Source of the DNA: Caballeronia sp. NK8
GTDB taxonomy: Bacteria; Pseudomonadota; Gammaproteobacteria; Burkholderiales; Burkholderiaceae
Length of the DNA: 64,000 bases
Assembly (NCBI RefSeq): GCF_018408855.1
Contig: NZ_AP024322.1
Coordinates: 1,364,001 to 1,428,000, forward strand
Direction: 5' to 3'
Below are positions 1-64,000 of the stretch, one piece after another. Every line of letters starts with the position of its first letter. Position 1 is the first letter of the stretch. A model generated the notes under the pieces. The model ran no database searches, had not been told where the DNA came from, and was given only the letters and a program-made list of their open reading frames with translations. The translations under genes and the position numbers were made by a program.

Positions 1-963
<963 letters not shown>

Positions 964-1207
964 GGTGCGCCTCCTGTCGAAAGTACGACGAAATGGAGCT
1001 GGTGTAAGCGAGCGGGAAGGACGGCGTAACTTTAGGCGTCGCGCGCGCACGGTTCAAGGAGATGTGTGGGACACATAACGCACGATCACGCAGACGAAAA
1101 CATGTTCGAGGATATCGAACGAGTGCGCCTAAAGCATCGTACGGCAGCGCGTCAAGCGCCGTCCATAATGGCTTCACACTGATCAACGTTCACACAAGGA
1201 GAACGCC

Positions 1208-1945
1208 ATGAATCGCTTCGAAGGCAAGACAGTTCTGGTCACCGGCGGCAACAGCGGCATTGGTCTCGCGGCGGCGCAGGCATTCGCCGCGGAAGGCGCG
1301 CGGGTCGTCATCACGGGCCGCGACGAAAGCGCGCTCGCAACCGCGCGCGCCACGCTCGGCGAGAACGCCATCGCGATCCGCAATGTGGCGGGTACCGTCG
1401 CCGCGGCGCGCGAACTCGCGCAACGTCTCGCCGATGCGAACATCCGCCTCGATGCGGTGTTCGTGAACGCGGGCGTCGGCACGTTCGCGCCGTTCACCGA
1501 TATCGACGAAAAGGCGTGGGACGAAACCTTCGCGGTCAACGTCAAGGGTCCGTATTTCCAGATCCAGTCGCTCGTGCCGCTGCTGAACCAGGACGCATCC
1601 ATCGTGCTGAACGGTTCGATCAACGCGCATATCGGCATGCCGACGTCGTCGGTGTATGCGGCGAGCAAGGCGGCGCTCGTGTCGCTCGCGAAGACGCTGT
1701 CGGCGGAACTGCTGCCGCGCGGCGCGCGCGTGAATGTCGTGAGCCCCGGTCCGGTCGCGACGCCGCTGCACGGCAAGCTCGGCCTCGTCGATGAAGCCGC
1801 CGCGCAACTGCAAAGCCAGATTCCACTCGGTCGCTTCGGCAGGTCGAGCGAAGTCGCGGCGACGGTGCTGCATCTCGCATCGACGGAATCGGGTTTCATC
1901 GTCGGCACGGAGATCATCATCGACGGCGGCATGAGCCAGCTTTGA
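1208..1945 (+). CDS. SDR family NAD(P)-dependent oxidoreductase
   Basis: A classical short-chain dehydrogenase/reductase of 245 residues. TGGNSGIG at residues 11-18 is the cofactor-binding glycine motif. A Ser in NGSINAH, followed by Tyr and Lys in the Y-A-A-S-K segment, gives the full catalytic set. The C-terminal VGTEIIIDGG is typical of the family. The start ATG has AAGGAG about 7 bases upstream. The gene is divergent from the methyltransferase, with a 244-bp shared upstream region. It is probably a cytoplasmic oxidoreductase acting on a small alcohol or ketone; nothing in the context identifies the substrate. Confidence 0.9.
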   Translation: MNRFEGKTVLVTGGNSGIGLAAAQAFAAEGARVVITGRDESALATARATLGENAIAIRNVAGTVAAARELAQRLADANIRLDAVFVNAGVGTFAPFTDIDEKAWDETFAVNVKGPYFQIQSLVPLLNQDASIVLNGSINAHIGMPTSSVYAASKAALVSLAKTLSAELLPRGARVNVVSPGPVATPLHGKLGLVDEAAAQLQSQIPLGRFGRSSEVAATVLHLASTESGFIVGTEIIIDGGMSQL

Positions 1946-2030
1946 GCGGCGCGCGGGCCGCGCATCGTGAACGCAATTCGCATGGAGCAGGCGCACAATC
2001 GCCGAAGGCCACGACATACGGGTCATCGGA

Positions 2031-2393
2031 ATGAGTGAAAGCGAAGAACGAAACGATGCACATGCGGCCCGCGAAGCGCGCTATCGCCGTTACGAAGCGG
2101 TGGGAGAAACATCGATTCGCGCGGACCTCGACGAGTCCGCCGACACCGATCCCGAAGCGCCATTCAAGCGCGCGTGGCTGCGTCGCAAAGAGGCGTCGCG
2201 TCAGGACGAGCAGTTTCGCGCGATGTTCGCGTCGGTGACATCGGCGAACGATGCTGCGCAGCTCGCCCGCGATTCCGCGCAGGCGTCGCGCCGCTCCGCT
2301 TTCTGGACCATGATCGCCGCGCTCGCGGCGACGCTGGGCGTGATCGTCAACGCGGCTATCGCGCTCGGCTGGCTCGACTGGCTGAGGCGTTAG
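2031..2393 (+). CDS. Small C-terminally anchored membrane protein, unknown function
   Basis: A protein of 120 residues that I do not recognise. The first 85 residues are charged and rich in Arg, Glu and Ala and are probably helical. A single hydrophobic segment at about 88-112, starting FWTMIAALAATLG, looks like a membrane anchor, followed by a short WLRR tail. This is a tail-anchored arrangement with most of the protein in the cytoplasm. Its TAG stop overlaps the stop of the convergent lytic transglycosylase gene by four bases. Codon use looks like the neighbours'. No function is proposed. Confidence 0.65.
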   Translation: MSESEERNDAHAAREARYRRYEAVGETSIRADLDESADTDPEAPFKRAWLRRKEASRQDEQFRAMFASVTSANDAAQLARDSAQASRRSAFWTMIAALAATLGVIVNAAIALGWLDWLRR

Positions 2394-2851
2394 CGCATCG
2401 TCGGCTGCAGTTCGCCCCAACTGACGAGTATCTGCTGGATGCTGCGCGCGTAGGCATCGCGATATTTCGGCGATTCCGAGTGATACGCGCCGACCGCGCG
2501 CCACGTATTGCCGTGCTTCACCATCTTCTGCTTCAGCAGCCACGCGGCGACGAACACGTTGACACACGGATCGGTGAGCGCGCGATGCGGTATTCCGTGG
2601 CGCGCCAGATCCGGGAAATGAATCGAGTTGATCTGCAACTGGCCGACATCCATCGAGCCGTTGAGATTGCGATTGATCGCGGCGGCATCGCCTTTCGATT
2701 CGCGCCACGCGACGGCGCGCAGCACGAGCGGGTTGACGCCCTGATAGGCGGCGGCCTGCTCGAAGCAATCGTCGGCGAGAGCGGGGCTGGCCGCGAGCGA
2801 CGCGACGAGCAGCGCGCAGGCGGCGCGCGCGACATGAGTGAAACGGAACAT
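2390..2851 (-). CDS. Secreted lytic transglycosylase (SLT domain)
   Basis: A protein of 153 residues with a signal peptide (hydrophobic stretch at residues 8-25, cleavage near SPALA-DD). It is followed by a single SLT-type lysozyme-like domain. The catalytic Glu is in AWRESKGD near residue 53, and the MDVGQLQIN and GAYHSES motifs typical of VirB1/IagB-type enzymes follow. Such enzymes cleave the glycan strands of peptidoglycan in the periplasm, often locally for an envelope machine. AAGGAG precedes the ATG by 9 bases. It is the last gene of a three-gene minus-strand set with 2889-3227 and 3232-3615. No secretion-system genes are in the window, so its partner is unknown. Confidence 0.88.
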   Translation of the reverse strand: MFRFTHVARAACALLVASLAASPALADDCFEQAAAYQGVNPLVLRAVAWRESKGDAAAINRNLNGSMDVGQLQINSIHFPDLARHGIPHRALTDPCVNVFVAAWLLKQKMVKHGNTWRAVGAYHSESPKYRDAYARSIQQILVSWGELQPTMR

Positions 2852-2888
2852 GAAGCGTGGCTCCTTCGGGAAATGAACGAGGGGCGGC

Positions 2889-3227
2889 TTACTGCGCGAG
2901 CGCGGTGTCGATACGGCGTTCGACGTCCTTCAGATACGTGCGCGATTCGTCGGACACCACGAGGCGCGGCTCCGGGCCATTGCATTTGCAATCGGCGACA
3001 CGGCGCGGCTTCTTGCCTTTCTTGCTCGCGGTCCTGACGGGCGCATCGTCGTCGTCGCTTGCTGGCGGCAGCATCGCGAGCGTGGGCAGCGGCGGATAAA
3101 CCTTCTGCACGGCGGGGCCGAGAGCGGCGAGCGTCTGCACGGACGCGGGCGCGCTCACGTCGAGCGGGCCGGCAAAGGCGCTCGACATGACGAGCATGCT
3201 GGCGCAAAGAATGAGCATCGGGCGCAT
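2889..3227 (-). CDS. Secreted hypothetical protein
   Basis: A protein of 112 residues with an N-terminal signal peptide (about residues 1-19, ending SSAFA-G) and no recognised domain. The mature part has a Pro-rich stretch, a basic KKGKKPRR patch, a CKCNGPEP motif with two cysteines that could form a disulfide, and a C-terminal helix-like segment. GGGAGG lies 8 bases before the ATG, inside the end of the preceding gene, only four bases after that gene's stop. It is therefore translationally linked to the lipoprotein at 3232 and followed by the lytic transglycosylase. A joint envelope role is inferred from context only. Confidence 0.65.
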   Translation of the reverse strand: MRPMLILCASMLVMSSAFAGPLDVSAPASVQTLAALGPAVQKVYPPLPTLAMLPPASDDDDAPVRTASKKGKKPRRVADCKCNGPEPRLVVSDESRTYLKDVERRIDTALAQ

Positions 3228-3231
3228 GGCG

Positions 3232-3615
3232 TCAGCCTCCCTGAGTCGGCTTGATGGCCACGCTGTAGGGCTGTCGCGCGCCGGCGGTGAGGTTTTCCAG
3301 GCTGAGCCTGACCGTGTGGCGGGCCGGCACGCCTTTCCAGATCGCCTGATTGAGATAGGGGAAGTCTTGCGCGAGCGCCGTGACGAGAATGGTCGTCGGC
3401 TGCTTTTGCGCGGCCGCGAGCGCGCCGGCTTTCGCGAGGATCGCGGTGAGTTGCGGATCGCGCGCGCCGAGCGCGTCGGCGGGAATCTCGAAACGGACGA
3501 TCTCGGCGGGCGCCGCCGGCTTATCGATCTGGGCCGTGCTGGCCGCGGGCATCGGCGCGCAGCCGGTCACGGCGACTGCGACGACGATGGCAAAAAGTGA
3601 CGCTACCCACTTCAC
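3232..3615 (-). CDS. Putative lipoprotein, first gene of secreted trio
   Basis: About 127 residues: a hydrophobic signal segment, then the lipobox VTGC, after which a mature lipoprotein starts CAPMPAAS. I do not recognise the rest, a small domain with alternating hydrophobic segments. The start is ambiguous. An ATG at 3621 directly abuts the Shine-Dalgarno AGGAG with no spacer. The in-frame GTG at 3615 is spaced 6 bases from it and is preferred here. It is the first gene of the minus-strand set with the secreted protein at 2889 and the lytic transglycosylase at 2390. Membrane location is well supported; function is unknown. Confidence 0.65.
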   Translation of the reverse strand: MKWVASLFAIVVAVAVTGCAPMPAASTAQIDKPAAPAEIVRFEIPADALGARDPQLTAILAKAGALAAAQKQPTTILVTALAQDFPYLNQAIWKGVPARHTVRLSLENLTAGARQPYSVAIKPTQGG

Positions 3616-3813
3616 TGGCATCTCCTGATTGAGTCATGGCTATATGCGAGTTGTCGGCGCGCGTGAGCGCGACTTGATGGCCGCGCGCAAACGTTTCGCC
3701 AAATAGCAAAACTTGACTCAGAAGATGTCGATTCGGGAAACCGGCTTACGCGGATCGTCGTAATCGATACGGCGACGTTGCCGATGTGACGGTGAGATGA
3801 CGCGCCGGATTCG

Positions 3814-4011
3814 TCAGATGGGCCACCACGCGCCGATGCTCGGCTCGGCGTCGAGCGCGCGCAGGAAGTCGTCGGCGAAGGCGTCGGCGACGCGCTGGCG
3901 GTCGGGCGAGCCTTCCGGGAAATCGTGCGGATTCTTGAGGCCACGCGCGTGGCGGATGGCGGCGACCGTTTCGGTCAAGGCGGAGAGCGCGTCGAGGGTG
4001 TGGGAGTTCAT
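3814..4011 (-). CDS. Small hypothetical protein
   Basis: A protein of 65 residues starting MNSHTLDALSALTE and ending AWWPI. It is probably soluble, with helix-forming N- and C-terminal parts around a Pro/Gly-rich middle (KNPHDFPEGSPD). A longer reading to an upstream start at 4134 is possible, but its extra residues look random and run through the inverted repeats upstream of the toxin-antitoxin pair. I recognise no family. It is transcribed away from the toxin gene, so the two may share the control region at 4012-4206. Confidence 0.5.
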   Translation of the reverse strand: MNSHTLDALSALTETVAAIRHARGLKNPHDFPEGSPDRQRVADAFADDFLRALDAEPSIGAWWPI

Positions 4012-4075
4012 ACGGGGGATTACGGCAGGCGAGGCGAAGGCTTTAGTCCGCGACGCGACATTCACTTTACGTGAT

Positions 4076-4127
4076 GTACCAAAATTGGTACGATGCACGC
4101 AGCACACGAAGGTACGAGGTCGTGTGC
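4076..4127. promoter_or_regulatory. Two inverted repeats upstream of toxin-antitoxin operon
   Basis: At 4076-4091 lies the palindrome GTACCAAAATTGGTAC (7-bp arms, 2-base centre). At 4102-4109 and 4120-4127 a second perfect 8-bp inverted repeat (GCACACGA / TCGTGTGC) flanks 10 bases. GGTACGA occurs in both elements. The position, 80-130 bases before the toxin start in an AT-richer stretch, fits operators for autorepression by an HTH antitoxin. That role is inference from position and symmetry. Confidence 0.5.
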
Positions 4128-4206
4128 ATAACAAAAAGAGTCAAAACGTTCGGGTAGCTTGCAATCATGAAAGTCAGATCTGGAAATAAGAACAAGGCAC
4201 TAGGAA

Positions 4207-4554
4207 ATGCAGCAAGTCGTTCTGAAAGTTCGTTTTTTTCGGCAGTCGTCAGGCAGTGAACCCGTTCGTGAATGGCTGAGCGTTATGGATTTGGCAGACA
4301 AGAAAGCCATTGGCGCTGACATCAAGACCGTCCAGATTGGATGGCCACTCGGAATGCCGCTGGTCAGAAAACTCGCGAAGGGTCTGTGGGAAGTACGAAT
4401 CCATCTGCATCAACGAATCGCGCGGGTTCTGTTCACCGTAAAAGACGGCGAAATGGTTCTGCTCCACGGCTTCATCAAGAAATCTCAGGCGCTTCCCAAA
4501 GGCGATTTCGATCTGGCCGAAGCGCGCATGAAAGAAATTCACGACGGAGGGTGA
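4207..4554 (+). CDS. RelE/ParE-superfamily toxin (HigB/Gp49-like)
   Basis: A protein of 115 residues of the phage-derived Gp49-like/HigB toxin type. Recognisable family segments are EPVREWLSVM near the N-terminus, the VRKLAKGLWEVRIHL core and VLLHGFIKKSQALP towards the C-terminus. Members are RelE-fold mRNA interferases that cleave mRNA on the ribosome when the antitoxin is lost. The next gene is an HTH antitoxin with one base between stop and start, the toxin-first order typical of higBA. Local base composition is lower in GC than the neighbours, suggesting acquisition. Toxin activity is inferred from family and operon structure. Confidence 0.88.
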   Translation: MQQVVLKVRFFRQSSGSEPVREWLSVMDLADKKAIGADIKTVQIGWPLGMPLVRKLAKGLWEVRIHLHQRIARVLFTVKDGEMVLLHGFIKKSQALPKGDFDLAEARMKEIHDGG

Positions 4555-4555
4555 T

Positions 4556-4846
4556 ATGACCAAGAAGCACGTCGGAAGCGACTTTGACGATTTCCTTCAG
4601 GACGAAGGCATTCTCGAGGAAGTCACGGCCACGGCGATCAAACGCGTGATCGCGTGGCAAATCGAGCAGGAGATGAAGGCGCAGCACATCACGAAGACCG
4701 CGATGGCGGCGAAGATGAAAACGAGCCGCTCTGCGCTCAACCGCTTGCTGGACGAGACCGATACGAGTCTGACGCTGACGACGCTGGCGAGCGCGGCGGC
4801 GGCGCTCGGCAAGCGATTCAGGTTTGAACTCGTCAACGCTTCGTAG
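4556..4846 (+). CDS. XRE/HTH-type antitoxin (HigA-like)
   Basis: A protein of 96 residues. The C-terminal half carries a helix-turn-helix (KTAMAAKMKTSRSALNRLLD, about residues 44-63) followed by LTTLASAAAALGKRF, as in HigA-type antitoxins. The N-terminal 40 residues are acidic and probably bind the toxin. The start lies one base after the toxin stop. Its Shine-Dalgarno (GGAGG) is inside the end of the toxin gene, so the two are translationally coupled. Antitoxins of this family usually repress their own operon; the inverted repeats at 4076-4127 are the candidate sites. Confidence 0.88.
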   Translation: MTKKHVGSDFDDFLQDEGILEEVTATAIKRVIAWQIEQEMKAQHITKTAMAAKMKTSRSALNRLLDETDTSLTLTTLASAAAALGKRFRFELVNAS

Positions 4847-4870
4847 GTTGCGTAAGGCTTGGGCGCGGCA

Positions 4871-6295
4871 TCACGCCTTCCGCTTCCCATGCCCCGAAAC
4901 CAGCGCCCCCGCGTCCTTCGCGAGCCCGAACAGATCCACCACGCCGACCAGCCCCACCAACGCGACGATCAGAAACGCGACGCTGAAATCTTCCGGCCCG
5001 ATCGAATGAGCATCGTGCCCGTGGAACCACTCGCCGATGCGCAGCGCGATTGCCCCGATCGCGACGCCGATGCCCATCGTCATCTGAAAGAGCGTGCTGG
5101 ACAGCGCCGACGCGCCGCTCATCTGCGCTTTCGGCACGTCGGCGAAGCTCAGCGTGTTCAGCGCCGTGAACTGCAACGAACGCGACAAGCCGCTCAAAAA
5201 CAGCACGACGACGATCAGGAGTTTGGGCGTCGTCGGCGTGAGCAGGCTCATCGCGGCGAGCGACAAGGCGGCGAGCACGCCGTTCACGATCAGCACCGAC
5301 CGGAAGCCGAACTGGCGCATCACGGGCGTGGTGACGAGCTTCATCGACAGATTGCCGGCGAACACGGCAAGCGTGAGCAGGCCGGATTCGAACGCGTTCA
5401 TGCCGAAGCCGACCTGGAACATCAGCGGCAACAGGAACGGCGCCGCGCTGATCGCGATGCGAAAGAGCGACCCGCCGGTCATCGATACGGCGAACGTCTT
5501 CACCTTCAGCGCCGACACATCGACGACCGGCTGCGCCGCGCGCCGCAGATGCCAGTACGACGCGATACCCGACACCCCGCCCACGGCGACCAGCACGCCG
5601 ACCAGGGTCCAGTCGGCGTCGCTGCGGCCGATCAGTTCCATCGCGTAGAGCAGCGTCGTGCATGCGATGCCGCACAGCGCGAACCCCGGCAGATCGAAGC
5701 GGCGCGTCGCGTCCTCGCGTTCGTTGCCGATGTAGCGCAGCGTCAGCAGCAGGCCGATCAGACCGAGCGGCACGTTCAGATAGAAGATCCAGCGCCACGA
5801 CGAGTAGGTCGTGATGAAACCGCCGAGCGGCGGGCCGATCACCGGAGCGACGAGGCCCGGCCAGGTGATGATCGCGATCGCGCGCATCAGCCCTTCCTTG
5901 GGCGTCGCGCGCAGCACGGCGAGGCGTCCGACCGGCACCATCATCGCGCCGCCGATGCCCTGCAGCACGCGCGCCGCGGCGAACGCGGGCAGAGTCGAGG
6001 TCGTCGCGCATAGCACGGATGCCGCCGTGAACACCGCGATCGCGCTCGCGAACACGGTACGCAGCCCGAAGCGGTCGGCGGCCCAGCCGGAAATCGGAAT
6101 GAAGACCGCGAGCGTGAGCAGATAGGCCGTGATGCCGAGGCTCATGTCGGCGGGATGCACGCTGAATGAGCGCGCCATCTGCGGCAAGGCGGTGGCGATG
6201 ATCGTGCCGTCGAGGTTCTCCATGAAGAAGGTCGCCGCGACCAGCATGATGATGAGCGACGAGCCTTTGTTCTCGCTGACACTTGCAGACGGCAT
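4871..6295 (-). CDS. MFS drug exporter, DHA2 (EmrB/QacA) type
   Basis: A protein of 474 residues with about 14 hydrophobic segments. The start MPSASVSENKG precedes the first membrane helix, which ends MENLDGTIIATALPQM, a hallmark of the DHA2 proton-antiporter family (the D-G-T motif in TM1). R-V-L-Q-G-I-G-G-A near residue 125 corresponds to the MFS antiporter motif. Members expel hydrophobic drugs or cations across the inner membrane using the proton gradient. Start 6295 has an AGGAG about 10 bases upstream; longer readings run into the divergent aldo-keto reductase gene. No EmrA-like partner is adjacent. Family is secure; substrate is unknown. Confidence 0.9.
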   Translation of the reverse strand: MPSASVSENKGSSLIIMLVAATFFMENLDGTIIATALPQMARSFSVHPADMSLGITAYLLTLAVFIPISGWAADRFGLRTVFASAIAVFTAASVLCATTSTLPAFAAARVLQGIGGAMMVPVGRLAVLRATPKEGLMRAIAIITWPGLVAPVIGPPLGGFITTYSSWRWIFYLNVPLGLIGLLLTLRYIGNEREDATRRFDLPGFALCGIACTTLLYAMELIGRSDADWTLVGVLVAVGGVSGIASYWHLRRAAQPVVDVSALKVKTFAVSMTGGSLFRIAISAAPFLLPLMFQVGFGMNAFESGLLTLAVFAGNLSMKLVTTPVMRQFGFRSVLIVNGVLAALSLAAMSLLTPTTPKLLIVVVLFLSGLSRSLQFTALNTLSFADVPKAQMSGASALSSTLFQMTMGIGVAIGAIALRIGEWFHGHDAHSIGPEDFSVAFLIVALVGLVGVVDLFGLAKDAGALVSGHGKRKA

Positions 6296-6461
6296 CGGTG
6301 ACGCGCTCCTGCCTGACGTATTGGAAGCCTGCCATTCTAGCCGCGAGAGCAGACCTTTCGCGGCTATGGTAGTTTTTGCGATTGCCGGAAAACCAGCCAA
6401 GCAGCATTTCCGACAATGCGCCGACAGCGCGCAAACACTACGCCAACAAGAGGACTGAGCA

Positions 6462-7514
6462 ATGAAGTTTCGGAAACTGGGTGATTCGGGTGTCGATGTG
6501 AGTCTGATCGGGCTCGGCACCATGACCTGGGGCGAGCAGAACACTGAAAGCGACGCACACGAGCAGATCGAATACGCGCTCGCTCAGGGCGTGAATCTGA
6601 TCGATGCCGCCGAAATGTACCCGGTGCCGCCGCGCCCCGAAACGCAGGGCCGCACGGAGGAATATATCGGTACGTGGCTCGCGAAGAACGCTGCGAAGCG
6701 CGCGGACATCGTGCTGGCGACGAAGATCGCCGGGCCCGCGCGTCAGCCGCACAATCCGCGGCACATTCGCGGCGCGGGCAACCAGTTCGATCGCAAAAAC
6801 CTGAACGAGGCCATCGACGGCAGCCTGAAGCGCCTGCAAACCGATTACGTCGATCTGTATCAGCTGCACTGGCCCGACCGCAGCACCATGACCTTCGGAC
6901 GCCCGAACTATCCGTATCTGGAAGACGAATACACGGTGCCGATCGAGGAAACGCTCGCCGCGCTTGCCGAGATCGTGAAGGCGGGCAAGATCCGCTATGT
7001 GGGTGTGTCGAACGAAACGCCGTGGGGCGTCGCCCAGTTCCTGCGGGCAGCAGAGAAAGTGGGCCTGCCGAAGATCGTCAGCATTCAGAATCCGTACAGT
7101 CTCGTGAACCGCACGTATGAACTCGGGCTGTCGGAGTTCACGCACCAGGAAGGCGTCGGGCTGCTCGCGTATTCGCCGCTCGCGTTCGGCTGGCTGTCGG
7201 GCAAGTACGAAGGCGGCGCACGTCCGGCCGGCGCGCGCATCACGCTGTACGAACGTTTCCAGCGCTACAGCAAGCCGCAAGCGGTCGCGGCAATCTCGTC
7301 GTATGTCGAACTGGCGAAGCGTCACGGCCTGACGCCCACGCAACTCGCGCTCGCGTTCGTCAACACGCGGCCATTCACGACGAGCACGCTGATCGGCGCG
7401 ACGTCGATGCCGCAGTTGAAGGAGAACATCGAGAGCGTGAACGTGGAACTGTCGGACGAAATTCTGGCCGAAATCGAAGCACTGCACGAACGCCAGCCGA
7501 ATCCGGCGCCCTGA
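6462..7514 (+). CDS. tas: NADP(H)-dependent aldo-keto reductase (Tas-like)
   Basis: A protein of 350 residues of the aldo-keto reductase superfamily, Tas/YghZ branch. These are TIM-barrel enzymes that reduce aldehydes or ketones with NADPH. The catalytic tetrad is visible: Asp and Tyr in DAAEMYP (about residues 48-54), Lys in ATKIAG (about 86-91) and His in LYQLHWP (about 130-136). YVGVSNETPWG and the C-terminal TSTLIGATSM cofactor-binding region match Tas closely. It starts 166 bases from the divergent MFS exporter start. In E. coli tas suppresses tyrosine auxotrophy; the natural substrate is uncertain. Confidence 0.9.
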   Translation: MKFRKLGDSGVDVSLIGLGTMTWGEQNTESDAHEQIEYALAQGVNLIDAAEMYPVPPRPETQGRTEEYIGTWLAKNAAKRADIVLATKIAGPARQPHNPRHIRGAGNQFDRKNLNEAIDGSLKRLQTDYVDLYQLHWPDRSTMTFGRPNYPYLEDEYTVPIEETLAALAEIVKAGKIRYVGVSNETPWGVAQFLRAAEKVGLPKIVSIQNPYSLVNRTYELGLSEFTHQEGVGLLAYSPLAFGWLSGKYEGGARPAGARITLYERFQRYSKPQAVAAISSYVELAKRHGLTPTQLALAFVNTRPFTTSTLIGATSMPQLKENIESVNVELSDEILAEIEALHERQPNPAP

Positions 7515-7773
7515 ATTCCCTGTCCGGTCAACGATTTGTCGAAGAATCGGATGGGCTGGCCGCGAATGTGTCAGCATTGACGTTCGTGCGGCGGGTCAGC
7601 CCATTTTCTGAAACCGCATCCGTTTGCCGTGCCGCAGTGATGCGGCACGGCGCGCCTCTCGCAATACTCGCCGTGCGGTGCCGGCTGCAAGGCACTACAC
7701 TTGCTCGATGGTCCTGGTTGCCCGCTGCGGCGCCTTTCGCCACAGCGCGCTCTTTGCAAAGGAGTCGTCGCTC

Positions 7774-9867
7774 ATGTCTCAAGCAACACCGCAGGCCAAA
7801 GATCTCGATCGTCTGACGATCGACACCATCCGTACCCTCTCGATGGACGCCGTGCAAAAGGCCAATTCCGGCCACCCCGGCACGCCGATGGCGCTTGCGC
7901 CCGTCGCCTTCCATCTCTGGCAGAACCATCTGCGCTACGATCCCGACGCGCCGCTCTGGCCGAATCGCGACCGCTTCGTGCTGTCGGTCGGTCACGCGTC
8001 GATGCTGCTGTATTCGCTGCTGCATCTGGCGGGCGTGAAGGAATTCGGCCAGGACGGCAAGCCGACCGGCAAGCCCGCGGTCTCGCTCGACGACATCGAG
8101 CATTTCCGGCAACTCGACAGCAAGACGCCGGGCCACCCGGAATACCGCATGACGACCGGCGTCGAAACCACGACCGGCCCGCTCGGGCAGGGTCTCGGCA
8201 ACAGCGTCGGCATGGCGATGGCCGCGCGCTGGAAGGAAGCTCACTTCAACAAGGGCAATGACACGATCTTCGATTACCGCGTCTACGCACTGTGCGGCGA
8301 CGGCGACATGATGGAAGGCGTATCGCACGAAGCGGCGTCGCTCGCGGGGCATCTGCGGCTGTCGAACCTCATCTGGATCTACGACAGCAACCGCATCACG
8401 ATCGAAGGTCACACGGACCTCGCGTACAGCGACGATGTCGAAGCGCGCTTTCACGGCTACAACTGGCATACGCTGCACGTAGACGACGCCAACGACGCCA
8501 GCGCGCTCGAAGACGCGATCAACAAGGCGAAGTCCCACACCGACAAGCCGACGCTGATCGTCGTGAAGAGCATCATCGGCTGGGGCGCGCCGCACAAGCA
8601 GGACACGTCCGGCGCGCACGGCGAGCCGCTCGGCGAGGACGAAATCAAGCTCGCGAAGAAGTTCTACGGCTGGCCCGAGGACAAGCAGTTTTACGTGCCC
8701 GACGGCGTCATGCAGCATTTCGCCGACGGCATGGGCGCGCGCGGCAAGAAGCTGCACGCCGAGTGGAAGCAGCGCTTCGACGCCTACGAGAAGTCGAATC
8801 CGGAGCTCGCGAAAGAAGCGTGGCAGATGCTCCAGAACAAGCTGCCTGAAGGCTGGGACGCCGATATTCCCACCTTCGAGCCGGACGAAAAGGGCATCGC
8901 GACGCGCGATTCGTCGGGCAAGGTGCTCAACGCGATCGCGCCGCGCCTGCCCTGGCTGATCGGCGGCTCGGCGGATCTGTCGCCTTCGACCAAGACGAAC
9001 CTCAAGTTCGAGGGCGCGGGCAGTTTCGAACACGACAGCTACGACGGGCGCAACCTGCATTTCGGCATCCGCGAGCACGGCATGGGCGCGGTCTGCAATG
9101 GCCTCGCGCTATCCGGATTGCGGCCGTATGGATCGACGTTCCTGATCTTCAGCGACTACATGAAGCCGCCGATCCGACTCTCCGCGATCATGGAAGTGCC
9201 GGTGATCTACGTGTTCACGCACGATTCGATCGGCGTCGGCGAAGATGGACCGACGCATCAGCCGATCGAGCAACTGGCGTCCTTGCGCGGCGTGCCGGGC
9301 CTCTCGACGCTGCGTCCCGCCGATGCGAACGAAGTGGCTGAAGTGTGGCGCGTCGCGCTGTCGCATCCGAAGGAGCCGTCGTGCATCGTGCTGACGCGCC
9401 AGCCGCTGCCGACTTTCGATCGCAAGAAATACGCATCGGCCGATGGCGTGAAGCGCGGCGCGTACGTGCTCGCCGATACCGAAGGCGGCAAGAAGCCCGA
9501 AGTGCTGCTGCTCGCGACGGGCAGCGAAGTGTCGCTGTGCGTCGAGGCGTACGAGAAGCTGAAGGCCGAGGGCATCGCGGCGCGCGTCGTGTCGATGCCG
9601 TCATGGGACATCTTCGAGAAGCAGGATCAGGCGTACAAGGACTCGGTGCTGCCGCCGGACGTGAATGCGCGCGTGTGTGTCGAGCAGGCCGCGACGCTCG
9701 GCTGGGATCGCTACGTCGGCCGCCTGGGATCGCAGATCGTGATGCACACGTTCGGCGCGTCGGCGCCATTGAAGGCGCTCAAGACGAAATTCGGCTTCAC
9801 GCCGGAGCGCGTCTACGAAGAAGCGAAGAAGCAGATCGCGCGCGTGAAATCCAACGGCAAGGAGTGA
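7774..9867 (+). CDS. tktA: Transketolase
   Basis: A full-length transketolase of 697 residues. It moves a two-carbon ketol unit between sugar phosphates in the pentose phosphate pathway, using thiamine diphosphate and Mg2+. SGHPGTPMALAP near the N-terminus, the cofactor segment starting GDGDMMEGVSHEA at about 172 and the pyrimidine-domain GIREHGMGA near 430 are diagnostic. The start at 7774 follows AAAGGAG; an upstream in-frame extension of 50 residues lacks family similarity. gnd follows six bases after the stop, so the pair forms a pentose-phosphate operon ending at the terminator at 10881. Confidence 0.97.
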   Translation: MSQATPQAKDLDRLTIDTIRTLSMDAVQKANSGHPGTPMALAPVAFHLWQNHLRYDPDAPLWPNRDRFVLSVGHASMLLYSLLHLAGVKEFGQDGKPTGKPAVSLDDIEHFRQLDSKTPGHPEYRMTTGVETTTGPLGQGLGNSVGMAMAARWKEAHFNKGNDTIFDYRVYALCGDGDMMEGVSHEAASLAGHLRLSNLIWIYDSNRITIEGHTDLAYSDDVEARFHGYNWHTLHVDDANDASALEDAINKAKSHTDKPTLIVVKSIIGWGAPHKQDTSGAHGEPLGEDEIKLAKKFYGWPEDKQFYVPDGVMQHFADGMGARGKKLHAEWKQRFDAYEKSNPELAKEAWQMLQNKLPEGWDADIPTFEPDEKGIATRDSSGKVLNAIAPRLPWLIGGSADLSPSTKTNLKFEGAGSFEHDSYDGRNLHFGIREHGMGAVCNGLALSGLRPYGSTFLIFSDYMKPPIRLSAIMEVPVIYVFTHDSIGVGEDGPTHQPIEQLASLRGVPGLSTLRPADANEVAEVWRVALSHPKEPSCIVLTRQPLPTFDRKKYASADGVKRGAYVLADTEGGKKPEVLLLATGSEVSLCVEAYEKLKAEGIAARVVSMPSWDIFEKQDQAYKDSVLPPDVNARVCVEQAATLGWDRYVGRLGSQIVMHTFGASAPLKALKTKFGFTPERVYEEAKKQIARVKSNGKE

Positions 9868-9873
9868 ATCATC

Positions 9874-10854
9874 ATGCAGATCGGCATCGTGGGACTGGGA
9901 CGCATGGGTGGCAACATCGGGCGGCGTCTGATGCGCAGCGGGCACACGTGCGTCGTGTACGACCACAACCCGCAGGCGACCGAGGCGCTCGCCAGTGAAG
10001 GCGCGACGGGCGCGAAGGATCTGGGCGATCTCGTCGCGAAGCTGGCCGCGCCGCGCGTCGTCTGGCTGATGCTGCCCGCGGGCAAGATCACCGAGGACAC
10101 GCTGAATGATCTGCACAAGAGCCTCGGCGCGGACGACGTGATCATCGACGGCGGCAACAGCTTCTACAAGGACGATATCCGGCGCGCCGCGCAGTTGCGC
10201 GAGCAGGGCATTCATTACGTCGATGTCGGCACGTCGGGCGGCATCTGGGGACTGGAGCGCGGCTACTGCATGATGATCGGCGGCGACGAAGCGGTCGTGC
10301 GCCGGCTCGATCCGATTCTCGCGACGCTCGCGCCCGGACGCGGCGACATTCCCGCCACGCCGGGCCGCGAAGGACGCGATGCGCGCGTCGAGAACGGCTA
10401 TATGCATTGCGGGCCGGTCGGTTCGGGACACTTCGTGAAGATGGTGCACAACGGCATCGAGTATGGACTGATGCAGGCGTATGCCGAAGGCTTCCACATC
10501 CTCAGGCACAAGGAATCGAAGGATCTGGCGGAAGGCGAACGCTATACGCTCGATCTCGCGGATATCGCCGAAGTATGGCGGCGCGGCAGCGTGGTGTCGT
10601 CATGGCTGCTCGATCTGACCGCCGGCGCACTCGCCACCGATGGCACGCTCGAACGCTTCTCGACGGAAGTCGCGGACAGCGGCGAAGGGCGCTGGACCAT
10701 CGAGGCGGCGATCGAGGAAGCGGTGCCGGCGCAGGTCTTGTCGGCGGCGCTTTACACGCGCTTCCGCTCGCGCGATGCCGAATCGTTCCCCGAGCGCATG
10801 CTCTCCGCGATGCGCTTCGGCTTCGGCGGGCACCACGAGTTTCCGGCGAAGTAG
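9874..10854 (+). CDS. gnd: 6-phosphogluconate dehydrogenase, decarboxylating (short form)
   Basis: A protein of 326 residues, the short, often NAD-preferring Gnd/YqeC type (the long enterobacterial form is about 470). It converts 6-phosphogluconate to ribulose 5-phosphate with release of CO2. [13 protein letters not shown] at residues 7-19 is the dinucleotide-binding start. [10 protein letters not shown], near residue 120, is the substrate signature; [14 protein letters not shown] near 190 contains the catalytic Lys and Asn. It is coupled to tktA. The next step of the pathway feeds transketolase, so the pairing makes metabolic sense. Confidence 0.95.
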
Positions 10855-10880
10855 CGCTGTTTCGTCGACGATGTGAAAAC

Positions 10881-10912
10881 GGCGATGGACTTCGCAGTCC
10901 ATCGCCTTTTTT
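10881..10912 (+). terminator. Rho-independent terminator of tktA-gnd
   Basis: A perfect 11-bp stem (10881-10891 with 10896-10906) closes a TCGC loop and is followed by six T residues. It sits 27 bases after gnd and touches the stop of the convergent NodJ-like gene. On the other strand it is followed by GTTTTC and may also work weakly. Confidence 0.9.
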
Positions 10913-11766
10913 CATTTCATCATGCGCCGCCTGAAAAGCCACGCGCAGAGAAAGAACGGCACGACCGCATACGCGATCAGCACGAGCACGTGCACGGCCA
11001 GGCCGTCGAACGGGCGGCCGAGCATCGCGGGACGAATCAGTTCGACCGCGTGAAAGAGCGGCAGCACCTGCGTGACGTGCTGCGCGAGCGCGGGCAGTTG
11101 CGCGATCGGAAAGAACACGCCGGAGAGCAGGAGCATCGGCGTGAGCGCGAGCGTCTGATAGAACATGAAGAAGTCGTAGCTCGGCGCGAGCGCGGTGATG
11201 ACCATCGCGGTGCTGGCAAACGCGAGTCCCGTGAGCACGATGACGGGCAGCGCGATCAGCATCGACGGAAAGCTCGCATAGCCGAGCGCGCCCGCGACGA
11301 CCATGATCGCCACGCCGGACAGCACCGATTTGCTCGCGGCCCAGACGATCTCGCCCAGCACGATATCGCCGAGCGTGAGCGGCGTGTGCATGATCGCTTC
11401 CCACGTGCGCTGCACGTGCATGCGCGAGAAGCCTGAATACATCGCCTCGAAGCTCGCGGACATCATCACGCTCGACGCCGCCGTGCCCGCCGCGAGAAAC
11501 GCGATATACGACACGCCGTCGACGTGTCCGACCATCAGGCCGAGACCCAGCCCGAGGCCGAAGAGATAGATCATCGGATCGGCGAGATTGCCGATCATCG
11601 AGGCGATCGCGAGCTTTCTCCACACGAGATAGTTGCGCAGCCATACCGACATCCAGTGCGTGCCGTTGGCGGGCAGCGCGCTGGACAGCGGCGTGAAGCT
11701 ATCCGCGTGCGCCGTCGGCCTGTGCGCGCGCTTTTTGTCGACGCGGGATTGATCGAGGGTATCCAT
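10912..11766 (-). CDS. nodJ: ABC-2 type exporter permease, NodJ family
   Basis: A protein of 284 residues with about six membrane segments, of the ABC-2 permease family closest to NodJ. The soluble N-terminus is followed by [20 protein letters not shown] and the [11 protein letters not shown] segment typical of Nod[15 protein letters not shown] and [11 protein letters not shown] lie further on. In rhizobia NodIJ exports lipochitin oligosaccharides; relatives in non-symbiotic Burkholderiaceae export an unknown substrate. The chosen start at 11766 lies four bases after the stop of the ATPase gene, so the two are co-translated. No other nod genes are visible here. Confidence 0.85.
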
Positions 11767-11770
11767 TGAT

Positions 11771-12721
11771 TCAGTCCACCATCTCGCGTCCGGTGAGACG
11801 CAAAAACACATCTTCGAGATTTGCCGGGCGATGCAGATAGCGCACGTCCGCGCGGCCCTTCACGCGCGCATGCACGGGCTGCGGATCGTCCACGTAGCAG
11901 AACAGCGTTTCACCGCTGACTTCCATGCGCGCGACCAGCGGCGCGAGCTCAGCGGCGAGGGCTTGCGGATCGGGGCCGTAGATCTCGATCACGTCCGAGC
12001 CGATCACCGATCCGATGAGATCGCGCGGCCGTCCCTCGGCGATCTTGCGGCCTTCCTCGATCACGCACAGCCGGTCGCAGAGGCGTTCGGCTTCTTCCAT
12101 GAAGTGCGTCGTCAGGAGGATCGTCTTGCCGCGCGCGAGCAGCGAGCGCAGGCGCTCCCAGATCAGATGCCGCGCCTGCGGATCGAGGCCGGTGGTCGGC
12201 TCGTCCATGACGAGGACGTCGGGATCGTTGACGAGGGCGCGCGCGAGCGTGAGGCGTCGCTTCATGCCGCCCGACAGTTCGCCGACGCGCGCATCGGCCT
12301 TGCTCTCCAGCCGCGCGAATTCGAGCAGCGAAGGCACGAGCGCGTCCATGCGCGCGCCCGTCAGGCCGAAGTAGCGGCCGAACACGGTCAGGTTCTCGCG
12401 CACCGTGAAATCGGGATCGAGATTGTCGAACTGCGGCACGACGCCCACGCGCTCGCGCGCGAAACGGGCGCGAGCGGGCACCGGCTCGCCGACGAGCCGG
12501 ATCGCGCCGCTGTCGGGCGAGGTGATGCCGAGAAGCATCTTGAGTGTCGTCGTCTTGCCCGCGCCGTTCGGGCCGAGCAGTCCGAAGCATTCGCCGGGGC
12601 GCACATCGAACGAGAGACCGTCGACGACAGTGCGATCGCCGTAGTGTTTCCTTACTTCGTTGAACTCGATGGCGGGTGGCGCGCCGCTTTCATCGGACTC
12701 GCGTGATGTTTGATCAGTCAT
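11771..12721 (-). CDS. nodI: ABC exporter ATP-binding protein, NodI family
   Basis: A protein of 316 residues, one ABC ATPase domain of the NodI/DrrA type. Walker A is [10 protein letters not shown] near residue 50, the signature is LSGGMKRRL near 150, and Walker B is [13 protein letters not shown] near 170. The C-terminal 80 residues are the extra NodI-type domain. It powers the NodJ-like permease encoded next. The start MTDQTSRES at 12721 is preferred; longer readings reach into the promoter region of the divergent stress-protein gene. The transported molecule cannot be deduced from the sequence. Confidence 0.88.
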
Positions 12722-13058
12722 GCATTCGTGCCGCAGGAAAATCGCGTAAGGGAAATCCAGCGGGCTAGTGTAATCCATTGCACCAAGGCAGCGCGTCGCT
12801 TGCAACCGCATGCGGCGAACGCGAGTCAAAGCTGTGCGGGAAGGTGTCGAACCGGTTCCGGCCGAAAGTGCCAGAGGCTTGTCCGCCGGCGCGCCCGGGG
12901 TTCTGGCACGGTGCGAGCTAGCACGTTCGCGGCGGTTAGCGTTTTCCAGCGTTGCCACGTATGGGGCGACACACCATGATGAAGAAACGCCGCAGGTAAA
13001 TCGCGCTACGCTTCGCATCGAACGGAGCGCGACGGGCAAGTTGGCCAGGGAGGTCACG
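12722..13058. promoter_or_regulatory. Divergent control region between nodI-like and usp genes
   Basis: This is a 337-bp gene-free stretch. It contains a perfect 8-bp inverted repeat, GTGCCAGA at 12868-12875 and TCTGGCAC at 12902-12909, separated by 26 GC-rich bases. It could be an operator or a hairpin in a leader. A GGGAGG Shine-Dalgarno at the right end serves the stress-protein gene. I see no convincing -10/-35 pair and no ORF with protein-like composition. Confidence 0.4.
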
Positions 13059-13568
13059 ATGGATAGCTATCGAAAAATCCTGCTGTGCTATGACGGCTCC
13101 AGAGAGGGTCGCAAGGCATTGCGGCAAGGCGCGAATCTCGCGCTGGATCTGAATGCCGAGACGCACGTCCTCGCGGTGGTCGACATGCGCTCCAGCATCG
13201 CGCAGAGCGCCGGACTGCTAACCGATATGGCCTGCGGACGCTTCGAAGAGGCCGCGCGCGACATCCTGCAGGAAGGCGTGGAATGGCTGCGCGAACGCGG
13301 TCTTCAGGCGCAGGGGCATTTCGCGTTCGGCCATCCGATCGACGAAATCGCGGCGCTCGCGGAAAGCCTGCAGGTCGATCTCGTCGTGGTCGGGCATCGG
13401 TGCCGCAGCGGACTTGCGCGCTGGTGGATGGGCGCAGGCAACACGCCGCTGCTCGATCGCGTGAAATGCAGCATTCTCGTTGCCGTGTGTCAGGCGGGTG
13501 AATCGGCGGAAGCCGAAGACGAAGCGGCTTACGCGGCGAAACCGGTCAAGGCCGAAGCCGGCGCCTGA
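13059..13568 (+). CDS. Universal stress protein (UspA family)
   Basis: A protein of 169 residues with one Usp domain at about 1-145. The N-terminal strand is [14 protein letters not shown], with the usual Asp after the first strand. [18 protein letters not shown] then leads into the G-x2-G-x9-S/T-type nucleotide loop (here GAGN followed by the hydrophobic segment CSILVAVC). The last 25 residues are an Ala/Glu-rich tail that most relatives lack. GGGAGG precedes the ATG. Such proteins are cytoplasmic and accumulate under stress or growth arrest; a specific role cannot be assigned. Confidence 0.9.
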
Positions 13569-13586
13569 GCGTGGGCGCTCGACGGA

Positions 13587-14189
13587 TCAGCCGTTGAGAT
13601 CGACCGCGACGAGCTTCCACGACACGAGTCCGTCGCGGCGGAAAATCGCCGAGTAACGCGCATCGCCGGCTCCGTGCTGATACGTGACGACGAACGTGTT
13701 CAGGCTTCGGTAGCCCGCCGTGGTCTGCGGCGGCGCTTTCGGCGCTGGCTGCGCGGCCGTGACACCGGATGCGGGCGCGTCTGCGGCACTCGCCGATGCG
13801 CCGCCATTGCCCGCCTGTGGCGGACGTTCTCCCGGATCGCCGCGCGGTGGAATGCCGTTCAGAATGGCCGCGACGCCGTCCGGGGTCGCGTAGGAATCGA
13901 CCAGCGGACCGACGAGCGCCGCACCGATCATCGCTCCGATGATCGCGAGCGGATTGCCGCTTTTCTGGATATCGACACGCCGCGTCAGCAGCGCGGCGAC
14001 CTGTTCCTTGAGACTCGCGCGCAACGCGGGAAAATCGACGTATTGATTGACTGTCTGCGCGTCGCGCGCATCGGCCGCGCGCTTCACGCGGTCCAGCGCG
14101 ATGTAAGGTGACGCGTAGATGAAACCGAGCGCCGCGACGAGAATCAGAACGACGAGCGCGGCAACGACAGAACGGGTAGTGCGGGACAT
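13587..14189 (-). CDS. DUF2939 domain protein, membrane-anchored
   Basis: A protein of 200 residues. A hydrophobic segment at about residues 8-27 anchors it to the inner membrane, with the rest probably periplasmic. Residues 28-110 match the DUF2939 pattern (SPYIALDRVKRAADARD, then YVDFPALRASLKEQ). A Pro/Ala/Gly-rich linker at about 112-150 joins a C-terminal part ending FRRDGLVSWKLVAVDLNG. The family has no established function. It is convergent with the universal stress protein gene, 18 bases apart. Confidence 0.8.
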   Translation of the reverse strand: MSRTTRSVVAALVVLILVAALGFIYASPYIALDRVKRAADARDAQTVNQYVDFPALRASLKEQVAALLTRRVDIQKSGNPLAIIGAMIGAALVGPLVDSYATPDGVAAILNGIPPRGDPGERPPQAGNGGASASAADAPASGVTAAQPAPKAPPQTTAGYRSLNTFVVTYQHGAGDARYSAIFRRDGLVSWKLVAVDLNG

Positions 14190-14291
14190 GCGACGGCAAA
14201 GCCTCGTTTGCAGAACGTGAATCCGGGATTGACAGCGCGCAGGCGGTTTATATCCCGGAAATTCACGTTCGGCGTGCGGTTCGCCGCAATA

Positions 14292-14618
14292 TCAGGCGAG
14301 GATGCCGCCCGTCAGCCCCGCGTCTTCCTCGGCGATACAGCGGTCGATCATGCGCGACACTTCGTCGATCTTGCCGACCAGAATCACCCTTGATTGTCCG
14401 CGATACACCCGCACCGGCGCGCGCTGTTCGGGTTCCGCATGCACCGTGCTGTTCAGCGACACGCGCGCAAAAGCCGGCTGGCGCGACGGCAACGCGGGCA
14501 TTTCGTCGAAGAGATCGGGCGCGGATTCGGCGCGCGGCGTGCCGCACGGGATCAGCGCGCGCAGATGACGCAAGCGGCCGAACTGACGGAAGGGCAGCAG
14601 ACGGGCAAAACGTTCCAT
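14292..14618 (-). CDS. Hypothetical protein downstream of lexA
   Basis: A protein of 108 residues that I do not recognise. The N-terminal half is basic and Pro-rich (MERFARLLPFRQFGRLRHLR). The C-terminal part, VRVYRGQSRVILVGKIDEVS onward, looks like a small folded domain with a strand-helix pattern. The ATG at 14618 has GGAG 8 bases upstream and is preferred over an upstream ATG at 14645. It lies on the same strand as lexA, 203 bases beyond it. In pseudomonads a cell-division inhibitor occupies that position, but this protein shows no visible SulA similarity and its own upstream region has no LexA box. Confidence 0.6.
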   Translation of the reverse strand: MERFARLLPFRQFGRLRHLRALIPCGTPRAESAPDLFDEMPALPSRQPAFARVSLNSTVHAEPEQRAPVRVYRGQSRVILVGKIDEVSRMIDRCIAEEDAGLTGGILA

Positions 14619-14738
14619 GATGACTCTCCAGACGATAGGATGCACCGCGGCGCACCGGAACGATGGCCGTCATGCTTGTTGTGTTTGGGACGCCCTGGAC
14701 GGACGTTGAAGCGGTTGGTGAGGCTATCTTGATATTTC

Positions 14739-14761
14739 AACGGGACATTTTCCGTCCCGTT
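14739..14761. terminator. Hairpin after lexA, possible terminator
   Basis: A perfect 8-bp stem (AACGGGAC at 14739-14746 with GTCCCGTT at 14754-14761) around a 7-base loop, 60 bases beyond the lexA stop. Neither side has a long T run, so termination would be weak or Rho-dependent. Confidence 0.4.
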
Positions 14762-14821
14762 GCGAAAATCTCGTGCAATCTGCCTTCGACTTTCGCGCCT
14801 CGCCGCCCGCGCGGCGCGCCG

Positions 14822-15499
14822 TCAGAACTCGCCCGAGCGGATCAGTCCGACAGCGATGCCTTCGAGCGCGAAATCGCTGTTGCCGGAGCGCACGAAAATG
14901 TTTTCGTAATCCGGGTTCTCGGCGATCAGCTCGACGCCGTCGGGGCGGCGTTTCCAGCGTTTCACCGTGACGTCGTCGCCCAGACGCGCGACGACGATCT
15001 GTCCGTCCTTCGCTTCGTTGCGCTTCTGCACGGCGAGCAGGTCGCCATCGAGGATGCCCGCGTCGCGCATCGACAGCCCGCGCACCTTCAGCAGATAGTC
15101 GGGCTTGTCAGAGAAGAGCGCGGGATCGCACGAGTAGTGCTGCGAGATGTGCTCCTGCGCGAGGATCGGGCTACCTGCCGCGACCCGCCCGACGAGCGGC
15201 AGCGATAGTTGCATGATGCTCTGATGCGGCAGCGTGAACTGGTGCGGCAACTCGTCGGAGCGGTCGATGCGCGATGTATCGCCGAGCAGCCGGATGCCGC
15301 GCGACGAACCCGCCGCCAGCTCGATCACGCCCTTGCGCGCCAGCGCCCGAAGGTGCTCCTCGGCGGAATTCGCCGAGCTGAAACCCAGCTCGGCCGCAAT
15401 CTCGGCGCGCGTAGGCGGGAAGCCGGTGCGGTCGATCGCACGCTGGATGAGCTCGAACACCTGCTGTTGCCGCGCGGTAAGTTTGGATGTCTTGGTCAC
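14822..15499 (-). CDS. lexA: LexA repressor, SOS regulator
   Basis: A protein of 225 residues. The winged-helix DNA-binding domain is at about 7-70 ([20 protein letters not shown]). The S24 autoprotease domain follows, with the Ala108-Gly109 cleavage site in VAAGS, Ser143 in GLSMRDAG and Lys180 in VTVKRW, so self-cleavage on RecA activation should be intact. The reading frame extends to a GTG at 15520, but that codon overlaps a LexA box and has no Shine-Dalgarno. The GTG at 15499 is chosen, leaving both boxes upstream. It represses DNA-damage genes including itself. Confidence 0.93.
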
Positions 15500-15519
15500 T
15501 GGCTCAGGTCCCGGATGCA

Positions 15520-15555
15520 CTGTATGAATGGACAGGTGACTGTATTTTTATACAG
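15520..15555. promoter_or_regulatory. Two LexA boxes in the lexA promoter
   Basis: Two exact CTGT-N8-ACAG sites lie at 15520-15535 (core ATGAATGG) and 15540-15555 (core ATTTTTAT), spaced 20 bases centre to centre, two helical turns, which allows cooperative binding. They sit 21 bases upstream of the preferred lexA start, as expected for autorepression. Confidence 0.9.
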
Positions 15556-15682
15556 TATTTCGCGCTTTTCAAGCTTTACTTTAAGTTCGTGCCCACCGGC
15601 CTGCGAAACAGTCGGTTGCCCGGCGCGCGCCCTTTTTCCATCCAGGAATATGCTTCTTAGCAGTTTTTCGTATAAAAAAGTG

Positions 15683-15695
15683 AATAACGATTATT
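15683..15695. promoter_or_regulatory. Candidate CysB site upstream of sbp
   Basis: AATAA at 15683-15687 and TTATT at 15691-15695 form a symmetric AT-rich element, 62 bases before the sbp start, in an unusually AT-rich stretch (about 15640-15715). The position fits activation by the CysB-type regulator encoded at the end of the operon. CysB sites are poorly conserved, so this is a weak call. Confidence 0.3.
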
Positions 15696-15757
15696 TTCAT
15701 TCATATAGACGCCTCGTTAGACTGATTCCGTCAATTCGATAAGACGGAGAACGGGGA

Positions 15758-16792
15758 ATGCAAAGCATCACACTGGGATTAGGCAAGGGCGCGCGGCGTC
15801 TGTTCGCGGCGGCGGCGCTGACGGCCGCGAGCTTCGGCATGGTCGCGTCCGCGCACGCGCAGACGTCGTTTCTGAATGTCTCCTACGACCCGACCCGCGA
15901 GTTGTATCAGGACTTCAACCAGGCGTTCGCGAAGAAGTGGAAGGCCGATACGGGCGAGACGGTCACCTTCAAGCAGTCGCACGGCGGTTCGGGCGGACAG
16001 GCGCGCGCGGTGCTCGACGGCCTGCAGGCGGACGTCGTGACGCTCGCGCTCGCCTATGACATCGATGCGCTCGCTTCCAAGGGCCTCGTCAACGCGGACT
16101 GGCAGAAGCGCCTGCCGGACAACGCATCGCCGTACACGTCGACGATCGTGTTTCTCGTGCGCAAGGGCAATCCGAAGCACATCAAGGACTGGGACGATCT
16201 GGCCAAGCCGGGCGTGTCGATCGTCACGCCGAACCCCAAGACCTCGGGCGGCGCGCGCTGGAACTATCTGGCTGCGTGGGCCTACGCGCAGCACAAGCCG
16301 GGCGGCAACGAGCAGACCGCCAAGGATTTCGTGACCAAGCTCTACAAGAACGCCGGCGTGCTCGATTCCGGCGCGCGCGGCGCCACGACGAGCTTCGTGC
16401 AGCGCGGCCAGGGCGACGTACTGATCGCGTGGGAAAACGAGGCGTTTCTCTCGGTGAAGGAGTTCGGCACGGACAAGTTCGAGATCGTGGTGCCGACGGT
16501 GAGCATTCTGGCCGAGCCGCCGGTCGCGGTGGTTGACAAGGTCGTCGACAAGCACGGCACGCGCAAGCTCGCCGAAGCCTATCTCAAGTATCTGTATAGC
16601 GACGAAGGACAGACCATCGCCGCGCGCAACTTCTATCGGCCGCGTTCGGACAAGGTGCCCGCCGAACTCACGAAGCAGTTTCCGAAGCTGAAGCTCTACA
16701 CCATCGACGACACGTTCGGCGGCTGGACCAAGGCGCAAAAGACGCACTTCGCCGACGGCGGCGTGTTCGATTCGATCTATCAACCGCAATAA
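15758..16792 (+). CDS. sbp: Sulfate/thiosulfate-binding periplasmic protein
   Basis: A protein of 344 residues with a signal peptide (cleavage near SAHAQ-TS, about residue 35). The mature protein starts with the [18 protein letters not shown] segment typical of sulfate-binding proteins. Further signatures are [15 protein letters not shown] (about 73-87), which lines the oxyanion site, and [16 protein letters not shown] near 155-170. It captures sulfate or thiosulfate in the periplasm and delivers it to CysTW. It is the first gene of the operon sbp-cysT-cysW-cysA-cysB. A strong hairpin follows the gene, consistent with its being made in excess over the membrane components. Confidence 0.96.
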
Positions 16793-16812
16793 GCAGAAGA
16801 AGCGGAAGAAGT

Positions 16813-16846
16813 GGGCGCAGCGGCGCGTCAATGACGCCGCGCGCCC
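16813..16846 (+). other. Stable hairpin between sbp and cysT
   Basis: A 12-bp GC stem (GGGCGC-A-GCGGCG at 16813-16825 pairing with CGCCGCGCGCCC at 16835-16846, one bulged A) encloses a 9-base loop. No T run follows. It probably protects the upstream sbp message from 3' decay or attenuates transcription into cysT. Confidence 0.6.
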
Positions 16847-16897
16847 GAAGCAGCAACGCGTGCCCGACCCCGGCGCGCAACCAAGGATCAATCAAGG

Positions 16898-17803
16898 ATG
16901 ACGACCCTCACATTCAAGAAGCCGAGCGCGCTTCCCGGGTTCGGCCTGACGCTCGGCATCACGGTGGCGTACTTAAGCCTCGTGGTGCTGATTCCGCTTG
17001 CCGCCACCTTCGCGAAGACCGCGACGCTCGACTGGGCGCAGTTCGTGCGCGCGGTGACTTCGCCGCGCGTGCTGGCGTCTTACCGGCTGACGTTCAGCGC
17101 CGCGCTCGGCGGCGCGCTCATCAACGCGGTGTTCGGCTTTCTGGTCGCGTGGGTGCTCGTGCGCTACACGTTTCCGTTCAAGCGCATCGTCGACGCGATC
17201 GTCGATTTGCCGTTTGCGCTGCCGACCTCGGTCGCCGGCATCTCGCTCGCGGCGGTCTATGCGGGCAACGGCTGGATCGGGCAGTTTCTCGCGCCGCTCG
17301 GCATCAAGGTCGCGTTCACGCCGCTCGGTGTGCTCGTCGCGCTGACGTTCATCGGCTTGCCGTTCGTCGTGCGTACTGTGCAGCCGGTGCTCGAAGACTT
17401 CGAGCGCGAACAGGAAGAAGCCGCCGCGTGCCTCGGCGCGACGCGCTGGCTCACGTTTCGACGCGTCGTGCTGCCTTCGCTTTTTCCCGCGCTTTTGACC
17501 GGCTTCGCGCTCGCGTTCGCGCGCGCGCTCGGCGAGTACGGCTCGGTCATCTTCATCGCAGGCAACGTGCCGATGAAATCGGAGATCACGTCGCTGCTCA
17601 TCATCACGAAGCTCGAACAGTACGACTACGCCGGCGCAACCGCGCTTGCCGTGGTGATGCTTTGCGTGTCGTTCCTGATGCTGCTGCTCATCAATACGCT
17701 GCAATGGTTCCTGCAGCGGCGCACCGGCAAGACGGGCGCGGCGCCTGCCGTCGCGGTCGGCCCCTCGCTGCATGTCGGACATCAGGGCGGAGGTCGCGCA
17801 TGA
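16898..17803 (+). CDS. cysT: Sulfate/thiosulfate ABC transporter permease CysT
   Basis: A protein of 301 residues with about six membrane helices. The N-terminus [20 protein letters not shown] and the cytoplasmic EAA-type loop [20 protein letters not shown] (about 168-187) are typical of CysT/Cys[21 protein letters not shown] is the conserved segment after the loop. With CysW it forms the inner-membrane channel of the sulfate importer. Its stop overlaps the CysW start in an ATGA arrangement. Confidence 0.95.
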
Positions 17804-18708
17804 GCACGCCAAACAGCAAGGCGCTGCCGGTGAACGCCGCCGCGCGCATCCACGAGAACAGCCTCAACCCGGTCACCGAGCCGCGCGCCGTGCGCTGGCT
17901 GCTGACGGGCATCGCGCTCGTGTTCCTGGCGCTCTTTCTCGTCGTGCCGCTCGTCGCCGTGTTCGTGCAGGCGTTCGCGAAAGGCATCGACTATTATTTC
18001 GAGTCTCTGAAGGACCCGGATGCGTGGTCGGCCATCAAGCTGACGCTCATGACCGCCGCGATTGCCGTGCCGCTGAATGTGGTGTTCGGGCTGGCGGCGT
18101 CGTGGGCCATCGCGAAGTTCGAGTTTCGCGGCAAGGCGCTCTTGACCACGCTGATCGATCTGCCGTTCTCCGTGTCGCCGGTGATCTCGGGTCTCATCTA
18201 CGTGCTGATGTTCGGCGCGCAGGGCTGGTTCGGCCCGTGGCTCGCCGCGCACGACGTGCAGATTATCTTCGCAGTGCCGGGCATCGTGCTCGCGACGATC
18301 TTCGTGACGTTCCCGTTCGTCGCGCGCGAGCTGATTCCGCTGATGCAGGCGCAGGGCAACGACGAAGAGGAAGCGGCCCATGTGCTCGGCGCGTCGGGCT
18401 GGCAGATTTTCCGGCGCGTGACGCTGCCCAACGTGAAGTGGGGCCTGCTCTACGGCGTGATTCTCTGCAACGCGCGCGCGATGGGCGAGTTCGGCGCGGT
18501 ATCGGTGGTCTCGGGCCACATCCGCGGCCAGACCGACACGATGCCGCTGCACGTCGAAATTCTCTACAACGAATACAACTTCTCGGCCGCGTTCGCGGTG
18601 GCGTCGTTGCTTGCGCTTCTTGCGCTCGTGACGCTCGGGCTGAAGCTCCTCGCGGAGCGGCGCATGACGCAAGCCATCACCGAAGCCAAGACAACCGCAC
18701 CGAGTTAA
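17800..18708 (+). CDS. cysW: Sulfate/thiosulfate ABC transporter permease CysW
   Basis: A protein of 302 residues. A soluble N-terminus of about 30 residues is followed by roughly six membrane helices. The EAA loop is [20 protein letters not shown] (about 187-206), followed by [20 protein letters not shown], the CysW hallmark. The start ATG at 17800 overlaps the cysT stop; the same frame stays open far upstream, but that part is only the antisense-free shadow of cysT. It pairs with CysT and is driven by CysA. Confidence 0.95.
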
Positions 18709-18720
18709 GAGGCCGTCATC

Positions 18721-19791
18721 ATGAGCATCATCGTTCGCAATCTGCAAAAACGCTTCGGCGATTTCACCGCGCTCGACAACGTCACGCTCGATTTTCCGGC
18801 GGGCGAACTGGTCGCGCTGCTCGGACCTTCGGGCTGTGGCAAGACCACGCTGCTGCGCGTGATCGCGGGCCTCGAATTCGCCGATGCGGGACAGGTCGTG
18901 CTGCACGGCGAGGACGTCGCGGAAGTCGGCGCGCGTGAGCGTCAGGTCGGCTTCGTGTTCCAGCATTACGCGCTGTTCCGGCATATGACCGTGTTCGAAA
19001 ACGTCGCGTTCGGTCTGCGCGTTAAACCGCGCCGCGAGCGTCCGAGCGAAGCCGTGATCCGCGAGAAAGTGCATGAACTTCTCAAACTCGTGCAGCTCGA
19101 CTGGCTCGCGGAGCGCTTTCCGTCGGAACTGTCCGGCGGGCAGCGGCAGCGTATCGCGCTCGCGCGGGCGCTTGCCGTCGAGCCGAAAGTGCTGCTGCTC
19201 GACGAACCGTTCGGCGCGCTCGACGCCAAGGTTCGCAAGGAACTGCGCAGCTGGCTGCGCCGTCTGCACGACGATTTGCATATCTCGACGCTCTTCGTCA
19301 CGCACGACCAGGAAGAGGCGCTCGAAGTGGCGGACCGCATCGTGGTGATGAATCACGGGCATGTGGAGCAGGTGGGCAGCCCGCAAGACGTGTACGATCA
19401 TCCGCAGACGTCGTTCGTCTACGAGTTCCTCGGCGCGGCGAACCGGCTGCAAGGAAACGTCGATGCCAACGGCTTCGTCGTCGATGGCGCTGCGAGCCCG
19501 ATCGCCGCCCAGGCGCATTTCAGCGGCCGCGCGCTCGCCTATGTGCGTCCGCACGACCTCGCGCTGTACCCCGCCGATGGCACGCATCGCGATGGCATCG
19601 TGGTGGGCGTGCGGCGCGTCGTGACGCTGGGAGGCTCGGTGCGCGTCGAGCTCGAAGGCAACGCGGGCAGCGTCATCGAGGCGGAGCTGGATCGCGAGGC
19701 CTGGCGCGCGCTCAAGCTCGATATCGGCGATGGCGTGACGGCCGTGCCGCGCGCGCTGCGCGTATTTCCGGCCCCGACGCCGGCGCAATGA
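18721..19791 (+). CDS. cysA: Sulfate/thiosulfate ABC transporter ATPase CysA
   Basis: A protein of 356 residues. The ABC ATPase domain is at about 1-235: Walker [12 protein letters not shown] near 38-48, signature [15 protein letters not shown] near 138, Walker [12 protein letters not shown] near 158-168 and the switch His in FVTHDQEEA. The C-terminal 110 residues are the TOBE/regulatory domain, including [11 protein letters not shown]. It hydrolyses ATP on the cytoplasmic face to drive CysTW. It lies 12 bases after cysW and 33 bases before the regulator gene. Confidence 0.96.
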
Positions 19792-19824
19792 CATAACGAC
19801 ATAAAAGCATCAAGAGAGGCTGAC

Positions 19825-20751
19825 ATGAACTTCCAGCAATTGCGCTTCGTGCGCGAGGCCGTGCGTCAGAACATGAATCTGACGGAGGTCGCCAACGTGC
19901 TCTATACGTCTCAGTCGGGCGTATCGAAACAGATCAAGGATCTCGAGGACGAACTCGGCGTCGATATCTTCATTCGCCGGGGCAAGCGTCTGACCGGTCT
20001 CACCGAGCCGGGCAAGGAAGTGCATCAACTGATCGAGCGCATGCTGCTCGACGCCGAAAACCTGCGGCGCGTCGCGCGCCAGTTCGCGGATCAGGACAAC
20101 GGCCATCTGGTTGTCGCGACCACGCACACGCAGGCGCGTTACGCGCTGCCGAAGGTGATTCGCCAGTTCACCGAGGTGTTCCCGAAGGTGCATCTCGCGC
20201 TGCGCCAGGGCAGCCCGCAGCAGATCGCGCAGATGATCATCAACGGCGAGGCGGATATCGGCATCTCGACCGAGGCGCTCGACCGCTATCCGGACATCGT
20301 CACGTTCCCGTGCTATTCGTGGCATCACACGGTCGTGGTGCCGAAGGATCATCCGCTCGTCGGACGCGAGAACATCACGCTGGAGCAGATCGCCGAGTAT
20401 CCGATCGTCACCTACGATCAGGACTTTACCGGCCGCTCGCACGTCGACCAGGCGTTCGCGAGCGCGGGCGCGCTGCCCGATATCGTGCTCACCGCGATCG
20501 ACGCCGACGTCATCAAGACGTATGTGGAACTGGGCATGGGCATCGGCATCGTCGCGGCGATGGCGTATGACGCGAAGCGCGACACCGAACTCGTCGCGCT
20601 CGACACGCAGCATCTGTTCGAGGCCAGCACGACGCGGGTCGGTTTGCGCAAGGGCGCGTTCCTGCGCGCGTACGCGTATCGGCTGATCGAAATGTTCGCG
20701 CCGCAACTCGATGAGGCGCAGATCGCGGCCCAGCTTCGCGAAGCGGCGTGA
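19825..20751 (+). CDS. cysB: CysB-family LysR-type regulator of sulfur assimilation
   Basis: A protein of 308 residues. The N-terminal HTH is at about 18-37 (NLTEVANVLYTSQSGVSKQI). DLEDELGVDIFIRRGKRLTG follows, the CysB/Cbl sub-family pattern rather than generic LysR. Residues 90-300 form the effector domain; QARYALPKVIRQF and HTVVVPKDHPL are typical. CysB activates sulfate uptake and reduction genes with acetylserine as co-inducer. Its place at the end of the sulfate operon supports this. Whether it is CysB itself or a Cbl-like paralogue cannot be settled here. Confidence 0.92.
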   Translation: MNFQQLRFVREAVRQNMNLTEVANVLYTSQSGVSKQIKDLEDELGVDIFIRRGKRLTGLTEPGKEVHQLIERMLLDAENLRRVARQFADQDNGHLVVATTHTQARYALPKVIRQFTEVFPKVHLALRQGSPQQIAQMIINGEADIGISTEALDRYPDIVTFPCYSWHHTVVVPKDHPLVGRENITLEQIAEYPIVTYDQDFTGRSHVDQAFASAGALPDIVLTAIDADVIKTYVELGMGIGIVAAMAYDAKRDTELVALDTQHLFEASTTRVGLRKGAFLRAYAYRLIEMFAPQLDEAQIAAQLREAA

Positions 20752-20767
20752 TCCCGGCGTAAAACCC

Positions 20768-20795
20768 ATGCCGGCTGATTTACAATCGCCGGCAT
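20768..20795 (+). promoter_or_regulatory. Promoter-like element and hairpin at the asparaginase start
   Basis: TACAAT at 20781-20786 lies only 7 bases before the start codon, so a transcript from it would be nearly leaderless, and no Shine-Dalgarno is seen. The surrounding ATGCCGGC (20768-20775) and GCCGGCAT (20788-20795) form a perfect 8-bp inverted repeat reaching into the ATG. No good -35 element is visible. Confidence 0.45.
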
Positions 20796-21789
20796 GAATA
20801 CTTCCTCTCTCCCTCGCATCGCCGTGCTGGCAACGGGCGGCACCATCGCCGGACAGGCCAGCGATGCCTCGAAGACGGCGGGCTACAAGGCAGGCGTCGT
20901 CGGCGTCGACAAATTGCTCGATGCCGTGCCTGCGCTCGGTTCCGTCGCCCGCATCCACGCCGAGCAGATCGCGAGCATCGACAGCAAGGACATGAGCGCC
21001 GCGTTGTGGACGACGCTGAGCCGCCGTGTCGCCGCGTTGCTCGCGCAGGACGATATCGATGGTGTCGTCGTCACGCACGGCACCGATACGCTCGAAGAAA
21101 CCGCCTATCTGCTGCATCTGACTGTGAAGAGCGCGAAGCCCGTCGTGCTGACGGCCGCGATGCGCCCATCGACCGCGCTTTCCGCCGATGGCCCGTTGAA
21201 CCTGCTCAATGCGGTGACGGTGGCGGCTTCGAAGGATGCGGCGGGGCAGGGCGTGCTGGTCGCGTTCAATAACCAGATTCACAGCGCGCGCGATGTCACC
21301 AAGACGAGCACTTACGCGGTCGATGCGTTTCGCTCGCCTGAAACGGGCGCGCTCGGGTTCGTGCAGGATGGGCGCGTCGAGTTTCAACGCACAGTCGTGC
21401 GGCCGCATACCCTTGCAAGTGAATTCGATGTGGCCGCCGCGCAGTGGCCGATGGTCGAGATCGTTGCGAGTTACGCGGATGTGTCGCGGGTGGTGGTCGA
21501 TGCGCTCGTTGCTGCGGGCGTGAAGGGCATCGTCGTGGCGGGCACCGGCAACGGGTCGATGCATGCGACGCTTACTCAGGCGCTGGTCGATGCTGCGAAG
21601 CAGGGCGTTGCAGTGGTGCGCGCGTCGCGCGTGGGGGCGGGGCATGTGATGCGCAACGGCGCCGCGAATGACGATGCGCTCGGGAGCATCAGTGCGGGGA
21701 CGCTCAACCCTTATAAGGCGCGGGTGTTGTTGATGCTTGCTCTGGCTTCGGGGGCTGACGACCTGCAGCGTGTTTTTGACATGTACTGA
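20794..21789 (+). CDS. ansA: L-asparaginase (type II-like, cytoplasmic)
   Basis: A protein of 331 residues that hydrolyses asparagine to aspartate and ammonia. LATGGTIAG near the N-terminus contains the nucleophile Thr17. VVTHGTDTLEETAYLL near 88-103 carries the second catalytic Thr-Asp pair. Both segments match the type II family. No signal peptide is present, so a cytoplasmic location is likely, unlike classical secreted type II enzymes. The gene stands alone after cysB. The 3' end is less strictly codon-biased than the start. Function is secure; type assignment is less so. Confidence 0.93.
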   Translation: MNTSSLPRIAVLATGGTIAGQASDASKTAGYKAGVVGVDKLLDAVPALGSVARIHAEQIASIDSKDMSAALWTTLSRRVAALLAQDDIDGVVVTHGTDTLEETAYLLHLTVKSAKPVVLTAAMRPSTALSADGPLNLLNAVTVAASKDAAGQGVLVAFNNQIHSARDVTKTSTYAVDAFRSPETGALGFVQDGRVEFQRTVVRPHTLASEFDVAAAQWPMVEIVASYADVSRVVVDALVAAGVKGIVVAGTGNGSMHATLTQALVDAAKQGVAVVRASRVGAGHVMRNGAANDDALGSISAGTLNPYKARVLLMLALASGADDLQRVFDMY

Positions 21790-21816
21790 AAAAAAACGCG
21801 GACCGAAGTCCGCGTT
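21788..21816 (-). terminator. Rho-independent terminator of the LysM gene
   Basis: On the minus strand a 9-bp stem (21795-21803 with 21808-21816) with a TTCG tetraloop is followed by a run of eight to nine T residues. It lies 25 bases beyond the LysM gene stop and overlaps the asparaginase stop. Confidence 0.9.
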
Positions 21817-21840
21817 CGAATAGTCGCAAACAAAAGAAAT

Positions 21841-22329
21841 TCAGTTCGCCGCCGGAATCCGCAGCACCTGGCCGGGATAAATCTTGTCCGGATTCTTCAG
21901 CATCGGCTTGTTCGCCTCGAAGATCACATCGTTCTTCGAGCCATTGCCATAATATTTCTCGGCAATCTTCCAGAGATTGTCACCTGACACGACAGTGTAA
22001 TACTGCGACTCAGGTTCGGAATTCGGCACGGTCAGTTGATCGTCCACCTTGTCGACGTGCTGGACGTTACCCGCAGCCACAAGGATCTTCTCCTTCGTAG
22101 CCTGATCCGGCGCCTGACCCGAAACGGTCACAGTATGCGACGCGCCGTCATATTTCACATCGAGATTGTCCGCGTTGAGGCCTTGCGAGCGGATGTACGT
22201 CGCGATGGCTTCGCCCGCTTTCTGGTTCAGCGCAGCGACATCGACAGGCGCTGGAGCCGCCTGTGCGCTCGGCGTGGCTGCGCCGAAAAGTTTTTCGCCT
22301 GCTTCCTTGATAAAGCTGAGGATTCCCAT
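21841..22329 (-). CDS. lysM: BON and LysM domain protein (Kbp/YgaU-like)
   Basis: A protein of 162 residues. A BON domain spans about 35-100 (ATYIRSQGLNADNLDVKYDG then VTVSGQAPDQATKEKIL). A LysM domain follows at about 108-158 (YYTVVSGDNLWKIAEKYYGN). The layout and length match E. coli Kbp/YgaU, a small cytoplasmic potassium-binding protein induced by osmotic stress. No signal peptide is visible, only an N-terminal amphipathic stretch. AAAGGAG precedes the ATG. Potassium binding is known for E. coli Kbp and inferred here. Confidence 0.9.
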   Translation of the reverse strand: MGILSFIKEAGEKLFGAATPSAQAAPAPVDVAALNQKAGEAIATYIRSQGLNADNLDVKYDGASHTVTVSGQAPDQATKEKILVAAGNVQHVDKVDDQLTVPNSEPESQYYTVVSGDNLWKIAEKYYGNGSKNDVIFEANKPMLKNPDKIYPGQVLRIPAAN

Positions 22330-22638
22330 TGTTCAACTCCTTTGATTAACGGTAGTGACACGGCCCGCGAAGTCTAGGCAGATTAGTCGCGATCACCACC
22401 AGATAGTTCTGAGTTTCAACAAAAGGATTTGTAGCACCGCTCATGCGTGAGCGGTAGGACGCAAATTGCAACAATCCGACGCGGACACCCGACGACAAAC
22501 CGTCTGACCGACCAAGGCTTACCCGGCGCACCGCCGGGTGCCGCTCTCGGACCCCACTATTGCCGCCCTCAGCCCAGAGCGACAGTTGTCCCGCGTGCCC
22601 ATACGCGGGACGCCCCACGGTTCAGATGACGATGCGAA
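22330..22638. other. Gene-free stretch with two hairpins after glxR
   Basis: There are 309 bases between the glxR stop and the LysM gene start. Two perfect GC hairpins are present: 22588-22596 with 22603-22611 (9 bp, loop GCCCAT) and 22521-22528 with 22532-22539 (8 bp, loop CAC). Neither has a T run. The first is placed to end glxR transcripts. Short open frames here do not look like protein. The LysM promoter must lie at the left end. Confidence 0.5.
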
Positions 22639-23547
22639 TCACGCAGCAGCCTTGGCTTGCTGCGGCTCATCGGCCACCTGGAAGTTCGACATGATTTCGA
22701 GCGCACGCACGAGCGCCGAGTGGTCCCACGCCTTGCCGCCGTTCGCGGCGCACACGCTGAACAATTGCTGCGCGCTCGCCGTGTGGGGCAGGGCGAGGCC
22801 CATCTTGCGCGCGCCGTCGAGCGCGAGGTTCAGGTCCTTCTGATGCAGTTCGATACGGAAGCCCGGATTGAACGTGCGTTTCGTCATGCGCTCGCCGTGC
22901 ACTTCGAGAATGCGCGACGACGCGAAGCCGCCCATCAGCGCTTTACGCACGCGCTCCGGATCGGCGCCCGAGCGTGCCGCGAACAGCAGCGCTTCAGCGA
23001 CCGCCTCGATGTTCAGCGCAACGATGATCTGGTTCGCGACCTTGCAGGTCTGGCCCGCGCCGTTGTCGCCGATGAGCGAAATGTTCTTGCCCATCAGATC
23101 GAAAAGCGGCTTCGCGATGTTGAACGACTTCTCCGGACCGCCGACCATGATCGTGAGCGTCGCTTCACGCGCGCCGACTTCGCCGCCGGACACCGGCGCG
23201 TCGAGATAGTCGCAGCCGAGCGCGTTGATCTTCTTCGCGAACTCCTGCGTCTCGAGCGGGGCGATCGAGCTCATGTCGATGACGAGCTTGCCCTTCGAGA
23301 GACCATTCGCGACGCCATCGTCGGCGAACAGCACATTGGCGACATCGGGCGTGTCGGGCACCATCGTGATGACGATCTCGCTGGCTTGCGCAACCGCGCT
23401 CGAATCCGCGACGACTTGCGTCTGCGCGCGGATATCGTCGGGCACGGGGAACTTGCCGTTCACGACGAGCGAGTGGCCGCCCTTGATGAGGTTGCGCGCC
23501 ATGTGCGCGCCCATGATGCCGAGGCCGATGAAACCGATCGTTGCCAT
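22639..23547 (-). CDS. glxR: 2-hydroxy-3-oxopropionate (tartronate semialdehyde) reductase
   Basis: A protein of 302 residues of the beta-hydroxyacid dehydrogenase family. GFIGLGIMGAHMARNLIKGG at 4-23 binds NAD(P)H. DAPVSGGEVGAREATL near 120 is the substrate motif, and the catalytic Lys lies in GQTCKVANQI near 170. It reduces tartronate semialdehyde to D-glycerate, the last step of glyoxylate assimilation. It is the third gene of the minus-strand set gcl-hyi-glxR, 27 bases after hyi. The family assignment is strong, and the context settles the substrate. Confidence 0.95.
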   Translation of the reverse strand: MATIGFIGLGIMGAHMARNLIKGGHSLVVNGKFPVPDDIRAQTQVVADSSAVAQASEIVITMVPDTPDVANVLFADDGVANGLSKGKLVIDMSSIAPLETQEFAKKINALGCDYLDAPVSGGEVGAREATLTIMVGGPEKSFNIAKPLFDLMGKNISLIGDNGAGQTCKVANQIIVALNIEAVAEALLFAARSGADPERVRKALMGGFASSRILEVHGERMTKRTFNPGFRIELHQKDLNLALDGARKMGLALPHTASAQQLFSVCAANGGKAWDHSALVRALEIMSNFQVADEPQQAKAAA

Positions 23548-23574
23548 ACTTCGAGCTCCTCCTGTGTGTCAGAT

Positions 23575-24375
23575 TTACGCGGCAGCCGTGGCTTTCACGC
23601 CGCCGATGCTTTGCAGCCAGCCGAGGCCCGCTTCCGTGCCGTTGAGCGGCTTGTACTCGCAGCCGATCCAGCCTTCATAGCCGATCTCGTCGAGCAGCCC
23701 GAACAGGAACGCGTAATTGATCTCGCCCGTGCCCGGTTCGTTGCGGCCGGGGTTGTCGGCGAGCTGGATGTGCGCGATCTGCGGCAGGTTCTTTTTGATC
23801 GTCGCGGCGAGCTCGCCTTCCATGCGCTGCATGTGATAGATGTCGTACTGGAGGAACAGGTTGTCGGAGCCGACCGCGCGGATCACGTCCAGTCCTTCCT
23901 TCGAGCGGTTCAGCGCGAAGCCCGGAATGTCGTATCCGTTGCACGGCTCGACCAGCAGCCTGATGCCTTCTTTCTTGAGTGCTTCAGCGGCAAAGCGCAG
24001 ATTCTCGATGATCGTCGCGCGCGCCTGTTCCGCCGATACACCCGCCGTCGGAATGCCGACGAGGCAGTTCAGTTGCGGCACGTTCAGCGCCTTCGCATAT
24101 TCGATCGCGCGCGGCACGCCTTCGCGGAATTCCGCGACGCGATCCGGCAGGCAGGCGATGCCGCGCTCGCCCGCTTCCCAGTTGCCCGCGGGCAGGTTGT
24201 GCAGAACGATCTGCAGGTCGTTGTCCTTCAGACGCGTCTGGATATCACTGATCGAGAACGCGTACGGGAACAGGAACTCGACCGCCTTGAAACCCGCGTT
24301 CGCCGCCGCCGCGAAGCGGTCGAGGAACGGGACTTCGTTGAACAGCATGGTCAAATTCGCGGCAAATTTCGGCAT
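23575..24375 (-). CDS. hyi: Hydroxypyruvate isomerase
   Basis: A protein of 266 residues with the xylose-isomerase-like TIM barrel. MPKFAANLTMLFNEVPFLDR, the start of Hyi, is visible. LLVEPCNGYDIPGF (about 145-158) and HIQLADNPGRNEPGTGEINY (about 207-226) carry metal-binding and active-site residues. It interconverts hydroxypyruvate and tartronate semialdehyde. An upstream extension of 34 residues is not family-like, so 24375 is used as the start. The gene lies between gcl (70 bases upstream) and glxR. Confidence 0.95.
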   Translation of the reverse strand: MPKFAANLTMLFNEVPFLDRFAAAANAGFKAVEFLFPYAFSISDIQTRLKDNDLQIVLHNLPAGNWEAGERGIACLPDRVAEFREGVPRAIEYAKALNVPQLNCLVGIPTAGVSAEQARATIIENLRFAAEALKKEGIRLLVEPCNGYDIPGFALNRSKEGLDVIRAVGSDNLFLQYDIYHMQRMEGELAATIKKNLPQIAHIQLADNPGRNEPGTGEINYAFLFGLLDEIGYEGWIGCEYKPLNGTEAGLGWLQSIGGVKATAAA

Positions 24376-24445
24376 TGTTCTTTCCTGATGGTCGGTCAGT
24401 GGATATACCCCGCGCGTTCCTTGCGTGAACGCGCGGCGGCATGGC

Positions 24446-26221
<1,776 letters not shown>

Positions 26222-26392
26222 GGTTGTCTCCTTCCTGGGGTCTTGATCCGAAATGGCTGTCTGCATTCAAGCAGGGTTCCGTTGCACTTTAAGTCTGTGA
26301 AAAAGGTTTGATAAGATCAGCCGAAGTCGCTTTTTCCCAAACAAAAAGTATGGAATGCCCGTTCCGCGCGGTCTGGCGGCTGGAGACGAGAG
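26222..26392. promoter_or_regulatory. Divergent promoter region gcl / LysR gene
   Basis: A 171-base AT-rich stretch between divergent starts. GAAAAAG at 26299-26305 and CTTTTTC at 26330-26336 form a 7-bp inverted repeat with a 24-base gap, a possible LysR-type binding site. The arrangement fits control of gcl-hyi-glxR by the adjacent regulator; the exact operator is a guess. Confidence 0.45.
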
Positions 26393-27346
26393 ATGGACCG
26401 CTTCAAGCAGATAGAGACATTCGTGCGCGTGGCCGAGGCGGGGAGCCTCGCCGCGGCGGCGCTGGAGGAGGGCGTGTCGCCGGTGATACTCGGGCGGCGC
26501 ATCGACGCGCTCGAAAAACGCCTCGGGGTAAAACTGATGTATCGCTCGACGCGGCGGCTCGTCGTGAGCGAAGAGGGCGCGGCGTTTCTCGACCGCTGCC
26601 GGAATCTGCTGTCGGAATGGGATCAGGCGGAAAACGAGCTCGCAGCGGGACGGCGCGCGGTGGGCGGGCATCTGATCGTGTCGGCGCCGGCGGCGTTCGG
26701 GCGCATGCACGTCGCGCCGCATGCACCCGCGTTCCTCGCAGACAAGCCCGAACTGCAGATGTCGTTCAATCTGACCGACCGCGTCGTCGATCTGGTGCGC
26801 GAGGGTTACGATCTGTCGATACGGATCGGCGGGGCGGTCGATCCGAACTTCGTCGCGGTGAAGCTGGCCAGCAACCGGCGCGTTGTGTGCGGCACGCCTG
26901 CCTATTTCAAGAAGCACGGCAGGCCGAAAGCGCTCGAAGACTTGCCGAATCACAATTGCCTCGCGTTCAATCTGCAGGGCGGCCAGAATCGCGGCTGGTA
27001 TTTCCGGCGCAACGGCAAGGTCGTGACCGTGCGCGTCACCGGCAGTCTCGATTGCAACGACGGCGAGTTGCTGCACCGCTGGGCGTCGGAGGGACTAGGG
27101 CTCGGCTGGCGCTCGACGTGGGAGATCCAGCGGCAACTGGAATCGGGCGAGCTGGAAACCGTGCTCGACGAGTTCGAACTTCCCGATTACGACATCCTCG
27201 CGGTGTATCCGCAGCAGCGCTACGTGCCGGCGCGCGTGCGCTACTTCATTGATTATCTTAAGGAAATCTATGCGCAGCCGGGTTATTGGAGCCGTCGTCT
27301 GACGCTGCCCGGAGAACCGCAGCCAGAGTACGCGCACGGGCGCTAA
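26393..27346 (+). CDS. LysR-type transcriptional regulator, divergent from gcl
   Basis: A protein of 317 residues. The HTH is at about 17-37 (GSLAAAALEEGVSPVILGRR), followed by the dimer helix. An effector-binding domain starts near 90 (GHLIVSAPAAFGRMHVAPH). The HTH region and the DRVVDLVREGYDLSIRIGG segment put it in the large CrgA/DmlR-like group, which typically has LSIRIG there. Its start lies 171 bases from the divergent gcl start, so it most likely controls the glyoxylate operon. The effector is unknown. Confidence 0.9.
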   Translation: MDRFKQIETFVRVAEAGSLAAAALEEGVSPVILGRRIDALEKRLGVKLMYRSTRRLVVSEEGAAFLDRCRNLLSEWDQAENELAAGRRAVGGHLIVSAPAAFGRMHVAPHAPAFLADKPELQMSFNLTDRVVDLVREGYDLSIRIGGAVDPNFVAVKLASNRRVVCGTPAYFKKHGRPKALEDLPNHNCLAFNLQGGQNRGWYFRRNGKVVTVRVTGSLDCNDGELLHRWASEGLGLGWRSTWEIQRQLESGELETVLDEFELPDYDILAVYPQQRYVPARVRYFIDYLKEIYAQPGYWSRRLTLPGEPQPEYAHGR

Positions 27347-27374
27347 CTGCTTGAAAACGCGATCGAAATTGCAT

Positions 27375-27403
27375 TTGCGTGAGCGTCTGTAAAAAGCTAT
27401 AAT
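27375..27403 (+). promoter_or_regulatory. Sigma-70 promoter of the rpsF operon
   Basis: TTGCGT at 27375-27380 and TATAAT at 27398-27403 are separated by exactly 17 bases. This near-consensus promoter would start transcription about 57 bases before rpsF. Confidence 0.85.
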
Positions 27404-27419
27404 CTTTGGCTTCTCACTT

Positions 27420-27446
27420 GCCGCACCGGTCCGACGCCCGGGTGGC
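27420..27446 (+). promoter_or_regulatory. Candidate S6:S18 autoregulatory leader hairpin
   Basis: The short rpsF leader can fold: GCC at 27420 pairs with GGC ending at 27446, enclosing an ACCGG / CCGGGT stem with a bulge and unpaired C-rich bases. Leaders of rpsF operons in many bacteria carry a stem with a CCG bulge bound by the S6:S18 complex. The match here is by eye only. Confidence 0.35.
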
Positions 27447-27467
27447 TTATATCCACAAGGAGTGAAT

Positions 27468-27839
27468 ATGCGTCATTACGAAATCGTATTTATCGTGCAC
27501 CCCGATCAGAGCGAGCAAGTGCCCGCAATGATCGAGCGCTACAAGGGCACGATCACGTCGCACGGTGGCCAGATCCACCGCATCGAGGACTGGGGCCGTC
27601 GCCAACTGGCCTACATGATCGAGAAACTCGCGAAGGCTCACTACGTCTGCATGAACATCGAATGCGACCAGACCACGCTCGAAGAACTCGAACACGCGTT
27701 CAAGTTCAACGACGCCGTTCTGCGTCACCTCATCGTCAAGATGAAGAAGGCCGAATCCGGCCCGTCGCCGATGATGAAGGAAGTGCAGCGCGAAGAAGCC
27801 AAGAAGGCGGCCAGCCAGCCGTCCGAAGCGCAGGCTTAA
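27468..27839 (+). CDS. rpsF: 30S ribosomal protein S6
   Basis: A protein of 123 residues. [20 protein letters not shown] is the canonical S6 start, and [18 protein letters not shown] the conserved core. The C-terminal 25 residues are an acidic/basic extension, as usual in beta-proteobacteria. The ATG at 27468 has AAGGAG 8 bases before it; a GTG six bases upstream is too close to that site. S6 binds the platform of the 30S subunit with S18, encoded two genes later. Confidence 0.98.
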
Positions 27840-27882
27840 GGACAGTTTCGAACTGTCAAGCCACCAGGAACGAACACTTTAA

Positions 27883-28182
27883 GTGAACCGGCTGCAACTG
27901 ACAGCAAGCGTCGTGGAACGCGAACCGGTGCGGTACACGCCGGCCGGCATTCCGATCGCAAGCTGCACGTTGCAACACGCGGCAGAAGTCGTCGAAGCGG
28001 GCATCGCCCGAAAGATCGAACTGACACTGCAGGCGGTCGCAGCCGGAGAAGCGAGCGGCAGGCTGGAAAGCTGTCCGATGGGCGTCGAAACACGCTTCAC
28101 CGGCTTTCTGGCGAAGAAAAGCCGCAACGCGCGAACCCTGGTGTTTCACATCACAGAATTGCAGGACATTGGAAAGGACTAA
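27883..28182 (+). CDS. priB: Primosomal replication protein N (PriB)
   Basis: A protein of 99 residues with a single OB fold, the dimeric single-strand-binding protein of the replication-restart primosome. It helps PriA and the DnaB loader at stalled forks. The start is GTG (GTGAACCGG...), giving [20 protein letters not shown], typical of PriB. The stop is followed by rpsR three bases later. Its place between rpsF and rpsR is the conserved order in beta- and gamma-proteobacteria. Confidence 0.95.
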
Positions 28183-28184
28183 TC

Positions 28185-28460
28185 ATGCCCCGCCCGACTG
28201 GTAAGAAATTCGACAAGCGTCGTCAGCAACAAAACCCGCTCTTCAAGCGCAAGAAGTTCTGCCGTTTCACGGCAGCCGGTGTCGAGTACATCGACTACAA
28301 GGACACGGAAACGCTGAAGGACTTCATCGGCGAAAACGGCAAGATCACGCCGGCTCGTCTGACTGGCACGAAGGCGCACTATCAGCGCCAGCTCGACACG
28401 GCAATCAAGCGCGCGCGTTTCCTCGCGCTCCTGCCGTACACCGACCTGCACAAGGCCTAA
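28185..28460 (+). CDS. rpsR: 30S ribosomal protein S18
   Basis: A protein of 91 residues, 15-20 longer than E. coli S18 because of a basic N-terminus ([15 protein letters not shown]). The core [20 protein letters not shown] and [17 protein letters not shown] are unmistakable. S18 pairs with S6 on the 30S platform. It lies three bases after priB and 28 bases before rplI. Confidence 0.98.
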
Positions 28461-28488
28461 TCAGACGACGCACTAAGGAAAGCCAAAA

Positions 28489-28944
28489 ATGCAAATCATT
28501 CTTTTGGAAAAGGTCGTCAACCTGGGCAACCTCGGCGATATCGTCAAGGTCAAGGACGGCTACGCACGCAACTTCCTGATCCCCGGCAAGAAGGCTCGCC
28601 GTGCCACGAAGGACGCAATCGCTGAATTCGAAGTTCGCCGCGCCGAACTCGAAAAGGTCGCCGCTGAAAAGCTGGCAGCCGCGCAGGCTCAAGGCGAAAA
28701 GCTGAGCGGTTTTACCGTTCAGATCTCGCAGAAGGCTGGCGTCGACGGCCGTCTGTTCGGTTCGGTCACGAACGCGGACATCGCTGAAGCGCTGAAGTCG
28801 CAAGGTTTCGCGGAAGTGGAAAAGGCGCAAGTGCGTCTGCCGCAAGGCCCGCTGAAGATCGTCGGCGACCACGCAGTTCAAGTCGCGCTGCACACGGACG
28901 TCCTCGTCGACGTCACGGTGTCGGTGCTCGGCGAGCACGCGTAA
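28489..28944 (+). CDS. rplI: 50S ribosomal protein L9
   Basis: A protein of 151 residues. [20 protein letters not shown] and [18 protein letters not shown] are the conserved N-terminal rRNA-binding domain. A long helix (about 40-75) leads to the C-terminal domain ([16 protein letters not shown]). L9 sits at the base of the L1 stalk. It is the last ribosomal gene of the operon; a strong terminator separates it from dnaB. Confidence 0.98.
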
Positions 28945-28984
28945 GTTTCAGGCGAGGCCTCGCGCCTCGCGAGCAGGAAAGAAG

Positions 28985-29027
28985 GGCAGGAACCAAGGGT
29001 AAAAACCCGCCGGTTCCTGCCTTTTTT
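28985..29027 (+). terminator. Rho-independent terminator after rplI
   Basis: A 10-bp stem (GGCAGGAACC at 28985-28994 with GGTTCCTGCC at 29012-29021) with an inner GGGT/ACCC mini-stem is followed by six T residues. It lies 41 bases beyond rplI, so dnaB needs its own promoter or read-through. Confidence 0.9.
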
Positions 29028-29078
29028 GTTTGTCTGAACATAACAACGACCGCGTCATTTCGTTGATAATTCCACCCC

Positions 29079-30467
29079 ATGAACGCTCCGTCCAAAGACC
29101 CGCAACTCGACGCGCTGAAGGTCCCGCCGCATTCGATCGAAGCCGAGCAATCCGTGATCGGCGGCTTGCTGCTGGACAACGCCGCATGGGACCGTATCGC
29201 CGATGTCATGCATCAGAGCGATTTCTATCGCTATGACCATCGCATCATCTATGAGCACATCGGCAAGCTGATCGCGGCGACGCGCCCGGCGGACGTGATC
29301 ACCGTCCACGAAGCGCTCACGATGGCCGGCAAGGCCGAGGAAGTGGGCGGGCTCGCCTATCTGAACGCGCTCGCGCAGAACACGCCCAGCGCGGCGAATA
29401 TCCGCCGCTATGCGGAGATCGTGCGCGATCGCGCCGTGCTGCGCCGTCTCGTCTCGGTCGCGGATGAAATCTCCGCCGACGCCTTCAATCCGCAAGGCAA
29501 GGAAGTCCGTCAGATTCTCGACGAAGCCGAAGCGCGCGTGTTCTCCATCGCCGAAGACGGCGCACGCGGAACGCAGGGCTTTCTGGAAATCGGGCCGCTG
29601 CTCACGCAGGTCGTCGAGCGCATCGACACGCTGTATCACACGGCCAATCCGAGCGATGTGACCGGCACGCCAACAGGCTTCGTCGATCTCGACCGCATGA
29701 CCTCGGGCATGCACGGCGGCGAACTGATCATCGTCGCGGGCCGCCCGTCGATGGGTAAAACCGCGTTCTCGATGAACGTCGGCGAATATGTCGCGGTGGA
29801 GTACGGCTTGCCCGTCGCGGTGTTCTCGATGGAAATGCCGGGCACCCAGCTTACGATGCGTATGCTCGGCTCGGTCGGCCGGCTCGATCAGCACCGCATG
29901 CGTACGGGCCGTCTTACGGACGAAGACTGGCCGAAGCTCACGCACGCCGTGCAGAAAATGAGCGAGGCGCAACTTTTCATCGACGAAACCGGCGGCCTGA
30001 ATCCGATGGAGCTGCGCTCGCGCGCGCGGCGTCTGTCGCGGCAATGCGGCAAGCTCGGCCTGATCATCGTCGATTACCTGCAGCTCATGTCCGGCTCGGG
30101 CGGCGGCGAAAACCGCGCAACCGAAATCTCCGAAATCTCGCGCTCGCTCAAAGGCCTCGCGAAGGAACTCGACGTGCCGGTGATCGCGCTGTCGCAGTTG
30201 AATCGCGGTCTCGAACAGCGGCCGAACAAACGTCCGATCATGTCGGACTTGCGCGAATCGGGCGCTATCGAGCAGGACGCGGACGTGATCCTCTTCATCT
30301 ACCGCGACGAAGTCTACAATCCCGACAGCCCCGACAAGGGCACCGCCGAAATCATCATCGGCAAGCAGCGTAATGGTCCGATCGGGCCAGTGCGCCTCAC
30401 TTTCCACGGTCAATACACGAAGTTCGACAACTTCGCCGGCGCACAGAACTTTTACGGCGGCGAGTAA
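29079..30467 (+). CDS. dnaB: Replicative DNA helicase DnaB
   Basis: A protein of 462 residues. The N-terminal scaffold domain at about 10-120 starts PPHSIEAEQSVIGGLLLDN. The RecA-like motor follows, with Walker A GRPSMGKTAFS near 222, Walker B LIIVDYLQLMSG near 328 and the DnaB-specific SRSLKGLAKELDVPVIALSQ. It is the hexameric 5'-3' helicase that unwinds the fork and recruits primase. No intein or insertion is present. The gene follows the rpsF-priB-rpsR-rplI operon in the usual order. Confidence 0.97.
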   Translation: MNAPSKDPQLDALKVPPHSIEAEQSVIGGLLLDNAAWDRIADVMHQSDFYRYDHRIIYEHIGKLIAATRPADVITVHEALTMAGKAEEVGGLAYLNALAQNTPSAANIRRYAEIVRDRAVLRRLVSVADEISADAFNPQGKEVRQILDEAEARVFSIAEDGARGTQGFLEIGPLLTQVVERIDTLYHTANPSDVTGTPTGFVDLDRMTSGMHGGELIIVAGRPSMGKTAFSMNVGEYVAVEYGLPVAVFSMEMPGTQLTMRMLGSVGRLDQHRMRTGRLTDEDWPKLTHAVQKMSEAQLFIDETGGLNPMELRSRARRLSRQCGKLGLIIVDYLQLMSGSGGGENRATEISEISRSLKGLAKELDVPVIALSQLNRGLEQRPNKRPIMSDLRESGAIEQDADVILFIYRDEVYNPDSPDKGTAEIIIGKQRNGPIGPVRLTFHGQYTKFDNFAGAQNFYGGE

Positions 30468-30610
30468 AAGCCGTCTACCGCATCCGCTGTCAAGTCCTCG
30501 CATTGTCACAAGCCGCGCGTCAGGCACGCGCGGTGCGGCGGCTGATGTGCGCAGGTACAATATGACAGTTTGATGTATGTCTCAAAATTGACCCACTTAG
30601 CGGGAATTTC

Positions 30611-31237
30611 ATGTTCGGTCGTTTCATGCCCACCGAGGGCAAATTCTTCGAGATCTTCAACGCGCACGCGAAATGCATGGTCGATGCAAGCCACGAGCTC
30701 GAACTGCTGATCGATAACCTCGACGACGCCGAGGTTCACAAGCAGAACGTGCAGGCAAACGAAAAGCGCGCCGACAAGCTCACGCACGAAACCATCGATT
30801 TGCTGCACAAGACGTTCATCACGCCGCTCGACCGCGACGAAATCCACAAGCTCATCACGACGATGGACGACATCCTCGATCTGATGGAGGACGTCGCGAC
30901 GGCCATTTCGCTGTACGACGTGCGCTCGGTGACGTCCGAGGCGAGCCAGCTCGCGCATATCTGCACGGGCACGGTCACGCGCGTGCAGAAGGCCGTCGAA
31001 TTGCTGGCGGACATGAAGCGCGCAAGCGAGATTCTGAAGATCTGCGAAGAAATCGACCGTCTGGAGTCGGATGCCGACCGCGTGCTGCGTTCCGCAATGT
31101 CAAAGCTCTTCCGCGAGGAAGACGACGTGAAGACGCTCATCAAGCTGAAGGCAATCTACGAGCTTCTCGAGACGATTACCGACAAGTGTGAAGACGTGGC
31201 GAACATCATCGAAGGCATCGTGCTGGAAAACGCCTGA
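30611..31237 (+). CDS. DUF47 / PhoU-like phosphate transport accessory protein
   Basis: A protein of 208 residues, all helical, of the TIGR00153/DUF47 family, structurally related to PhoU. MFGRFMPTEGKFFEIFNAHA and KLTHETIDLLHKTFITPLDR are typical. Members occur beside PiT transporters and are thought to regulate or assist phosphate uptake on the cytoplasmic face. The pit gene follows 112 bases later on the same strand. TACAAT at 30552-30557, about 54 bases before the start, may be its -10 element. The exact mechanism of the family is not established. Confidence 0.9.
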   Translation: MFGRFMPTEGKFFEIFNAHAKCMVDASHELELLIDNLDDAEVHKQNVQANEKRADKLTHETIDLLHKTFITPLDRDEIHKLITTMDDILDLMEDVATAISLYDVRSVTSEASQLAHICTGTVTRVQKAVELLADMKRASEILKICEEIDRLESDADRVLRSAMSKLFREEDDVKTLIKLKAIYELLETITDKCEDVANIIEGIVLENA

Positions 31238-31349
31238 TCAAGCCGTCCGAGCCCCCGGCGCGCGGCAGGCCCGCGCGCGGCGGGGCACCAAAAAACCGGG
31301 ACGACAAACCGGCAGCGCAAAACGAGACCGGTCAAAACAACACCAACCG

Positions 31350-32360
31350 ATGCATTCGATTCAACTCGCCATCTGGGCAGTCGCCTTGCTCGTCATAGTC
31401 GCACTCGCGTTCGACTTCATGAACGGCTTTCACGACGCCGCCAATTCCATCGCGACGGTCGTTTCGACCGGCGTGCTCAAGCCACAGCAGGCGGTCGCGT
31501 TCGCTGCGGCGTTCAACGTCATCGCGTATTTCATCTTCCACCTGAAAGTCGCCGCGACTGTCGGCAAGGGCACGATCGATCCGCAAATCGTCGATCACTA
31601 CGTGATTTTCGGCGCGCTCGTCGGCGCGATCGGCTGGAATATCGTCACCTGGCATTACGGTATTCCGTCGAGTTCGTCGCACGCGCTGATCGGCGGTCTG
31701 GTCGGCGCGGCGCTCGCCAAGTCGGGCTGGGCGTCGCTCAACTGGGACGGGCTGCTCAAGACGGTTGCGTTCATCTTCATCTCGCCGCTGCTCGGCTTCG
31801 TGCTCGGCTCGTTCTTCATGCTGCTGGTGTCGTGGCTGTACTTCCGCACGCCACCCTCGAAGGTCGACCGGCGTTTTCGCCGCATGCAGCTCGTCTCGGC
31901 CGGTCTCTATTCGCTCGGCCACGGCGGCAACGACGCGCAGAAGACCATCGGCATCATCTGGATGCTGCTGATCGCGAGCGGCTACGCCTCGGCAACCGCC
32001 GATGCGCCGCCGGTCTGGGTCATCGGCCTGTGCTATCTGTCGATGGGCCTCGGCACGCTCTTCGGCGGCTGGCGCATCGTGCGGACGATGGGACAGAAGA
32101 TCACCAAGCTGAAACCGGTCGGCGGTTTCTGCGCGGAGACGGGCGGGGCGATCACGCTGTTCGTCGCGTCCTTCCTCGGCATTCCCGTTTCCACGACGCA
32201 CACGATCACCGGCGCGATCGTCGGCGTCGGCGCGACGCAGAAGTTTAGCGCGGTGCGCTGGGGCGTCGCGGGCAATATCGTGTGGGCGTGGATTCTGACG
32301 ATTCCGGCTTCCGCCGCGCTCGCGGCGGCCGGCTGGTGGGTCGGCCACCAGTTCCTGTAA
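31350..32360 (+). CDS. pit: Inorganic phosphate transporter, PiT family
   Basis: A protein of 336 residues with about ten membrane segments. FDFMNGFHDAANSIATVVST near the N-terminus and SLGHGGNDAQKTIGIIWMLL in the middle are the duplicated GxNDxxK-like PiT signatures. VSTTHTITGAIVGVG near the C-terminus is also conserved. It imports phosphate, generally as a metal-phosphate complex, driven by the proton gradient. The start ATG at 31350 directly precedes the first helix; the frame is open upstream but that region is not family-like. It works with the preceding DUF47 protein. Confidence 0.95.
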   Translation: MHSIQLAIWAVALLVIVALAFDFMNGFHDAANSIATVVSTGVLKPQQAVAFAAAFNVIAYFIFHLKVAATVGKGTIDPQIVDHYVIFGALVGAIGWNIVTWHYGIPSSSSHALIGGLVGAALAKSGWASLNWDGLLKTVAFIFISPLLGFVLGSFFMLLVSWLYFRTPPSKVDRRFRRMQLVSAGLYSLGHGGNDAQKTIGIIWMLLIASGYASATADAPPVWVIGLCYLSMGLGTLFGGWRIVRTMGQKITKLKPVGGFCAETGGAITLFVASFLGIPVSTTHTITGAIVGVGATQKFSAVRWGVAGNIVWAWILTIPASAALAAAGWWVGHQFL

Positions 32361-32374
32361 GCGTTGAACCTTGC

Positions 32375-32404
32375 CTTCGGCCCCGCACCGCGTCGGGGCC
32401 GAAG
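32375..32404. terminator. Hairpin between convergent pit and SDR genes
   Basis: A perfect 11-bp stem (CTTCGGCCCCG at 32375-32385 with CGGGGCCGAAG at 32394-32404) lies between the two stops. There is no T run on either side. It may end or stabilise both transcripts. Confidence 0.55.
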
Positions 32405-32408
32405 CGCA

Positions 32409-33215
32409 TCAGATGATCGGCGACGACACTCCGTCCATCGGAATGATCGCGCCCGATACGTAACTCGCGCGGCGGCTCGCCAGAAAGAGCGCCACGTCGG
32501 CAATTTCCTCAGGCTTTGCGTAACGTCCGAGGGGCACTTTGGCCTGACTCTCGGCGAGCACCTGATCGCGCGTGACGCCTTGCCGTTTCGCTTCCAGTTC
32601 GAGCGCTTCCTCGACGCGCTCGGTGAGCGTCGCGCCCGGATTGATCGCGTTGATGCGAATGCCGAGCTTCGCGTAGTGATGCGCGAGACCGACGGTATTG
32701 AGCATCAGCGCCGCATTGGCCGCGCCACCCGCGATATGAATGTCCGTCGCGATCTTCCCGCCCATTCCCACGATATTCACGATGGCGCCCGGCTCGGCCT
32801 TGGGATCGTTGCGCAGGCGCTCTGCCATGCGCTTCAGCACGACCTGCTGAGGATAGACATAAGAGAAGTATTTGGCGTCCATGGCCGCCTTGTAGGCGGC
32901 GGCGTCGAGCGTGTCGGGATCGTAGCGTCTGGCCGCGCCGGCGCTGTTGATGAGAATGTCGATCGGTCCCAGCGCGGCGCTCGCTTCCTCGACGACATCT
33001 TCGGCGCTGTGCGCTTCATGCAAGTCGGCGCGCGCGAGATGAATATGATGTCCGACGCTGGCCAGTTGTTCGCGGGCGCGGGCGAGATTCGCGGCATCGC
33101 GCGAGACGATCGCGACTTTCGCACCCTCGCTCGCGAACGCTTTCGCACATGCAAATCCGATTCCCTTGCTGCCGCCCGTGATCAGGACGACCTTGCCCGC
33201 GAGTCCCAGGTCCAT
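32409..33215 (-). CDS. Atypical SDR-fold protein lacking the catalytic Tyr and Lys
   Basis: A protein of 268 residues with a full SDR fold. The cofactor loop TGGSKGIG (13-20), the INSAG motif (89-93) and the C-terminal SGAIIPMDG are intact. At the active site, however, the segment NIVGMGG...HIAGGAANAAL places Gly163 where Tyr is expected and Asn167 where Lys is expected, with Gly150 near the Ser position. A subgroup of SDR-like proteins with an imperfect tetrad is known, so this is probably an ancestral trait and not a recent mutation. It may bind cofactor without classical catalysis. It is convergent with pit. Confidence 0.85.
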   Translation of the reverse strand: MDLGLAGKVVLITGGSKGIGFACAKAFASEGAKVAIVSRDAANLARAREQLASVGHHIHLARADLHEAHSAEDVVEEASAALGPIDILINSAGAARRYDPDTLDAAAYKAAMDAKYFSYVYPQQVVLKRMAERLRNDPKAEPGAIVNIVGMGGKIATDIHIAGGAANAALMLNTVGLAHHYAKLGIRINAINPGATLTERVEEALELEAKRQGVTRDQVLAESQAKVPLGRYAKPEEIADVALFLASRRASYVSGAIIPMDGVSSPII

Positions 33216-33273
33216 GGTGTTGCGCTCCGTCGACGAATGATCGAAACACGATAGCAGAGACGCGCGGCGCGCG

Positions 33274-34209
33274 TCAGTTCGTGCCGGTCGCGAAGCGGGC
33301 GATGGGATCGTCGGTCGGAGCCGGGCGTGGCGCGGCGAGCGAGCCGGTGGAGGCGCGCATCACGCGCACGGGCGGTTCAACTGGATCGGCTGTCGCTTGC
33401 GCGGTGCGCGCCTGCTGGCGTGCCGCGTTCGATGACGGAGGTGGCGGCTCGAAGGCATCGGCGGCGGCCTGAATCGGATCCGGCGCGGCGCTGGTGGCGA
33501 CGGCCGCTTGAGGCGCGGTCGCGCCTGCGGCTTGCGACTGGCGTTGCGCGGCTGTGAGCGTGGAGGGCGGTGGTTCGAACGCGTCGGCGTTTGCCGGCGT
33601 TGGCGTCGGCGTTGGCGCTTGCGCGGGAACAGGCGATGCCAGATAAACCGGCGCGTCGAACGGCGCAGGCGCGGACTTCGGCGGAGCGACGCGGCGGATG
33701 CCGTCGAACCGTTTTGCCCAATAGGGATTGGTCAGATAGTCGAGCCGCACGGTGCCGCCCGTCGACGGCGCATTCACGAAGCGCAGCTTGCCCACATAAA
33801 TGCCGACATGCGAATGCGGCCGTCCGGTCGTGTTGAAAAAGATCAGATCGCCCGGTGCGACGCCGTCCGGTTCGATCGATTCGCCACGCGAACTCATTTC
33901 GGCCGTCGTGCGCGGCAGATTGACCGACGCCGCGCGATCGACGACGTATCGCACGAGCCCGCTGCAATCGAAACCGGCTTCGGGCGTATTGCCGCCCCAG
34001 CGATAAGGCACGCCGACGAGCGACATCGCCTGGATGGAGATTTCCTCGCGCCCGACGCTGTGATCGACGAAGGTGGGGAAACCGGCCGGCGGCTTGTAAG
34101 TGCGATTCGCGTTCGCACCGGCGGCAGGCTGACGTGCCACCTGCTGCGGCGCGCTGCCACACGCGGCGAGCAAAACGGTAACGAGAAGCGGCAGCCAGAT
34201 TCGACGCAT
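33274..34209 (-). CDS. NlpC/P60 cell-wall peptidase lipoprotein with long C-terminal tail
   Basis: A protein of 311 residues. The signal peptide ends in the lipobox LAAC (Cys17). The NlpC/P60 domain is at about 52-165, with catalytic Cys82 in GFDCSGLV and His134 in PHSHVGIYVG. Such enzymes cut peptide cross-links of peptidoglycan. Residues from about 180 on are a low-complexity Pro/Ala/Thr tail. It contains the near-identical units NADAFEPPPSTLTAAQRQ and AADAFEPPPPSSNAARQQ, presumably spanning the periplasm or wall. It is followed 58 bases later by the atypical SDR gene. Confidence 0.9.
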   Translation of the reverse strand: MRRIWLPLLVTVLLAACGSAPQQVARQPAAGANANRTYKPPAGFPTFVDHSVGREEISIQAMSLVGVPYRWGGNTPEAGFDCSGLVRYVVDRAASVNLPRTTAEMSSRGESIEPDGVAPGDLIFFNTTGRPHSHVGIYVGKLRFVNAPSTGGTVRLDYLTNPYWAKRFDGIRRVAPPKSAPAPFDAPVYLASPVPAQAPTPTPTPANADAFEPPPSTLTAAQRQSQAAGATAPQAAVATSAAPDPIQAAADAFEPPPPSSNAARQQARTAQATADPVEPPVRVMRASTGSLAAPRPAPTDDPIARFATGTN

Positions 34210-34344
34210 TGCAGATAGCGAGCAAAAAGTCGCCAGGAAGGGCAGTGTGCCGATACTAGCCCGCCGAACGGGCGTGCGGCAAGATGTCCTGAGGTTTTAC
34301 ATGAAGTTTGTGCCGTAAGTGTTGCAAGCGGGAAACGTCGGACG

Positions 34345-34382
34345 AAAAGAAAACGGCCCGGTGGATCGCTCCACCGGGCCGT
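34345..34382 (-). terminator. Rho-independent terminator of phoH
   Basis: A 13-bp perfect stem (34353-34365 with 34370-34382) with a short loop is followed on the minus strand by TTTTCTTTTC. It lies 26 bases beyond the phoH stop. Confidence 0.88.
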
Positions 34383-34407
34383 CTTATCCGCAATGAATGC
34401 CGGGCGC

Positions 34408-36252
34408 TTACAGAATGTCGGACGCGTAATCGGCCAGACGCGAGCGCTCGCCGCGCGCGAGCGTCACGTGACCGCTATGCGTCCAGCCCTTGAAGCGATC
34501 GACCACATACGTGAGCCCCGAACTGCCTTCGGTCAGATAAGGCGTGTCGATCTGCGCGATATTGCCGAGGCACACGATCTTCGTGCCCGGACCCGCGCGC
34601 GTGACGAGCGTCTTCATCTGCTTCGGCGTCAGGTTCTGCGCCTCGTCGATGATCACGTACTTGTCGACGAACGTGCGCCCGCGCATGAAGTTCATGCTCT
34701 TCACCTTCAGGCGCGAGCGGATCAGCTCCTGCGTCGCGGCGCGCCCCCATTCGCCGGCGGCATCGTCGGTTTTCTGCAGCACTTCGAGGTTGTCGTCGAA
34801 GGCGCCCATCCACGGTTGCATCTTCTCTTCCTCGGTGCCCGGCAGAAAGCCGATGTCCTCGCCGACCGGCACCGTCGCGCGCGTCACGATGATTTCGTTG
34901 TAGCGTTTGTCGTCGAGCACCTGCGCGAGGCCGGCGGCGAGCGCCATCAGCGTCTTGCCGGTGCCCGCCTGGCCGAGCAGCGTGACGAAATCGACTTCCG
35001 GGTTCATCAACAGGTTCAACGCGAAGTTCTGTTCACGGTTGCGCGCCGTGATGCCCCACACGTTGTTCTTGTGATGGCCGTAGTCGCGCAGCGTCTGCAA
35101 CAGCGCGGTCTTGCCGTTCAGCTCGCGCACCACCGCGTGGAACGACGGCTCGCCGTTCTGCGGCTCCAGATACACGAACTCGTTCACGAGCATCGACGAA
35201 CACAGCGGCCCCGTCACACGGTAATACGTCGTGCCGGTCTTGGTGTCCTGCCAGCTCTCCATGCCCTTCGCGTGCCGGGTCCAGAAGTCCTGAGGCAGCG
35301 CGCGCACGCCGGAGTAGAGCAGGTCCTTGTCTTCCAGAACCTGATCGTTGAAATAGTCTTCTGCCGGCAGCCCGAGCGCATGCGCCTTGATCCGCATGTT
35401 GATGTCTTTCGACACCAGCACGACCTGACGATCCGGACGCTCCTTCTGCAACGCGCGCACGACGCCGAGAATCTGGTTGTCCGCCTTGCCGACGGGCAAG
35501 CCTTCCACCGGTTCGATGTCCGTGAGCGTCGTCTGGAAGTAGAGGCGGCCGAGCGCGTCCCGGTTGCCTTGCGCGGCCAGCGGAATGCCTTCCGTCATCT
35601 TGCCCGCGTTGGCGACGAGCGCATCGAGCGTGCGGCTCACCTGACGCGCATTGCGCGCCACTTCCGACATGCCTTTCTTGTGATTGTCGAGTTCTTCCAA
35701 CGTCATCATCGGCAGATAGACGTCGTGTTCCTCGAAACGGAACAGCGAGCTCGGATCGTGCATCAGCACGTTGGTGTCGAGCACGAAAAGCTTGCGCAAT
35801 TCGGCTTCGGCCGTCGTGCCCTTGCGGCGTTTGTTCTGCGCGCGCGTGTCTTTCGCGGCGGACGGAGCCGCTGCCTCGGGCGCGACCGGCGTTTCGGCGC
35901 GCTCCGTGCGCGCTTCGACGGGTTCCGGCGCGGTGCGCGCGGCCGGCACCGGCTGCAGCAGCGCCGCGGTCTGTTTCGATTTTCGGCCGCGCGCGGGCGC
36001 AGGCGACGGTGCGGCCGCTTCCACATGCGGTTCGGCCGGAATCTGGGTGAGCACGTCGCTCGCTATCGAGCGCAGCGTGTGCGCGGCGTTCGTGGCGGGA
36101 CGCTCCGCGGCGACGGTCTCGACCGCGCCGTACGCGTCGTCATCGCTCGCCGCGGCTTGTTTCTTCGACTGTTTCGAAGGCCGGGCTTTGGCCTTGTATT
36201 CTTCAGCCGGAAGGAGATGGCCGAGCTTGGCCGGGGCGGTAGGCAAAGGCAT
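34408..36252 (-). CDS. PhoH-family ATPase with N-terminal PIN domain
   Basis: A protein of 614 residues. Residues 1-150 form a disordered Ala/Pro/Arg-rich extension. A PIN nuclease-like domain starts at about 153 (LFVLDTNVLMHDP, with the first acidic residue) and runs to about 300. The PhoH helicase-like ATPase follows, with Walker A GQAGTGKTLMAL at 427-438 and VIIDEAQNLTPKQMKT as Walker B. PIN-PhoH proteins are considered RNA helicase/nucleases. This one is longer than the usual 460-560 because of the N-terminal tail. It is downstream of bcp and the arn operon but separated by a terminator. Confidence 0.92.
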   Translation of the reverse strand: MPLPTAPAKLGHLLPAEEYKAKARPSKQSKKQAAASDDDAYGAVETVAAERPATNAAHTLRSIASDVLTQIPAEPHVEAAAPSPAPARGRKSKQTAALLQPVPAARTAPEPVEARTERAETPVAPEAAAPSAAKDTRAQNKRRKGTTAEAELRKLFVLDTNVLMHDPSSLFRFEEHDVYLPMMTLEELDNHKKGMSEVARNARQVSRTLDALVANAGKMTEGIPLAAQGNRDALGRLYFQTTLTDIEPVEGLPVGKADNQILGVVRALQKERPDRQVVLVSKDINMRIKAHALGLPAEDYFNDQVLEDKDLLYSGVRALPQDFWTRHAKGMESWQDTKTGTTYYRVTGPLCSSMLVNEFVYLEPQNGEPSFHAVVRELNGKTALLQTLRDYGHHKNNVWGITARNREQNFALNLLMNPEVDFVTLLGQAGTGKTLMALAAGLAQVLDDKRYNEIIVTRATVPVGEDIGFLPGTEEEKMQPWMGAFDDNLEVLQKTDDAAGEWGRAATQELIRSRLKVKSMNFMRGRTFVDKYVIIDEAQNLTPKQMKTLVTRAGPGTKIVCLGNIAQIDTPYLTEGSSGLTYVVDRFKGWTHSGHVTLARGERSRLADYASDIL

Positions 36253-36463
36253 GGTGTTCCCTCGAAGGAATCGGGTCGTATATCGTGCGCCGCCTGTCGC
36301 ATCCTGCCCGTACGCCCTCGCAGCGAAACGGTTCCCGCAGTTTGCGCCCGGCGGCGCGCTTCATTGTCGAAATCGCCGGTTCGCCTAAGTTTCGATCTGC
36401 TCCTTGGGGTTGCGTCCACTGGTCATCGCGCCAGCGTTCAAGACGTGGTTTTTGTGCGACGCC
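36253..36463 (-). promoter_or_regulatory. phoH upstream region
   Basis: A 211-base stretch between a strong upstream terminator and the phoH start, so the phoH promoter should be here. GAGGGAACACC precedes the ATG and contains a usable GAGG. A 13-codon open frame (MTSGRNPKEQIET) lies within but has no clear ribosome-binding site. I see no consensus promoter. Confidence 0.3.
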
Positions 36464-36503
36464 AATAAAAAAGCCGCCGTTCCGACTACCGGAACCAGCG
36501 GCT
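36464..36503 (-). terminator. Rho-independent terminator after bcp / candidate sRNA
   Basis: On the minus strand a 13-bp imperfect stem (36490-36503 with 36472-36484, one G-U or mismatch) is followed by six T residues, then ATT. It closes the arn-bcp transcript and any small RNA started after bcp. Confidence 0.88.
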
Positions 36504-36628
36504 GACTTCTGCTTCGGAGCACCTGCGCCGTGCCGTCTCCACGTAGCCCGGATCCATGCCGACCGTGCCGGCAGGCACACGGCGGCTCGCGCTACAAAGA
36601 ATGGGTTGGACTGGACAGGCGCTCATTG
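36465..36628 (-). ncRNA. Candidate structured small RNA between bcp and phoH
   Basis: A transcription unit of about 165 bases is suggested. TGTACA (36658-36663) and TATATT (36635-36640) on the minus strand are spaced 17 bases, with the -35 inside the end of bcp. The region ends in a strong terminator (36464-36503). Between them, GAGCGCCTG (36616-36624) can pair with CAGGTGCTC (36517-36525). Inside that, GTAGC (36591-36595) pairs with GCTAC (36543-36547), and an inner GTGCC/GGCAC hairpin completes a rod with bulges. Size, rod shape and the 5' words GTTCGCAA and CCAGTCC recall 6S RNA, but this is not established. It could also be only the bcp 3' UTR. Confidence 0.45.
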
Positions 36629-36647
36629 CGAACCAATATAGCGTGCC

Positions 36648-37109
36648 TCAAATTGCTTGTACAGCCTCGACAATAGCCTCTACGTGGCCCGGCACCTTGA
36701 CACCGCGGAACTCGCGGCGAAGCACGCCTTTCGCGTCGATGAGGAAGGTCGAGCGCTCGACGCCGCGCACTTCCTTGCCATACATTTTCTTCATTTTGAT
36801 GACATCGAAAAGCGAGCAGATGGCTTCGTCGCCGTCCGAAACCAGCGTGTAAGGCAGTTCCAGCTTCGCCTTGAAGTTGTCGTGCGATTTCACGCTGTCG
36901 CGCGAGATGCCGACGATTTCCGCGCCCGCCGCCTTGAACTGGTCGTAGTGGTCGCGAAATTGCAGGCTTTCGGTCGTGCAGCCCGGCGTGTTGTCCTTCG
37001 GGTAAAAGAAGAGCACGACCTTACTGCCGCGCAGGTGCGAAAGCGTGAACTCGCCACCCGTCGCGGGTGCGGTGAAGTCGGGAACGGGCTGGTCGACTGC
37101 GACTGACAC
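36648..37109 (-). CDS. bcp: Thioredoxin-dependent peroxiredoxin (Bcp/PrxQ)
   Basis: A protein of 153 residues that reduces hydroperoxides. The peroxidatic Cys44 is in KDNTPGCTTE. The Cys five residues later found in E. coli Bcp is absent (TTESLQFRD). The only other Cys is Cys98 (EAICSLF), which fits the PrxQ variant whose resolving Cys is in a later helix. The start GTG at 37109 has GGAG 8 bases upstream; a longer reading to 37178 is not family-like. It follows arnD by 84 bases and may be partly co-transcribed with the arn operon. Confidence 0.93.
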   Translation of the reverse strand: MSVAVDQPVPDFTAPATGGEFTLSHLRGSKVVLFFYPKDNTPGCTTESLQFRDHYDQFKAAGAEIVGISRDSVKSHDNFKAKLELPYTLVSDGDEAICSLFDVIKMKKMYGKEVRGVERSTFLIDAKGVLRREFRGVKVPGHVEAIVEAVQAI

Positions 37110-37193
37110 GAAAGTTTCTCCGGTTGTTCTGGTTTGTTGGTGAGAAAAAACGCCGAGACCCGACGATGAGCCGCGCAAGCGCCACGCGCCGAT

Positions 37194-38090
37194 TCAGCCG
37201 GGCTGGACGATCAGTTCGCCCGCGCGTCCCGGGATCTCGCCCCACGTCACAGGGTACGTGGGCAGCGTCGCGCGGTCCAGCGTCGCATGGTAGTCGCCCA
37301 TGGTGGCGAAGGTATGTCCCTGCGCGCGCCAGCCGGCGAGCAATTGTTCGAACACCGGCGCGAGCTTCTGGCCTTCGAGTTCGGCGTGCAGCGTGAACAC
37401 CTGATCGTGCGGGTTGTTCTCCGTGTGCCGCAAGAGACGCGCCGCGACACTGCTTTCGTCGACGCCGTCCACGCCCAGGATTTCGTCGAGCGTCGGCAGC
37501 GTGGTGGGCATCTGGATGTGATCGAGCGTGCGGCCGTCGAGCACGGGAATGTACGGCGTGTGCCCGCGCCCGTCGGATGCATAGCGCATGCCCCACGCAT
37601 CGATCTGCTCGAACGCGTAGCCGTTCATCTGCCAGCCGGCCGCGCCGTGCGTGACGGGCGGCGCGCCGAATATCTCGATGAAGCGCGCATGGCTCTGCTG
37701 CATCTGCGCGACCGTCCACGCGCGGTCGCGCGCGCGCACGTTGTCCTGCCAGTAGACGTGATCCCACGTGTGGATTCCGCATTCGAAGCCGGCTTCGTGG
37801 ATCGCGCGCATCTCGGACACGGCTTCACGGCCGATATCCGGTCCCGGCAGCAGCACGCCGTACATGAGCGTCTTCACGCCGTAGTGCTCGACTACAGACG
37901 TGCGCGACACTTTCTTCAGAAAGCCCGGCCGGAACACGCGCCGTAGCGCCCAGCCGGTGTGATCGGGGCCGAGGCTGAAGAGGAACGTCGCGCGGGCGCT
38001 GTACTTGTCGAGCAGGCGCCCGAGGTTGGGTACGCCTTCGCGCGTGCCGCGCAGCGTATCGACGTCGATCTTGAGAACGATGCGGGCCAC
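37194..38090 (-). CDS. arnD: ArnD: formamido-arabinose-phosphoundecaprenol deformylase
   Basis: A protein of 298 residues with a NodB-type polysaccharide deacetylase fold. KIDVDTLRGTREGVPNLGRL is typical of ArnD, and ECGIHTWDHVYWQD carries metal-binding residues. It removes the formyl group from undecaprenyl-phosphate-4-formamido-arabinose at the inner membrane, so that the amino sugar can be transferred to lipid A. It is the last arn gene, 15 bases after the decarboxylase gene. It has no long signal peptide but a hydrophobic N-terminal strand. Confidence 0.93.
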   Translation of the reverse strand: MARIVLKIDVDTLRGTREGVPNLGRLLDKYSARATFLFSLGPDHTGWALRRVFRPGFLKKVSRTSVVEHYGVKTLMYGVLLPGPDIGREAVSEMRAIHEAGFECGIHTWDHVYWQDNVRARDRAWTVAQMQQSHARFIEIFGAPPVTHGAAGWQMNGYAFEQIDAWGMRYASDGRGHTPYIPVLDGRTLDHIQMPTTLPTLDEILGVDGVDESSVAARLLRHTENNPHDQVFTLHAELEGQKLAPVFEQLLAGWRAQGHTFATMGDYHATLDRATLPTYPVTWGEIPGRAGELIVQPG

Positions 38091-38105
38091 GCCTGGTTCC
38101 CTTGC

Positions 38106-39152
38106 TTAAGACTGCTCGACGAGCTTGCGGGCTTCGCCCACATGGCCGCGATACGCTTCGAAGATCTTGCGCAGCGCGTCGTCCATGGACGCTTGCGGCG
38201 CCCAGCCGAGTTCCTGCATCGTGTTGTCGATCTTCGGCACGCGGTTCTGCACGTCCTGATAGCCGTTGCCGTAGTACGCGCCAGACGAGGTCTCGACGAG
38301 TTGCACTTTCTTCGCGTTATCCGAGTACTCGGCGTACTCGTTGGCGAGCGCGAGCATCTTGTTCGCGAGTTCGCGCACCGAGAAGTTGTTGGTCGGATTG
38401 CCGATGTTGTAGATCTTGCCCGACGCCACGCCGTTCTTGTTCTCGATGATCTTCATCAGCGCGCCGATGCCGTCGTCGATATCGGTGAACGCGCGCTTCT
38501 GCGCGCCGCCGTCGACGAGGCTGATGTTCTCGCCCCGCACGATATGGCCGAGGAACTGCGTGACCACGCGCGACGAACCTTCCTTCGGCGTGTAGATGGA
38601 GTCGAGGCCCGGGCCGATCCAGTTGAACGGGCGGAACAGGGTGAAGTTCAGCCCTTCCATGCCGTAGCCCCAGATCACGCGGTCCATGAGCTGCTTCGAG
38701 CACGCGTAGATCCAGCGCGGCTTGTTGATCGGGCCATAGGACAGAACAGAGTTTTCCGGATCGAACTGCTCGTCCGTGCACATGCCGTACACCTCGGAGG
38801 TCGAAGGAAACACCAGATGCTTGCCGTACTTCACCGCCGAACGCACGATCGGCAGATTCGCTTCGAAGTCGAGTTCGAACACGCGCAACGGCTGCTTCAC
38901 GTAGGTCGCGGGCGTGGCGATGGCGACGAGCGGCAGGATCACGTCGCACTTCTTCACGTGATACTCGACCCACTCCTTGTTGATCGTGATGTCGCCTTCG
39001 AAGAAATGCATCCGCTCGTGATTCGCGAGGTCGCCCAGGCGATCGGTTTGCATGTCCATCCCGAACACTTCCCAGTCGGTGGTTTCGAGGATGCGCTTGG
39101 ACAGGTGGTGGCCGATGAAGCCATTGACGCCCAGGATGAGAACTTTTTTCAT
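38106..39152 (-). CDS. arnA: UDP-glucuronate oxidative decarboxylase (ArnA C-terminal domain equivalent)
   Basis: A protein of 348 residues of the extended SDR family. GVNGFIGHHLSKRIL at about 8-22 binds NAD+, and the FPSTSEVYGMCTDEQFDPEN region contains the active-site Ser/Tyr. It oxidises and decarboxylates UDP-glucuronic acid to the 4-keto pentose that ArnB aminates. In E. coli this is the C-terminal half of bifunctional ArnA. Here it is a separate gene whose ATG overlaps the stop of the formyltransferase gene (ATGA), so the split is clean and not a frameshift. Confidence 0.93.
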   Translation of the reverse strand: MKKVLILGVNGFIGHHLSKRILETTDWEVFGMDMQTDRLGDLANHERMHFFEGDITINKEWVEYHVKKCDVILPLVAIATPATYVKQPLRVFELDFEANLPIVRSAVKYGKHLVFPSTSEVYGMCTDEQFDPENSVLSYGPINKPRWIYACSKQLMDRVIWGYGMEGLNFTLFRPFNWIGPGLDSIYTPKEGSSRVVTQFLGHIVRGENISLVDGGAQKRAFTDIDDGIGALMKIIENKNGVASGKIYNIGNPTNNFSVRELANKMLALANEYAEYSDNAKKVQLVETSSGAYYGNGYQDVQNRVPKIDNTMQELGWAPQASMDDALRKIFEAYRGHVGEARKLVEQS

Positions 39153-40135
39153 GAATGACGAGAGGATTGAATGATGCGGCCGAATTCGGCGGGTTCGATG
39201 AGGCGCTCTTCGTCCACGGGTTGCGAATCGGCGTCGAGCCTCCGATGACGCAACTCGTGGATGGCGATGACGCGGCCATCGCCGCAGACGCCAAACAGCG
39301 CATTATCCGCCACCCGCAGGCCCGGGGGCAAACCCCGCAGCTCACCGAGTCTTCCGGGAGAGACGCCTGGCGCGCCCGTTTCAGGCACGAGCCGCGCCCG
39401 CGCGACGATGAATCGGTCCGCGCCGATATCCGTGAACGCACCCGGATAAGGCGGCGCGACCGCGCGAATCAGGTTGTAGACGCGCTGTGCCGGCTGCGCC
39501 CAGTCGATGCGTCCGTCTTCGGGCTTGCGCCCGCCATAGTAGCTGCCGGACGCGAGATCGTTCGGCAGATGCGGCGCTTCACCGGCGAGCAGCGCGGGCA
39601 GCACGCGCCAGAGCGTCTGTTCGGCGGCGACGACGGTCTTGTCGAAGACGAGCGCCGCGGTGTCGTCGGGAAGAATGGGCACGGGCGTCTGCGCGAGGAT
39701 CGCGCCGGCGTCGGGCTTCTCCGCCATCTCGTGCAGCGTCGCGCCGCTTTCGGTTTCGCCGTTGAGCACGGCCCAGTTGGTCGGCACGCGGCCGCGATAT
39801 TTCGGCAGCAGCGAGCCGTGCATGTTGTACGCGCCGCGCCTCGCGAGCCCGAGCAGCGATACCGGCAGCATGTGCCGGTAATAGAACGAGAAGATGAAGT
39901 CCGGCGCGAGTGTTTCGATCGCGTCATAGAGCTCGGGCGATTTTGGGTCGGCCGGCGTGATCGTCTCGATGCCATGTTCCGCCGCGACCTGCGCGACGCT
40001 GCCGAACCAGATGTTCTCGCTCGCGCTGTCTTCGTGGGTGACCACGAGCGCGACGTCGACGCCGCGCGCGAGCAGCACCTGCAGACAGCGCACGCCGACA
40101 TTGTGATAGGCGAATACGACTGCGCGCGGCTTCAT
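39149..40135 (-). CDS. arnA: UDP-Ara4N formyltransferase (ArnA N-terminal domain equivalent)
   Basis: A protein of 328 residues of the methionyl-tRNA formyltransferase fold. NMHGSLLPKYRGRVPTNWAV supplies the Asn and His, and the Asp in AEKPDAG completes the catalytic set seen in ArnA. It formylates UDP-4-amino-4-deoxy-arabinose from N10-formyl-tetrahydrofolate before transfer to undecaprenyl phosphate. The start MKPRAVVFAYHNVG at 40135 overlaps the arnC stop by four bases. It is the separate counterpart of the N-terminal half of enterobacterial ArnA. Confidence 0.93.
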   Translation of the reverse strand: MKPRAVVFAYHNVGVRCLQVLLARGVDVALVVTHEDSASENIWFGSVAQVAAEHGIETITPADPKSPELYDAIETLAPDFIFSFYYRHMLPVSLLGLARRGAYNMHGSLLPKYRGRVPTNWAVLNGETESGATLHEMAEKPDAGAILAQTPVPILPDDTAALVFDKTVVAAEQTLWRVLPALLAGEAPHLPNDLASGSYYGGRKPEDGRIDWAQPAQRVYNLIRAVAPPYPGAFTDIGADRFIVARARLVPETGAPGVSPGRLGELRGLPPGLRVADNALFGVCGDGRVIAIHELRHRRLDADSQPVDEERLIEPAEFGRIIQSSRHS

Positions 40136-41169
40136 CGGCCGTCTTCCTCGCGGCCGACGACGGCCACGCGCTGCACCGGTTCCTGCAGCGGCTTGGTGGC
40201 GGAAGGCAGGCCGTCGCGCTGTTCGAGGATCGTCTGAACGAGATAGCGCGGCCGCGCGCGCACCTGCTGATAGATGCGGCCGATATATTCGCCGAGCAGC
40301 CCGAGCGCGAAGATGATCACGCCGAGCATGAAGAACGTAATGGCGAAGAGGGTGAACACACCCTGGACTTCCGCGCCGAACATGAAGCGGCGAATCACCA
40401 GCAACAGGAACAGACCCGCCGAGCCGACCGACAGAATCACGCCAATGAACGACAGCCATTGCAGCGGCACGACCGAAAAGCCGGTGACGAGATCGAAGTT
40501 CAGGCGGATCAGGCTGTAGAGCGAGTACTTCGATTCGCCCGCGAAGCGTTCCTCGTGCGCCACGTCGACTTCGATCGGGTTCTGCGCGAAGGTGTACGCG
40601 AGCGCGGGAATGAACGTGTTGATCTCGCCGCAACGGTTGATCGTATCGATGATATGCCGGCTGTACGCACGCAGCATGCAGCCCTGATCGGTCATCTTGA
40701 TCTTGGTGATGCGCTCGCGCAGGCGGTTCATCGCGCGCGACGCCTTCTTGCGCCACAGACTGTCCTGACGCTGCTGACGGATCGTGCCGACGTAGTCGTA
40801 GCCCTCGCGCATCTTCTCGACGAGCTTGGCGATTTCCTCGGGCGGATTCTGCAAGTCGGCGTCGAGCGTGACGACGATCTCGCCGCGCGACTGCTCGAAG
40901 CCCGCAAGGATGGCCATGTGCTGGCCGTAATTGCCGTTGAGCAGAATGACGCGCGTGGTGTCGGGCCGCACGTGAAACTGCTGCGCCAGCAATGCAGCCG
41001 ATTTGTCGCGGCTGCCGTCGTTGATGAAGATCACCTCGTACGACGTATTCAGCGCGTCCAGCGCCGGATACAGACGCTGGAAGAGGGCGGCGAGGCCGTC
41101 TTCCTCGTTGTACACCGGGATGATCACCGAAAGCTCGGGGGAAGTTGCCGGAAAATCAATATGACTCAT
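40132..41169 (-). CDS. arnC: ArnC: undecaprenyl-phosphate formamido-arabinose transferase
   Basis: A protein of 345 residues. A GT2 glycosyltransferase domain covers about 10-230, with SVIIPVYNEEDGLAALFQRL and the DADLQNPPEE metal-binding motif. Two membrane helices follow at about 235-300. It transfers the formylated sugar from UDP to undecaprenyl phosphate on the cytoplasmic face. The length is slightly over the enterobacterial 322-327. It lies 21 bases after arnB and overlaps the next gene. Confidence 0.95.
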   Translation of the reverse strand: MSHIDFPATSPELSVIIPVYNEEDGLAALFQRLYPALDALNTSYEVIFINDGSRDKSAALLAQQFHVRPDTTRVILLNGNYGQHMAILAGFEQSRGEIVVTLDADLQNPPEEIAKLVEKMREGYDYVGTIRQQRQDSLWRKKASRAMNRLRERITKIKMTDQGCMLRAYSRHIIDTINRCGEINTFIPALAYTFAQNPIEVDVAHEERFAGESKYSLYSLIRLNFDLVTGFSVVPLQWLSFIGVILSVGSAGLFLLLVIRRFMFGAEVQGVFTLFAITFFMLGVIIFALGLLGEYIGRIYQQVRARPRYLVQTILEQRDGLPSATKPLQEPVQRVAVVGREEDGR

Positions 41170-41190
41170 GTTGCGCCGCTTGTCCCTGGG

Positions 41191-42360
41191 TTACCCGTTG
41201 CGCTTCGAATCGCCTGCGAACTGTTCGCAGATCTCGTCGATCGTTTTCACGACGTGCGTGACATCGTCCGTGCTCATCAGCGTGAAGAGCGGCAATGTCA
41301 CCGTCGACGCGCCATAGCGCTCCGCATGCGGGAACATGCCTTCCGTGAAGCCGCGCGCGCGATACAGCGTGAAAAGATGCAGCGCCGGATAGTGAATGCC
41401 CGTGCCGACGCCGCGCTCCTTCATCTCGCCCATGAATTCCGCGCGCGTGAGCGTCAGCTTCTCGAGCGGCAGCGCGATCTGGAACATGTGCCAGTTGCTG
41501 TCGGTGAAATTGCGCGGCGGCAGGCCGACGCCGAGCTGCACGGCGGCGCCGCCTTCGAACGCGTCGAAGTAGGCGCGCGCGAGTTCGCGACGCTTTTCGG
41601 TGAAACGTTCGATGCTGCGCAACTGGCCGAGACCGACGCGCGCCGCCACGTCCGTCAGGTTGTACTTGCCGCCGAGCACGTCGCAGTCCATGCCGTCGAA
41701 GCCCGTGCGCGTGATGCCCTGCAGCCGGTATTTGCGCGCGAGTTCCGCTTCGTCCTCGTTGTTGAGCACGAGTGCGCCGCCTTCGATCGACGTGACGTTC
41801 TTGTTGGCGTGGAAGCTGAACGACACGATGTCGCCGAGCGCGCCGATGCGCTCGCCCTTCCAGGTCGAGCCGAACGCCTGCGCGGCGTCCTCGATCACGC
41901 GCAGCTTGTGGGCGCGCGCGATCTCGTAGAGTCTGTCCATGTCCACCGGCAAACCCGCCAGATAGACCGGCATGATGGCCTTCGTGCGCGGCGTGATCGC
42001 GCGTTCGAGCAGGTTCAGGTCGATGTTGCGCGTGACCGGATCGATATCGACGAACACCGGCGTCGCGCCCACTTCGAGAATCACGTTCGCTGTCGACACC
42101 CAGGTCATCGGCGTGGTGATCACTTCGTCGCCCGGACCGACGCCCGCGATGCGCAGGCCGATTTCCATCGTGCAGGTGCCCGAGTTGAACGCGCGCACCG
42201 GGCGGCCGCCTACATAGGCCGACAATTCGGCTTCGAACTGCTGATTCTGCGGGCCGGTCGTGATCCAGCCCGAGCGCAGCACGTCGACGACACCCTGAAT
42301 GGTTTCTTCATCGATCTCGGGCTTGACGAAAGGCAGAAACGGCCGCGTTGTTTGAGTCAT
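41191..42360 (-). CDS. arnB: ArnB: UDP-4-amino-4-deoxy-L-arabinose aminotransferase
   Basis: A protein of 389 residues of the DegT/DnrJ/EryC1 PLP-dependent family. FLPFVKPEIDEETIQGVVDV is the ArnB-like start. VIEDAAQAFGSTWKG holds the cofactor-stacking region, and the PLP lysine is in FHANKNVTSIEGG. It aminates the UDP-4-keto pentose using glutamate. It sits between the flippase-like gene and arnC, consistent with the operon order. Confidence 0.94.
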   Translation of the reverse strand: MTQTTRPFLPFVKPEIDEETIQGVVDVLRSGWITTGPQNQQFEAELSAYVGGRPVRAFNSGTCTMEIGLRIAGVGPGDEVITTPMTWVSTANVILEVGATPVFVDIDPVTRNIDLNLLERAITPRTKAIMPVYLAGLPVDMDRLYEIARAHKLRVIEDAAQAFGSTWKGERIGALGDIVSFSFHANKNVTSIEGGALVLNNEDEAELARKYRLQGITRTGFDGMDCDVLGGKYNLTDVAARVGLGQLRSIERFTEKRRELARAYFDAFEGGAAVQLGVGLPPRNFTDSNWHMFQIALPLEKLTLTRAEFMGEMKERGVGTGIHYPALHLFTLYRARGFTEGMFPHAERYGASTVTLPLFTLMSTDDVTHVVKTIDEICEQFAGDSKRNG

Positions 42361-42426
42361 GGACTATGCGCTTAAAAAATGAATTGATCCGGTTGACGCT
42401 TCGGGTTGACGTTTCGGTTCGGTGAA

Positions 42427-42798
42427 TCAGCCGCGGGCGAGCACCACTACGCCGATCAGAATGATGCCGATGCCGACGAGCCGCTGCATCGACAGCACCT
42501 CGCCGAACAGATACCACGCCGCGAACGCATTGACGACGTAGCCGAGCGAGAGCATCGGATAGGCGATCGACACATCCACCCGCGACAACCCGACGATCCA
42601 CACGACGACGCTCAGCACGTAGCACGCGAGCCCGCCGATGATGGGCAACTGGGTCGCGATCCTGAAGCCGACCGGGACGATATTGGCGGCCGTCAGGTCG
42701 AAATGGCCCACCGCGTTCACGCCGGCTTTGAGCAGGAGCTGGGCGCACGCGTTCAACAATACGCCGATGATGATGCAAGTGAAGGAAATCGGGTTCAT
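42427..42798 (-). CDS. arnE: ArnE/ArnF-like SMR-type flippase subunit
   Basis: A protein of 123 residues with four predicted membrane helices of the small multidrug resistance/EamA type. FTCIIIGVLLNACAQLLLKA in the first helix and DVSIAYPMLSLGYVVNAFAA in the third match ArnE. In E. coli ArnE and ArnF form a heterodimer that flips undecaprenyl-phosphate-Ara4N to the periplasmic face. Only one such gene lies in this operon, so it may act as a homodimer or with a partner elsewhere. It is located between arnT and arnB. Confidence 0.88.
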   Translation of the reverse strand: MNPISFTCIIIGVLLNACAQLLLKAGVNAVGHFDLTAANIVPVGFRIATQLPIIGGLACYVLSVVVWIVGLSRVDVSIAYPMLSLGYVVNAFAAWYLFGEVLSMQRLVGIGIILIGVVVLARG

Positions 42799-42895
42799 CG
42801 CGCCTTTTTCAAATGCGGAACAAGGATACTCGGTTCGTCGCGAAATGCCGAACGATCGTGCGGCGCAACATCGTCGCTGGGAAGGATCAGAAGGC

Positions 42896-44569
42896 TCACG
42901 GCTGCGGCTTCTCCACGATCACGCGGCGCTCGTCGCGCGCGATCACCTGCATCGGCACGTGACGCGCCACGAATTCGTCGTAGCGGGACGGCGGCATCAG
43001 TGCGAGCGCGTAACGCTTCGAATCCCACAACTTGATCCATTCGTCGATGCTCGGCACCCATTTCTGCGGTTCGGTTTGTACGCCAAACGTAAGCTCGTCG
43101 GCTTCGTGGACCATGATCATCGTGTGATCGAGGTAGAAGGGCATCGTGTGATCGAGCTTCGCAATCGAATAGAACGGCGTGTCGGGCGGCAGCTTCGCCA
43201 TCGCGGCCTTCACGGCCGGCACGAGGTTCACGCCCGAGCTCTGCGTGCCGAACACGTCGTGGCCGGAGCCGGCGATCGTGCCGAGCAGCAGCCACGCCGC
43301 GCCCAGCCCGGCGGCGCCCGCGAGCACGCTGCGCCGGTTCAGCCAGATCGCGAATACGGTCACGACGAACGCGACCGCGAGGCCCGCGTACACCCAGATC
43401 TGGAATTCGCGATAGAGCGCATTCGGCGTGTTTGCGCTGCCCGCGCGGCCGAGGAAGATCGCGCCGAACGCCGCGGCGATCAGAAACACCGCGTAGCCGA
43501 TCAGATGCATGCGGTAGCGCGTCTTCGTCAGCGACGGCAAATAAAGCCCGATCACGAGCGCGATCGCCGGCGCGATCGGCAGCACGTAGGACAGGAGCTT
43601 CGAGTGCGACGCGCTGAAGAACAGGAAGATGAACGCCGACCAGACGAGCAGCATCGTCACGGGTGCGAAGCCGTTGGGCTGACGCGGCGTCTTCAGGCCG
43701 TGACGCACGCTCTGAAAGGTGATCGACAGCCACGGCAGAAATCCGACGATCAGCACCGGCACGAAGTAATAGAACGCGCCGGGGCGGTTCTGCTCGGGCG
43801 TCAGATAGCGCTTGAACTGCTGAACGATGAAAAAGAAATTGAAGAACTCGGGGTTCTTCATCTGCACGAGCGCGAACCACGGGGCCGTGACGATCAGGAA
43901 CACGATCAGCCCGCTGCCGATATAGAGCCGCTTCCACAGCGCCCAGTCGCGCGCGACGAGCGAGTAGAGAATGAGCGTGGCGCCGGGCAGGATCAGGCCG
44001 ATCAGCCCCTTAGACAGCACCGCCGCGCCCATGCCGGCCCAGCAGAGCCACATCCACAGACGGACTTCGCGCGTCGGCAGGCCGGGGCGCTGGGCGAGCA
44101 GCAGCGCGCAGAGCGTCAGCTCCATCCAGAACGACAGGGCCATGTCGAGCGTGTTGAAGTGACCCATCAGGTTCCAGTACGGGCAGGTCGCGAGAATGAC
44201 CGCGGCCGCGAAGCCCGTCAGCGCGTTGAATACTCGCGCGCCCGTGTAGCCGACGAGCAGCACGCCCGCGAAACCCGTGAGCGCGGTATAGAAGCGCGCC
44301 TGCCATTCGCCGATGCCGAACCAGGCGAACGTGAGCGCGTTCGCCCAAGTTTGCAGCGGCGGCTTCTCGAAATACTTGTAGCCGTTATAGCGCGGCGTGA
44401 TCCAGTCGCCGGTGACGAACATCTCGCGTGCCATTTCGGCATAGCGGCCTTCGTCGCTCGGCACGAGATGGCGATAGCCCAACGGCGCGAACCAGATGAT
44501 CGCGAGCGCGAGAACGAGAAGAATGAGCGAAAGACGTGTGAGCGGTAGCCGCGAAGGCGTATCGTTCAT
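42896..44569 (-). CDS. arnT: ArnT: lipid A 4-amino-4-deoxy-L-arabinose transferase
   Basis: A protein of 557 residues, a GT-C/PMT-type membrane glycosyltransferase with about 12-13 helices and a C-terminal periplasmic domain. The LVPSDEGRYAEMAREM segment near 36-51 carries the catalytic Asp. NGYKYFEKPPLQTWANALTF is the conserved second periplasmic loop. It transfers Ara4N from undecaprenyl phosphate to lipid A phosphates, lowering the negative charge and giving resistance to cationic peptides such as polymyxin. It is the first gene of the arn operon; start 44569 is chosen because the upstream frame lacks family-like residues. Confidence 0.93.
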   Translation of the reverse strand: MNDTPSRLPLTRLSLILLVLALAIIWFAPLGYRHLVPSDEGRYAEMAREMFVTGDWITPRYNGYKYFEKPPLQTWANALTFAWFGIGEWQARFYTALTGFAGVLLVGYTGARVFNALTGFAAAVILATCPYWNLMGHFNTLDMALSFWMELTLCALLLAQRPGLPTREVRLWMWLCWAGMGAAVLSKGLIGLILPGATLILYSLVARDWALWKRLYIGSGLIVFLIVTAPWFALVQMKNPEFFNFFFIVQQFKRYLTPEQNRPGAFYYFVPVLIVGFLPWLSITFQSVRHGLKTPRQPNGFAPVTMLLVWSAFIFLFFSASHSKLLSYVLPIAPAIALVIGLYLPSLTKTRYRMHLIGYAVFLIAAAFGAIFLGRAGSANTPNALYREFQIWVYAGLAVAFVVTVFAIWLNRRSVLAGAAGLGAAWLLLGTIAGSGHDVFGTQSSGVNLVPAVKAAMAKLPPDTPFYSIAKLDHTMPFYLDHTMIMVHEADELTFGVQTEPQKWVPSIDEWIKLWDSKRYALALMPPSRYDEFVARHVPMQVIARDERRVIVEKPQP

Positions 44570-44879
44570 GAAGTCAACCTGTCCGATGCCGCGATGCGCG
44601 GCGCTAGTGAAACGAAATGGGCGATGGGCGCGCATACTCAGGCACGCATTTTCGATGCGAGTTCGCATTGATCGGCCACGCCGCGCGATTTGCACCGACG
44701 CCCCGAATCCATCCGGCGAATGCCCGTCGCATCCCGGAAAGGCGGACGCCGGGCGGGAGTGTAGCGCACGCCCGGCCTGCATTCGTCAATTTTGAAGCGG
44801 ACAGACCCTGGCGCGCGCCGGGATCGGACGGGCGGCGCAAGTCTGCCAGCGCTTCCTTAACGAATACTTAGCGGCCTGC
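44570..44879. promoter_or_regulatory. arn operon upstream region with PmrA-like direct repeat
   Basis: A 310-base gene-free stretch before arnT. CTTAAC-N5-CTTAGC at 44856-44872 resembles the direct-repeat PmrA/BasR box, which in enterobacteria controls arn. It reads on the plus strand and is about 285 bases from the arnT start, so it would imply a long leader. I see no consensus -10/-35 and no other structure. Confidence 0.35.
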
Positions 44880-45254
44880 TCAGGTTTCGATCAGCAGCGC
44901 AGCGGCCACGCGCCGGCCTTCGGACATCAGGATGTTGTAGGTGCGGCAGGCCGCGCCAAAATCCATCGTCTCGACGCCGATCCGGTGCTTCGCCAGTTGC
45001 GCCGTCAGGCGCGGATGCGGAAAGCGCAGCCGCGACCCGCTGCCGAAAATGACGACCTCGGGCGCGGCCTCGACGAGCGCGTCGAAATGCTCGGGCGCAA
45101 GCGCCTCGAACGACGACACCGGCCATGTCGCGACGGGCATCTCGGGCATGACGATCACGCTGCCTTCGTGCCGCGCGAGATTGATCGCCACGAAACCGTC
45201 TCCGTAGCTCGTAATGGTGTTGAGCGCGTTGTTGGAATCCTGGTGCAGTTTCAA
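44880..45254 (-). CDS. Mth938-like domain protein (DUF498)
   Basis: About 124 residues of the Mth938/NDUFAF3-like fold. LKLHQDSNNALNTITSYGDG is the typical start in Burkholderiaceae. PEVVIFGSGSRLRFPHPRLT and GAACRTYNILMSEGRRVAAA are the family core. In mitochondria a relative helps assemble complex I; the bacterial role is unknown. The family-like start requires a TTG codon at 45254. Longer readings to GTG at 45323 add residues that do not resemble the family. The gene lies downstream of an AT-rich TATAAT region at 45398-45403. Confidence 0.8.
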   Translation of the reverse strand: MKLHQDSNNALNTITSYGDGFVAINLARHEGSVIVMPEMPVATWPVSSFEALAPEHFDALVEAAPEVVIFGSGSRLRFPHPRLTAQLAKHRIGVETMDFGAACRTYNILMSEGRRVAAALLIET

Positions 45255-45709
45255 AACAGTGATCCGGCAAGGGAAAGGGTGACGACCCAGCGTTCGCCGC
45301 GACGGCGGGAGCAGCCTGCACACCTTCTGGCGCGTCGACTTCGGGCCGCGCAGACGCGTTCCTTTGGTGCATTGCGGAACTGAGTCATAATCAGTAAATT
45401 ATAACTTTTCGGCCGCCGGGCTTGCTCGTGCGCCGTCCGTTGCCCCCGCGCGCCGCCACAAGCCGCCGCCGGCGCGCAATCCGGTCCGCATCGCCCATGC
45501 CTTACCTGGCGCGGCGTCTAAAATGCATCGTTCGGCGCTCGGGAACGAGCGAGTCGTCCGGGCGAGCCGCCTTCAGGCTTAAAACTCGGTTTTCATCGAA
45601 CGCCCGTTCGCCGTCCGCGCACGAGGCTGGCTGTCCGGAACGCCGAGCCGCACCTGATCGACATCAGAAAAACCAGTCCGCATCAACACCCAGACCCAGA
45701 GCGCCAGCC
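45255..45709. promoter_or_regulatory. Divergent upstream region with AT-rich island
   Basis: A 455-base region between the Mth938-like gene and the aminotransferase. An AT-rich island at about 45380-45410 carries TATAAT on the minus strand (45398-45403), the best candidate -10 element for the Mth938-like gene, implying a leader of about 140 bases. To the right, 45411-45709 is GC-rich and must hold the aminotransferase promoter. I see no consensus element or convincing gene there. Confidence 0.4.
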
Positions 45710-46948
45710 GTGAAACCGATTCTCAAATCCAACAAGCTGCAAAACGTCTGTTACGACATTCGCGGGCCCGTGCTCGAACACGCGAAGCGCCTCGAAGAGG
45801 AAGGGCATCGCATCATCAAGCTCAATATCGGCAATCTGGCGCCCTTTGGCTTCGAAGCGCCGGACGAGATCATCCAGGACATGATCCGCAACCTGCCGGG
45901 GTCGTCGGGCTATTCGGATTCGAAGGGCGTGTTCGCCGCGCGCAAGGCGATCATGCATTACACGCAGCAAAAGGGCGTGGCGGGCGTCGAACTGGACGAT
46001 ATCTACATCGGCAATGGCGCGTCCGAGCTCATCGTGATGGCGATGCAGGCGCTCCTGAACGACGGCGACGAAGTGCTGCTTCCGGCGCCGGATTATCCGC
46101 TCTGGACGGCTGCGGTGAGCCTGTCGTCGGGCACGCCGCGCCACTATATGTGCGACGAGAGCAACGGCTGGATGCCCGATCTCGACGACATCCGCGCGAA
46201 AATCACGCCCAACACCAAGGCGCTCGTCGTCATCAATCCGAATAACCCGACCGGCGCGCTGTATTCGGACGAACTGCTGCGCGACCTGATCGCGATCGCG
46301 CGCGAGCACGGCCTGATCATTTTCGCGGACGAGGTCTACGACAAGATCGTCTACGACGGCAAGACGCATACGTCGATGGGCGCGCTGTCCGAAGACGTGA
46401 TCACGGTCACGTTCAACAGTTTGTCGAAGAGCTACCGTTCGTGCGGTTATCGCGCGGGCTGGATGGCGATTTCCGGGCTGATCGAAGAGAACCGCCGCCG
46501 CGCGAAGGATTATCTGGAAGGTCTCGGCATTCTCGCGTCGATGCGCCTGTGCCCGAACGTGCCGGGCCAGTACGCGATCCAGACCGCGCTCGGCGGCTAT
46601 CAGAGCATCAACGACCTGATCGTGCCGGGCGGACGTCTCTACAAGCAGCGCGAGCTCGCCTACGACATGCTCACGGCCATTCCCGGCGTGACCTGCGTGA
46701 AGCCGCAAGCCGCGCTCTACATGTTTCCGAAGCTCGATCCGAAGATGTACCCGATCCAGGACGATCAGCAGTTCATCACGGACCTGCTGCTCGAGGAGCG
46801 TGTGCTGCTGGTGCAGGGCACGGGCTTCAACTGGCCGACACCGGATCACTTCCGCGTGGTCTTTCTGCCGAACGTCGACGATCTCGCGGATTCGATCAAC
46901 CGTATCGCGCGCTTCCTCGACGGCTATCGCAAACGACATTCCGCTTAA
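45710..46948 (+). CDS. alaA: PLP-dependent aminotransferase (AlaA-like)
   Basis: A protein of 412 residues, class I/II aminotransferase, closest to E. coli AlaA (glutamate-pyruvate transaminase). KPILKSNKLQNVCYDIRGPV at the N-terminus and IIKLNIGNLAPFGFEAPDEI are AlaA-like. VINPNNPTGALYSDELL and the PLP lysine in NSLSKSYRSCGYRAGW complete the pattern. The start is a GTG at 45710 with only a weak Shine-Dalgarno. It precedes hom by 25 bases, linking it to aspartate-family amino acid synthesis; alanine as the product is the usual family role. Confidence 0.9.
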   Translation: MKPILKSNKLQNVCYDIRGPVLEHAKRLEEEGHRIIKLNIGNLAPFGFEAPDEIIQDMIRNLPGSSGYSDSKGVFAARKAIMHYTQQKGVAGVELDDIYIGNGASELIVMAMQALLNDGDEVLLPAPDYPLWTAAVSLSSGTPRHYMCDESNGWMPDLDDIRAKITPNTKALVVINPNNPTGALYSDELLRDLIAIAREHGLIIFADEVYDKIVYDGKTHTSMGALSEDVITVTFNSLSKSYRSCGYRAGWMAISGLIEENRRRAKDYLEGLGILASMRLCPNVPGQYAIQTALGGYQSINDLIVPGGRLYKQRELAYDMLTAIPGVTCVKPQAALYMFPKLDPKMYPIQDDQQFITDLLLEERVLLVQGTGFNWPTPDHFRVVFLPNVDDLADSINRIARFLDGYRKRHSA

Positions 46949-46973
46949 TCTCTCTTTTAAAGACTCGCGCTGC

Positions 46974-48296
46974 ATGGAACCGATCAAAGTAGGACTCTTG
47001 GGCTTCGGCACGGTCGGCAGCGGCACCTTCACGGTGCTGCGCCGTAACCAGGAAGAAATCAAACGACGCGCCGGGCGCGGCATCGAAATCGCGCGCGTCG
47101 CGGTGCGAACGCCGGCGAAGGCCGAAGCCGCGAAGCAGGAAGGCATCGCGGTGACGGACGACTTTGGCGCGGTCGTCGACGATCCTTCCATCGATATCGT
47201 GTGCGAAATGATCGGCGGCACGGGCTTCGCGCGCGAGTTGGTGCTGCGCGCGATCGCCAACGGCAAGCATGTCGTGACGGCCAACAAGGCGCTGCTCGCG
47301 GTGCACGGTACGGAGATTTTCGAAGCCGCGCGCGCGAAGGGCGTGATGGTCGCGTTCGAAGCGGCGGTGGCGGGCGGCATTCCGATCATCAAGGCGCTGC
47401 GCGAAGGGCTGACGGCGAACCGCATCGAGTACATCGCGGGCATCATCAACGGCACGACGAACTATATCCTCTCGGAGATGCGCGACCGCGGGCTCGACTT
47501 CGCGACCGCACTGAAGGCCGCGCAAGAGCTGGGCTATGCCGAAGCCGATCCGACCTTCGACATCGAAGGCGTCGACGCCGCGCACAAGGTCACGATCATG
47601 AGCGCGATCGCGTTCGGCGTGCCGGTGCAGTTCGATCGCGCGTATGTGGAAGGCATCAGCAAGCTCGCGGCCATCGACATTCGCTATGCCGAAGACCTTG
47701 GCTACCGTATCAAGCTGCTCGGCATCGCACGGCGAACGGAGAAGGGCATCGAGTTGCGCACGCATCCGACGCTGATTCCGGCCAAGCGCCTGCTCGCGAA
47801 CGTCGAAGGCGCGATGAACGCCGTCGTCGTGCACGGCGATGCAGTCGGCACCACGCTCTACTACGGCAAGGGCGCGGGCGCTGAGCCTACCGCTTCCGCC
47901 GTGGTCGCCGATCTCGTCGACGTGACGCGCCTGCACACGGCCGATCCGGAGCATCGCGTGCCGCATCTGGCGTTCCAGCCGGACAGTCTCTCGAACACGC
48001 CGATCCTGCCGATCGACGAAGTGACGAGCGGCTATTACCTGCGCCTGCGCGTCGCGGACGTGACGGGCGTGCTCGCCAACATCACGCGCATTCTCGCGGA
48101 CAAGGGCATTTCCATCGATGCGTTGCTGCAGAAGGAGTCGGAAGAAGTCGACGGCGCTAACAAGGGCGAAACCGACATCATCCTCATCACGCACGAGACG
48201 CTGGAAAAGAACGTGAACGCGGCGATCGCCCAGATCGAGGCGCTGTCCACGGTGGTCTCGAAGGTGACGAAGCTGCGCATGGAAGCGCTCAATTAA
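46974..48296 (+). CDS. hom: Homoserine dehydrogenase
   Basis: A protein of 440 residues, monofunctional. IKVGLLGFGTVGSGTFTVL at 4-22 binds NAD(P)H. VTANKALLAVHG and the long FEAAVAGGIPIIKALREGL motif carry catalytic Lys and substrate-binding residues. A C-terminal ACT domain at about 355-430 (LRLRVADVTGVLANITRILA) should mediate feedback inhibition by threonine. It reduces aspartate semialdehyde to homoserine. thrC follows 15 bases after the stop. Confidence 0.96.
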   Translation: MEPIKVGLLGFGTVGSGTFTVLRRNQEEIKRRAGRGIEIARVAVRTPAKAEAAKQEGIAVTDDFGAVVDDPSIDIVCEMIGGTGFARELVLRAIANGKHVVTANKALLAVHGTEIFEAARAKGVMVAFEAAVAGGIPIIKALREGLTANRIEYIAGIINGTTNYILSEMRDRGLDFATALKAAQELGYAEADPTFDIEGVDAAHKVTIMSAIAFGVPVQFDRAYVEGISKLAAIDIRYAEDLGYRIKLLGIARRTEKGIELRTHPTLIPAKRLLANVEGAMNAVVVHGDAVGTTLYYGKGAGAEPTASAVVADLVDVTRLHTADPEHRVPHLAFQPDSLSNTPILPIDEVTSGYYLRLRVADVTGVLANITRILADKGISIDALLQKESEEVDGANKGETDIILITHETLEKNVNAAIAQIEALSTVVSKVTKLRMEALN

Positions 48297-48311
48297 GGGC
48301 AAGGACGCACG

Positions 48312-49757
48312 ATGAACTACATTTCGACGCGCGGCGCCGGCAGCAACGAGCGCCACACGTTTTCCGACATCCTTCTCGGCGGGCTGGCGAAAGACGGCGG
48401 CCTGTATCTGCCGGCGGACTATCCGCGCGTATCGGCCGATGAACTCGCGCGCTGGCGCACGCTCTCGTATGCGGATCTCGCATTCGAAGTGCTGTCGAAG
48501 TTCAGCGACGACATTCCCGCCGACGACCTGCGCTCGCTCACGCGCAAGACCTACACGGCGCAGGTGTACAGCAACGTGCGCCACGAAGAGAGCGCGGCGC
48601 AGATCACGCCGCTCAAGACGCTCGGCGTGGAAAACGGCGCGACGCTCTCGCTGCTGGAACTGTCGAACGGTCCGACGCTCGCCTTCAAGGATATGGCGAT
48701 GCAACTGCTCGGCAATCTGTTCGAGTACGCGCTGGAGAAGCACGGCGAGACGCTGAACATCCTCGGCGCGACCTCGGGCGACACCGGCAGCGCCGCCGAG
48801 TACGCAATGCGCGGCAAGGCCGGCGTGCGCGTCTTCATGCTGTCGCCGCACAAGAAGATGAGCGCGTTCCAGACCGCGCAGATGTTCTCGCTGCAGGACC
48901 CGAACATCTTCAATCTGGCCGTCGAAGGCAACTTCGACAACTGCCAGGACATCGTGAAAGCCGTATCGAACGATCACGGCTACAAGGCGAAGCACAAGAT
49001 CGGCACGGTCAACTCGATCAACTGGGCGCGCGTCGTCGCGCAGGTCGTGTACTACTTCAAGGGCTATTTCGCCGCCACAACGAGCAACGACGAGCGCGTG
49101 TCGTTCACGGTGCCGTCGGGCAATTTCGGCAATGTGTGCGCGGGGCATATCGCGCGCATGATGGGCCTGCCGATCGATCAGCTCGTCGTCGCGACCAACG
49201 AAAACGACGTGCTCGACGAATTCTTCAAGACCGGCGTGTATCGCGTGCGCGGCGCGGCTGAGACGTATCACACCACGTCGCCGAGCATGGATATCTCGAA
49301 GGCGTCGAACTTCGAGCGCTTCGTGTATGACCTGCTCGGCCGCGATCCGGCGCGCGTGCTGCAACTGTTCCGCGATGTCGAGGAGAAGGGCGGCTTCGAT
49401 CTCGCGGCGAGCGGCGATTACGCGCGCGTGAAGGAATTCGGCTTCGTGTCGGGCAAGAGCGACCACGACGACCGCGTGAAGACCATCCGCGACGTGTTCG
49501 AACGCTATCAGACCATGATCGACACCCACACCGCCGACGGCGTGAAGGTTGCGCGCGAGAACCTGAAGCCCGGCGTGCCGATGATCGTGCTTGAAACCGC
49601 GCAGCCGATCAAATTCGGCGAGACGATCCGCGAGGCGCTCAATCGCGAGCCGGAACGGCCCGCCGCGTTCGCCGGACTTGAAAAACTGCCACAAAGGTTC
49701 GATATCGTTCCTGCGGACGCGGGCGTGGTGAAGGCGTTCATCGCCGAGCGCACGTAA
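48312..49757 (+). CDS. thrC: Threonine synthase
   Basis: A protein of 481 residues of the long class I threonine synthase type. MNYISTRGAGSNERHTFSDI is the typical start. The PLP lysine lies in PTLAFKDMAMQLLG, and ATSGDTGSAAEYAMRG binds the cofactor phosphate. It converts O-phosphohomoserine to threonine. The gene forms an operon with the aminotransferase and hom; homoserine kinase is not in the window. A GC hairpin follows the gene. Confidence 0.96.
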   Translation: MNYISTRGAGSNERHTFSDILLGGLAKDGGLYLPADYPRVSADELARWRTLSYADLAFEVLSKFSDDIPADDLRSLTRKTYTAQVYSNVRHEESAAQITPLKTLGVENGATLSLLELSNGPTLAFKDMAMQLLGNLFEYALEKHGETLNILGATSGDTGSAAEYAMRGKAGVRVFMLSPHKKMSAFQTAQMFSLQDPNIFNLAVEGNFDNCQDIVKAVSNDHGYKAKHKIGTVNSINWARVVAQVVYYFKGYFAATTSNDERVSFTVPSGNFGNVCAGHIARMMGLPIDQLVVATNENDVLDEFFKTGVYRVRGAAETYHTTSPSMDISKASNFERFVYDLLGRDPARVLQLFRDVEEKGGFDLAASGDYARVKEFGFVSGKSDHDDRVKTIRDVFERYQTMIDTHTADGVKVARENLKPGVPMIVLETAQPIKFGETIREALNREPERPAAFAGLEKLPQRFDIVPADAGVVKAFIAERT

Positions 49758-49806
49758 AGGGACATCCGGGACATCCGCCTCGCGCGGATCAGCGTCGAAA
49801 GCGCGC

Positions 49807-49842
49807 GGGGCGCGGCTCGAATGGCCGCGCCCCGTTGCTTTT
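49807..49842 (+). terminator. Terminator after thrC
   Basis: A 10-bp GC stem (GGGGCGCGGC at 49807-49816 with GCCGCGCCCC at 49824-49833) is followed by GTTGCTTTT, about 50 bases beyond thrC. The T run is short. Confidence 0.7.
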
Positions 49843-49935
49843 GGCCGCCCCGGAAGGCCGCCATCCGGCTCAAAAGCCCGCAAATTCTGCTAAAATCTCA
49901 GGTTTTTCGTCGTACCCCATTCAAAAGGACGCGCC

Positions 49936-51528
<1,593 letters not shown>

Positions 51529-51551
51529 GACCCGGCTTCCCGCACTGTTTG

Positions 51552-51587
51552 AAAAACGGCCCGTTTCGAAAGAGCGGGCCGTTTTTT
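51552..51587 (+). terminator. Bidirectional terminator after the ABC-F gene
   Basis: AAAACGGCCCG pairs with CGGGCCGTTTT around an 11-base loop, ending in six T residues on the plus strand and an A/T run on the other side. It lies between the convergent ABC-F and DUF1289 genes and can serve both. Confidence 0.9.
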
Positions 51588-51594
51588 CATGGGC

Positions 51595-51798
51595 TTACAG
51601 GTGGTCGTTGCGAAACCGCATCGCCGTGCCCTCGCGCGTGATGCGCGCCCAGATCGCGCGTTTTTCATCGTCGGTGAGGAACACCCAGTTCGACACCTCG
51701 CCGGCCGTGCGGCCGCAGCCTTTGCAGACTTCGTCGAAGAGCGTGGAACACACGCCGATGCAGGGGCTATCAGGAAGGTCGTGAAGATTCGAAGACAT
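51595..51798 (-). CDS. DUF1289 domain protein
   Basis: A protein of 67 residues. SPCIGVCSTLFDEVCKGCGR gives the four-cysteine C-x3-C-x8-C-x2-C pattern of DUF1289, probably binding a metal. NWVFLTDDEKRAIWARITRE is the conserved second half. The function is unknown. It is 24 bases after the phospholipase gene on the same strand and could be co-transcribed. Confidence 0.9.
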   Translation of the reverse strand: MSSNLHDLPDSPCIGVCSTLFDEVCKGCGRTAGEVSNWVFLTDDEKRAIWARITREGTAMRFRNDHL

Positions 51799-51822
51799 TG
51801 GCGGTCAAAAACGTAAAAAAGC

Positions 51823-53064
51823 TCAGCGCGCGATACTGTAGCCTATTCGCGCGATCCAGTGATGTCGCTGGTTGTAATCGAGGATGTCCTCGCCGTAGCC
51901 GTTGAAGTAGCTCACGAACAGATAGCCGCCCCACGCGCTGCCGACCAGTTTGGCGAGCGGGTAGGTGAGCTGCGAGTCGACGCTGCCGTACCAATGCTTC
52001 GTGCCCTTGCGCAGCGTGGTCGCGAGCTGCCAGCCGTCCGGACTGCCGTACTTCACGAGAAAATCGACATAGCCGCGATAGTCCGCGATGTCCTCGTTGC
52101 CCGACTTCGACAGGTAGTAGTAGAACTTCGGCGAGAGCGTCAGATGATTGCCGTTCAGGTCGCCGAAATCCCAGGTCGGGCGCACGAACGCGATGTTGAT
52201 CGAGCGCGACTCGTCCCCGCTCTTGCCGTTCGATTCGTGCCCGAAGCCCGCCGACACGCCCATGCGCGTGAAAAGCGGACTCTTCCATCCCGTGTCCTCC
52301 ACGTAATAGAACAGCTGCGGCTGAAAGCTGATATCGCGAAACGGCACGGACTCGGCGGAGAGATTCCAGATCGCCGTCTGCGTATAGCCGAAGTAGAGAT
52401 TGTCCAGCAAGCCGCGTGAGCGCGGATCGTCGGGCAGATGCAGCCGGTACTTGAAGCTGAACTGGAATTTCGCGAGGTTGTCGCCGTTCTTGCCGTCGGC
52501 GAAATAGATCGGCTCGAAGGTCGAGAAGCGGCCGGAGAGCATCGTGTCCTGCGAGGCCGTCGGCACGACGGCGGTATTCGCGGCGGCGCTCGCGCTCGCA
52601 AGCTGCGCGGGCGTCGTCGCCTGCGTTTCGCGTCGCTCGGCCGCGGCGACCTGCGTTTGCGTATCGCTTCGATTGATCGTGACGAGCATCGGCGAGGCAT
52701 CGAAGCCGACCGGGTCGATCTTCACCGTGCCGCGCGCCGAATCAGGCCACGGCGCCGAAAAGCGCACGCGACGATACTGCCCCGGCGCAAGACGCAAGCG
52801 GTCGGGCACGGCGGGATCGCGTGCGAGCGTGAGCGGCGCGGGCGGCAGGTCGCCGTTGGTCAGGTTGACGGTCAGTTGCTTCGGCACGTCGACGGTCAGG
52901 GGTTTGGCGTCGTCGTCGGTGTAGAGGAGCGTCAGTTCCAGCGGCTGCGCGGCGGCGGCTTCGCGCGCGGGTTGCAGCACGGCGACGGTCGCGTGGGCCG
53001 CGCCGCCTGCACCGAGCAGAATGATGAAGAGCGTGAACGTGCGTGCGCGGTCGGTGAAAGCCAT
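51823..53064 (-). CDS. pldA: Outer-membrane phospholipase A (OMPLA-like) with N-terminal extension
   Basis: A protein of 413 residues. A signal peptide (to about 25) is followed by an extra domain at about 40-135 that looks like a beta-sandwich, then a Thr/Ala-rich linker. The 12-stranded OMPLA barrel spans about 175-413. The catalytic triad is intact: His276 and Ser278 in GFGHESNGK, and Asn290 twelve residues after the Ser. It hydrolyses phospholipids that stray into the outer leaflet of the outer membrane, in a calcium-dependent way. E. coli PldA has only 289 residues and lacks the extra domain. Confidence 0.92.
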   Translation of the reverse strand: MAFTDRARTFTLFIILLGAGGAAHATVAVLQPAREAAAAQPLELTLLYTDDDAKPLTVDVPKQLTVNLTNGDLPPAPLTLARDPAVPDRLRLAPGQYRRVRFSAPWPDSARGTVKIDPVGFDASPMLVTINRSDTQTQVAAAERRETQATTPAQLASASAAANTAVVPTASQDTMLSGRFSTFEPIYFADGKNGDNLAKFQFSFKYRLHLPDDPRSRGLLDNLYFGYTQTAIWNLSAESVPFRDISFQPQLFYYVEDTGWKSPLFTRMGVSAGFGHESNGKSGDESRSINIAFVRPTWDFGDLNGNHLTLSPKFYYYLSKSGNEDIADYRGYVDFLVKYGSPDGWQLATTLRKGTKHWYGSVDSQLTYPLAKLVGSAWGGYLFVSYFNGYGEDILDYNQRHHWIARIGYSIAR

Positions 53065-53173
53065 CTAATTCGGGTCCTGATTCGGGCGGGAAGGAGCGCG
53101 GTCATCGCGCGCCAGAAGACTCCGGTAGCACAACCCGCGCCACGCCCCCGAAACCGACACGAAATTTGCAGCT

Positions 53174-54511
53174 TCAGCCCGAAAATACCGCCTGCCACAG
53201 CATCGCGCCGTTCAGCGCGACGATCACGCCAGCACACGCCCACGCCAGCGCGAGCGGCACGCGCGCGACGCGCCAGCGGCCCATCAGACCGGCATCGGAG
53301 GCGAAACGCACGAGCGGAATGACCGCGAGCGGCAATTGCAGGCTCAGGACGACCTGCGTCGCGACCAGCAGCGCGTTCGAGCCATGCTGGCCGAAACTCG
53401 CGACCGCGACCAGCGCCGGACCGATCGCGAGGCCGCGTGTCAGGAGCGCGCGGGCCCAGCGTGCCATTTTCAGACGCAGGAAGCCTTCCATCACCGCCTG
53501 ACCCGCGAGCGTGCCGGTGACCGTCGCGTTCAGGCCGCAGGCGAGCAGGGCGGCGGCGAACACGACACCCGCCCAATGGCTGCCGACGAGCGGCGCGATG
53601 AGCCGGTGCGCATCGGCGAGATCGTCGATGTCCGTATGGCCGCTTGCGTGGAACACGGCGGCCGCGACCAGCAACAGCGACGCATTGACCACGAACGCGA
53701 GCGCCAGCGAGCCGAAAGTGTCGATGTTCACGCCGTATAGCGCGCGACCGATGGCGGCGTCGTCGCGGCCGCTCGCGTGCTCCTTCACGAGCGCCGAATG
53801 CAGATACAGGTTGTGCGGCATGACCGTCGCGCCGAGAATGCCCGCCGCGAGCCAGAGCATGCCGGCATCGCGCACGAGCTGGCTCGACGGCGCAAGCCCG
53901 CGCAGCGCATCGCCCCAGACCGGATGCGCGAGCGCGAGTTCGATCACGAAGCACAAGCTGACGAAGAAGATCAGCGCGGTCACGGCGCGCTGCAACGGCC
54001 GCTTGCCGCGGCTTTGCAGCGCGAGCATCGCGAAGGTGCCGACCGCCGAGATCAGCACGCCGGCGGTGAGCGAGAGGCCGAACAGCATCTGCAGCGCCAC
54101 CGCGCTGCCGACGACCTCCGCGACATCGCAGGCAATGATCGCGATCTCGCACGCGATCCAGAGTATGAGCGTGGTGCGGCGGCTGTAGCGCTCGCGGCAC
54201 AGTTGCGCGAGATCGCGCCCGGTGACGACGCCCACGCGCGACGCGACCCATTGCAGCAGCATGCCCATCAGGCTCGCGAGCAGGACGACGAAAAGCGGCG
54301 AGTAGCCGTAGCGCGCGCCGCCCGAGAGCGCCGTCGCCCAGTTGCCGGGGTCCATGTAGCCGACCGCGACTAGCGCGCCCGCCCCGGCGAACGAATACCA
54401 GCGTCCGTGCGGGCGCGGCGCCCGCTGACGCTCCTCGCGGCTCGCCGCGGGCGACTGCACGTCGGATTGCGCGGCGGATAGCTGGGCGAGCGCGGACGGA
54501 TTGGTATTCAT
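53174..54511 (-). CDS. mntH: Nramp family divalent metal transporter (MntH-like)
   Basis: A protein of 445 residues with about 11 membrane helices. GYMDPGNWATALSGG near the N-terminus contains the metal-binding Asp-Pro-Gly of TM1. MPHNLYLHSALVKEH near 228-242 is the conserved Nramp transport signature. It imports Mn2+ (and Fe2+) with protons across the inner membrane. The first 45 residues form a soluble tail longer than in E. coli MntH. It stands alone; no manganese-sensing site or riboswitch could be recognised upstream. Confidence 0.93.
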   Translation of the reverse strand: MNTNPSALAQLSAAQSDVQSPAASREERQRAPRPHGRWYSFAGAGALVAVGYMDPGNWATALSGGARYGYSPLFVVLLASLMGMLLQWVASRVGVVTGRDLAQLCRERYSRRTTLILWIACEIAIIACDVAEVVGSAVALQMLFGLSLTAGVLISAVGTFAMLALQSRGKRPLQRAVTALIFFVSLCFVIELALAHPVWGDALRGLAPSSQLVRDAGMLWLAAGILGATVMPHNLYLHSALVKEHASGRDDAAIGRALYGVNIDTFGSLALAFVVNASLLLVAAAVFHASGHTDIDDLADAHRLIAPLVGSHWAGVVFAAALLACGLNATVTGTLAGQAVMEGFLRLKMARWARALLTRGLAIGPALVAVASFGQHGSNALLVATQVVLSLQLPLAVIPLVRFASDAGLMGRWRVARVPLALAWACAGVIVALNGAMLWQAVFSG

Positions 54512-55046
54512 GCGTTAAGCGGCCTCGAATAGCGGGTCAACGGCGGCGTCATGTCAGTCGTATACGCGTGCGTTGCGGTTCTGGACGCACCGCGTGTTCG
54601 CGGCGCACGTCGAATTGGCTCGCAACAACTGTTCCGCTGGCTATTCGTCAGGCTCGGCATCCGGTTCCGGGCGTGCGTCGTCGCGGGACCCGGGAAGCCG
54701 ATCACGAATAATGACATTGCATCGGGCTTACACGCGTGCGTGCCACTTTGGAGAGTGTGGTTTTATCAGGTGCCGCCGGGCTCGATTAGGGGCTAAAATG
54801 CGCGCTCTTTCCGGCTGCCCGCGAGCGGAGCGAAGCCGTGGAAAGGCCCGCGTGGCAAGACTGTGGCCGCGCGATGCAAGGGCGTGTACATTTTGCGCGA
54901 CACGCGGCGCATTATTTTTTGTCGCCCCTGCGTTTAATGGTAGTTTTCGGGGTTTTGAGGGAGTCGTGGACCAGATCGGACGACGGGACGTGCGCCGGGT
55001 CCGCGCGGCACGACGCCGTGACAAGTCGGAACAAGGGAGAATCGAG
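54512..55046. promoter_or_regulatory. Divergent region mntH / potF
   Basis: A 535-base gene-free stretch with mixed composition. TAAAAT at 54793-54798 on the plus strand is a plausible -10 element. A small hairpin, TGCGC at 54894-54898 with GCGCA at 54907-54911 followed by TTATTTTTT, could attenuate transcription in the potF leader. AAGGGAG precedes the potF start. Short open frames here do not look like genes. Confidence 0.35.
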
Positions 55047-56162
55047 ATGAACGAGAAACTGGCGAGCCGCATGGCGAAGCTGGCGGGCGCCCTGACATGC
55101 GCCGCGATGTTGACCCCGCTCGCAGCGATGGCGAAAGACACGCAGTTGAACGTGTACAACTGGTCGGACTATATCGCCAAGGACACGATTCCCAACTTCA
55201 CCAAGCAGACCGGCATCAAGGTGAAGTACGACAACTACGACAGCGACGACACCCTGCAGGCCAAGCTGCTCACCGGGCGCTCGGGCTATGACATCGTGGT
55301 GCCGACGAGCAATTACGCGGGCAAGCAGATCGCCGCCAATATCTTCGCGCCCCTCGACAAGTCGAAGCTGCCGAACCTCAAATATCTCGACCCCGACCTG
55401 ATGAAGCTCGTCGAGGGCGCCGATCCCGGCAACAAGTACACGGTGCCCTGGGCGTACGGCACGACCGGCCTCGGCTACAACGTCGACAAGGCGAAGCAGA
55501 TTCTCGGCCCCAACGCCGAACTCAATAGCTGGGACATTCTCTTCAAGCCCGAGAACATCTCGAAGCTGAAGGCGTGCGGCGTCTCCGTGCTCGACGCACC
55601 GGACCAGATGTTCGCCGCCGCGCTGCATTACATCGGCAAGGATCCGATGAGCACGAATCCGGCCGACTATCGCGAAGCGCTCGCGATGATGAAGAAGATC
55701 CGCCCGTACATCACGCAGTTCAACTCGTCGGGCTATATCAACGACATGGTCGGCGGCGACATCTGCTTCACCTACGGCTGGTCGGGCGATGTCGTGATCG
55801 CGAAGCATCGCGCGGTCGATGCGAAGAAGTCGTTCAAGATCGAGTACTACATTCCGAAGGGCGGCGCGCCCGTGTGGTTCGACGTGATGGCGATCCCGAA
55901 GGACGCGAAGAACAAGGACGCGGCGCACGAGTGGATCAACTACATCGAGACGCCGCAGGTTCACGCCGCGATCACGAACGCGGTGTACTACCCGAGCGCG
56001 AACCTGGAAGCACGCAAGTACGTGGACAAGGACGTCGCGAACGACCCGGCCGTGTATCCGCCGCAGGAGGTCATCAAGACGCTGTTCCTGCTGAAGCCGC
56101 TGCCGCCGGAAATCCAGCGCCTGCAGACGCGGCTCTGGACGGAATTCAAGTCCGGCCGATGA
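55047..56162 (+). CDS. potF: Putrescine/spermidine ABC transporter binding protein
   Basis: A protein of 371 residues with a signal peptide (hydrophobic stretch 12-28, cleavage near LAAMA-KD). The mature N-terminus TQLNVYNWSDYIAKDTIPNF is typical of PotF/PotD. YDIVVPTSNYAG, VPWAYGTTGLGYN and CFTYGWSGDVVIAK line the polyamine site. It captures putrescine or a related polyamine in the periplasm for PotGHI. The start at 55047 follows AAGGGAG; the frame upstream is long but not family-like. A terminator-like hairpin separates it from potG. Confidence 0.94.
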   Translation: MNEKLASRMAKLAGALTCAAMLTPLAAMAKDTQLNVYNWSDYIAKDTIPNFTKQTGIKVKYDNYDSDDTLQAKLLTGRSGYDIVVPTSNYAGKQIAANIFAPLDKSKLPNLKYLDPDLMKLVEGADPGNKYTVPWAYGTTGLGYNVDKAKQILGPNAELNSWDILFKPENISKLKACGVSVLDAPDQMFAAALHYIGKDPMSTNPADYREALAMMKKIRPYITQFNSSGYINDMVGGDICFTYGWSGDVVIAKHRAVDAKKSFKIEYYIPKGGAPVWFDVMAIPKDAKNKDAAHEWINYIETPQVHAAITNAVYYPSANLEARKYVDKDVANDPAVYPPQEVIKTLFLLKPLPPEIQRLQTRLWTEFKSGR

Positions 56163-56195
56163 ATCGCAAAAGCCGGTTATTCTTTTGAATCGACG

Positions 56196-56224
56196 AAGCC
56201 CCTGGACCTCCGGGGGCTTTGTTC
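56196..56224 (+). terminator. Attenuator-type terminator between potF and potG
   Basis: AAGCCCC (56196-56202) pairs with GGGGCTT (56213-56219), followed by TGTTC. It lies 34 bases after potF and 68 bases before potG. Partial termination here would give more binding protein than transporter. Confidence 0.65.
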
Positions 56225-56291
56225 GTGGTCGCATCGCACATCGGTGCAGGCCGCGGAAGTCACATGGAAGCAAGGAGTCGGACAGGCAATC

Positions 56292-57464
56292 ATGAGTGAG
56301 CAGTCGAGCGCGTTGAAGGCAGCGCCTAATTCCGGCCGGCGCGAGCCGGGCAGTTCTCCATCGGCCCCGGGCACGGACGACAACTTCGTGCAGATCGTCG
56401 ACGTCGTGAAGAAATTCGACGACACGACGGCCGTGCGGGGCGTCAACTTGTCGGTGAAGAAGGGCGAACTCTTCGCGCTGCTCGGCAGTTCGGGCTGCGG
56501 TAAATCGACCCTGTTGCGCATGCTCGCAGGTCTCGAGTCCGTGACCGAAGGGCAGATCCTGATCGACGGCGAAGATCTCGCGAAGATGCCGCCGTATCAG
56601 CGCCCCGTGAACATGATGTTCCAGTCCTACGCGCTCTTTCCGCACATGAGCGTGGAATCGAACGTCGCGTTCGGGTTGAAGCAGGAAGGCGTGAAAGGCG
56701 GCGAGCTGAAGGACCGCGTGCACAACGCGCTCGCGCTCGTGCAGATGGCGCAGTACGCGAAGCGCAAGCCGCATCAGCTGTCGGGCGGCCAGCAGCAGCG
56801 CGTCGCGCTCGCGCGCAGCCTCGTCAAGCGCCCGAAGCTTCTCCTGCTCGACGAACCGATGTCCGCGCTCGACAAGCAGATCCGCCAGCGCACGCAGATC
56901 GAGCTCGTCAACATTCTCGATCAGGTCGGCGTGACGTGCATCATGGTGACGCACGATCAGGAAGAGGCCATGACAATGGCCAATCGCATCGCCGTGATGA
57001 GCGAAGGTCAGATCGTGCAGCTCGGCACGCCGCACGAGGTCTACGAATATCCGAATACCCGTTTCTCGGCGCAGTTCATCGGCTCCACGAATCTGTTCGA
57101 CGGCAATGTCGTGGAAGACGAGCCGGATCACGTGTTCGTCGAATCGCAGGACCTGCCCGTGCGCCTCTATGTGAGCCACGGCATCACCGGGCCGCTCGGC
57201 ATGCCGGTCACGATCTCCGTGCGTCCGGAGCGCATCGCGCTCACGCGCAAGCCGCCTGAAGGCACCTACAACTGGGGCCGCGGCAAGGTGTCGAACATCG
57301 CGTACATGGGCGGCTATACGCTCTATCACGTGACGCTCGATTCGGGCAAGGTCGTGGTCGCGAACCTGTCGAGCCTCGCGATCGGCGAGATCGATTCGCC
57401 GACCTTCGGCGACGAAGTCTATGTGCGCTGGAGCGCATCGGCCGGCGTGGTGCTGACGTCATGA
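56292..57464 (+). CDS. potG: Polyamine ABC transporter ATPase PotG
   Basis: A protein of 390 residues. After about 30 variable residues the ABC domain begins (VQIVDVVKKFDDTTAVRGVN). Walker A is GSSGCGKSTLL near 65-75, the signature LSGGQQQRVALARSL, and Walker B LLLLDEPMSALDK. The C-terminal TOBE domain contains ISVRPERIALTRKPPEGTYN, typical of PotA/PotG. It powers polyamine uptake through PotHI. Its stop overlaps the potH start. ATG 56292 is used; a GTG 48 bases upstream is an alternative. Confidence 0.94.
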   Translation: MSEQSSALKAAPNSGRREPGSSPSAPGTDDNFVQIVDVVKKFDDTTAVRGVNLSVKKGELFALLGSSGCGKSTLLRMLAGLESVTEGQILIDGEDLAKMPPYQRPVNMMFQSYALFPHMSVESNVAFGLKQEGVKGGELKDRVHNALALVQMAQYAKRKPHQLSGGQQQRVALARSLVKRPKLLLLDEPMSALDKQIRQRTQIELVNILDQVGVTCIMVTHDQEEAMTMANRIAVMSEGQIVQLGTPHEVYEYPNTRFSAQFIGSTNLFDGNVVEDEPDHVFVESQDLPVRLYVSHGITGPLGMPVTISVRPERIALTRKPPEGTYNWGRGKVSNIAYMGGYTLYHVTLDSGKVVVANLSSLAIGEIDSPTFGDEVYVRWSASAGVVLTS

Positions 57465-58369
57465 TGATGAATCTGCTCAGGCGCATGGGCATTTCGGGGC
57501 GCGCGCTCGTCATCGGCGGGCCGTACCTGTGGCTGCTGCTGCTGTTCTTCGTGCCGTTCCTGCTGGTCGTGAAGATCAGCTTCGCCGACAGCCAGCTCGG
57601 CATTCCGCCGTACACGGATCTGGTGTCGATGGAACAGGGCGTGATGCACATCGCGCTCGACTTCGCGCACTACGCGTTCCTTGTGCAGGACAGCCTGTAT
57701 TTCGCGACCTACATGAACTCGCTGCTGGTCGCGGCGGTGTCGACGGTGCTGTGCCTGCTGATCGGCTATCCGATGGCGTATTACATCGCGCGCTCGAATC
57801 CGGCCACGCGCAACATCCTGATGATGGCCGTGATGCTGCCGTTCTGGACGTCGTTCCTGATTCGCGTGTATGCGTGGATCGGCATTCTGAAGAACAACGG
57901 CCTGCTCAACAATTTCCTGATGTCGGTCGGCCTGCTGCATTCGCCGATCGAGCTGTATCACACGAATATCGCGGTGTATATCGGCATGGTGTATTCGTAT
58001 CTGCCGTTTCTCGTGATGCCGCTCTACGCGCATCTCGTGAAAATGGACCTGACCTTGCTCGAAGCGGCTTACGATCTTGGCGCCAAGCCATGGAAGGCGT
58101 TCGTGCAGATCACGCTGCCGCTGTCGAAGAACGGCATCATCGCGGGGTGTCTGCTCGTGTTCATTCCGGCGGTGGGCGAGTACGTGATTCCTGAACTGCT
58201 TGGCGGCGCGGATACCCTGATGATCGGCCGCGTCATGTGGAACGAGTTCTTCAACAACGCCGACTGGCCGATGGCCTCCGCCGTCACCTGCGCGATGGTC
58301 CTGTTGCTGCTCGTACCGATGGCGCTCTTCCAGCACTTCCAGGCGAAGCAACTGGAGGAAAAGCGATGA
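57461..58369 (+). CDS. potH: Polyamine ABC transporter permease PotH
   Basis: A protein of 302 residues with about six membrane helices. LLLLFFVPFLLVVKISFADS is the first. The EAA loop LLEAAYDLGAKPWKAFVQIT (about 198-217) contacts PotG. VGEYVIPELLGGADTLMIGR near 238-257 is the PotH/PotB hallmark. Three consecutive ATG codons (57461, 57464, 57467) could serve as the start; the first overlaps the potG stop. It ends overlapping the potI start. Confidence 0.94.
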   Translation: MMMNLLRRMGISGRALVIGGPYLWLLLLFFVPFLLVVKISFADSQLGIPPYTDLVSMEQGVMHIALDFAHYAFLVQDSLYFATYMNSLLVAAVSTVLCLLIGYPMAYYIARSNPATRNILMMAVMLPFWTSFLIRVYAWIGILKNNGLLNNFLMSVGLLHSPIELYHTNIAVYIGMVYSYLPFLVMPLYAHLVKMDLTLLEAAYDLGAKPWKAFVQITLPLSKNGIIAGCLLVFIPAVGEYVIPELLGGADTLMIGRVMWNEFFNNADWPMASAVTCAMVLLLLVPMALFQHFQAKQLEEKR

Positions 58370-59184
58370 TCAGGCCTAGCCGTCCGTTGCAAATCACCGC
58401 GCTGGGCCTCGGGTTCGCTTTTCTGTATATCCCGATCCTGAGTCTCATCGTCTATTCGTTCAACGATTCGCCGCTCGTCACTGTCTGGACCGAGCCGTCG
58501 CTCAAGTGGTATCGCGCGCTCGTCACCGACGACGAGCTGATCAACGCCGCGTGGCTGTCGTTGCGTATCGCGTTCCTGACGGCGTGCGCGTCGGTTGTGA
58601 TCGGCACGTGGGCGGGTTTCGTGCTCGCGCGCATGGGCCGCTTCAGGGGCTTCACGCTCTACACGGGCATGATCAACGCGCCGCTCGTGATTCCCGAAGT
58701 GATTCAGGGCATCTCGCTGCTCTTGCTGTTCGTCGAAATGGCGAAGCTGATCGGATGGCCGGAGCGCGGCATCTTCACGATCTGGATCGGTCACGTGATG
58801 CTGTGCATCTCGTACGTCGCGATCATCGTGGAGTCGCGCGTGCGGGAATTGAATCCGTCGCTGGAGGAAGCCGCTCTCGATCTCGGCGCGACGCCTTTGC
58901 GCGTGTTCTTCACGATCACGCTGCCGCTGATCTCTCAGGCGCTCGTCGCGGGATGGCTGCTGTCGTTCACGCTGTCGATCGATGACCTCGTGCTGTCGGC
59001 GTTCCTGTCCGGCCCGGGCTCGACGACGCTGCCGCTCGTCGTGTTCTCGCGCGTGCGTCTGGGCCTGAATCCGGAGATGAACGCGCTGGCGACGTTATTC
59101 ATTGCGCTGGTGACGATCGGCGTGGTCGCGGCGAACTACTTCATGCAGCGCAGCGAGCGGCGCAAGCTGGCCGCGGTGCTGTGA
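58366..59184 (+). CDS. potI: Polyamine ABC transporter permease PotI
   Basis: A protein of 272 residues with about six membrane helices. ALGLGFAFLYIPILSLIVYS is the first helix, PSLKWYRALVTDDELINAAW the periplasmic segment typical of PotI. LEEAALDLGATPLRVFFTIT is the EAA loop. SIDDLVLSAFLSGPGSTTLP is diagnostic of PotI/PotC. Together with PotH it forms the inner-membrane channel. Its start overlaps the potH stop (ATGA). A hairpin follows at 59226. Confidence 0.94.
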   Translation: MIRPSRPLQITALGLGFAFLYIPILSLIVYSFNDSPLVTVWTEPSLKWYRALVTDDELINAAWLSLRIAFLTACASVVIGTWAGFVLARMGRFRGFTLYTGMINAPLVIPEVIQGISLLLLFVEMAKLIGWPERGIFTIWIGHVMLCISYVAIIVESRVRELNPSLEEAALDLGATPLRVFFTITLPLISQALVAGWLLSFTLSIDDLVLSAFLSGPGSTTLPLVVFSRVRLGLNPEMNALATLFIALVTIGVVAANYFMQRSERRKLAAVL

Positions 59185-59225
59185 GCTGTGAGTCAATCCG
59201 CGCCACGCAAGCGGTACATGAACAT

Positions 59226-59245
59226 GCGGCCCCTGAAGGGGCCGC
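59226..59245. terminator. Hairpin between convergent potI and dehydratase genes
   Basis: A perfect 8-bp GC stem (GCGGCCCC at 59226-59233 with GGGGCCGC at 59238-59245) closes a TGAA loop. It lies between the two stops and has no proper T run. Confidence 0.6.
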
Positions 59246-59252
59246 TTGAACG

Positions 59253-60257
59253 TCATGCGTTCGCCAGATGCTTCGCGAACGTCGCCGGATCGGTATTGGT
59301 TCCGCACAGCAGCACGCCCACGCGCTTGCCTTGCAGACGCTCGCGCAGCGGGCCGAGCAGGGCGGCGGTGGCGGCGGCGCAAGCCGGCTCGACCGCGAGT
59401 TTGAGTTCGCTGAAAAGTTGCAGCATGCCGTGACGCAGCGCATCGTCCGACACGGTCACGATCTCGTCGATATGGCGCCGGCACAGCTCGTAGCTGTACT
59501 GCTCGGTATGCGGCGCCATCAGCGAATCGGCGATACCGTGCATCGCGCCCATCTTGATCGTGTGATTCGCCTCGAAGCTGCGCTTCATCGCGTCCGATCC
59601 TTCGGGTTCGACGCCATAGACATGCAGCGACGGATTGGCGAGACGCATGGCCGTCGACACCCCCGCCGCGAGCCCGCCGCCGCCGATCGGCAGGATCACC
59701 GCGTCGAGATCGGGCGCCTGCGAGGTCCATTCGTAGCCGAGCGTCGCGGTGCCGAGCACCGTGCGATAACCGTTGAACGGATGGATGAAGACGCGTCCTT
59801 CTTCCGCTTCGACGCGCCGCACGACATCGAACGCCTCGGCGACGTTCTCCGCGAACACGACTTCCGCGCCGAAGCGCCGGCACAGCGCGACACGCGCCGG
59901 ACTCGCGCTCTTGATGATGACGACCTTCGCGCCCACGTCCATGCGCTGCGCGGCGTAGGCGACCGCCACCGCGTGATTGCCCGCCGACACGCAGGTGACG
60001 CCTGCCGAGCGTTCGCTGTCGGAGAGCGCGAGGATGTTGGAGAATGCTCCGCGCGCCTTGAATGTGCCGCTCGCCTGCAGGAGTTCGAACTTGAACGTGA
60101 CGGGCGTGCCTTCGAGCGTCGGGAAATCGTGGCGCTCGAAGGTCGGCGTGCGTGCGACCCAGGGCGTGAGCGCCATGTGCTGCTCGGCGATTTCGTCGAG
60201 CGTCGGAATCGGCGTGCCGTCGATCGTATTGTCGGAATGCTGGGTGGCGGTGGACAT
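59253..60257 (-). CDS. Threonine/serine dehydratase-like PLP enzyme
   Basis: A protein of 334 residues, fold-type II PLP enzyme of the threonine ammonia-lyase/serine racemase group. The PLP lysine is Lys67 in ASGTFKARGA. SAGNHAVAVAYAAQRMDVGA is the substrate loop, and PIGGGGLAAGVS binds the cofactor phosphate. It lacks the C-terminal ACT domains of biosynthetic IlvA, so a catabolic deaminase acting on threonine, serine or a hydroxy-amino acid is likely. It is followed upstream on the same strand by argE, 22 bases away. The substrate is uncertain. Confidence 0.88.
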   Translation of the reverse strand: MSTATQHSDNTIDGTPIPTLDEIAEQHMALTPWVARTPTFERHDFPTLEGTPVTFKFELLQASGTFKARGAFSNILALSDSERSAGVTCVSAGNHAVAVAYAAQRMDVGAKVVIIKSASPARVALCRRFGAEVVFAENVAEAFDVVRRVEAEEGRVFIHPFNGYRTVLGTATLGYEWTSQAPDLDAVILPIGGGGLAAGVSTAMRLANPSLHVYGVEPEGSDAMKRSFEANHTIKMGAMHGIADSLMAPHTEQYSYELCRRHIDEIVTVSDDALRHGMLQLFSELKLAVEPACAAATAALLGPLRERLQGKRVGVLLCGTNTDPATFAKHLANA

Positions 60258-60279
60258 GGCGCTTGTTGCTCTGAAAGGG

Positions 60280-61503
60280 TCAGCGGGCCTGTGCTTCGAC
60301 GGACATGCTGTGAATGAACTTGCCGAGGAACGCCTCGCACTGCGCGAGCTGTTCGAGCGACACGTACTCGTTCGCCTTGTGCGCCTGCTCGATGTTGCCC
60401 GGCCCGCACACGATGCTCGGCACGCCCGCGTTGGCGAACAGGCCCGCTTCGGTGCCGTAGGCGACCTTGCGCTTGTCCTGGTTTTCGGTGAGCGCGCGCA
60501 CGAGTTGCGTGATCGCGGCCTGCTCGGTGGCGTCGAGACCGGGCGCGGAAGCGAGCTTGGTGAATTCGATGGCGCCGTTGCCGTGTTCCTTCAGCATCTT
60601 CGGCAGCAACGTGTCATGCGCGTACGATTCGATGCGCTGGAATATCTGCTCGGGGTCCATCGTCGGCAGATTGCGGAATTCGAATTCGAAGTTGCATTCG
60701 GCGGGCACGGTGTTGATCGCGTTGCCGCCCTTGATCGTGCTCGTCTGGCTGGTGGTGAAGGGCACGTCGTAGAGTTCGTCGAACGGGCCTTTGGCGCGGA
60801 ATTCGTCGGCGATATCGCGGATGTGGCAGATGAGCCGCGCCGCGTATTCGATGGCGTTCAGGCCCTTCGGCGTCAGCGACGAATGCGCCGCGAAGCCGCG
60901 TACGCAGCAGTGATACGTATTGATGCCCTTGTGCGCGATGACCGGGCGCATCGACGTCGGTTCACCGACGATGCAGCCGTCCGGCTTCACACCCCGCTTG
61001 AGCAGGTCCGCGATCATCAGCGGCGCGCCGGCGCAGCCGACTTCTTCGTCGTACGAAAGCGCGAAGTGGATGGGTTTGGCGAGTTTTGTCGCCTGCATTT
61101 TCGGCAGCATGGCGAGCGCCGCGCCGATGAAACCCTTCATGTCGCACGAGCCGCGGCCATAAAGCAGGCCGTCGCGCACTTCGGGCTTGAACGGGTCGCT
61201 TTGCCAGTCCTGTCCGTCGACCGGCACGACGTCGGTGTGACCCGAGAGCACGATGCCGCCGTTGGTCTCGCCGTCGTGCGCCGGAACCGTGGCGAAGAGA
61301 TTTGCCCACTGGCCGCGGGGATCGCTGGTGATGGTCGCTTCGATGCCCGCGTGGCGCAGTTCATCGCGGACGGTTTCGATCAGGCCGAGGTTCGGATTGC
61401 GGCTGACAGTGTCGAAAGAAACGAGGCGCTCGATCCACGGCAGGGAGAGCGGCGATGATGTTGTGGCTGCTTCTGGATGCGCCGCATCGGCGATCTGTGA
61501 CAT
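60280..61503 (-). CDS. argE: Acetylornithine deacetylase
   Basis: A protein of 407 residues of the M20 metallopeptidase family. Zinc ligands are visible: His89 in LSGHTDVVP, Asp121 in GRGSCDMKGF, and the Glu pair of SYDEEVGC (153-154). GVSPYHC-like and HKANEYVSLEQL segments at the C-terminus also fit. It removes the acetyl group from N-acetylornithine to give ornithine for arginine synthesis. The length is close to E. coli ArgE (383). The gene precedes the dehydratase on the same strand. A related deacylase with another substrate is possible. Confidence 0.9.
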   Translation of the reverse strand: MSQIADAAHPEAATTSSPLSLPWIERLVSFDTVSRNPNLGLIETVRDELRHAGIEATITSDPRGQWANLFATVPAHDGETNGGIVLSGHTDVVPVDGQDWQSDPFKPEVRDGLLYGRGSCDMKGFIGAALAMLPKMQATKLAKPIHFALSYDEEVGCAGAPLMIADLLKRGVKPDGCIVGEPTSMRPVIAHKGINTYHCCVRGFAAHSSLTPKGLNAIEYAARLICHIRDIADEFRAKGPFDELYDVPFTTSQTSTIKGGNAINTVPAECNFEFEFRNLPTMDPEQIFQRIESYAHDTLLPKMLKEHGNGAIEFTKLASAPGLDATEQAAITQLVRALTENQDKRKVAYGTEAGLFANAGVPSIVCGPGNIEQAHKANEYVSLEQLAQCEAFLGKFIHSMSVEAQAR

Positions 61504-62205
61504 GTTTTTACTCCTGCGGGTAGGGTTTGATCATAGCCGAAAAGGGGGGGCGGGCGGGGCGGTTCGCTTGGGCCTCGATGGATTACCTGATTTCGCGTCG
61601 GTCTATTAGCACTGCCCCTGTGCGGGGCGGCAGTCACTTTCTTTGCTGCTGCAAAGAAAGTAACCAAAGAAAGCAGCTTTCCCCATCCAAAGTACTTCAT
61701 GCCGGCCGCGGCACAGGCGAACAGTCTTGGCACAGCAGTAGCGAGTGCCCTCAAAGGCCAGACCGGGCTTGGACCGCGCACGGTCTGAAACATCGCACCA
61801 CATAACACACTGGTTCAGCACCAAATGGCTCCGGCCCGCTACGCGGCCGATGGGTCAATCGGGCCTGCGTGGACTTCTGCGTTTCTCTTATCTCGTCGGT
61901 TTCCCTTGCATACCCAACGGCAGCGCGCAGCGCTGTGCCGGAACTCTTTCGTGCTGAACCAACACGCTCAAACGACTAGCTTGTCAGACCGTGCGCGGTC
62001 CATGCCCGGTTAGGCCTACGAGGGCACTCGCTACAGAGGCCACGAACAGCGAGAAGAACACCCAAATTGCGTATGACCGCGGGCGTCTCGAGCTGCTTTC
62101 TTTGCCTACTTTCTTTGCAGCAGCAAAGAAAGTAGGTGCCGCCCCGCACAGGGGCAACGCCAATAAACCGACACGAAATCAGGCCATCCACAGAAGCCCA
62201 AAAAA
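61504..62205. repeat. Composite inverted repeat between argE and mfd
   Basis: This gene-free stretch is built as a nested palindrome. Arm A is 61579-61678 on the left and 62091-62190 inverted on the right, 100 bases each without indels and about 88% identical by eye. Arm B is 61738-61788 and 61984-62034, 51 bases each, about 90% identical. Arm C is a perfect 11-mer, 61811-61821 and 61951-61961. Arm A contains a perfect 11-bp hairpin (61636-61661, CTTTCTTTGC with GCAAAGAAAG) and GCCCC-TGTGC-GGGGC. It ends 15 bases before the mfd stop. Short open frames inside are translated repeat, not genes. Confidence 0.88.
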
Positions 62206-64000
62206 TCACCGAACAGCAGAAGCCGGCTGCCTAACCGGCCCGCCCAACGCCCGTAACGTCTCCTTGACCGTGGAAATCCGCACCGCAAGATCCGGACTCC
62301 GCGACTCGATGCGCAACTTGTCCTGCCCCGCCAGCTTGATGTGCTTGTGCTTCTGCACCATCTCGATGATCGTCATTGCATCCACCGGCGGATTCGGCAC
62401 GAACTGCAGCGAGATGGACTGCTCGGCCGCGTCGATCTTGGAGATGCCGAGCGGCTTCGCAGCCAGCCTCAACCGATGCGTCTCCACCAGCGCATGCGCC
62501 TGTGGCGGCAGCTTGCCAAACCGGTCGACGAGCTCTTCGAGAATCCCATCGATCGCATCGCTGGATTCGCAGTTCGCGAGCCGCTTGTACAGCGACAAAC
62601 GCTCCTGCACGTCGCCGCAATATTCGGCCGGAAGAATGGCCGGCGCATGCAGATTGATCTCGGTCGTGGCAGCCAGCGGCGCATTCAGATCCGGCTCGCG
62701 GCCTTCCTTCAGCGCGCGCACCGCGTCGTTCAGCATGTCGGTGTAAAGCTGAAAGCCGATCTCCTGAATCTCGCCCGATTGCTTGTCGCCGAGCACTTCG
62801 CCCGTGCCGCGAATTTCCAGATCGTGCATCGCGAGATAGAAGCCCGAACCGAGTTCCTCCATCTGCTGGATCGCCTCCAGCCGTCGCTGCGCCTGCTTCG
62901 TCAGCGACTGCGGATCGTGCACGAGCAGATACGCATACGCCTGGTGATGCGAACGCCCCACGCGCCCGCGCAACTGATGCAACTGCGCAAGCCCGAACTT
63001 GTCCGCGCGATGCATGAGGATCGTGTTCGCGCTCGGCACGTCGATGCCGGTCTCGATGATCGTCGTGCACAACAGCACGTTCGCGCGCTGGCCGACGAAA
63101 TCGCGCATCACGCGTTCGAGTTCGCGCTCATGCATCTGACCATGCGCCACCGCGATGCGCGCTTCGGGCACCAGCGCTTCGAGCATCGTGCGCCGATTCT
63201 CGATCGTCTCGACTTCGTTGTGCAGGAAGTACACCTGACCGCCGCGCTTGAGTTCGCGCAGCATCGCTTCGCGAATTACGCCGTCTTCCTCGCGCCGCAC
63301 GAAGGTCTTGATCGCGAGGCGCTTTTGCGGCGCGGTCGCGATCACGGAGAAATCGCGCAGTCCTTCGAGCGCCATGCCGAGCGTGCGCGGAATCGGCGTC
63401 GCGGTGAGCGTGAGCACATCGACTTCGGCGCGCAGCGCCTTCAAGGCTTCCTTCTGGCGCACGCCGAAACGATGTTCCTCGTCGATGATCACGAGCCCGA
63501 GCCGCTTGAACTTCACATCGCCCGACAGAAGCTTGTGCGTGCCGATGACGATATCGACACTGCCATCGTTGATCTGCTGAATTGCCGTCGATACTTCCTT
63601 GCCGGTCTTGAAGCGCGACAGCTCCGCAATCCGCACGGGCCAGTCCGCGAAGCGGTCGGTGAAGGTCTGCGTGTGCTGCTCGGCGAGCAGGGTGGTCGGC
63701 GAGAGAATCGCTACCTGCTTGCCGCCCATCACCGCGATGAACGCGGCGCGCAGCGCCACTTCCGTCTTGCCGAAGCCGACGTCGCCGCACACGAGGCGGT
63801 CCATCGGCTTGCCGCTCGTCATGTCGCCGATCACCGCGGCGATCGCCGCCGCCTGATCGGGCGTCTCCTCAAAGCCGAAGCTCTCCGCGAACTTGACGTA
63901 ATCGCGCGGTTCGAGCTTGAACGCATAACCCTCGCGAGCCGCGCGGCGCGCATAGAGGTTGAGAAGTTCCGCGGCGGTGTCGCGGATCTGCTGCGCGGCC
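62206..64000 (-). CDS. mfd: Transcription-repair coupling factor Mfd, N-terminal part outside window
   Basis: The last 598 residues are visible. The RecG-like translocase motor starts with the FGFEETPDQAAAIAAV segment, then Walker A GDVGFGKTEVAL, the DExH box IIDEEHRFGV, LTLTATPIPRTLGM and the TRG region with GRVGRSHHQAYAYLL. A C-terminal TRCF domain (from about EIGFQLYTDMLNDAV) holds the UvrA-binding inhibitory part. Mfd removes RNA polymerase stalled at lesions and recruits UvrA. The frame is open to base 64000, so the start lies beyond the window. Its 3' end abuts the composite repeat. Confidence 0.96.
   Translation of the reverse strand, partial: AAQQIRDTAAELLNLYARRAAREGYAFKLEPRDYVKFAESFGFEETPDQAAAIAAVIGDMTSGKPMDRLVCGDVGFGKTEVALRAAFIAVMGGKQVAILSPTTLLAEQHTQTFTDRFADWPVRIAELSRFKTGKEVSTAIQQINDGSVDIVIGTHKLLSGDVKFKRLGLVIIDEEHRFGVRQKEALKALRAEVDVLTLTATPIPRTLGMALEGLRDFSVIATAPQKRLAIKTFVRREEDGVIREAMLRELKRGGQVYFLHNEVETIENRRTMLEALVPEARIAVAHGQMHERELERVMRDFVGQRANVLLCTTIIETGIDVPSANTILMHRADKFGLAQLHQLRGRVGRSHHQAYAYLLVHDPQSLTKQAQRRLEAIQQMEELGSGFYLAMHDLEIRGTGEVLGDKQSGEIQEIGFQLYTDMLNDAVRALKEGREPDLNAPLAATTEINLHAPAILPAEYCGDVQERLSLYKRLANCESSDAIDGILEELVDRFGKLPPQAHALVETHRLRLAAKPLGISKIDAAEQSISLQFVPNPPVDAMTIIEMVQKHKHIKLAGQDKLRIESRSPDLAVRISTVKETLRALGGPVRQPASAVR

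What the first reader, a model, noticed from the sequence alone, without database searches (positions are those of the whole stretch)
61579..62190. Composite 612-bp palindrome made of three nested repeat modules
The region between argE and mfd is not just one hairpin. Three distinct modules (A 100 bp, B 51 bp, C 11 bp) occur in inverted pairs in the order A-B-C-spacer-C-B-A. A and B have equal lengths on both sides and roughly 88-90% identity, while the A-B linkers (59 and 56 bases) are unrelated. Conserved modules with diverged linkers suggest selection on, or repeated mobilisation of, the modules. Module A itself contains a perfect 11-bp stem. Candidates include a non-autonomous mobile element, a dispersed terminator-like repeat or a nucleoid-protein site.
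Basis: seen in the sequence. Interest (0 to 1): 0.7.

Follow-up and report, generated by a model that had tools for sequence, protein, structure and literature searches.

The report
Dispersed self-homogenising palindromic gene-end repeat
The 612-base palindrome is one of roughly sixty copies of a ~600-base, hairpin-rich DNA repeat that sits at the ends of genes in this bacterium and its relatives; the copies keep their sites for long evolutionary times yet are rewritten to match the other copies of their own genome, which makes them a natural test case for how large palindromes survive in bacteria.

Summary
The palindrome belongs to a dispersed family: 114 A-palindromes, roughly 60 elements, in this 9.2-Mb genome; 38 of 58 genomes of the genus carry it, Caballeronia judging by named records. 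The two "unrelated" linkers are family-wide types; the element has polarity. Elements lie just after stop codons; 0 of 51 contexts remain divergent after Pfam checks. Many occupy the same sites in different species, yet in 41 of 45 same-site pairs the copy is less alike than the median copy of its own genome, and a tree groups interiors by genome (6 label changes, shuffled mean 25), while the outer ~38 bp follow the site. That is concerted evolution, best explained by gene conversion. Loss runs from full element to a ~90-bp mini-hairpin joined at a 5-bp repeat, or to a ~25-bp scar. Insertion is slow; one case is polarised. Flanks show a mirrored G+T skew (0.72-0.73; controls 0.50-0.54). I saw no target-site duplication, parent transposase or linked RAYT. 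Hairpin cutting plus repair from other copies is my inferred driver. My searches listed no paper on this family.

The parts
61570..62199 (.). whole element, alpha half on the argE side, beta half on the mfd side
   Evidence: ends set by alignment with other copies; both ends are of the GGGCTTCTATGG.. type
61570..61612 (.). left outer end, site-specific part
   Evidence: outer ends follow the site, not the genome, in ten G000-G004 pairs
61613..61632 (.). left hairpin hp1 (TGCCCCTGTGCGGGGCGGCA)
   Evidence: 192 of 244 arms carry this exact 20-mer, 25 the CCCC variant
61637..61660 (.). left A palindrome
   Evidence: core identical in 239 of 244 arms; 114 sites in the genome
61679..61737 (.). linker 1, type 1
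   Evidence: same linker type in other copies and genomes
61738..61788 (.). module B, alpha arm
   Evidence: 51 nt, 90% complementary to 61984-62034; conserved in the family
61811..61835 (.). module C, alpha arm
   Evidence: 25 nt, 84%
61836..61936 (.). asymmetric centre that gives the element its polarity
   Evidence: centre halves of one element differ (G000 0.35 against 0.60 between elements)
61937..61961 (.). module C, beta arm
61984..62034 (.). module B, beta arm
62035..62090 (.). linker 1, type 2
62109..62132 (.). right A palindrome
62137..62156 (.). right hairpin hp1; its GGGGC is one of the two direct repeats at which mini-elements are joined
   Evidence: sequence; junctions
62157..62199 (.). 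right outer end, 6 bp before the mfd stop codon
60280..61503 (-). argE-like gene (neighbour, not part of the element)
62206..63834 (-). 3' part of mfd (neighbour, not part of the element)
   Evidence: ORF; orthologues found in 25 of 25 genomes

Best explanation
SHOWN: the palindrome is one copy of a ~600-bp, polar, quasi-palindromic, apparently non-coding repeat present in dozens of copies at gene 3' ends in Caballeronia-group genomes. Many copies sit at the same site in several species. Their interiors are homogenised within each genome while the outer ends stay site-specific. At the same sites other species hold ~90-bp mini-palindromes, ~25-bp scars or nothing. INFERRED: the homogenisation is ectopic gene conversion, and its trigger is the palindrome itself. 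It folds out as a hairpin, is now and then cut by a hairpin nuclease such as SbcCD, the break is resected and repaired by RecA from another dispersed copy, and the interior is rewritten. When replication or repair slips across the base of the hairpin instead, the interior is deleted between short repeats. The element is mainly a selfish or neutral, break-prone repeat that is tolerated at gene ends and not in promoter regions; a host benefit, such as REP-like protection of mRNA 3' ends, is possible but untested.
For: Copies. Shared sites: (53 pairs with both flanks matched). Homogenisation: in 41 of 45 testable same-site pairs the partner is less alike than the median own-genome copy, first in 1 of 45; tree 6 label changes against a shuffled mean of 25.1, as low in 0 of 200. 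Ends by site: outer 38 bp 0.87/0.88 between orthologues against 0.77/0.74 otherwise, permutation p < 1e-4, ten pairs; a rare end variant is shared by L241 and L277. Arm exchange: linker types differ by genome; interior reversed relative to its flanks in 8 of 45 pairs. Decay; minis in 16 of 58 genomes, all with full palindromes, 0 of the 20 without. Break footprint (weak): inward-strand G+T 77% at 0-10 bp falling to 58% at 100-200 bp, equal on gene-3' (0.73) and gene-5' sides (0.72), controls 0.50 and 0.54; these are the strands left single after a break and 5' resection. SbcCD and RecA act on a 246-bp interrupted palindrome in E. coli (passages of PMC3315005).
Against: No break, nuclease or conversion event was observed; sbcCD was not searched for. 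The spacer between the main arms is long, and the cited SbcCD work used artificial palindromes. The interior keeps some site signal too (0.746 against 0.68, p = 3e-4), and 4 of 45 pairs lie above the own-genome median (all G000-G004). The G+T skew could be part of the insertion itself (the L268 filled site has about 15 G/T-rich bases that empty sites lack), and substitution types in the flanks are mixed. Stop-free frames are somewhat longer than in shuffled sequence (132 against 109 codons, sd 24), so a coding role is not fully excluded.
Confidence: 0.55

Rival explanations
1. An actively transposing MITE- or REPIN-like element moved in trans by a DDE or HUH/RAYT transposase; minis and scars are excision footprints.
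For: Inverted ends with sharp borders, many copies, one polarised insertion, one PF01797 gene per genome in 24 of 25 same-genus genomes.
Against: No target-site duplication visible in the flanks listed; no insertion difference in the 14 G004 elements compared with G000, only deletions and IS insertions; the PF01797 gene also occurs in genomes without palindromes and no A palindrome or hp1 lies within the 4-kb stretch around it in the 4 genomes read.
Confidence: 0.2
2. A functional gene-end element: a two-way transcription or mRNA-stability signal kept by selection (REP/BIME-like), with homogenisation as a by-product.
For: 0 of 51 divergent and 20 convergent contexts against 40 and 44 of 243 background pairs; module A conserved between genera while interiors differ; co-varying stem blocks GTCA/TAAC, CCTA/TAGG, CTTA/TAAG.
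Against: No terminator excess; loss at many sites in G004 and G009 and absence in 20 of 58 genomes; one copy inside a likely operon; avoidance of promoters alone would give the same gene-end bias.
Confidence: 0.15
3. Independent re-insertion of each genome's own current copies at a shared set of hot spots, instead of gene conversion.
For: Interiors cluster by genome; sites are all of one kind.
Against: Outer ends, including rare variants, follow the site and not the genome; re-insertion would bring its own ends.
Confidence: 0.07

Closest known systems
BIME / REP elements and REPINs (RAYT-associated)
   Same: Dispersed, extragenic, palindromic, mosaic; inverted pairs of hairpins; loss of the inner part leaves a long palindrome with one hairpin, as PMC3116915 describes for REPINs (passage). 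Evolution by gene conversion was raised for REPs long ago (title of Higgins et al. 1988, seen only in that paper's reference list).
   Different: ~600 bp with fixed polar architecture, against 20-40 bp REPs (abstract of PMC3733652 in the listings); no RAYT link; conversion tested here by same-site comparison across species.
MITEs
   Same: Non-autonomous look, inverted ends, many copies.
   Different: No target-site duplication seen, no parent transposon found, long-lived sites, strong internal modules.
Rfam RF02421 Bp1_684 (predicted Burkholderia sRNA)
   Same: Aligns to the A module on the outward strand over hp1 and GCUAAUAGACCG (36.9 and 28.5 bits).
   Different: Both matches are below the gathering score of 44; it covers one end only. 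That it is a piece of a related repeat is my inference; the main text of PMC3521395 does not mention 684 or repeats (supplements not seen).
A-bounded palindromes of Paraburkholderia (sister families seen here)
   Same: Same A module at both ends (L137, L153, L121, L373).
   Different: Another interior, again palindromic: arms 223 nt at 87% (L137), 233 nt at 88% (L121), 139 nt at 89% (L373).

Membership tests
MITE | terminal inverted repeats | tested here: met
   two end types, inverted at the two ends of nearly all listed copies
MITE | target-site duplication | tested here: not met
   read by eye: the flanks are G/T-rich reading inward on both sides, so no direct repeat is visible; no close empty/filled pair with conserved target
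MITE | ends shared with an autonomous transposon in the genome | tested here: inconclusive
   the two long copies hold an unrelated IS inside; no systematic search for a parent element
REP / REPIN | 20-40-bp hairpins tagged GTAG or CGTC | tested here: not met
   hp1 is preceded on the outward strand mostly by GTGAC (GTCA inward in 183 of 244 arms); GTAGG in 29 of 244
REP / REPIN | copies beside a RAYT gene | tested here: not met
   4 of 4 PF01797 stretches read (G000, G004, G006, G012) lack both motifs
BIME | mosaic, extragenic, downstream of genes | tested here: met
BIME | built from REP units that bind gyrase, IHF or Pol I (recalled) | not testable with these tools
   binding cannot be tested; no REP unit recognised
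RF02421 Bp1_684 | covariance-model score of at least 44 bits | tested here: not met
   36.9 and 28.5 bits
intrinsic terminator | GC-rich hairpin followed by a T run | tested here: not met
   2 sites against 1.4 expected, none in modules A-C

The most novel reading that the evidence does not exclude
A large natural palindrome family that keeps itself alive by being broken: hairpin cleavage at one copy is repaired from another, so the genomic population is rewritten as a unit while its sites stay fixed, a break-and-repair drive without a dedicated enzyme. Sister families with the same A-module ends and different palindromic interiors would mean that the ends are the functional core and the interiors are exchangeable.
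Probability: 0.3. Interest if true: 0.8.

Novelty: new variant of a known kind. Interest (0 to 1): 0.62.

Why it matters
Long palindromes are usually described as unstable in bacteria; [quoted passage not shown] Here dozens of ~600-bp quasi-palindromes per genome persist at the same gene ends across species, and the comparison shows genome-wide homogenisation together with a decay series. That makes ectopic gene conversion between dispersed non-coding repeats, and the fate of palindromes, measurable in laboratory strains. It also warns that same-site copies mislead as phylogenetic markers, and that a predicted sRNA family (RF02421) may be a fragment of a related repeat.

Tried and rejected
Rejected: a local inverted duplication (dozens of copies elsewhere). 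An autonomous long version: the two copies with 1.7-kb spacing (L246, L249) hold an IS with an HTH_38/rve transposase (IS30 family by recall), and L242 holds another IS. An intrinsic terminator. RAYT linkage. Minis as independent mobile units. A phage origin: no match in the phage collection.

Inconclusive: coding (longest stop-free frames 132 against 109 codons in mononucleotide shuffles; element lengths vary by steps that are not multiples of three; no protein search was made). An RNA-strand test by wobble pairs: the A stem favours the outward strand (A.C on the inward strand in 79% of 244 arms), but module B has wobbles on the inward strand. Substitution types in the flanks. Consensus folds.

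Corrected on the way: the ORF heuristic called 2 of 51 contexts divergent; Pfam shows that in both (L026, L029) the left gene ends at the element, giving 20 convergent, 31 co-directional and 0 divergent. Uncorrected, 2 of 51 against 40 of 243 gives p = 0.016; corrected, p = 5e-4, but the background was not corrected in the same way. A stricter caller labelled 3 of 8 element gaps divergent; they are L029, L252 and L242, and Pfam shows all three are co-directional. The other contexts rest on the heuristic; of the 51 I checked L004, L026, L029 and L252. The lower similarity of the two arms within an element comes mainly from the polar centre.

First count replaced: one search used 34 pairs picked by hand (30 of 34 below the own-genome median). 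One search takes all 71 listed pairs: 53 have both flanks matched in consistent orientation, 45 of them contain a G000, G004 or G006 copy and were tested; 8 pairs between other genomes were not.

Limits: 57 G000 loci were read (49 intact pairs, 2 IS-split, 6 with one palindrome), about 108 of 114 palindromes. Of G004, G006 and G005 I read 14, 13 and 3 intact elements. The named loci are the 80 listed of at least 120 stretches, and some belong to genomes whose contig lengths equal those of G005, G006 and G021, so they are not extra species; identical cores were removed. The mini pattern with up to 3 mismatches also catches a few single element ends.

Full report
OBSERVATION. The 612-bp structure is present as described: outer arms of 111 nt (86% complementary), B of 51 nt (90%), C of 25 nt (84%). 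Its fold is far more stable than 20 shuffles (-356 against -212 kcal/mol, z = -22). By comparison with other copies the element spans about 61570-62199 and ends 6 bp before the mfd stop codon.

FAMILY. A search with the whole element scored 40 of 100 candidates in the same genome: the window copy and 39 others, the best at 93% identity over nearly full length. The palindrome CTTTCTTTGCNGCNGCAAAGAAAG (up to 2 mismatches) occurs 114 times, 0 for the reversed control. Of 57 loci read, 49 are intact pairs with a spacing of 451-493 bp, 2 are split by an IS and 6 hold one palindrome. In the genus 38 of 58 genomes have the palindrome, up to 219 sites. In a family-wide sample it is 58 of 299 genomes and 3 of 25 genera. 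The named matches listed (80 of at least 120 stretches) are mostly Caballeronia, with some Paraburkholderia and a few records filed as Burkholderia; that the window's genus is Caballeronia is inferred from this. Plasmid records with a match are 9 Paraburkholderia, 4 Caballeronia and 1 Burkholderia; no phage record matches.

ANATOMY. Alignments of 30 copies and of 122 oriented copies show, from each end inward: an outer end of one of two types (TCGCCGGATCCCG or GGGCTTCTATGGAATCCTG), hairpin hp1, the A palindrome, linker 1 (two main types), module B, a variable linker 2, module C and an asymmetric centre that gives polarity. In G006 all 13 copies read carry a type-1 and a type-2 linker, as the window copy does; in G000 31 of 49 are 2/2 and 18 are 1/2; in G004 10 of 14 are 1/1 and 4 are 1/2. 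The 24-nt palindrome core is identical in 239 of 244 arms, and the 4-nt blocks beside it co-vary.

LOCATION. For 51 copies, neighbouring genes (ORF heuristic, two calls corrected by Pfam) are 20 convergent, 31 co-directional and 0 divergent; background pairs without element are 44, 159 and 40 of 243. Fisher p = 0.002 for convergent and 5e-4 for divergent; without the correction (2 of 51) p = 0.016. Three further contrary labels of a stricter gene caller were checked by Pfam and are co-directional. The median distance to a stop codon is 23.5 bp on 66 gene-3' sides.

STABLE SITES, CONCERTED INTERIORS. At argE-mfd, 16 same-genus loci were read: full in G000, G005 and G006; cut by a contig end in G007; internally deleted in G009; a scar in G004; short without element in 8; argE not found in 2 (G003, G011). 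Flank matching among 122 elements gives 53 pairs at the same site with both flanks matched. In 45 that could be tested (flank identity 78-98%) the partner is less similar than the median own-genome copy in 41, and is the most similar in only 1 (L009/L264). Interiors cluster by genome on a tree of 76 (6 changes, shuffled mean 25.1). The outer 38 bp do the opposite in ten G000-G004 pairs (0.87/0.88 between orthologues, 0.77/0.74 otherwise), and a rare end variant is shared by site. The interior keeps a weaker site signal (0.746 against 0.68). Interior polarity is reversed relative to the flanks in 8 of 45 pairs. Gene conversion of interiors, including exchange between arms, explains this; re-insertion would replace the ends too.

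DECAY. At a six-site, 36-kb cluster and at further sites the same position is full in some species and a mini-hairpin of about 90 bp, a scar of about 25 bp, or empty in others. Minis: G004 site 4, G001 site 1, G009 sites 2 and 3, G000 at L359. Scars: G004 sites 2 and 3 and argE-mfd, G053 site 0, G000 in L354. Empty without visible scar: G001 sites 0, 2 and 3. In the minis the two hp1 hairpins are joined at the 5-bp direct repeat GGGGC (or GCCCC), which lie about 500 bp apart in the full element, as expected for slippage across a folded palindrome. The mini pattern occurs in 16 of 58 genomes, all with full palindromes, and in none of the 20 without. All 14 fetched G004 elements have a G000 counterpart: 10 intact, 2 IS-split, 1 mini and 1 scar.

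INSERTION. The L268 site is full in G004, a mini in G000, and a gap of 63-64 bp without scar in G009, G016, G053 and G007; in 7 other genomes the right flank was not found. That suggests insertion in the G000/G004 ancestor. No target-site duplication is visible.

FLANK SKEW. On the strand reading into the element from either side, G+T is 77% in the first 10 bp in G000 and 58% at 100-200 bp (G004 75/59, G006 80/59, named 74/59). It is equal beside gene ends (0.73) and gene starts (0.72), against 0.50 and 0.54 in control gaps. These would be the single strands after a break in the element and 5' resection. The base changes are mixed and the one polarised insertion carries such bases, so this is a hint only.

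RELATIVES. Four Paraburkholderia-type elements read (L137, L153, L121, L373) share the A module but have another interior; in the three tested for repeats it is again palindromic. Seven Paraburkholderia plasmid records hold 35-40 places each with a per-record cap reached. Seven Burkholderia records hold one A-like place each, of which I read one (L372). RF02421 aligns to the A module below threshold.

LITERATURE. Searches listed no paper on this family (open-licence full texts only). Of PMC3116915, PMC3315005 and PMC3521395 I saw passages; PMC3733652 only in listings.

VERDICT. A real, dispersed family of large composite palindromes, closest in kind to BIME/REPIN/MITE repeats but not a REP or MITE by the tests above. 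Concerted evolution and the decay series are shown; break-and-repair as the driver is my best inference.

Noticed in passing
L246 (G000:C2:540-542k) and L249 (G000:C2:961-963k): An IS with a 388-aa HTH_38/rve transposase (IS30 family by recall) sits inside two elements, beside module A.
   Followed up: partly
L341 around 8572-9880 (the L242 element) and the left end of L012: A second IS, ends GTGTATAGACCGGGGACAT.., is inserted in the A palindrome of two elements; not classified.
   Followed up: partly
flanks of nearly all copies, such as window 61540-61570: Mirrored G/T-rich flanks reading inward on both sides, about 60 bp deep, independent of gene direction.
   Followed up: partly
G000:C1:2659689-2659979 (L260): One single-copy PF01797 (RAYT-like) gene per genome in 24 of 25 same-genus genomes, whether or not they have the palindromes.
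   Followed up: partly
L137, L153, L121, L373: Paraburkholderia-type elements with the same A-module ends and a different palindromic interior.
   Followed up: partly
plasmid hits H32, H34-H37: The CTTTTCTTTG..CAAAGAAAAG part of an A-like module also matches Variovorax, Pasteurella and Aeromonas records.
   Followed up: no
L023, L026, L241 linker 1: A rare third linker-1 allele (CTAGGTCACGG.. or CTAGGGCACGG..) in a few G000 copies.
   Followed up: no
window 61545-61643 (-) and 62126-62211 (+): Rfam RF02421, a predicted Burkholderia sRNA, aligns to both ends of the element and may be a repeat fragment.
   Followed up: partly
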